Notes under the pieces: generated by a model
What the model was told of the DNA's origin: nothing
Seen by the model: the letters and a program-made list of their open reading frames with translations, nothing else
Database searches by the model: none
Translations under genes and position numbers: made by a program
Virus record (IMG/VR): IMGVR_UViG_3300035698_009116
Span: 1-22,950 of that record
Source of the DNA: a virus
Reading direction: 5' to 3' (one strand)
Length of the DNA: 22,950 nt
Shown here: positions 1 through 22,950 of the stretch, piece by piece
Position numbering within the stretch: position 1 is the first letter of the stretch
Layout: every line of letters starts with the position of its first letter

Positions 1-210
1 AAGGGTGGGACAGATAGAAAAATGCTAAAAGGAGAATGTCCTGTTTGTGGAACAACTGTTTGCAGAATGTTACCATCTAAAAAGACAACGAGTCTTAAAT
101 CTTCTCAGTCATCGAAAGTCTCTCAATCTACAGAAACAGAATCTCCTAAAAGCTTAGAACGAAAAACAAATATAGAAAAAGAAGTTAACGAATGGGATAA
201 TATAATATAG
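1..210 (+). CDS. C-terminal part of a DUF5679-like zinc-ribbon protein (5' end outside window)
   Basis: The reading frame is open to the left edge, so the first ATG in view (position 22) need not be the start. The visible part reads KGGTDRKMLKGECPVCGTTVCRML. That resembles the C-terminal half of short DUF5679-type zinc-ribbon proteins, where a basic stretch is followed by KGxCPVCGT and an Arg; the first CxxC pair would lie upstream. After the ribbon comes a Ser/Thr/Lys-rich, probably disordered tail of about 45 residues ending in EWDNII. It stops at TAG, four bases before a promoter -35 box. The zinc-ribbon reading is family knowledge applied to a fragment; function unknown. Confidence 0.6.
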   Translation, partial: KGGTDRKMLKGECPVCGTTVCRMLPSKKTTSLKSSQSSKVSQSTETESPKSLERKTNIEKEVNEWDNII

Positions 211-213
211 ACC

Positions 214-242
214 TTGACAAGCATCAAAAAATTTGATATGGT
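214..242 (+). promoter_or_regulatory. sigma-70-type promoter upstream of tRNA-like gene 1
   Basis: A perfect TTGACA at 214-219, a 17-base spacer and TATGGT at 237-242, with TGA just before the -10 (extended -10 form TGN). It starts four bases after the preceding stop codon. Transcription would begin near 249 and run through the inverted-repeat element at 299-360, tRNA-like gene 1 and the gene at 528. Inferred from consensus only. Confidence 0.6.
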
Positions 243-298
243 GATAAATGAAGGAATTCATAATCAAGAATTTGTCTATGGGGGACAAATAGACAATA

Positions 299-360
299 GG
301 TCAACCTAAACCAAAGGGCCGCTCCCCCATACCTCCTTCAGGTTGACCAGCGGCCTTTTG
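299..360 (+). other. interleaved inverted repeats (A-B-A'-B'), structured RNA candidate
   Basis: Two perfect or near-perfect inverted repeats cross each other. Arm A is GGTCAACCT (299-307), complementary to 340-348 over 9 bp. Arm B (312-323, core GGGCCGCT) is complementary to 349-360 over 12 bp with one G-U. A' and B' touch with no spacer. The segments between are 4 and 16 bases long. Because the 4-base connector cannot span both helices if they stack, the two helices are probably alternative folds or form only partly together. The element is GC-rich in an AT-rich genome and ends 5 bases before tRNA-like gene 1. B' ends in CCTTTT, so a weak terminator or attenuator is possible, although the B loop is long (25 bases). 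Confidence 0.65.
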
Positions 361-365
361 ATTTA

Positions 366-503
366 GCGTGGTGGCGTAATGGGTAAACGCAGTAGTAGAA
401 ACATTTATCACTACTTTTCTGCTTAGACGATTTCTATGCAGAGTTGCAAACAAAAATGAGTTTGCTATAAGAAACCTGTCAGGTTCGAATCCTGACCCAC
501 GCA
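366..503 (+). tRNA. class II (Leu-like) tRNA gene with a long internal insertion; anticodon unresolved
   Basis: The 5' half reads as a tRNA acceptor and D-arm: GCGTGG, then TGGCGTAAT, GGGTA, ACGC, the typical Leu pattern. The 3' half is a textbook T-arm, GTCAGG-TTCGAAT-CCTGAC, followed by CCACGC that pairs with 366-371, and A503 as discriminator. No CCA is encoded. Between D-stem and T-arm lie 87 bases, about 50 more than a class II tRNA needs. This middle part holds several competing hairpins: AGTAGT/ACTACT at 391-396/410-415, TCTGC/GCAGA at 418-422/438-442, GCAAAC/GTTTGC at 446-451/460-465. The anticodon stem cannot be fixed by eye. An intron-like insertion is the simplest reading; a decayed tRNA is the alternative. 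Confidence 0.65.
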
Positions 504-527
504 CAAAAAAATTAAATTATTTTTAGC

Positions 528-1298
528 ATGACAAATAATATTGAAGAAGAAAATAACTTCGAAGTAAGAGATCTAAGAAGTAAAGAAAAATTTATTGTTG
601 ATGATAAGTTTTTAAATGGTTATGCTAGATTTCTTGGAATCTATGCTGTTGGTGTGTATACTTCTCTATGCAGACATGCCAATAAGCAGCAAAAGAGTTG
701 GCCATCTATTAAAAAAATATCTCAAGAATTGAACATAAGCAGAAATAAGATAATCGAAAGTGTTAAATATTTAGAATTTTGGAAAATTGTTAAGAAAAAA
801 AGAGTAGGAAAACAATTAACTAATAGATATTTTCTAATAGATAAAAAACAATGGAAGCCATTGAGTGAAACTCATGTCAGGGACTTCAGTGAAGTTCACA
901 ACATAAACTTCACGAGTTTACGTGATAAACTTCACGAGTTCACCACAAGGACTTCTAATAGAAAGGAAACACAAGAGAAAGGAAACACAATAGAAAAAGA
1001 AGAACCCTTTTCTCTTAAAGAAAAATTAAAGATAATGTTCGAAGACCCTAAGCACCATATTAGAATCGTAGCATTATATTGGGATTTTAAAAAAATTAAA
1101 ATAGATAATCATGATCAATATCAAGCGTTTATTAAGAGAGATGCCACAGCAGCCAAAGAACTCGTAGGTTTTTCCAATGAACAAATTATAAAAGTAATGG
1201 AATATTTAGAGGTCAATGAAACCTTTAAATGGAATATTTTTACACTCATAAAGTATTTAGGAGAAAATCTTGATAGAATTAAACCAATAAATCAATAA
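528..1298 (+). CDS. winged-helix replication initiator / helicase-loader-like protein
   Basis: 256 residues. Residues about 25-105 form a winged helix-turn-helix of the HTH_36 kind: a helix with YAVGVYTSLCRHAN, then SWPSIKKISQELNISRNKI as the recognition part, then a wing ending NRYFLIDKKQW. A linker of about 50 polar residues follows. The C-terminal domain (about 165-256) has the layout KRDATAAKELVGFSNEQIIK... W..FTLIKYLGE found in phage O-protein or DnaD-like replication proteins. Such proteins bind an origin and help load the helicase; a DnaB-type ATPase is encoded at 8771. No Shine-Dalgarno is visible; the start is preceded by AATTAAATTATTTTTAGC. Role is inferred from domain layout. Confidence 0.6.
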   Translation: MTNNIEEENNFEVRDLRSKEKFIVDDKFLNGYARFLGIYAVGVYTSLCRHANKQQKSWPSIKKISQELNISRNKIIESVKYLEFWKIVKKKRVGKQLTNRYFLIDKKQWKPLSETHVRDFSEVHNINFTSLRDKLHEFTTRTSNRKETQEKGNTIEKEEPFSLKEKLKIMFEDPKHHIRIVALYWDFKKIKIDNHDQYQAFIKRDATAAKELVGFSNEQIIKVMEYLEVNETFKWNIFTLIKYLGENLDRIKPINQ

Positions 1299-1312
1299 TA
1301 ATTAATAGACCA

Positions 1313-1320
1313 AAAGGTCG
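1313..1320 (+). promoter_or_regulatory. AAAGGTCG leader motif, copy 1
   Basis: AAAGGTCG lies 25 bases before the ATG at 1346. It is also the 3' arm of a small hairpin, GACC-AAAA-GGTC. Four further copies of the same 8-mer precede the genes at 16912, 19007, 20990 and 21331. Confidence 0.5.
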
Positions 1321-1345
1321 AATGAATAATTAAACAAATAGTATT

Positions 1346-1798
1346 ATGTTTAAAATAGGAGATGAAGTAAGAGGAATTGACGCTGACATTAGAGGATATG
1401 AAGGCATTATTGTCGGAATCGACAATTGTAAGTCCTATGTAGATGATAATGATGGTCGTGGTTATCAGATAAAGATTACCAAACAACCCAGAGGTGGTGG
1501 ACATGGAACTGCAGAATGGCGTATTGGAAGTATATTGAAAAGAGCAACATATTGGGAAGATTCTATACAATTAATAGGACATAAAAATATGAACACGTTA
1601 ACTTCTAAAATAAAAAGATTGTTCAATAAAAAGAAACAGCTTCAGTATAAAGCAGGTTTTATTGATGAGTGTGGGGCGAAAACAGCATTAGGTAATGAGG
1701 AATTTGAGGTTCTCGTTGATGAGTTCCATGAAGATTCTTTTACTGAACGGGCTGCAGAGAAAATCAAAGAAGACAAAGAGGCTGAAAATAAAAAGTAA
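1346..1798 (+). CDS. unknown protein, SH3/KOW-like N-terminal half and separate phage-type C-terminal half
   Basis: 150 residues. The first half starts MFKIGDEVRGI and contains GYEGIIVGI, which looks like a small beta-barrel of the SH3/KOW type. The second half, from Met82 (base 1589), begins with a basic stretch KIKRLFNKKK and ends in an acidic and lysine-rich helix (AAEKIKEDKEAE). That half resembles small phage proteins of unknown function with the order T-x-G-x-x-x-F...E..A...I..EE. The codon for Met82 is preceded by AATTAATAGGACATAAAAAT, the same leader found before many true starts here, so a separate shorter product from 1589 is plausible. Function unknown. Confidence 0.6.
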   Translation: MFKIGDEVRGIDADIRGYEGIIVGIDNCKSYVDDNDGRGYQIKITKQPRGGGHGTAEWRIGSILKRATYWEDSIQLIGHKNMNTLTSKIKRLFNKKKQLQYKAGFIDECGAKTALGNEEFEVLVDEFHEDSFTERAAEKIKEDKEAENKK

Positions 1799-1810
1799 TC
1801 TTCGAACATA

Positions 1811-1911
1811 CGGGGGTGCTTGAGTCTGGGCAAAATGGTTTTTCATAATTCCAATTCTTTAGGTATCTCAGGAAAAATGACCTGAACGCTCGATAGATTG
1901 GTCAGCCCCCG
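1811..1911 (+). ncRNA. structured RNA candidate directly upstream of tRNA-like gene 2
   Basis: Closed by CGGGGG (1811-1816) pairing with CCCCCG (1906-1911). Inside, nested helices can form: CCAAT/ATTGG (1851-1855/1897-1901), TATC/GATA (1864-1867/1892-1895) and, competing with its last pair, TCAGG/CCTGA (1868-1872/1881-1885) with an 8-base loop. An alternative TTGAG/CTCGA pairing (1820-1824/1889-1893) would cross the CCAAT helix. The stem is not followed by a T-run, so it is not a normal terminator. It ends 5-6 bases before the tRNA. Pairings were found by eye; no energy was calculated. Confidence 0.45.
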
Positions 1912-1916
1912 AATAT

Positions 1917-2032
1917 GGCATGGTGGCGGAATAGGATACGCAAATGCTGGGTAGCACTATCGTATATTGTGTCCAGTAGGAGATTGCATTAAATTGGGAA
2001 CTCCAAGTCAAGCGCAAATCTTGACCCATGCC
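1917..2032 (+). tRNA. class II (Leu-like) tRNA gene with about 31 extra bases in the anticodon arm
   Basis: Acceptor GGCATGG (1917-1923) pairs with CCATGCC (2026-2032) over 7 bp. The D-arm TGGCGGAAT...GG..ACGC is Leu-like. The anticodon stem AATGC/GCATT (1943-1947/1986-1990) encloses 38 bases instead of 7. A long variable arm (TTGG-GAACT-CCAA, 1994-2006) marks class II. The T-stem is 6 bp (GTCAAG/CTTGAC) with loop CGCAAAT, so bases 54-55 are CG where nearly all tRNAs have TT. No single excision leaving a 7-base loop places U at position 33, so the anticodon is unclear. It may be an interrupted tRNA with unusual splicing, or a decayed one. No CCA encoded. Confidence 0.6.
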
Positions 2033-2058
2033 TTAAAATAGAAATACATAAATGATAG

Positions 2059-2140
2059 TTCTTTTCTGGGGGGTGCGTTATAGTCGCAAAAGTCAGATTT
2101 GCTAACTGATATATGTGTAATCCATAGCTCCCCAAAAGAG
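2059..2140 (+). other. structured intergenic element with a long GC-containing closing helix
   Basis: CTTTT-CT-GGGGGG (2061-2073) pairs with CTCCCC-AAAAG (2128-2138): 11 bp with one G-U and a 2-base bulge, extendable outward by two pairs. Inside are a hairpin TGCG-TTATAGT-CGCA (2074-2088) and a weaker TCAG/CTGA hairpin, giving a three-way-junction layout. It lies in the 227-base gap between tRNA-like gene 2 and the next gene. No T-run follows. No gene is visible here. Confidence 0.4.
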
Positions 2141-2173
2141 AATTATTAAAACAGAAATACATCATTAAAGGGG

Positions 2174-2240
2174 ATAGTGTATAAGTTGAGCCACAAAGCC
2201 AATAAAACAAGGGGGCATTTTCAAGAATAGTGTATAAGTT
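2174..2240 (+). repeat. 14-base direct repeat, two copies 53 bases apart
   Basis: ATAGTGTATAAGTT occurs at 2174-2187 and 2227-2240, the second copy ending 19 bases before the start codon at 2260. A second short pair, AGAAATACAT, occurs at 2040-2049 and 2153-2162. Together they mark the 2033-2259 gap as a small repeat-bearing regulatory region. Function unknown; duplicated protein-binding sites are one option. Confidence 0.5.
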
Positions 2241-2259
2241 AACTATTAATATAAATAAA

Positions 2260-2670
2260 ATGGAAAAAAAGATAAAGAAAAAAGATATAGAAAGTGGTTG
2301 CCTTTTAATGAAAGATGGCACAAGAGAATGCTTTGGAGCAGTAATTACTGGTGTCTATAATGATAAAGATATGACTGAAAAAGAAATAGAGAAAGAGATA
2401 TTTGAAATAGTATATACTTGGGGTAGGATTGGAGTCAAAACAGATGAAAAATGTAATACTTTTCAAAGGCTTATTAAGCAACTTTGCCATCAATCCAAGA
2501 AAGAACTATTAGAGAAAAAAGATAAAGAAATAAGACAATATGCTTACGATTGGGCTGATGAGATGTGGGAAATAAATGCTTTTAATCCTGATAAATGGGA
2601 AGGAGAAGAAGAAGAAGTCTATGCCTCTATTGTTTCTTATTTGGAAGGGCATCACTTACCATTAAAATAA
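2260..2670 (+). CDS. unknown acidic protein
   Basis: 136 residues from the ATG at 2260, which follows an AT-rich leader (AATATAAATAAA). An in-frame GTG at 2230 would add ten residues but lies inside the second copy of a 14-base direct repeat, so the ATG is preferred. The protein is rich in Lys and Glu, with a central helical stretch and a C-terminal half containing YAYDWADEMWEINAF and an acidic run GEEEEVY. No family recognised. It is the first of a run of small unknown genes reaching to 3743. Confidence 0.6.
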   Translation: MEKKIKKKDIESGCLLMKDGTRECFGAVITGVYNDKDMTEKEIEKEIFEIVYTWGRIGVKTDEKCNTFQRLIKQLCHQSKKELLEKKDKEIRQYAYDWADEMWEINAFNPDKWEGEEEEVYASIVSYLEGHHLPLK

Positions 2671-2674
2671 ACTT

Positions 2675-3019
2675 ATGAATGAAGCAAAAATAATAAAAGA
2701 ATTTGATAAAAAGTTTCCGAGTTGGAAAAATACAAAGTTTGATTGGAAAACTGGTGATATAGAATATAAACAAGATACCAAAGGAACAGAGGTAATGATT
2801 GTGGCAAAAAGGAAAGAGATAAAAGATTTCTGGCTCTCAAAATTATCTATCCAGAAGAAAGAATTACTAGAGAAGATAATGGAAACTGCCGAAATAGACA
2901 TAAGCTTATTCCCTGCTTTTCCTAAAAAGAAAATGACAATAGAAAATATGATAATTCTGGCTGTAAAATTAGGGATAGCAAAAGCCGTTAATGAAAAAAA
3001 CGAGAAATGTATAGATTAA
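2675..3019 (+). CDS. unknown protein
   Basis: 114 residues, starting four bases after the preceding stop. The first 45 residues are charged and aromatic (KKFPSWKNTKFDWKTGDI). The middle is a probable helix (WLSKLSIQKKELLEKIMETAEID), and the C-terminal part has KMTIENMIILAVKLGIAKA, again helical. No family recognised. Its last 13 bases overlap the start of the next small gene in another frame. Confidence 0.55.
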   Translation: MNEAKIIKEFDKKFPSWKNTKFDWKTGDIEYKQDTKGTEVMIVAKRKEIKDFWLSKLSIQKKELLEKIMETAEIDISLFPAFPKKKMTIENMIILAVKLGIAKAVNEKNEKCID

Positions 3020-3117
3020 CAAGATTTTTGTATAGATTTAGAAATCAATATCATATTCATGGTTGGTATATGTCATTATCATTAATTATAAAAATAGCGT
3101 GGATACAATCAAAATAA
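3007..3117 (+). CDS. 36-residue basic aromatic mini-protein
   Basis: Starts at an ATG overlapping the end of the preceding gene by 13 bases and ends at TAA. The product begins MYRLTRFLYRFRNQYHIHGW and ends MSLSLIIKIAWIQSK. The C-terminal pattern (Y/W-M-S-x-x-x-x-I-K-I-A-W) is like that of small phage proteins of unknown function. Its density of aromatic and basic residues and its translational overlap argue for a real gene; there is no homology proof. Confidence 0.4.
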   Translation: MYRLTRFLYRFRNQYHIHGWYMSLSLIIKIAWIQSK

Positions 3118-3121
3118 ATAT

Positions 3122-3298
3122 ATGAAAAAATATGAAACAATGAATTGCCCAAATTGTAAGCGATTAATGACTCGAGAAATAAAAGAATCGTATTTTGAAC
3201 CATGTTTTCATTGTCGTTATTGTGATAAATATTTTGATTTGAATGGTAAAGAAAAAATGCTACATGAAATAAAAAAATTAGAAGATATTAATAATTAA
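3122..3298 (+). CDS. 58-residue double-CxxC zinc-ribbon protein
   Basis: Begins MKKYETMNCPNCKRLM and contains a second pair in PCFHCRYCDKYF, so CPNC (residues 9-12) and CxxC (about 30-36) could hold one zinc ion. The rest is a lysine- and glutamate-rich helix. It starts five bases after the previous stop and ends AATAATTAA, directly before the leader of the next gene. Small zinc ribbons of this kind are frequent in phage early regions; partner and function unknown. Confidence 0.6.
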   Translation: MKKYETMNCPNCKRLMTREIKESYFEPCFHCRYCDKYFDLNGKEKMLHEIKKLEDINN

Positions 3299-3309
3299 CA
3301 TAAAAAAAT

Positions 3310-3561
3310 ATGGAAGAAATAATAAAAATAGTAGTTTTTGTGGAAGAAATTCTTAGTTATTTTACGAACATAAAGAAAGGTCTTTATAGCGATATTGTGT
3401 GGTATGAACTTTTAAGAGATACTGGTGGATACCTGAAAGATAAGAATAACAAAAATTTTATTGAATATCTTGATTTCACTCTCAATATACAGAAAAAAGA
3501 CATTGTTAAAATTGAGAAGAATTATCTTAAAAGAATTAAAGAAGTTAAAAAGAATTTTTAA
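3310..3561 (+). CDS. unknown small helical protein
   Basis: 83 residues, preceded by AATTAACATAAAAAAAT. The sequence is mostly helical, with a hydrophobic and acidic start (EEIIKIVVFVEEILSYF) and a basic end (YLKRIKEVKKNF). No motif recognised. It sits between the zinc-ribbon mini-protein and a 58-residue acidic protein. Confidence 0.5.
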   Translation: MEEIIKIVVFVEEILSYFTNIKKGLYSDIVWYELLRDTGGYLKDKNNKNFIEYLDFTLNIQKKDIVKIEKNYLKRIKEVKKNF

Positions 3562-3566
3562 AAAAT

Positions 3567-3743
3567 ATGAAAATAATAATAAAAGCAGAAGGAGATAAAG
3601 ATAAAATAGATATGGTACTCTCTAATGAAGAAATAGATACTCCTAGTTTTATTGATATGATTATTGAAGGAGAAGAATATCAAGTGCCAATAGATGATTT
3701 ATATGATGCGATTTGGGCATTAAAAAGTAATAGCGGAAAATGA
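3567..3743 (+). CDS. 58-residue acidic protein
   Basis: Starts five bases after the preceding stop. It reads MKIIIKAEGDKDKIDMVLSN at the N-terminus and ends DDLYDAIWALKSNSGK. Its TGA stop overlaps the next ATG as ATGA (3740-3743), typical of translational coupling to the metallophosphoesterase. Acidic and probably a small alpha/beta fold; function unknown. Confidence 0.5.
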   Translation: MKIIIKAEGDKDKIDMVLSNEEIDTPSFIDMIIEGEEYQVPIDDLYDAIWALKSNSGK

Positions 3744-4276
3744 AAAAAAATATAATGAATAAGTATTCATATTGGTTCACGGCCGATGAGCACTTTTCAC
3801 ATAATAATATTTTAAAGTACTGCAACCGCCCATTTAAGAGTATAGAAAGTATGAATAATGCGATTATTAATCGTCACAATGCAGTGGTGAATGATAATGA
3901 TATTGTTATCCATGCAGGAGATTTTACATTCAAAGAACCAGAAAAATATATTGAAAGATTAAAAGGTAAACATATTTTTATTAAAGGTTCGCACGATAAA
4001 TGGATTCCAGAAGAAGGTGCTTTAAAAATATGGGAAAAAGAAATTGAGGGGATTTATATAGTTGTGTGCCATTACGCTATGAGGACTTGGGCGAGGTCTC
4101 ATTATAATTCTTGGCAGTTATTCGGGCATAGCCACGGACAATTAGAAGGAATGGGAAAGCAAATGGACATAGGCGTTGATACTCATAACTTTTACCCATA
4201 TTCATTTGACCAAATTAAAAAAGTAATGGATAAAAAAGAAGATAATTTTAATCTTGTAGAAAAACATGAAAAATAA
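3740..4276 (+). CDS. calcineurin-like metallophosphoesterase
   Basis: 178 residues with the full metal-binding motif series. DxH is at residues 16-18 (ADEHFSH), GD at 60-61 (HAGDF), a GSHD variant of GNHD at 83-86, a lone His at 111 (VVCHYAM) and GHSH at 129-132. This is the small phage or bacterial phosphoesterase type that begins YWFTADEHFSHNNIL and binds two metal ions; substrates are phosphomono- or diesters, possibly nucleic acid ends or cyclic nucleotides. The start at 3740 is chosen for the ATGA overlap; Met6 is an alternative. The next gene overlaps its end by 11 bases. The Asn-to-Ser change in the GNHD motif is unusual, because that Asn normally ligates metal. Confidence 0.85.
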   Translation: MKKNIMNKYSYWFTADEHFSHNNILKYCNRPFKSIESMNNAIINRHNAVVNDNDIVIHAGDFTFKEPEKYIERLKGKHIFIKGSHDKWIPEEGALKIWEKEIEGIYIVVCHYAMRTWARSHYNSWQLFGHSHGQLEGMGKQMDIGVDTHNFYPYSFDQIKKVMDKKEDNFNLVEKHEK

Positions 4277-4652
4277 AACATGGAAATCTACACAAAAAGA
4301 TATAGATAAAATGATAGAACTTTATAAATCAGGTATTTCTATGAGTGAAATTGGTAGAATGTTAGAATTAGACCATACTTCTGTTATGTATTGGGTAAAA
4401 AAATATATTAAGGAAGGGAAGGCAATAACGATGCCATTTAAGGTAGGAAGACCACGTAAAAAAATTCTATCAAGATCAAAAACAAAGAAGAAAAGAGGTG
4501 GCGATAGATATGGTAAAATACGTCTTGCAAAAGATGTATGTCAATCTTGTGGTAAAAAGAAAGAAGAGTTTGACCCAAAAATGCGCTTAACAAATTTTTG
4601 TTCTATTAAATGTTGGGATGATAAAACAATGGGAAAGAATTATTATAATTAA
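4266..4652 (+). CDS. HTH DNA-binding protein with C-terminal zinc finger
   Basis: 128 residues. Residues 5-45 are a resolvase-type helix-turn-helix (IDKMIELYKSGISMSEIGRM, then LDHTSVMYWVKKY). Next is a basic linker with a GRPRKK AT-hook-like core. The C-terminal part (about 86-120) has CQSCGKK...NFCSIKC, four cysteines for one zinc. It overlaps the phosphoesterase gene by 11 bases. The layout fits a small phage transcription regulator binding AT-rich DNA. Target unknown. Confidence 0.65.
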   Translation: MKNKTWKSTQKDIDKMIELYKSGISMSEIGRMLELDHTSVMYWVKKYIKEGKAITMPFKVGRPRKKILSRSKTKKKRGGDRYGKIRLAKDVCQSCGKKKEEFDPKMRLTNFCSIKCWDDKTMGKNYYN

Positions 4653-4661
4653 CTTAAAACC

Positions 4662-5144
4662 ATGGACATATTTAAAGCTTGGGACAAAAATAAAAAAGAA
4701 TGGGTTAAACATTTTTCTATAAATCCAGAAGGCTCAGTTTTTACAGATGAATTGTCTGACGAGAGAAATCCAGATATAATTCTTTCTAGATATGCTGGTT
4801 CAAATGACAAGAATGGCAATCGAGTATTCGGAAAAGATATAATAAAAGTGGAAATATGTGGGGTTCCTAGTGGGAAAGACCCTGAAGAAAAGTTTTTAAG
4901 AGAAATAATTGGAGAAGTAGGAATTAAAAATATTGCCGAGAGAGAAGAATTCTATAATGGGCTTTGGAAAGTGGAAGATTATGGTTTTGCTTTTGTTCTT
5001 AAAAGCTTAGAAGATAAAAAAATAGGAAAGAATATCTTTGACGCGCAGACTGTTCTCGGATATTTAGGGAAATTGTCAGAAATAGAAATAGAAATAATTG
5101 GCAATGAATTTGAAAACCCCAAATTATTAAATAAAAAAATATGA
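4662..5144 (+). CDS. YopX-family phage protein
   Basis: 160 residues with the YopX hallmarks in order. The N-terminus is IFKAWDKNKKEWV. The central motif is RYAGSNDKNGNRVFGKDIIKV, corresponding to the usual tGlkDknGkeIyeGDIV. The C-terminus is IIGNEFENPKLL, corresponding to viGNiyenPeLL. YopX proteins are common in phages and prophages of many bacteria; their biochemical role is not established. The gene starts after AATTAACTTAAAACC and ends in TGA, with an in-frame TAA two codons later. It is followed by a promoter. Confidence 0.85.
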   Translation: MDIFKAWDKNKKEWVKHFSINPEGSVFTDELSDERNPDIILSRYAGSNDKNGNRVFGKDIIKVEICGVPSGKDPEEKFLREIIGEVGIKNIAEREEFYNGLWKVEDYGFAFVLKSLEDKKIGKNIFDAQTVLGYLGKLSEIEIEIIGNEFENPKLLNKKI

Positions 5145-5174
5145 GTATAAAAATTATTTATTGTATTAGTACTA

Positions 5175-5202
5175 TTGACAATTGAATATATAGGTTTATA
5201 CT
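5175..5202 (+). promoter_or_regulatory. sigma-70-type promoter upstream of the endonuclease gene
   Basis: TTGACA at 5175-5180, 16-base spacer, TATACT at 5197-5202 (five of six matches). It is the best consensus promoter in the window. The predicted start near 5209 would place the pseudoknot-like element at the very 5' end of the transcript. Confidence 0.7.
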
Positions 5203-5210
5203 AAAAGAGT

Positions 5211-5261
5211 AGCTGTGGGTTCTAATTTATGCCCTCGCATAGCCCACAGCTTAGCGGGGGC
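5211..5261 (+). other. pseudoknot-like element at the 5' end of the endonuclease mRNA
   Basis: Arm A AGCTGTGGG (5211-5219) pairs with CCCACAGCT (5243-5251), 9 bp plus one possible T-G. Arm B GCCCTCGC (5231-5238) pairs with GCGGGGGC (5254-5261), 8 bp with one wobble. The order A-B-A'-B' is a pseudoknot topology with connectors of 10, 4 and 2 bases. The arms are GC-rich in an AT-rich genome. B' ends 3 bases before ATG 5265 and 15 before ATG 5277, so the fold could cover or control translation of the endonuclease. The same A-B-A'-B' order is seen at 299-360. Confidence 0.65.
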
Positions 5262-5276
5262 TTTATGTATAAAATT

Positions 5277-6056
5277 ATGATTAATAGAAACGCGAAAGGA
5301 CAATTTATTAAAGGACATAAAACAAATGTTGGTAAAATATGTTTAAAAGAAACTAAAAATAAAATTGGTAGCGCCAACAAAATATCAGTTAAGAATTATT
5401 ATAAAAGTACTGAAGATATTCGTAAAAAAAATCATATGAAATATATGGTTCTTCAGAAATGCCTAATTTGTGGCAAGAATTTTTGGGCATATAAAAGAGA
5501 TGTTAAGAATGGTATGAGTAAATATTGTTGTAGAAAATGTTTTGGAGAACGAGAAATAAAAGAAGATGTTAGAATAAGAATTGGGAATACTTTGAGAAAA
5601 GAAAGATATAATATTAAATGTAAAATTTGTGGTAAGCAATTTTTGGTTCCTCTATCTGGGATTAATAGAAAATATTGTTCATCAGTGTGTCAATATAGCG
5701 ATAAAGAGCTTTTAAGAATGAATGGAATAAAATCAATAATTAAACAATTAAATAAAAAAGGATTAAATAAGTTAGAATTAGCTGGTAGGAGAATTTTACA
5801 AGATATAGGTGTTGAATTTCAAGAACAAGTTCCTATGTTTAACAAATTTTTAGTAGATATTCTTATATTGAATAAAAAATTGATTATTCAATGGGATGGC
5901 GAGTATTGGCATAGTAAAAAGAAAAATAAAGTACGAGATAAAAGCAGTGATGCTTATTTCAAAAAATGTGGGTATGATGTCTTGAGAATAACTGACAAAG
6001 AAATTAAAAATGATATTCATGATGTATATAACATAATAATTAAATTTGTAAAATAA
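5277..6056 (+). CDS. zinc-ribbon plus PD-(D/E)XK (Vsr/DUF559-type) homing-like endonuclease
   Basis: 259 residues from ATG 5277, chosen because MINRNAKGQFIKGHKTN is a usual N-terminus for such nucleases and because upstream ATGs (5229, 5265) lie inside or against the stem element. Two four-cysteine zinc modules follow: CLICGKNF...CCRKC and CKICGKQF...CSSVC. The C-terminal 100 residues are a very-short-patch-repair-like nuclease fold: LELAGRRIL, FLVDILI, LIIQWDGEYWH, then RDKSSDAYFKKCGYDVLRI. The position usually Glu before xDGxYWH is Gln here, which may weaken catalysis. Own promoter and compact placement suggest a free-standing selfish gene. Confidence 0.75.
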   Translation: MINRNAKGQFIKGHKTNVGKICLKETKNKIGSANKISVKNYYKSTEDIRKKNHMKYMVLQKCLICGKNFWAYKRDVKNGMSKYCCRKCFGEREIKEDVRIRIGNTLRKERYNIKCKICGKQFLVPLSGINRKYCSSVCQYSDKELLRMNGIKSIIKQLNKKGLNKLELAGRRILQDIGVEFQEQVPMFNKFLVDILILNKKLIIQWDGEYWHSKKKNKVRDKSSDAYFKKCGYDVLRITDKEIKNDIHDVYNIIIKFVK

Positions 6057-6061
6057 AATTT

Positions 6062-6448
6062 ATGTTTAAATTAATAAAACATTATTATATGAGGTGTAAA
6101 TATGGCTATTCATACAGAGACTTATGGGATTTTGACGATTATTTATGCGACATTATTCCGCCAGCCATAAGGCAATTAGCAAAAAAGCACACTGGTTGCC
6201 CAAGTGATTTATATGATAAAAAGGCAACAAATAATGAATGCCATAAATGGGAAGAAATCTTAGAAGAAATTGCTCAAGGGTTCGAGGCCGCTAAAGAAAT
6301 TACCCATATACGATATTTCAAAAATGTTAAACAAAAAGATGGTTATTATTCACATGAAATTGATAAAAAAAAGGCAAAACTTTTAGCCAAGAAATATGAT
6401 AGAGGTACAAAGTTATTCAAAGATTATTTCTTAAGCTTATGGGATTAA
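6062..6448 (+). CDS. conserved phage protein of unknown function
   Basis: 128 residues. The stretch GYSYRDLWDFDDYLCDIIP, then AIRQLAKKHTGCPSDL and HKWEEILEEIAQGFEA, is a layout seen again and again in phage proteins of unknown role (RDLWdld.yLa..ip..L..la....G.P, then W..iLdeia.gFea). The C-terminal third is basic and helical. It starts five bases after the endonuclease stop. Its TAA overlaps the next ATG (TAATG). Confidence 0.65.
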   Translation: MFKLIKHYYMRCKYGYSYRDLWDFDDYLCDIIPPAIRQLAKKHTGCPSDLYDKKATNNECHKWEEILEEIAQGFEAAKEITHIRYFKNVKQKDGYYSHEIDKKKAKLLAKKYDRGTKLFKDYFLSLWD

Positions 6449-7095
6449 TGATTGAATCAAATAAAATTATATGTGGTGATTGTTTGGAAGCGATGAAAGA
6501 TATTCCTGATAAAAGTATTGATTTAGTTTTGACTGACCCACCCTATGGCAAACAATGGGCAAGAGGCAAACACGGGATAGGGAAACTAAAAAATAAAAAT
6601 GAAAAGTTTGAAAATCTTAATTGGGACAAAAAAATACCGACCAAAAAAATGTTTGATGAGATGTTTAGGGTTAGTAAAAATCAGATTATATTTGGTGGAA
6701 ACTATTTTACGGAGTTTTTGCCACCAAGTAATTGTTGGATAGTATGGGATAAATTAGGAGACTTAAGGCTTGGGAAACAGATACCATTTGCTCATTGCGA
6801 ATTAGCTTGGACTTCATTTAATAAAACAGTTAAAAAATATACATTACGAAGTCAGGGATTTATTAATGACACGCAAGATATTAGGGTTCATCCAACCCAA
6901 AAACCAAGTGAATTATTTATGAGTATTATAGAGGATTTTTCCGAAGAAAATGACCTTATCCTTGATCCATTCCTCGGTTCTGGCACAACCGCAGTCGCTT
7001 GCAAACAACTTAAAAGAAATTATATAGGAATAGAAATATCTCCAGAATATTGTAAAATAGCAGAAGAAAGATTAAGGCAGGAAATATTACTATAA
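6448..7095 (+). CDS. DNA methyltransferase 1 (DPPY, beta-type order)
   Basis: 215 residues from ATG 6448, which overlaps the previous stop as TAATG; an in-frame ATG at 6439 would add three residues. The catalytic motif TDPPYG is at about residues 29-34. The Ado-Met-binding motif DPFLGSGTT lies near the C-terminus, followed by YIGIEISPEYCKIAEERL. Motif IV before motif I is the beta order of amino-methyltransferases (N6-adenine or N4-cytosine). HPTQKP lies between, as in many phage enzymes. It is the first of three tandem related genes and probably protects phage DNA from restriction. Recognition sequence unknown. Confidence 0.9.
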   Translation: MIESNKIICGDCLEAMKDIPDKSIDLVLTDPPYGKQWARGKHGIGKLKNKNEKFENLNWDKKIPTKKMFDEMFRVSKNQIIFGGNYFTEFLPPSNCWIVWDKLGDLRLGKQIPFAHCELAWTSFNKTVKKYTLRSQGFINDTQDIRVHPTQKPSELFMSIIEDFSEENDLILDPFLGSGTTAVACKQLKRNYIGIEISPEYCKIAEERLRQEILL

Positions 7096-7099
7096 TATT

Positions 7100-8056
7100 A
7101 TGAACTACTCAACTGATTTTATAAACAAAATAATACGAGGTGATTGTCTAAGGGTTATGAAAGATATGCCAGACAACTCAATAGATATGGTTTTAACAAG
7201 CCCACCCTATTGGGCTTTAAGAGATTATGGTGTTGATGGGCAGCTAGGATTAGAGAAAACATTTCAAGAGTATGTAAATAAGTTATGCGATATATTTGAT
7301 GAAATTAAAAGAGTTCTTAAAAAAGAAGGAACTTGTTGGGTGAATATGGGTGATACTTATGGAAATTCAAATCAAGCTGGCACAAAGAAGTTTGGCAACC
7401 CCGAGTTTAACAAGAATCGCCCAAGTAGAGAATCAACAAAAACACCAGAGAAAAAATTAAAAGGTTATGAAAAATGCTTACTTCAAATTCCCTCTCGTTT
7501 TGCAATAGAAATGACTAATCGTGGTTGGATATTAAGGAATGAACTAATCTGGCACAAACCGAATTGTATGCCATCGTCAGCCAAAGACAGATTTACGGTA
7601 GATTTTGAAAAGATATTTTTCTTTAGTAAGAATAAGAAATATTATTTTGAGCAGCAATTAGAACCACATAAAGAAGTTTCAATTAAAGCAAGAAATTCAA
7701 AACTTAATCAGACAACGAATATAGGCGCCAATAAAAGCGCAGTTAATGTTCAAATGGGAGATAAAAAAAGAGGAGATAGATTTATACCAGAAGGTGGTCG
7801 CAACAAACGCTGTGTTTGGAAGATAACAACTAAACCATATAAGGAAGCTCATTTTGCTACCTATCCGCCAGAGTTATGTGAGACACCTATTAAGGCAGGT
7901 TGTCCTAAGAAAGGGATTGTATTAGACCCATTTTTTGGAGCAGGGACAACGGGACTAATGGCTAAAGGATTAGGAAGAAATTATATAGGCATAGAAATCA
8001 GCCCCGAATATTGTAAAATAGCAGAAGATAGATTAAGACAGGAAATTTTACTATAA
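7100..8056 (+). CDS. DNA methyltransferase 2 (SPPY type)
   Basis: 318 residues. The catalytic motif is TSPPYWALRDYG (about 33-44), the SPPY form often linked to N4-cytosine methylation. The protein is about 100 residues longer than its neighbours, with an insert (about 85-240) that includes the conserved ELIWHKPNCMPSSAKDRFT segment. DPFFGAGTTGLMAKGLGRNYI is motif I. The N-terminal 35 residues and the last 27 are nearly the same as in methyltransferases 1 and 3, while the core differs. It starts four bases after the previous stop, within the repeated junction sequence. Confidence 0.9.
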   Translation: MNYSTDFINKIIRGDCLRVMKDMPDNSIDMVLTSPPYWALRDYGVDGQLGLEKTFQEYVNKLCDIFDEIKRVLKKEGTCWVNMGDTYGNSNQAGTKKFGNPEFNKNRPSRESTKTPEKKLKGYEKCLLQIPSRFAIEMTNRGWILRNELIWHKPNCMPSSAKDRFTVDFEKIFFFSKNKKYYFEQQLEPHKEVSIKARNSKLNQTTNIGANKSAVNVQMGDKKRGDRFIPEGGRNKRCVWKITTKPYKEAHFATYPPELCETPIKAGCPKKGIVLDPFFGAGTTGLMAKGLGRNYIGIEISPEYCKIAEDRLRQEILL

Positions 8057-8060
8057 TATT

Positions 8061-8693
8061 ATGAAATATCCTGACGACTTTATAAACAAGGTTATATGTG
8101 GCGATTGCTTAGATGTTATGAAAGATATACCTGATAATAGTGTTGATTTAATTTTGACTGACCCACCCTATGGTATGAATTTCCAAAGTAATTATAGAAA
8201 AATAAAATATGATAAAATTAAAAATGATAATAATTTTCCTTTGTGGATTTTCGAAGAATTTAATCGTATTGCGAGAAAAGCCGTATATGTTTTTTGCAGG
8301 TGGGATAATTTGGGAGAATTGCCGAAACCAAAAAGTGTATTGGCTTGGGTAAAAAATAATTGGTCAATGGGTGACTTAAAACACGAACATGGAAGGCAGT
8401 GGGAAGCAATATGTTTTTATCCGCAAAAAGAACATGAATTTATCAAAAGAATACCAGATGTTATAAGGGCGAATAGGACAGGGAATAATTTACATCCGAC
8501 AGAAAAGCCAGTTGATTTAATGATGCAGATTATTCAAGCTAATAAAGGAGACTTAATCCTTGACCCATTCCTTGGTTCGGGCACGACGGCGGTCGCCTGT
8601 AAACAACTTAAAAGAAATTATATCGGCATAGAAATATCAGAAAAGTATTGTAAAATAGCCGAAGAAAGGTTGAGACAAGAAATATTATTATAG
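8061..8693 (+). CDS. DNA methyltransferase 3 (DPPY type)
   Basis: 210 residues. TDPPYGMNF is at about 33-41, HPTEKP before the C-terminal motif I DPFLGSGTTAVACKQLKRNY, and the same tail YCKIAEERLRQEILL as methyltransferase 1. The start region FINKVICGDCLDVMKDIPDN matches the start of methyltransferase 2. The junction TTACTATAATATTATGAA is shared word for word between genes 1-2 and 2-3, pointing to tandem duplication or exchange. Likely an adenine or cytosine amino-methyltransferase; target unknown. Confidence 0.9.
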   Translation: MKYPDDFINKVICGDCLDVMKDIPDNSVDLILTDPPYGMNFQSNYRKIKYDKIKNDNNFPLWIFEEFNRIARKAVYVFCRWDNLGELPKPKSVLAWVKNNWSMGDLKHEHGRQWEAICFYPQKEHEFIKRIPDVIRANRTGNNLHPTEKPVDLMMQIIQANKGDLILDPFLGSGTTAVACKQLKRNYIGIEISEKYCKIAEERLRQEILL

Positions 8694-8702
8694 CCATATA
8701 AC

Positions 8703-8718
8703 AAACTTTATAAAGTTT
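8703..8718. promoter_or_regulatory. 16-base perfect palindrome, operator candidate
   Basis: AAACTTTATAAAGTTT reads the same on both strands with no spacer. It lies in the 77-base gap between methyltransferase 3 and the ATPase gene, 53 bases before the start at 8771. A dimeric repressor site is the natural guess; no T-run supports a terminator. Confidence 0.4.
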
Positions 8719-8770
8719 TAAAAAAAACGGAGCAATATAAACTTTTATTCTTAAATTATTAATTAATAAA

Positions 8771-9589
8771 ATGAATACTCTGCCAACAATTAAAACACTC
8801 CGAGAGGTTGCTAAACAATATACTCCTTCTAAAGATGTCTACCCAATGCTTTATAAATCATTTGATAAAGCGATGGATGGTGGCTTGAGGGAGGGCGATT
8901 TGGTAACTGTCTCAGGAGTTTCAGGCGAAGGGAAAACCAGTTGGACAAGAAACATAACAATTAATTTTAGCAAACAGAGTGTCCCAGTTTTATGGTTTTC
9001 TTATGAGGAAGACCCCTATTATTTATATGAAAACTTTAAGAAAATAGAAAAAAATCCTGAAAAACTTTTAGCCTATTCTCCCGTAGAATTAGTGTCTGGA
9101 GAACTAAAGTTCATAGAACAAGAGATAAAAGAAGCCGTAGAGGAAAAAGCTGTAAAAATTGTAATCATAGACCACTTACATTTTCTTATAAATCTTAGAA
9201 GCTCTTTGAACTCTTCATTGCTTATAGGTGGTATTGTCAGAGAGTTAAAGAAAATGGCAATAAAAAATAAAATAGTTATTTTTTTAATAGCCCATACGCG
9301 AAAAGTAAACCTTGGAGACGAATTGAGTTTAGCTTCTATTAGAGATTCTGCTCTTGTCGTATGTGAAAGCGATTATGTGTTTTTAATAGAGAGAAGACGT
9401 AAGAAGAAAACTGCAAGAGAAAAATTAGAATCTGATTATATTTCAAGTGGAGATAGACTTCTAAATGAAAGTCGAGTTACATTGGCTAAAAATAGGAGAA
9501 CAGGCAGAATTCTTTATACAGATTTTGGCGTACATGATGGAAAGTTTTTACCGATAGCAAAGGAATACGATGAAGATACATTCAATTAA
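8771..9589 (+). CDS. DnaB-type replicative helicase ATPase domain protein
   Basis: 272 residues, corresponding to the RecA-like C-terminal domain of DnaB without its N-terminal domain. A start segment with MDGGLREGDLVTVSG leads into Walker A GVSGEGKT (49-56). Walker B is KIVIIDHLHFL (D134), followed by the sensor segment IFLIAHTRK. Near the end, LAKNRRTGR holds the arginine-finger position found in DnaB proteins. A KaiC/RadA-like ATPase is the alternative, but the combination LAKNRxTGR is helicase-like. It probably unwinds phage DNA together with the winged-helix protein (528) as loader and the SSB (19007). Leader: ATTAATTAATAAA. Confidence 0.8.
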   Translation: MNTLPTIKTLREVAKQYTPSKDVYPMLYKSFDKAMDGGLREGDLVTVSGVSGEGKTSWTRNITINFSKQSVPVLWFSYEEDPYYLYENFKKIEKNPEKLLAYSPVELVSGELKFIEQEIKEAVEEKAVKIVIIDHLHFLINLRSSLNSSLLIGGIVRELKKMAIKNKIVIFLIAHTRKVNLGDELSLASIRDSALVVCESDYVFLIERRRKKKTAREKLESDYISSGDRLLNESRVTLAKNRRTGRILYTDFGVHDGKFLPIAKEYDEDTFN

Positions 9590-9597
9590 TATTTAAT

Positions 9598-9879
9598 ATG
9601 GATATAACATTATTTTCTAATTTACTTAAAGAATCTAGGGATTCTGAAGTTCCAGGAGAACGATTGTCTTTCAAAAAAGCAATTAATTGTCTTATTGGTG
9701 ATGGTAATAAACTTATCACATTAGTCGATGATAAAGAAATAAAAAAAGAGTTAGAATATAATGTTAAAAGATTACAACACTTTATAGATAATTATACATT
9801 GTATCCAAAACTCAAACTCAATGGGCTTAATGGGGATAACGATATATATGGCAAGACAATTCCCTTAATCCCTGTGTAA
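9598..9879 (+). CDS. unknown small protein after the helicase
   Basis: 93 residues, starting eight bases after the helicase stop, so probably in the same transcript. It is mixed alpha with a helical start (FSNLLKESRDSEVPGERL) and a C-terminal part with Leu, Asn and Gly (LKLNGLNGDNDIYGKTIPLI). No motif recognised. Confidence 0.5.
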   Translation: MDITLFSNLLKESRDSEVPGERLSFKKAINCLIGDGNKLITLVDDKEIKKELEYNVKRLQHFIDNYTLYPKLKLNGLNGDNDIYGKTIPLIPV

Positions 9880-9904
9880 TTATAGGTCATCCATAGCAAA
9901 CACC

Positions 9905-9933
9905 TTGACAAGGTTTCAAAAATGGTGTATGTT
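9905..9933 (+). promoter_or_regulatory. sigma-70-type promoter upstream of the hairpin array and tRNA 3
   Basis: TTGACA at 9905-9910, 17-base spacer, TATGTT at 9928-9933. The -35 lies in a small inverted repeat ACCTT-GAC-AAGGT (9902-9914). Transcription would cover the small membrane gene at 9970, the three hairpins and tRNA 3. Confidence 0.5.
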
Positions 9934-9969
9934 GGAGATATTACACAATTATTAAAAAAACTAAAAAAT

Positions 9970-10119
9970 ATGAATTACATTTGGCTTATATTCACAATCG
10001 CTTGGTTCTTAATAAGTATTGTAACTTTCTGCATGGGAAATATTGGAATTGGTTTTATGTGGCTTTTTCTCGCTACGGGAAGTTTGTATGGATATCTCGT
10101 GAGAACTTGGGAAAAATAA
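9970..10119 (+). CDS. small two-helix membrane protein
   Basis: 49 residues from ATG 9970, preceded by AAAAAACTAAAAAAT. An upstream in-frame ATG at 9922 lies within the promoter spacer, so it is less likely. Two hydrophobic segments, about residues 4-20 (IWLIFTIAWFLISIVTF) and 25-42 (GIGFMWLFLATGSLYGYLV), end in RTWEK. No family recognised. Probably co-transcribed with the downstream RNA elements. Confidence 0.55.
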   Translation: MNYIWLIFTIAWFLISIVTFCMGNIGIGFMWLFLATGSLYGYLVRTWEK

Positions 10120-10127
10120 TTAAATGT

Positions 10128-10348
10128 GGGCATAAGTGGTTCCTAATTATTACTTGAAAATTTACCACTCGCCCCTAATAAGCAAAAAATGAGAGGCATA
10201 AGTAGTTCCTAATAACAATAATGGCGGACAGTTCGCTGTCTGCCATACTTAAAAAATTACTACTCGCCTCTAAAATAGATAATTAATAGTTGGCATAGGC
10301 AGTTCCTATAAAACAAATTCTAAACATTTTATTTACTGCCCGCCACTA
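10128..10348 (+). repeat. three tandem covarying hairpins with a shared internal loop and UCCUA motif
   Basis: Unit 1 is 10128-10174, unit 2 10192-10271, unit 3 about 10287-10348. Each has P1 ending GGC, then ATA, then a 6-bp P2, then TCCTA; on the other side P2', a single C and GCC of P1'. P2 pairs are AGTGGT/ACCACT, AGTAGT/ACTACT and GGCAGT/ACTGCC, changing on both strands together. P1 also covaries (GGGC/GCCC, AGAGGC/GCCTCT, TGGC/GCCA). Loops differ in length; unit 2 holds an 11-bp hairpin with a TTCG loop (10221-10246). The array fills the space between the membrane gene and tRNA 3. No match to a known riboswitch or ribozyme class could be made from memory. Covariation shows the structure is maintained as RNA. 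Confidence 0.8.
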
Positions 10349-10349
10349 G

Positions 10350-10463
10350 GGGGAAGTAGCTCAATTGGCAGAGCACCAGATTTTATACTTTTCGCCTTTA
10401 GCAAAAAAAGTTCCTAAAATATATCAGTTCTGGTGGTTGCAGGTTCGAATCCTGCCTTCCCCA
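10350..10463 (+). tRNA. tRNA gene interrupted by about 41 bases in the anticodon loop; mature anticodon UCA or UUA predicted
   Basis: Everything outside the insert is canonical: acceptor GGGGAAG/CTTCCCC (7 bp), D-stem GCTC/GAGC, anticodon stem CCAGA/TCTGG (10376-10380/10429-10433), variable TGGTT, T-arm GCAGG-TTCGAAT-CCTGC, discriminator A10463. The anticodon loop region is 48 bases (10381-10428) instead of 7. Removing one continuous 41-base piece while keeping U33 leaves anticodon UCA or UUA in every case, which would read stop codons UGA or UAA. Variable and T-arm resemble tRNA-Lys. The insert contains the helical motif shared with the upstream hairpins (10387-10416). No CCA encoded. An insertion in a dead tRNA is the alternative, but all stems are intact. 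Confidence 0.8.
10387..10416 (+). other. circularly permuted copy of the hairpin motif inside the tRNA 3 insert
   Basis: Order P2'-C-P1'-loop-P1-AAA-P2-TCCTA. ACTTTT (10387-10392) pairs with AAAAGT (10406-10411), 6 bp. C10393 lies opposite AAA (10403-10405). GC/GC (10394-10395/10401-10402) closes a 5-base loop. TCCTA (10412-10416) follows P2 directly. P2 length, the 1x3 internal loop, the terminal GT/AC pairs of P2 and the adjacent TCCTA all match the three upstream units, but here P2 rather than P1 is the open end. Confidence 0.7.
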
Positions 10464-10482
10464 CAAATAATTAAATTAAAAA

Positions 10483-10599
10483 ATGGAAATAGAAATAGGA
10501 ACAGAATTAAGTTTTACGATAGTGATTTCAGTAATAGCTATCTGTATTGCTTTTACTAGATGGTCAAGGCATAAATGGAATAAAACACCTCTTGAATAA
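10483..10599 (+). CDS. 38-residue single-pass membrane protein
   Basis: Begins MEIEIGTELSFTIVISVIAI and continues CIAFTRWSRHKWNKTPLE. One hydrophobic helix (about 9-25) is followed by a basic cytoplasmic-type tail. It starts 19 bases after tRNA 3, after AATTAAATTAAAAA. No family recognised; short, but leader and composition fit a real gene. Confidence 0.5.
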   Translation: MEIEIGTELSFTIVISVIAICIAFTRWSRHKWNKTPLE

Positions 10600-10618
10600 T
10601 TAAATAAAAAATAGAAAA

Positions 10619-10876
10619 ATGATATATCAAATTAAAGAGGAAACGATAAATGCTTTAATCTATCTTAAAAGGTGTCCTTTTTGTGGAGAATTACCGAATA
10701 TTTCTTACGTAAATTATGATAGTAAGAAAGAAAGATATTTTATGAATAAGAAAGGATATTGGTCTAATGGGTGGATAATAGAATGTAAAAGTATGGGTTG
10801 TATCTTTAGCAGAACTACTCCTTTCGCCACCATTGACGATGCAGTCAAAAAATGGAATGCGAGAGAGAGCGTTTAA
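10619..10876 (+). CDS. Lar-like zinc-ribbon (restriction alleviation family) protein
   Basis: 85 residues. LKRCPFCGELPNI (about 17-28) and the second pair ECKSMGC (about 59-65) form the zinc ribbon. The end, TIDDAVKKWNARES, is the typical Lar ending (t.eeA...WN.R). Members of this family include the Rac prophage Lar protein, which lessens type I restriction; most are uncharacterised. The three methyltransferases nearby would fit an anti-restriction role, but that is inference. Leader AATTAAATAAAAAATAGAAAA. Confidence 0.75.
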   Translation: MIYQIKEETINALIYLKRCPFCGELPNISYVNYDSKKERYFMNKKGYWSNGWIIECKSMGCIFSRTTPFATIDDAVKKWNARESV

Positions 10877-10960
10877 CTCATTAACCCATCAATAATTAAA
10901 TGAGGCACAATAAAAGATGGAAAAATGGGTTAAATAGTTTGTTAGTAAAGTATTAAAAAA

Positions 10961-11650
10961 ATGGCAAATTACGGATATTTATATAAAACTATAAATAAAT
11001 ATAATGGAAAATTTTATGTTGGAAAACGAAAAGGAAAATTTGACACAGATTATTATGGAAGTGGAATTGCCATAAAAAATGCTATTAAAAAATATGGAAA
11101 GGATAGTTTTTGTATGCGACTAATTGATTGTGCTGAAACAAGTGGAAGATTGAACCAAATGGAAAAAGAATATATTGCTTATTGTCGGAAGAAATATGGT
11201 AAAGAAAGATTATATAATATATCTGATGGTGGTGATGGTGGGGCAACGATGACAGGTCGTAAACATTCTCGCGAATCAAAAGAAAAAATACGTTTAAGTC
11301 ATTTAGGTCAGCCTTCTGGGATGAAAGGTAAACATTTTTCTAAAGAAGCAAAAGAAAAAAGTAGGAAAAGTCATTTAGGAAAAACTACATTTAATGGCAG
11401 GCACCACACGAAAGAAACAAAACAAAAAATGAGAAAGGCTAAATTGGGCATTAAAAGAAAATCATTTACCAAAGAACATAGAAAAAATATATCTAAAAAT
11501 CATGTAGGCATGAAAGGTAAAAAACATACTCCAGAAACATTAAAAAAATTGAAGAGAATAGCAATAGAAAGATATAAGAACAACCCAAATTGTGGATTTA
11601 GAAAAGGTCATATCCCATGGAATAAAAAAATTAACAAAATAAATATATGA
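10961..11650 (+). CDS. GIY-YIG homing endonuclease with NUMOD3 repeats
   Basis: 229 residues. The nuclease domain (1-90) opens with GYLYKTI and FYVGKRKG, the GIY and YIG positions, and continues to MEKEYIAY and LYNISDGGDGG. After it come about five NUMOD3-type DNA-binding repeats of the form GxxHTxETKxKxRxxxLG (about 95-200), e.g. GRKHSRESKEKIRLSHLG. Such enzymes nick or cut a target and spread their own gene. No intron is visible around it, so it appears free-standing. Its TGA overlaps the next ATG (ATGA, 11647-11650). Confidence 0.85.
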   Translation: MANYGYLYKTINKYNGKFYVGKRKGKFDTDYYGSGIAIKNAIKKYGKDSFCMRLIDCAETSGRLNQMEKEYIAYCRKKYGKERLYNISDGGDGGATMTGRKHSRESKEKIRLSHLGQPSGMKGKHFSKEAKEKSRKSHLGKTTFNGRHHTKETKQKMRKAKLGIKRKSFTKEHRKNISKNHVGMKGKKHTPETLKKLKRIAIERYKNNPNCGFRKGHIPWNKKINKINI

Positions 11651-13623
11651 ATAAAGCAACAATCCGATTATTCAAAGCATTACCAATAACAACGAAAAAG
11701 AAAAAGACTAATAAAGATTTATTGGTAAAAACTATCAAGAAAGGTTTTATATTTTCTCCAGAAGTTATTCATAATTACTCAAATTATGACGAACTGATTA
11801 AGATGGTAGAGGAAGTAATTGGAATAACGGGCGAAAAATTAAATAGCTCTTTCCACAAATCTTGGACCAAGGTAAAAGATGCTAGCATGGAACAATTAGT
11901 GGTTGAGCAATTGGCGCACTATCTTACTACTTATGGCAAAGAGCAACCCGCAGAGTATGTAGAAGAAAAGGAAAAACAATGGGAAGTAGATAATTTGGGT
12001 GGAAAAATAATTGGGTTAGGAGATTTCGAGTCGGATAAGGTTGGTGGTAATTATGTTTATATTCCCAAAGAGAAACTAGAAATTCCAGAGCTCGATATAG
12101 ATGGAATAAGATTAGTGGTCATAAAAGGATATACCAAAAAAGAATTAAAAGAAAAATTATTAAACTTGCTTGGCATGGGAATCGCTTTGGGCGAGGATAC
12201 AATTCAGGATGTATTAGATGTAGCTACTTTTGTTGAGCTAGATGAAAAAGATATTGAGGGAGTTAAGAACAAAGAAGTCAAGGCAGCCCTCTATGATTAT
12301 TTGAATTTATTGCCAGAAAATCCAATTGAATTTTTAAGATTTCTTGTTTATAAGACAACAGACAAAACTCTTTTAATTAAAAGTCGTAGCTTAATAGAAG
12401 AAATTAAAGAAGGCAAGAATGGCATTGTCAAATTACTTAACGAATATGAGAAAAAATATGGCTTGAATAGATTGGCTGAGATATTTTACAGATTTAAGCC
12501 ACTATTCTTAGCCATGAGAACTACCAAGGGGTCAAAGAAGATAATAAATAGGATAAGAAGATTGGCAGTAGCAAACCACAAACCATTACCAGAAGACTAT
12601 CTGAATAGTATTACTGCTAAATTGAAAAAAGGAAAAAAGATAAATAAAGTTGAGTTGGAAAAAGAGCTGGATAAAGTTAATACTTTCAGAAAGATTAGGT
12701 TGGCTTATGCTCTAAAATTCAGAACTAAAGACGCTGAGTCAATCTTATATCGCATACGGAATGGACGAGGATATGCTACTAGCTTTAGTTTTAACGAACA
12801 AAATGCGGCCAAGAGAACATTAGACATTGTGATTGGTTCAATTGTTAAAGATGTTAGTGGGAATGTAAAGGGTAAGAAAATTTATATCCCCGAACATATA
12901 ACATATAGTTTACCAGCTACTGAAAAACAATTCACAGGGCAATTTCCATCAGGAACCTATGTGTCAATTCCTAAAGATATGCTTGTAGGTATTAATTGGG
13001 GAAATGTGAAAAATTATAGCATTGATTTAGATTTATCCTTAATCTCGCCTGAAACAGGAAAGATTGGTTGGGATTCTGCTTATAGAACAGAGGATAGAAG
13101 TATATTATTTTCTGGCGACATAACAGATGCTACGGGAAGAAATGGTGCGACAGAATTGTTCTATATAAAAAAGCAAATTAAAAAAGCTTTTATACTTCTT
13201 GTCAATTACTATAACTTTGATAGCGAAATAGAAGTGCCATTCAAAATAATTGTAGCACAAGAAAAAGCAGATGACTTTAGGGAGAACTATATGGTAAATC
13301 CTAATAACGTTGTGTCTATCGCTAACTCAAAAATAAATCAAAAGGAAACCATATTGGGCTTATTGATTACAACCTCTGATGGTTGTAGATTCTATTTTGC
13401 TGAAACGAATATTGGAAAGTCAATAACTTCTAGTGATGCGGACTTTGTTGAACATAGCAGGAAGTATCTCTTTGACTTTTATGAAGGTGCTATTGGTTTA
13501 AAAGATATTTTAGTAAAAGCTGGCGCTAAAATTGTTGACGATAAAGAAAAGGCTGATATAGATCTTTCGCCAGAAGATTTAGAGAAAGATAGTATTTTGA
13601 ATTTACTTAAAGGTCATGAATAA
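11647..13623 (+). CDS. large protein of unknown function with a TerD-like C-terminal segment
   Basis: 658 residues, the largest gene in the window. The N-terminal 100 residues hold GFIFSPEVIHNYSNYDELI and SFHKSWTKVKDASMEQLVVE followed by HYLTTYG, which look conserved rather than random. The middle (about 200-390) is helical and basic. About 395-560 is beta-rich: TYVSIPKDMLVGINWGNVKN, then SIDLDLSLISPETGKIGWDS, ILFSGDITDATGRNGATELF. The DLDLS...G...SGD.T...GA.E pattern recalls TerD-family calcium-binding domains, but the match is by eye and partial. The C-terminus is acidic. It has no signal peptide or membrane segment. Possible roles in stress or phage defence are speculation. Confidence 0.55.
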   Translation: MNKATIRLFKALPITTKKKKTNKDLLVKTIKKGFIFSPEVIHNYSNYDELIKMVEEVIGITGEKLNSSFHKSWTKVKDASMEQLVVEQLAHYLTTYGKEQPAEYVEEKEKQWEVDNLGGKIIGLGDFESDKVGGNYVYIPKEKLEIPELDIDGIRLVVIKGYTKKELKEKLLNLLGMGIALGEDTIQDVLDVATFVELDEKDIEGVKNKEVKAALYDYLNLLPENPIEFLRFLVYKTTDKTLLIKSRSLIEEIKEGKNGIVKLLNEYEKKYGLNRLAEIFYRFKPLFLAMRTTKGSKKIINRIRRLAVANHKPLPEDYLNSITAKLKKGKKINKVELEKELDKVNTFRKIRLAYALKFRTKDAESILYRIRNGRGYATSFSFNEQNAAKRTLDIVIGSIVKDVSGNVKGKKIYIPEHITYSLPATEKQFTGQFPSGTYVSIPKDMLVGINWGNVKNYSIDLDLSLISPETGKIGWDSAYRTEDRSILFSGDITDATGRNGATELFYIKKQIKKAFILLVNYYNFDSEIEVPFKIIVAQEKADDFRENYMVNPNNVVSIANSKINQKETILGLLITTSDGCRFYFAETNIGKSITSSDADFVEHSRKYLFDFYEGAIGLKDILVKAGAKIVDDKEKADIDLSPEDLEKDSILNLLKGHE

Positions 13624-13642
13624 AAATTAACAAGTTAAAATC

Positions 13643-13903
13643 ATGAAAAAAGAAATAATAGACAAACAGGCTAGATATCTAATTAGATTATTGGCCGCAA
13701 GTATTGGTGGTAGTGCATATTTTTATGGACCAGGCACGAGTCCATCTCTTTTCGAGAGTTCAGGCAAGCGCGAAAATCGAGTAGCGCGGCAAATTGGAAT
13801 GGACACATTATGGGAGCGACTTAATTCGATAGAGCAACACCTAAAGATACATTTTGAAGAAGGTGGCGTATACGTTAAGGATGATCAGAAAAAGAATAAT
13901 TAA
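13643..13903 (+). CDS. unknown small protein
   Basis: 86 residues, leader AATTAACAAGTTAAAATC. A helical start (YLIRLLAASIGGSAYF) is followed by a Gly/Pro/Ser loop, an Arg-rich stretch (SSGKRENRVARQIGMDT) and a helix LWERLNSIEQHLKIHF. Possibly a coiled-coil or oligomerising adaptor. No family recognised. Confidence 0.5.
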   Translation: MKKEIIDKQARYLIRLLAASIGGSAYFYGPGTSPSLFESSGKRENRVARQIGMDTLWERLNSIEQHLKIHFEEGGVYVKDDQKKNN

Positions 13904-13914
13904 CTTAAAATAAA

Positions 13915-14130
13915 ATGGAAAAATTATCAAAAAAAGAAGAAGGAAGAATTAAGGGCATATTGACATATAGGGTTCGTGGACTTTCTTATGGATCAATCGC
14001 TAAAATATATAAAGTTTCAAGCGAGAGAATCAGGCAGATTATAGTTAAAAGCGAAAAATATCTACAATTTAATATTCTTAATGTGGAAATTAAGAAGACA
14101 CACAAGTTCCTTAGTAGAAAATTAAAATAA
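13915..14130 (+). CDS. sigma-70 region 4-like HTH protein
   Basis: 71 residues. The segment GILTYRVRGLSYGSIAKIYK followed by VSSERIRQIIVKSEKYL is a helix-turn-helix of the sigma region 4 type; ERIRQI is nearly the canonical recognition-helix ending. There is no region 2, so it cannot act as a full sigma factor. It may be a small regulator or an anti-sigma or sigma-appropriating factor of the phage. It lies directly upstream of the SPFH gene, six bases away. Confidence 0.65.
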   Translation: MEKLSKKEEGRIKGILTYRVRGLSYGSIAKIYKVSSERIRQIIVKSEKYLQFNILNVEIKKTHKFLSRKLK

Positions 14131-14136
14131 AAAATC

Positions 14137-14970
14137 ATGGCAATATTCAATTATATGAAGGGTACAAGCCCAGACAACATGGAACAACCAAAAGTTAATG
14201 TAGGAAAAATAATCTTTCACTTCGTCCTGCTAATAATAATTCTGTTAATGATCTCGGGAGGATTTAGGACAGTAGGCGCTGGAGAAAGAGGAATACGATT
14301 AACCTTTGGAGCAGTAGACGAGAATGTATTAGTTGAGGGATTACATATTAAAGTTCCTTTAGCTCAAAAAATAGTAAAGATGGATGTTAAAATTCAGAAG
14401 AACGAAGTTAGCGTTGCAGCTGCTTCTAAAGATTTACAGGTAGTTAATTCAACGATAGCTCTTAACTATCACGTAGACCCAGTGTCAGCCCCACGACTTT
14501 ATCAAGAGGTAGGAGTAGAATATGATGCTAGAATAATCGCTCCAGCTATTCAAGAATCTGTTAAGGCAATTGAATCTCAATTTACTGCTGAAGAGCTTAT
14601 CACTAGGAGAGAAGAAGTTAAGATAGCAATTAAAGCGAATATAGCAGCAAGATTGTTAGTAAGGGGAATCATAGTAGATGAATTTAATATAATCAACTTT
14701 CAATTCTCAAATGCGTTTGATGAAGCCATTGAAGCAAAAGTAACTGCTGAACAACTTAAGCTCAAAGCAGATAGAGATTTGGAAAGGATCAAGATTGAGA
14801 AAGAACAAATGATAGCCGCAGCTCAAGGTAAGGCAGAAGCTATTAGAATCGAAGCAGCAGCATTGAGCGCTAATGCAAAAGTTATAGAACTTCGCTATAT
14901 TGAAAAATGGGATGGAAAAATGCCTCAATTTTGGGGTGGTGCTACGCCATTTGTCGGAATAAACAAGTAA
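14137..14970 (+). CDS. SPFH/prohibitin-family membrane protein
   Basis: 277 residues. A cytoplasmic N-terminus is followed by one membrane helix (about 24-42, IIFHFVLLIIILLMISGG). The SPFH domain then begins with the classic VGAGERGIRLTFGAV and GLHIKVPLAQKIVKMDV. A long coiled-coil follows (about 195-250, AKVTAEQLKLKADRDLERI and AAAQGKAEAIRIEAAAL). Prohibitins and HflK/C form large ring or cage assemblies in the inner membrane that control the FtsH protease. A phage copy could protect phage proteins from FtsH or reshape the membrane; this is inference. It heads a run of membrane genes up to 15825. Confidence 0.9.
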   Translation: MAIFNYMKGTSPDNMEQPKVNVGKIIFHFVLLIIILLMISGGFRTVGAGERGIRLTFGAVDENVLVEGLHIKVPLAQKIVKMDVKIQKNEVSVAAASKDLQVVNSTIALNYHVDPVSAPRLYQEVGVEYDARIIAPAIQESVKAIESQFTAEELITRREEVKIAIKANIAARLLVRGIIVDEFNIINFQFSNAFDEAIEAKVTAEQLKLKADRDLERIKIEKEQMIAAAQGKAEAIRIEAAALSANAKVIELRYIEKWDGKMPQFWGGATPFVGINK

Positions 14971-14977
14971 AAGTATT

Positions 14978-15223
14978 ATGAAAATACCAAATAATCAAAA
15001 TATAATTCAGTTTTTCCTAAAGTATGGATTGTTAGTTATAATTGGGCTTATTGTATTATTTTTTGTGGTAAATGCTATCTCAGATGCTATTTATTTAGCA
15101 TCTGGGAAATGTGTTATTACAGAAAATGGGCAAGAAGTAATGGTTAATGGAAAGGTGTATGAAATTAAAGAAATTCAAAAATGGTTTAGTGGAGATTTAA
15201 AAATTGAACTAAAAAAGAAATAA
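14978..15223 (+). CDS. single-pass membrane protein
   Basis: 81 residues. The hydrophobic segment at about 12-32 (FLKYGLLVIIGLIVLFFVV) is followed by a soluble part with VITENGQEVMVNGKVYEI, which suggests a small beta-hairpin, and a basic end. It starts seven bases after the SPFH stop and its own stop lies one base before the prepilin ATG, so the three are probably one operon. No family recognised. Confidence 0.55.
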   Translation: MKIPNNQNIIQFFLKYGLLVIIGLIVLFFVVNAISDAIYLASGKCVITENGQEVMVNGKVYEIKEIQKWFSGDLKIELKKK

Positions 15224-15224
15224 T

Positions 15225-15476
15225 ATGAAAAAAGGATTTACTCTAATTGAACTATTGATTGTAATCGCTATTATTTGTATTCTAGTTGCTATTATTGTAA
15301 CGGCTATATTGGGCAAAGGAGAAAGAACTATAATAGAAGAGCGGTGTAACCCAAGGTGGGCGCAATGTACGCTTAATTGCTCTAACCTTGGTGGATTAGC
15401 AACATTAGAGGAGTTGGATATCTGTGTGAAAAAATGTGATATCCAAAAAGAATCGTGCTTATTACTTGAAAAGTAA
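15225..15476 (+). CDS. type IV prepilin-like protein
   Basis: 83 residues. The N-terminus MKKGFTLIELLIVIAII is a textbook class III prepilin signal: basic leader, Gly at -1, Phe at +1, Glu at +5, then a hydrophobic helix. Prepilin peptidase would cut after Gly4. The mature part is short (about 79 residues) and has six cysteines, fitting a small disulphide-bonded minor pilin or pseudopilin rather than a major pilin. Pilin signals are rare in phage genomes. It could decorate host pili, block pilus-dependent superinfection or be a host gene picked up by the phage; none of this is proven. Confidence 0.8.
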   Translation: MKKGFTLIELLIVIAIICILVAIIVTAILGKGERTIIEERCNPRWAQCTLNCSNLGGLATLEELDICVKKCDIQKESCLLLEK

Positions 15477-15507
15477 AAACTTTATAATTAATTGTAAAGA
15501 GAATACT

Positions 15508-15825
15508 ATGAATAACAAAACATGTTCTGCTATGTGGTCTACAATATGTATCGTATTCGTCGCGATAGTTCTGTTCTGGGGGATAGCGATGATTGTTGAT
15601 ACTTATTGCTCAGCTCCTAGAATTATTTCTGTAGAAGATCCATCTAATCTTGCTACATTTTATGAGAATTGCAAGAAAGAACAAACAGATAGAATAAGAG
15701 AGTCTATTAAAGAATTAGAGAGCAATGGGCCAGAGGGAATTGTTCAAGTTATGGTTTGGACAGACCTTAGAGAATGTGGTAATTCAAATGATATCTTCGT
15801 AATTGAATTCGAGTTCAATAAATAA
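15508..15825 (+). CDS. single-pass membrane protein with Cys-containing extracytoplasmic part
   Basis: 105 residues from ATG 15508, chosen because the segment before it lacks a sensible N-terminus and the ATG is preceded by AAAGAGAATACT. A hydrophobic helix (about 10-30, STICIVFVAIVLFWGIAMIV) is followed by a domain of about 70 residues with three cysteines and mixed charge. It follows the prepilin gene and may act with it. No family recognised. Confidence 0.5.
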   Translation: MNNKTCSAMWSTICIVFVAIVLFWGIAMIVDTYCSAPRIISVEDPSNLATFYENCKKEQTDRIRESIKELESNGPEGIVQVMVWTDLRECGNSNDIFVIEFEFNK

Positions 15826-15838
15826 ATTAAATAAAAAC

Positions 15839-16027
15839 ATGAGAAATAAAAAGAGAATTCCTAAAATTACAAAGCTATTAGAGGAAGCGTGGGAATTAGT
15901 TCCAGATTGGAGACTTGGGCAGTTAGTGTCAAACTTATTGGGAACTGGCCCACGAGACGTTTTTCATCCAGAAGACGAAGAATGGGAGAAATTGTTAAAA
16001 GATTTTATAAAGTCGTATAAAAAATAA
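15839..16027 (+). CDS. small conserved phage protein
   Basis: 62 residues, leader AATTAAATAAAAAC. RIPKITKLLEEAWELVPDWR, then LGQLVSNLLGTGPRDVFHPE and DEEWEKLL is a pattern I recognise from many small phage and bacterial proteins of unknown role (RIpki...L...W...Pd.RlgQLi.N.....D.f..eD.e). Acidic and helical. Confidence 0.6.
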   Translation: MRNKKRIPKITKLLEEAWELVPDWRLGQLVSNLLGTGPRDVFHPEDEEWEKLLKDFIKSYKK

Positions 16028-16041
16028 TTAATCATAAAAAC

Positions 16042-16266
16042 ATGAGAAAAAAAGAGTTAAAGAAAGAAGTAGAGCGATTGACTACGAAACTTTATTTAGC
16101 AAATATAGATGAAAAATTTAAAGATATTCCTGAAATGGATGTAACTCATTGTGAGCTTTGTGGAACAATGAAATTAAATAAAGATATGGTTAAATATAAA
16201 AGGAAATGGGGTGATAATTGGAATATATTTTATGTTTGTAAAGAATGTTCTAAAAAAAATAATTAA
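16042..16266 (+). CDS. small zinc-binding protein
   Basis: 74 residues, leader AATTAATCATAAAAAC. A helical N-terminus (KKEVERLTTKLYLANIDEKF) precedes two CxxC pairs, CELCGTMKL and VCKECSKKN, about 30 residues apart, enough for one zinc. It may bind nucleic acid or a protein partner. No family recognised. Confidence 0.55.
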   Translation: MRKKELKKEVERLTTKLYLANIDEKFKDIPEMDVTHCELCGTMKLNKDMVKYKRKWGDNWNIFYVCKECSKKNN

Positions 16267-16277
16267 TTTGAAAAAAT

Positions 16278-16517
16278 ATGAATGGTAAACAAAGAACATT
16301 AATTGTCTTAAAGGCATTGTTCGCTGGGTCGCGCAACAATGGCGATAGCGATAGTTCTACAGACCCACTGGGTAGAGATTATATTCAAGAGAAACTAAAC
16401 GCATGTCTTACATTAGAAAGACCCGATGTCTTGTTAGACGAAGATGGTAAAAAGAGATTTGAGGAAATCGCAGAGAAATTAGCTAGACAAGGAAAAATTA
16501 TTTATGGGAAGAACTAA
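16278..16517 (+). CDS. unknown small acidic protein
   Basis: 79 residues, leader AATTAATTTGAAAAAAT. It has a Ser/Asp/Gly-rich stretch (AGSRNNGDSDSSTDPLGRDY) and a helical C-terminus with EEIAEKLARQGKIIYG. No motif recognised. Confidence 0.5.
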   Translation: MNGKQRTLIVLKALFAGSRNNGDSDSSTDPLGRDYIQEKLNACLTLERPDVLLDEDGKKRFEEIAEKLARQGKIIYGKN

Positions 16518-16521
16518 ATGT

Positions 16522-16875
16522 ATGGTATACAAATTAGCAAAGGAATTAAAAGACGCAGGGTTTCCGCAAGGAGAAGTCAATAGTGGTGTAATGGAGAAAC
16601 TCAAGAATAGAGACGATTTAGAACATTATATAGAGTTTTATGCCCCCACCCTTTCTGAACTTATAGAAGAAATTTATAAATCAATGAAACCAGGAATGGT
16701 GGCAGGATTTAAATTAGAAGAAAATATGGGATTTTGGTGGACAGAAGTATTTTGTGGTGGAAAAGAATATAGGGCAGGAGGAATGTTTGATGGATATACG
16801 GAATTTTTAAAAACACCATTGATAGCAGTAGCTAAATTATGGCTAAAAATAAATACAAAAAATATGGCTAAGTAA
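16522..16875 (+). CDS. phage protein, paralogue of the gene at 18394
   Basis: 117 residues from ATG 16522; the start is set by matching its paralogue (MVYKLAKELKDAGFP here, MNYELAKQLKDAGFP there). Shared landmarks are the N-terminal helix, APTLSELIEE in the middle and LIAVAKLWLKIN at the end. This layout (elakqLkdaGfpq ... aPTLsELieacg ... AvAkLwl.L) is common among small phage proteins of unknown function. It contains several Trp residues in the middle part (GFWWTEVFCGG). Confidence 0.65.
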   Translation: MVYKLAKELKDAGFPQGEVNSGVMEKLKNRDDLEHYIEFYAPTLSELIEEIYKSMKPGMVAGFKLEENMGFWWTEVFCGGKEYRAGGMFDGYTEFLKTPLIAVAKLWLKINTKNMAK

Positions 16876-16877
16876 CT

Positions 16878-16885
16878 AAAGGTCG
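16878..16885 (+). promoter_or_regulatory. AAAGGTCG leader motif, copy 2
   Basis: AAAGGTCG lies 26 bases before the IF-1 start codon. Here GGTC is the 5' arm of a hairpin GGTC-GGTAA-GACC, the reverse of copy 1. Confidence 0.5.
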
Positions 16886-16911
16886 GTAAGACCCTAATTT
16901 AGTCATATATC

Positions 16912-17133
16912 ATGAAAACAAAACCAATTAAGAAATCGGCAATTGTTTTAGAAACGCTACCGAATATTCAATTCAAAGTAAAACTAGATACTGGTCAAGA
17001 GATAAGAGCTTATCTTTGTGGCAAGATGAATAAGAATAGAATAAAAGTCCTTAGTGGCGATGAGGTAATAGTAGAGATTCCTTCTAATATTTGGATAAAG
17101 AATTGTATAGGAAGAATAGTTTTTAGAAAATAG
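16912..17133 (+). CDS. infA: translation initiation factor IF-1 homologue
   Basis: 73 residues, the usual IF-1 length. It aligns along its full length with bacterial IF-1: GTVLETLPNTMFRVELENG corresponds to AIVLETLPNIQFKVKLDTG, AHISGKMRKNYIRIL to AYLCGKMNKNRIKVLSGDEV, and GRIVFR is kept at the end. IF-1 is an OB-fold protein that binds the 30S A site and helps IF-2 and IF-3. A copy inside a phage-like region is unusual. With four tRNA genes and no Shine-Dalgarno sites nearby, it may favour translation of phage messages. The basic KTKPIKK start replaces the typical acidic N-terminus. Confidence 0.85.
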   Translation: MKTKPIKKSAIVLETLPNIQFKVKLDTGQEIRAYLCGKMNKNRIKVLSGDEVIVEIPSNIWIKNCIGRIVFRK

Positions 17134-17195
17134 AAAATTAAGGAGATTCTCATTGAATAATAATAATTAAACATATATAAAATTAAATAAATAAT

Positions 17196-18212
17196 ATGAA
17201 CGAAGAAATAAAAAAAGAAAAAACAGAATGGAGCGTTCAAGCATTTTGGAACGACTTACTTGAGCTAACCAAAAGATATCCACCAAAAGAGAGGGATTAT
17301 ATTAGTGCTAGCGATATTGGAAAAGGACACTGGGACAGATATCAGAAAATGACTGGAGTAGAATCGACTAATCCTTTTCCTGATAGAGTATTAAGAATAT
17401 TTGCTGCTGGAGATGAATTCCATAATTTAATAAAAAATGTCTTTAAGGCATTAGGTATTTTTATTAATTCTCAAGATGACCCAGACGAAGATGGGAAAAA
17501 TCAATGGTCTATTATTCCAGCGACACTAAAGACACTTAAAGTGCTTGGTAAATATGATGCACTTGTTGGCGGAAAAGTTAATGTAGAACAAACAAGAGAA
17601 ACGTGCGATAGAATGCAATTATCAGACTTTGTAAAACAAAGGACAATCAAAATGGCAGAATTCTTAGTAAAGAAATATCCCAACGGACTTCCAGAACTTC
17701 TATATGAAATCAAAAGTATAAATTCTATGGCATTTTGGAATAAAAAAGATTATTTATCTGGTGCTTATCCACATCATGTTATGCAATGTTATGCTTACCT
17801 AAAAGCTAATAATAAACCAGAGGGAAGATTGTTATATGTTAGTAAGGATGATTTAATGATGGCAGAAATTCCAGTTTATCTTAATAATCCAAAACTAGAA
17901 AAAATATTTAATGATGACGTAAAGAAAATGACATATTATTTGCTTAATAAGAAAGAACCACCTAAGCCTGATAATATCATTTATAACGAAAAGAAAAAAC
18001 TGAGATTTCAGCACAATAAAGTAAAACAAATAATAACTGGATGTTATGATTTCAATTGGGAAGTTTCAAGAAGTCAATACTTTAAGAAACTAACTGGATT
18101 TGAAGTAGTTAAAGAATGGGAAAATTCGCATAAAGTTGAGCTTAGTGAAAAAAACAAAGGACTCAAAGATAAATTCAAGGCAAAACTTGAACTAAAGGAT
18201 AAGAAAAAATAA
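17196..18212 (+). CDS. PD-(D/E)XK nuclease, RecB/Cas4-like
   Basis: 338 residues with the RecB-family motifs in order. His76 is in AAGDEFHNLIK, Asp121 in LGKYDALVGG, Glu171-x-Lys173 in LLYEIKSINS, and the QxxxY motif is HHVMQCYAYL (Q197). The opening YISASDIGKGHWDRYQKMTG is also typical of phage Cas4/RecB-like exonucleases (ISaSdig.C...). No cysteine cluster for an iron-sulphur centre is seen. It probably processes DNA ends in recombination or replication, working with the SSB at 19007. The C-terminal 100 residues are basic and helical. Leader region 17134-17195 holds AATTAAACATATATAAAATT and nothing else. Confidence 0.8.
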   Translation: MNEEIKKEKTEWSVQAFWNDLLELTKRYPPKERDYISASDIGKGHWDRYQKMTGVESTNPFPDRVLRIFAAGDEFHNLIKNVFKALGIFINSQDDPDEDGKNQWSIIPATLKTLKVLGKYDALVGGKVNVEQTRETCDRMQLSDFVKQRTIKMAEFLVKKYPNGLPELLYEIKSINSMAFWNKKDYLSGAYPHHVMQCYAYLKANNKPEGRLLYVSKDDLMMAEIPVYLNNPKLEKIFNDDVKKMTYYLLNKKEPPKPDNIIYNEKKKLRFQHNKVKQIITGCYDFNWEVSRSQYFKKLTGFEVVKEWENSHKVELSEKNKGLKDKFKAKLELKDKKK

Positions 18213-18242
18213 CAAAAACTTTTTATAATTAACATAAAAACT

Positions 18243-18374
18243 ATGGCTAAAGCAACAAGAGGAAATACTGGTCGCGGTAGAAGAGGGGCAGGTGGTGGCA
18301 CAAGAAGAAGAGATGGGAGTGGTCGTGGAAGTGGTAATTTCGGAACTTCTAGACAACCAAAACGAAAGAAATAA
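18243..18374 (+). CDS. 43-residue Arg/Gly-rich protein
   Basis: Begins MAKATRGNTGRGRRGAGGGT, continues RRRDGSGRGSGNFGTS and ends RQPKRKK. Almost only Arg, Gly, Ser, Thr and Lys, so it is highly basic and disordered, like RGG-type nucleic-acid-binding peptides. It is preceded by AATTAACATAAAAACT and uses more GC than its neighbours because of Arg and Gly codons. It may compact DNA or bind RNA. Short, but leader and composition speak for a real gene. Confidence 0.6.
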   Translation: MAKATRGNTGRGRRGAGGGTRRRDGSGRGSGNFGTSRQPKRKK

Positions 18375-18393
18375 ATTACAGAGAAATAAATTT

Positions 18394-18750
18394 ATGAACT
18401 ACGAATTAGCAAAACAACTTAAAGACGCGGGGTTTCCGCAGAAAGGAATGTTTTATTGGGTAAAAACTTACGATGGGGATATAGTGTTAAATCATTCATT
18501 CATACGAGAAAGAGATATAGTGGGGACACTAAGACAAACATCACCACAAGGTGGAAATATTTGCTATGCTCCCACCCTTGATGAACTTATAGAAGCGTGT
18601 GGAGATGAGTTCTTTAGGTTGACGAATCTTAATGGGGACAGCGATGCTACTTGGCACGCAGAAGCTCATAGCCACGAGGGAGGAACAATGGGCAAAACTC
18701 GTTGGATAGCAGTAGCTAAATTATATCTAAAATTAAATAAAAAATCATGA
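18394..18750 (+). CDS. phage protein, paralogue of the gene at 16522
   Basis: 118 residues from ATG 18394. It shares with its paralogue the N-terminal helix ELAKQLKDAGFPQ, the middle APTLDELIEACGDEF and the end TRWIAVAKLYLKLNKKS. The centre differs (WHAEAHSHEGGTMGK here). It is the family form with the usual eAcg ending of the PTL motif. An in-frame start at 18292 would run inside the RG-rich gene and is rejected. Its TGA overlaps the next ATG (ATGA). Confidence 0.65.
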   Translation: MNYELAKQLKDAGFPQKGMFYWVKTYDGDIVLNHSFIRERDIVGTLRQTSPQGGNICYAPTLDELIEACGDEFFRLTNLNGDSDATWHAEAHSHEGGTMGKTRWIAVAKLYLKLNKKS

Positions 18751-18980
18751 ATGAAGAAATAAAAGATAAGATAAGAGAAATTTGTATTCATCATGGAGAT
18801 GATGGCACTAGCGGATGGTTATTAGACGAAGATCGCTTTGCTAAAATATTCGCTTTAGTAGATAAACAAAGCGAAGGATTCAAAAAAATTATCGAAGATA
18901 TTCTAGAAAAAAATAGATTTGAGCAAAGTGGAATTACCTTAGAAGAAAGGTTAGAATCCATAAAAGAATCATTAAAATAA
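18747..18980 (+). CDS. unknown small acidic protein
   Basis: 77 residues, coupled to the preceding gene by ATGA. It has EICIHHGDDGTSGWLLDEDR followed by a long charged helix with FKKIIEDILEKN. No family recognised. It ends TTAAAATAA, directly before AAAGGTCG motif copy 3. Confidence 0.5.
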   Translation: MNEEIKDKIREICIHHGDDGTSGWLLDEDRFAKIFALVDKQSEGFKKIIEDILEKNRFEQSGITLEERLESIKESLK

Positions 18981-18988
18981 AAAGGTCG
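18981..18988 (+). promoter_or_regulatory. AAAGGTCG leader motif, copy 3
   Basis: AAAGGTCG lies 18 bases before the SSB start. The context ATTAAAATAAAAAGGTCG is the same in copy 4, although the preceding genes are unrelated. Confidence 0.5.
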
Positions 18989-19006
18989 CAATAATAAGTA
19001 ATAATT

Positions 19007-19681
19007 ATGTCAGATTATTCTTCAGTAAAATACAAAGATATTCCAGTAATAGAAGAAAAAGAAAATGGGTATTGGGAGTGTTATGCTGACGAAAGGATTT
19101 GGCATCCTAATAAAATGAAATTTAACGAATATAAACAATCAGAGGAAAAATATGGAATTTCTGGCAGTGATGATTGGATGGCATTAGAAGAAGGAGATAA
19201 TAAAATAAGAATAGTTAGTGAATTCATTGACTATGGAGAGCATTTTGATAATATAAAGAAGAGGTCTTTTGTCTGTCTTGGTAAAGATGAATGCGAATAT
19301 TGTAAAGCGGGCGAGAAACCAAGAGTTAGATATCTGGGATGGGTTATCGATAGAAAAGATGAAAAAATAAAGCTTTTAAGGTTTGGTCATAGTATATTTA
19401 AGCAAATTGGCGCATTAGCTGTTAATGACGAATATAAGTTTGACGATTTACCAGAATATGATATGACTATTAAGAGAGAAGGGAAGGGATTAGATACAGA
19501 ATATACTGTTACTGCGGCCAGAAAAGATAGTGAATTGACTGAAAAAGAGGGAGAAGACGTTATAGAAAAGGTTAGTGATCCAGCAGAAATAATTGAGAAT
19601 ATGAAAACTAAATTAGAAAAGCAAATGGCTGGACTTGGTGGAGAGGAAGAAAAAGAAGAAACCATAAGTTCTGAAGAATGA
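19007..19681 (+). CDS. T4 gp32-like single-stranded DNA-binding protein
   Basis: 224 residues. The core begins WMALEEGDNKIRIVSEFIDY. A zinc segment FVCLGKDECEYCKAGEKP follows, then RVRYLGWVIDRKDEKIKLL and a beta-rich end with EYTVTAARKDSEL. The C-terminus is acidic (GGEEEKEETISSEE), the tail that SSBs use to dock other replication proteins. This layout matches gp32-like SSBs of tailed phages. It probably coats DNA opened by the helicase (8771) and trimmed by the nuclease (17196). The TGA stop is directly followed by an in-frame TAA. Confidence 0.75.
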   Translation: MSDYSSVKYKDIPVIEEKENGYWECYADERIWHPNKMKFNEYKQSEEKYGISGSDDWMALEEGDNKIRIVSEFIDYGEHFDNIKKRSFVCLGKDECEYCKAGEKPRVRYLGWVIDRKDEKIKLLRFGHSIFKQIGALAVNDEYKFDDLPEYDMTIKREGKGLDTEYTVTAARKDSELTEKEGEDVIEKVSDPAEIIENMKTKLEKQMAGLGGEEEKEETISSEE

Positions 19682-19685
19682 TAAC

Positions 19686-19934
19686 ATGATAAAATTTAAA
19701 GATTTCGAAAAAGAAAAGCTTCCTATTCGTGCTTTTGAAGTTAAATCTAGAACTGACCCTGGCGCATTTTATGAATTATATGTTTTTGATGATGATAACA
19801 TGAAATGTATGTGTTCAGCAGGATCTCACTATAAGGATTGTTGGCACAAAGAACTAATAAGAAGATTTCTTAATAGAGAAGTACTTACTGAAAAAGAACT
19901 TAATATGTTTAGAGAAATACAAATTAATCCTTAA
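19686..19934 (+). CDS. SWIM-type zinc-finger protein
   Basis: 82 residues. CMCSAGSHYKDCWHKELIRR is a SWIM motif (CxC, then CxH) preceded by two beta strands (FYELYVFDDDNMK). It starts four bases after the SSB stop region. Free-standing SWIM proteins are found next to replication and recombination genes, where they probably bind DNA or protein. Acts in the same operon as the SSB. Confidence 0.7.
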   Translation: MIKFKDFEKEKLPIRAFEVKSRTDPGAFYELYVFDDDNMKCMCSAGSHYKDCWHKELIRRFLNREVLTEKELNMFREIQINP

Positions 19935-19976
19935 CGTAAAAGAGATTCTGATAAAAAGTAATAGATAAATAGAATC

Positions 19977-20960
19977 ATGAGAATTTTTACCAGAAACAAA
20001 CAAGAGATGGGGTTGATAGCTCCTGATTATACCGATCCAAGAGATTATCAATTAGCAGAAATTCAAGGCGAGACTGTGGAATTACCAAAAAAGTTTCTTC
20101 TAAGAGATAAGATGACTTCAATTCAACACCAAAATTGGGGTACGTGTGTTAGCCATGCCACAGATGCTATTAAGGAATTTTTAGATACTGATGAGTATGG
20201 AAAAGAGATTAAGCTTTCACAAAAGTTTATTTATCTTAATATGAAAAAGATTAGTGGACTATGGAGCATACAAGGAGATTATTTAAGAAATGGACTTAAA
20301 AGCCTTGCTGATTATGGCGCTTGTTTAGAAACGACTTTCCCAGACATAAAACGAAGTTCTTGGAATGAATATATAAAAGATAAACCATCGTCTGCGGCAT
20401 ATGAAGAAGGAAAGATATATAAAATAAAATCATATTGGAGTGTTGGAAGAACTTTAGGGCAAATTAGATCTGCGATACATCAAAATAGTCGTCCAGTAGC
20501 ATTGGGAATGGCATGGTATTCATCTCTTAATAGACCAGACAAAGATGGACGATTAGCATTGCCAAGTGGTAATTCTTCTGGTGGACATGCGATAGCCTGT
20601 ATTGGTTGGGACGATGAAAAGCTATGGTTTAGAAATAGTTGGGGTACTCAATATGGAGATAATGGATATTTTTATATGCCATTTTCTGATTTTGACAAAT
20701 ATTCGCCATGGAATGCGTGGGTAGCCCTCGACATTATCGCGCCTAAGACACAGACAAAAGAGGGATGGGTGGCTGACAAATGGTTAAAAAATGAATTGAA
20801 GAAAGGGGATGTAGCACATACAATGACAAAGTTGAATTTTCGGGATGCTCCTTGGGGGAATAAAATAGATACCTTAGATACTGGAGAAGAATTAGAAATT
20901 TTAGGAGAAAAGAAATCAACAACAAATCTTGTATGGCAAAAAGTAAAAAGATTAAAATAA
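19977..20960 (+). CDS. papain-like (C1) cysteine protease with C-terminal SH3 domain
   Basis: 327 residues. The active-site set is complete: Gln and Cys57 in IQHQNWGTCVSHA, His204 in GGHAIACIGWDD, Asn220 in LWFRNSWGTQYGDNGYFYMP. The C-terminal 65 residues (about 262-327) look like a bacterial SH3 domain (LNFRDAPWGNKIDTLDTGEE, then LEILGEKK...WQKVKRL). There is no signal peptide. Such proteases are known in phages and in bacteria; an SH3 domain usually binds cell wall, so an endolysin-like or structural-protein-processing role is possible. The holin-like gene follows 29 bases later. Confidence 0.85.
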   Translation: MRIFTRNKQEMGLIAPDYTDPRDYQLAEIQGETVELPKKFLLRDKMTSIQHQNWGTCVSHATDAIKEFLDTDEYGKEIKLSQKFIYLNMKKISGLWSIQGDYLRNGLKSLADYGACLETTFPDIKRSSWNEYIKDKPSSAAYEEGKIYKIKSYWSVGRTLGQIRSAIHQNSRPVALGMAWYSSLNRPDKDGRLALPSGNSSGGHAIACIGWDDEKLWFRNSWGTQYGDNGYFYMPFSDFDKYSPWNAWVALDIIAPKTQTKEGWVADKWLKNELKKGDVAHTMTKLNFRDAPWGNKIDTLDTGEELEILGEKKSTTNLVWQKVKRLK

Positions 20961-20968
20961 AAAGGTCG
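20961..20968 (+). promoter_or_regulatory. AAAGGTCG leader motif, copy 4
   Basis: AAAGGTCG lies 21 bases before the start at 20990, in the same context as copy 3. Confidence 0.5.
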
Positions 20969-20989
20969 TTATTAAATTAATATAAAGCC

Positions 20990-21220
20990 ATGAATTTAAA
21001 AGTAGAAATTTATCCTTATGTGATAGGAATAGTAATAATTATTCTAACTATATTTTTTGGATTAGGGAATATTCCATATGAAACATTCTGGACTATTGTT
21101 TTAGCATTGCTTGGGGTTCAGGGTGCGACTATATATGGAAGCGTGAATAAGAGAATAGGAACGATGGAACGAAATATGGGAATAGGCATCGATAAGAGCA
21201 CCGAAACACCAGAAGGGTAG
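20990..21220 (+). CDS. holin-like small membrane protein
   Basis: 76 residues. Two hydrophobic helices (about 8-25, YVIGIVIIILTIFFGLG, and 33-49, WTIVLALLGVQGATIYGS) with a short turn and a charged C-terminus. Size, layout and place after a protease-SH3 gene fit a phage holin, which permits cell-wall enzymes to leave the cell. No specific holin family recognised. Ends in TAG. Confidence 0.55.
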   Translation: MNLKVEIYPYVIGIVIIILTIFFGLGNIPYETFWTIVLALLGVQGATIYGSVNKRIGTMERNMGIGIDKSTETPEG

Positions 21221-21226
21221 TATTCA

Positions 21227-21257
21227 TCCATTTGAGCAATAAAATCTCTTAAATGGA
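21227..21257 (+). other. stem-loop in the 110-base gap after the holin-like gene
   Basis: TCCATTT (21227-21233) pairs with AAATGGA (21251-21257), with an inner GAG/CTC (21234-21236/21246-21248). No T-run follows, so it is not a typical terminator. The rest of the gap holds a G-rich stretch (21275-21290) and AAAGGTCG copy 5. Confidence 0.4.
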
Positions 21258-21293
21258 CGATATGTGGACTCTACGGGTGTTGTGGGACGGATT

Positions 21294-21301
21294 AAAGGTC
21301 G
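21294..21301 (+). promoter_or_regulatory. AAAGGTCG leader motif, copy 5
   Basis: AAAGGTCG lies 29 bases before the start of the acidic gene at 21331. Confidence 0.5.
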
Positions 21302-21330
21302 CTTATATATTAATAAACTAAATTAATAAC

Positions 21331-21549
21331 ATGAACGAAGAAGAAAATACAGAAGAAACAACCGAGGAAACAACTGAAGAAGCAACCGAAGAAACGCCTG
21401 CAGAGACGACAGAAGAAACAACTGAAGAAACAACCGAAACGCCAGATAGCGATTTAAAATTATCCGATGATGACGATGACGAAGATGAAAAGGAAGAAGA
21501 AGATGAAAAGGAAGATGATGACGATGATGATGACGACGACGAGCTTTAA
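21331..21549 (+). CDS. highly acidic low-complexity protein
   Basis: 72 residues, leader AATTAATAAC. The first part is a Thr/Glu repeat (units like ETTEE repeated about eight times), then a short DSDLKLS bridge, then a run of Asp and Glu to the end (DDDDDDDEL). The repeat is also visible in the DNA (GAAACAACY GARGAA units). Net charge is extremely negative and no fold is expected. It could mimic DNA, bind cations or be a linker-like scaffold; all guesses. Confidence 0.6.
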   Translation: MNEEENTEETTEETTEEATEETPAETTEETTEETTETPDSDLKLSDDDDDEDEKEEEDEKEDDDDDDDDDEL

Positions 21550-21569
21550 AAATATAAATTTTTAATTTA

Positions 21570-21664
21570 ATCCGCTCAGATTTAAAATCCATTATTTATA
21601 GTGGAGTACGCGAAGATAGGTTATATACGATGATTTATTCTTACGAAACGGAGTCTTGGCGGAT
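21570..21664 (+). ncRNA. structured RNA candidate directly upstream of tRNA-Ala (three-way junction)
   Basis: The closing helix is ATCCGCT-C-AGATTT (21570-21583) with GAGTCT-T-GGCGGAT (21651-21664): 13 pairs with wobbles and one C-T mismatch. Inside are a hairpin TCCATTA-TTTA-TAGTGGA (21588-21605, 7 bp with one G-U) and a second helix CGAAGA/TCTTACG (21611-21616/21639-21645, 6 bp with one bulged A). The element ends 5 bases before the tRNA. Found by eye; no energy calculated. No gene is visible in 21550-21755. Confidence 0.55.
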
Positions 21665-21669
21665 ATAAT

Positions 21670-21741
21670 GGGCTGGCATGTTCCAAGGCGGCGAAAATCT
21701 TTTGCATAGATTTTGGGAGAGTTCGATTCTCTCTCGGTCCA
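21670..21741 (+). tRNA. tRNA-Ala (UGC) with a weak D-arm
   Basis: Acceptor GGGCTGG pairs with TCGGTCC and includes G3:U70, the alanine identity pair, with A21741 as discriminator. The anticodon arm AAAATCT-TTTGCAT-AGATTTT puts TGC at 21703-21705 with T before and A after. The T-arm GAGAG-TTCGATT-CTCTC is canonical. The D-arm is abnormal: only TTC/GAA (3 bp) can form and normal base 26 is missing. No intron. No CCA encoded. Confidence 0.75.
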
Positions 21742-21755
21742 CTATAAATAAAATT

Positions 21756-22007
21756 ATGGAAAAAGAAATAACAATAAGATGTAAATGTGGCGACCATAGG
21801 TTTTTAACTTTATGGAAAGATGAAGAATTTTTTGGTGATGGATGGGAATTAGCATATTCAAGACATTATTTACCATTATGGAATAGAATAAAATATGCTG
21901 TTAAATTAGTATTCATGCCTTATTCGTTAGAAGGAGCAGAGCAGTTTTTAATTAGCGACAAAGACATGAAAAGAATAATTAAAATGGTTCAAAAAGCTTA
22001 TAATTAA
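21756..22007 (+). CDS. small conserved phage protein with CxC motif
   Basis: 83 residues from ATG 21756; an upstream in-frame ATG at 21678 lies inside the tRNA and is rejected. ITIRCKCGDHRFLTLW is followed by FFGDGWELAYSRHYLPLWNR and a C-terminal part LISDKDMKRIIKMVQKA. The layout (CkCG.H.l.l.wd...) is one I know from many phage proteins of unknown role. Beta-rich start, helical end. Confidence 0.6.
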   Translation: MEKEITIRCKCGDHRFLTLWKDEEFFGDGWELAYSRHYLPLWNRIKYAVKLVFMPYSLEGAEQFLISDKDMKRIIKMVQKAYN

Positions 22008-22016
22008 CATAAAATC

Positions 22017-22232
22017 ATGGAGAACACAACATCGTCAGGATTAGGATTTACTGGAGCATTAACAATAGCATTTATAGTTCTAAAATTAGTAGGAGTAATA
22101 AGTTGGTCGTGGTTATGGGTATTGTCACCAATATGGATTTCGCTTGCTCTGGTAATTTTTATTCTTATATTTATTTTGTTTGTTATGGTAATAACAGCTT
22201 TTTTAAAAAGTCTAGATAAAACTAAAAAATAA
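22017..22232 (+). CDS. two-helix membrane protein, transmembrane Fragile-X-F-like
   Basis: 71 residues, leader AATTAACATAAAATC. GALTIAFIVLKLVGVISWSW followed by LWVLSPIWISLALVI matches the small membrane protein family annotated as transmembrane Fragile-X-F protein, found in many phages and bacteria. Two membrane helices (about 12-27 and 32-60) and a short basic tail. Function unknown; a holin-like part is possible. Confidence 0.7.
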   Translation: MENTTSSGLGFTGALTIAFIVLKLVGVISWSWLWVLSPIWISLALVIFILIFILFVMVITAFLKSLDKTKK

Positions 22233-22247
22233 ACTTAATTAATCATT

Positions 22248-22280
22248 ATGAAATTTGTATCATTAAACAGATTTTCATGA
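22248..22280 (+). CDS. 10-codon upstream ORF coupled to the next gene
   Basis: ATG with a normal leader (AATTAATCATT) encodes MKFVSLNRFS and ends in TGA overlapping the next ATG as ATGA (22277-22280). A leader peptide that delivers ribosomes to the 3D-domain gene is possible. Very short, so uncertain. Confidence 0.3.
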   Translation: MKFVSLNRFS

Positions 22281-22747
22281 ATAACGAAGAACCACCACTT
22301 CACAAAGACCCTTGGTTTTGGATTACGATGCTTTTTATTTTAATAGTATTCGGATTCGCGATTTGGAATAATCTACGACCAAGAGAAACAGAACTACAAA
22401 ATTATATCCCAGGAGGGGAGAGTATGGTGAGGCAGATTATACCGCACTATATCCCAAAGTTTCAGTATTCTGTTTTGGCAAGTATCAGCGGATACAATGC
22501 GACAGTAGAACAATGTGACAGCACACCATTTATAATGGCAAGTGGCAAACGAGTGTATGAGGGTGCGATAGCAAACAACTGCTTGGAATTCGGCACAAAA
22601 GTAAAGATAGGAGAGGATTGGTATGTAGTTGAGGATAGAATGAACAAGAGATACAACGATTGTAGATATTTCGATATTTTCTTCTGGTCGGAAGAAGAAG
22701 CAAAACAATGGGGTAGGCGAACAATTAAAATAGAGGTTCACAAATGA
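22277..22747 (+). CDS. membrane-anchored 3D-domain (RlpA/MltA-like double-psi barrel) protein
   Basis: 156 residues. The N-terminal membrane helix (about 13-31, WITMLFILIVFGFAIWN) is followed by a 3D domain: ISGYNATVEQCDSTPFIMAS, then GKRVYEGAIANN, LEFGTKVKIGEDWYVVEDRM and YFDIFF. The conserved elements C-D-x-T-P, A-S-G, G-T-x-V and the D..R....D-I-F acid positions are present. 3D domains occur in peptidoglycan-cutting transglycosylases, so it probably acts on cell wall outside the membrane. It may form a lysis or entry set with the protease-SH3 and holin-like genes. TGA overlaps the next ATG. Confidence 0.8.
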   Translation: MNNEEPPLHKDPWFWITMLFILIVFGFAIWNNLRPRETELQNYIPGGESMVRQIIPHYIPKFQYSVLASISGYNATVEQCDSTPFIMASGKRVYEGAIANNCLEFGTKVKIGEDWYVVEDRMNKRYNDCRYFDIFFWSEEEAKQWGRRTIKIEVHK

Positions 22748-22950
22748 AAAAGAAAAAGAAAACAATAGAAAAATGGGAAAAAGATTGGGATAAGATATTT
22801 AAGTCATTGCTAAGTAAAGAAACGGCGGTTAGCGGTTGTGGTGTTAATCTGAATATGAATGATTATGCTAAGCAGTTTATTAGAGGATTGGTTTATAAAA
22901 AGACAAAAGATTTGTTTGATAGACATAATTTATTGGCATTATCTTTTGAT
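22744..22950 (+). CDS. unknown protein, 3' end outside window
   Basis: 69 residues visible, open at the right edge. It starts in an ATGA overlap with the 3D-domain gene. A lysine-rich start (MKKKKKTIEKWEKDWDKIF) is followed by SGCGVNLNMNDYAKQFI and a basic helix. No family recognised from the fragment. Confidence 0.5.
   Translation, partial: MKKKKKTIEKWEKDWDKIFKSLLSKETAVSGCGVNLNMNDYAKQFIRGLVYKKTKDLFDRHNLLALSFD

Follow-up and report, generated by a model that had tools for sequence, protein, structure and literature searches.

What is the short hairpin that occurs four times within 300 nt of a viral genome fragment, three times in tandem and once inside a tRNA, and what is it for? The window (the whole stretch analysed, a virus record of 22,950 bases) is AT-rich and holds many hairpins. 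An initial annotation, made from the letters of the window, had described three adjacent hairpins with shared parts and a circularly permuted fourth copy in a tRNA, and had proposed an unknown ribozyme or an RNA that binds a protein and serves in the processing of tRNA introns. All four copies lie where it had placed them, between positions 10,126 and 10,463, and their shared parts were verified:

10126..10176, + strand: motif copy 1, in loop-enclosing order (P1, AUA, P2 AGTGGT, UCCUA, an 18-nt loop, ACCACT, C, P1'); 38.4 bits with motif covariance model R1
10192..10271, + strand: motif copy 2, in loop-enclosing order, P2 AGTAGT/ACTACT, with a 47-nt loop that has its own hairpin; 44.9 bits with R1
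10289..10347, + strand: motif copy 3, in loop-enclosing order, P2 GGCAGT/ACTGCC; 41.1 bits with R1
10350..10382, + strand: 5' part of the interrupted tRNA (Rfam tRNA), to U33, the junction being placed by anticodon-arm analysis
10386..10416, + strand: motif copy 4, in insert (permuted) order in the tRNA (P2' ACTTTT, C, P1 hairpin, AAA, P2 AAAAGT, UCCUA)
10424..10463, + strand: 3' part of the interrupted tRNA, beginning at the wobble base; a correct 33/34 junction would make the anticodon UCA

Copies 1 to 3 each form six of six P2 pairs, place AUA opposite C and carry UCCUA after P2, and their P2 pairs change together, as the annotation had seen. Its statement that copy 4 has the same parts held for UCCUA, P2 and the C, but the internal loop there is AAA rather than AUA and P1 has two pairs only; AAA is a normal variant, present in 29% of motif copies. 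Copy 4 belonged to the training set of the covariance model, and its own model score is therefore not independent. It interrupts, with an insert of ~41 nt, the anticodon loop of an otherwise excellent tRNA (10350-10463; 65.4 bits with the Rfam tRNA model) whose junction is ambiguous by a few nucleotides, and ARAGORN run without introns found no tRNA at these positions. The array region is far better folded than its shuffles (z = -5.8), and the window has 8 occurrences of GTTCCTA where 2.4 are expected, a count reached by 0 of 100 shuffles. Across the window the Rfam gathering score was reached only by this tRNA; at the motif there was no match up to E = 10, the permissive search giving the tRNA and chance snoRNA-type matches only. 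Known RNA families were rejected at both thresholds.

With a 33/34 junction the interrupted tRNA would have the anticodon UCA, and UGA is a rare stop in the window (5 of 37 ORFs examined), all five UGA-ending ORFs having a second stop within 12 codons. UGA recoding as the cause of the UCA anticodon was considered and rejected, because UGA, rare as it is, still serves as a stop. Two further tRNA-like sequences were seen in the window: one at 367-503, missed by ARAGORN and Rfam, has acceptor, D and T arms of good quality and, where a normal anticodon arm would stand, ~85 nt made up of other hairpins that lack UCCUA, and one at 21650-21741 has a clear T arm and an anticodon arm possibly reading UGC, without a matching 5' acceptor strand.

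The initial annotation had let its proposal hang on further covarying copies, and 237 distinct loop-enclosing copies were found in viral contigs. A scan of IMG/VR, whose records are fragments without host names, with the 5' half of the motif alone returned 110 stretches; the downstream ACNNYYCGC was present at 61 of 99 distinct sites, and in 60 of these 61 it pairs 6/6 with its own P2, against 17% for swapped partners, the sites having been found by fixed letters while the agreement of the two variable P2 pairs was left free in the search. Among 73 aligned copies, double changes occur in 11 of 12 pairs (253 double-changed cells versus 80 in shuffles), a signal abolished by sliding the pairing partner; a third helix formed from the loop ends beside P2 was rejected for lack of covariation. 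The structural pattern matched 172 times in 2.48 Mb of fetched loci and 8 times in the same sequences reversed, and four copies in 300 nt are therefore not chance.

The motif spans ~40 nt and comprises P1, a 1x3 internal loop (C/AWA), a 6-bp P2 (RRNNGU/ACNNYY), UCCUA and an unpaired U before the AC. Its near-invariant core in 158 copies reads GC-A(U/A)A-RRNNGU-UCCUA ... U-ACNNYY-C-GC, giving ~15 nearly invariant nucleotides around two internal loops; the U before AC, which was not a search requirement, is found in 97% of them. Up to seven copies stand in tandem (locus L353), and between the window and locus L036 P1 and P2 are kept while the loop diverges. BLAST of the array against named phages gave tRNA matches only; three named phages, the Synechococcus phages S-CRM01 and S-CBWM1 together with Phass-1, carry the motif with the variant UCCUU or UCCUG. 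Strict matches in prokaryote genomes number five, all in metagenome-assembled contigs with the partner gene described below, and the open-licence literature on permuted phage tRNAs, on TerD or TROVE with phage tRNA, and on tandem phage RNA motifs held nothing on the element. As far as Rfam and the open-licence literature show, the RNA element is an undescribed family.

The initial annotation was right about its four copies and missed the wide distribution, the permuted and split tRNAs, and a partner gene that lies downstream of the array:

10619..10876, + strand: small ORF between the array and the partner gene, with a weak Lar-like match below cut-off
10961..11650, + strand: homing endonuclease (NUMOD3; phrog_314), separating the array from the partner gene in this phage
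11647..13623, + strand: partner protein, 658 aa, with a helical N-terminal domain and a C-terminal TerD-like domain

The homing endonuclease is a guest and not part of the system, and the small ORF probably lies outside it as well. Homologues of the 11647-13623 product neighbour the motif at over 50 of the loci fetched. A profile of the partner protein (A1, built from 40 sequences) was found in 30 of 46 motif-bearing records; of the 23 that exceed 45 kb, 21 have it. None of 50 control records taken from the same pattern scans matched the profile. Model R1 likewise matched none of these controls and 26 of 27 records (the 23 large motif-bearing virus records, the window and the three named phages), though scores of copies used in training are not independent. 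In the opposite direction, a protein search of IMG/VR blind to the motif returned 80 loci (180 relatives in all), of which 79 were newly fetched; the motif is present at 73 of these 79, with 185 of 185 copies on the strand of the gene, and in four of the six loci without it the sequence upstream of the gene is almost entirely missing. Copies concentrate upstream of the gene, where 153 were counted, compared with 13 at other positions on its strand and 2 on the opposite strand, and in 49 of 68 loci the last of them ends 7-50 nt before the first matched codon. Because many protein-found contigs overlap the motif-found set, the cleanest test of linkage is given by the three named phages, which were found by the protein alone, and all three also carry the motif; in S-CBWM1 the partner protein is gp175. 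The motif and the partner gene are near-obligately co-inherited.

In three loci (L401, L412 and G018) the partner gene is interrupted by ~0.6-0.9 kb, possibly an intron or intein. A TAG lies in frame within the partner gene of a Desulfobacteraceae MAG contig (L277, 3745-5637) and of Phass-1; since the clade to which Phass-1 is assigned uses code 15, recoded stops may be used by some phages with the system.

Structure prediction for the 658-aa protein gave a model of high confidence (pLDDT 90). Foldseek places the C-terminal part of this predicted model with TerD (3ibz, E 2e-5, probability 1.00), whereas the N-terminal 412 residues had no fold match in the PDB and no sequence match in Pfam, PHROG or PDB. 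With the RING family NCBIfam NF041916, 24 members give matches at E values of 1 or less, the best being 7.9e-9; these fall far short of the family's cut-off and, in the members examined, lie within the TerD region. Structure searches recognised no nuclease or ligase fold, and full-length structural relatives occur in a few phages, including Campylobacter virus IBB35 and Lactobacillus phage LpeD. On sequence and model comparison the partner appears to define an undescribed phage protein family. TROVE/Ro60 homology, which the partner sequence had suggested, was rejected at the sensitivity of the Pfam, profile-profile and fold searches: PF05731 was absent from the 23 records, hhalign of the partner against 8 phage TROVE proteins gave a probability of 0.1, and no Ro60 was among its structural matches.

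Loops of up to 35 nt, which have no tRNA features, are found in 167 of the 237 loop-enclosing copies, and splicing is therefore not the purpose of these. Longer loops enclose circularly permuted tRNAs, GNRA-looped tRNA bodies, D and anticodon arms only, or T arms, with T-loops in 26 copies against 4 in reversed loops. At least 11 copies, judged in sequence only, have the 3' half of a tRNA before its 5' half such that joining restores a tRNA; two of these, from different phages, are Asn(GUU) tRNAs that are both split at 29/30, and the window's own tRNA is not a permuted gene in this sense. In insert order the element either interrupts tRNAs or replaces their D and anticodon arms. tRNAs with an insert still score as full cloverleaves, at about 37-65 bits, much as ordinary phage tRNAs do, some tRNA-borne copies are orthologous between related jumbo phages, and orthologous inserted tRNAs differ in anticodon (UUC, UCC, CUC, AUC).

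Several copies (L018+3608, L019-1488, L037+7611, L050-8242, L322, L323) enclose whole tRNA bodies with a 4-nt anticodon loop, mostly GNRA (GAAA/GCAA), some of which encode CCA. Because such bodies recur in related jumbo phages, they are apparently deliberate, non-decoding tRNAs. At L317+7872, L320-5397, L038+4253, L143 and L145 the element replaces the D and anticodon arms to leave acceptor and T-arm minihelices; several of these phages also carry D and anticodon-arm pieces, and it is possible that the two kinds of piece make up two-piece tRNAs.

In 25 interrupted or permuted tRNAs we used the D and T arms to fix the position of the anticodon arm, ARAGORN over all possible junctions being too permissive. 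Joining across the element regained a 5-bp stem and 7-nt loop in 23 of 25, with junctions at two places, 33/34 (14) and 29/30 (9), although several cases are orthologues and the independent events are fewer than the cases counted. Position 37 is a purine in 23 of 23 rejoined arms, and G36 goes with G37 and other bases at 36 with A37, the sole exception being the window's own tRNA. U33 falls on the expected side in 18 of 23, which is weak evidence given the T-rich flanks, and the distance from P2 to the junction varies (3-9 nt on the 5' side, 2-13 nt on the 3' side). The rejoined arms thus show the pattern of decoding anticodon arms, a pattern that requires a closed loop.

We propose, with a probability of about 0.5, that the element marks RNA for recognition and processing by a phage system in which the adjacent TerD-fused protein is the partner. 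The partner would bind P1 and P2 together with the two asymmetric elements (C/AWA and UCCUA/U). A tRNA-borne element would then be removed and its flanks joined, yielding a contiguous tRNA from an interrupted gene, while removal from a permuted gene would leave a closed or rejoined tRNA; cleavage may be performed by the partner or a recruited nuclease and sealing by a phage or host RNA ligase. In the leader array the same recognition could feed back on the translation or stability of the protein's own mRNA. Removal and joining are favoured because the flanks rejoin to a 5-bp stem and 7-nt loop with the decoding 36/37 pattern. Of the two functions offered by the initial annotation, a protein-binding RNA in tRNA intron processing fits best, given the co-inherited protein, the tRNA inserts and the anticodon arms that joining restores. 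We go no higher than 0.5 because many of the RNAs lack an anticodon, with most copies enclosing short loops free of tRNA features and with GNRA-looped bodies and D plus anticodon-arm pieces that stay non-functional after joining, because the anticodons of orthologous inserted tRNAs drift, because the variable distance from P2 to the junction is unlike a ruler-type enzyme, and because the partner has no recognised catalytic domain. In favour of the proposal, a known type of RNA ligase (RtcB or Rnl2-like) is encoded in 13 of 23 records, a count that has no control rate; that ligases are absent from some records speaks against it.

The main rival is a stable ribonucleoprotein resembling Ro60 and its Y RNAs, in which the motif is a protein-binding handle that is never removed, the enclosed or attached RNA is an effector or gating part, possibly as a tRNA mimic, and the copies in the leader and flanks either give rise to small RNAs by processing or control the gene. 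We consider this unlikely, though a serious alternative, for it would accommodate the non-decoding tRNA bodies and D plus anticodon fragments, the varying anticodons, the loop that diverges between the window and L036 under a conserved P1 and P2, and the arrays that flank the gene on both sides in L066, L195 and S-CRM01. A structured RNA encoded beside a protein gene is itself a feature of Ro60 and Y RNA, and the Ro-like genes known from phages are likewise located within tRNA arrays, where, as here, the adjacent RNAs end in a conserved internal-loop stem and carry tRNA-like domains. However, the partner has no TROVE profile similarity or Ro60 fold match, the motif stem has a sequence signature of its own, Y RNA and YrlA covariance models had no match in the window, and the motif model had none in 8 phage TROVE loci; a handle that is never removed also leaves unexplained the features of positions 33 and 34-38 on the two sides of the interrupted anticodon loop. 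Autoregulation alone, in which the protein binds the leader array to control translation or mRNA decay and the tRNA-borne copies are escaped or parasitic duplicates, would account for the concentration of copies upstream of the gene and the last one ending near the start codon, but we regard it as improbable, since tRNA-borne copies recur in many phages, some as orthologues in related jumbo phages, and hence are kept, and since seven tandem copies exceed the needs of simple repression.

The other function named by the initial annotation, a ribozyme, is more doubtful still; in this reading the element would be a new small RNA that cleaves or splices itself, aided by the protein as an auxiliary factor. 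Like hammerhead, twister and other small self-cleaving ribozymes, the element is compact, permuted and found in phages, unrelated ones among them, and its ~15 nearly invariant nucleotides surround two internal loops; beyond the permuted forms, however, the idea gained no positive support. No Rfam ribozyme family matches, the invariant positions lie in or beside one short helix, a single hairpin core without the junction or pseudoknot typical of known ribozymes, and the near-obligate tie to a protein gene is unneeded by a ribozyme and speaks against one that stands alone. Chance hairpins, terminator remnants or a duplicated tRNA pseudogene, which an AT-rich window full of hairpins might suggest, are refuted by the reversed-sequence counts, the covariation and the empty control records, and have practically no probability left.

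Among known systems, the element behaves like tRNA splicing or a Ro60/Y-RNA particle and by the features tested is a member of neither. It shares with archaeal bulge-helix-bulge introns and the permuted tRNA genes of algae and archaea the small inserts in the anticodon arm, the permuted or split tRNAs and the junctions in or near the anticodon loop. Bulge-helix-bulge motifs, in contrast, have two 3-nt bulges on opposite strands around 4 bp, a geometry absent from the 158-copy consensus, in which two internal loops, the 1x3 loop and UCCUA, lie on one strand around a 6-bp helix; the junctions (33/34 and 29/30) also differ from those of archaeal and algal tRNA genes, and the hosts of the element are phages. 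The group I intron model of Rfam had no match. The partner resembles TerD/Ter stress-response proteins in its C-terminal domain, but there the TerD part is joined to a large helical domain for which no relatives are known, and the fusion is encoded beside a structured RNA.

Two observations were made near phage Ro-like genes. Streptomyces phage Alone3 (L334) has a Ro-like gene and a stand-alone TerD gene in one tRNA array, an echo of the TerD fusion of the partner. In Brevundimonas phage Domovoi (L337, 7166-7421) a match to the Rfam model tmRNA_permuted (60 bits), unannotated in the record, lies between annotated tRNAs near a phage TROVE gene.

Here, we describe an RNA family and a protein family, both apparently undescribed, that are inherited together across many phages, among them cyanophages that have been isolated and can be cultured. 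We tentatively suggest, at somewhat less than even odds, that bacterial viruses own a protein-dependent system for tRNA splicing and circularising, consisting of a ~40-nt signal and a TerD-fused helical protein, which would excise small introns, close permuted tRNAs and perhaps join split pieces, and which would be unrelated to group I introns, bulge-helix-bulge splicing and Ro60. Under either a splicing signal or a Ro60-like particle, interrupted, permuted and split tRNA genes of this kind escape tRNA finders. If the element is a splicing signal, it would represent a new route to tRNAs and a natural RNA-circularising device; if it belongs to a Ro60-like particle, it would represent a second, independent origin of tRNA-mimicking ribonucleoproteins.
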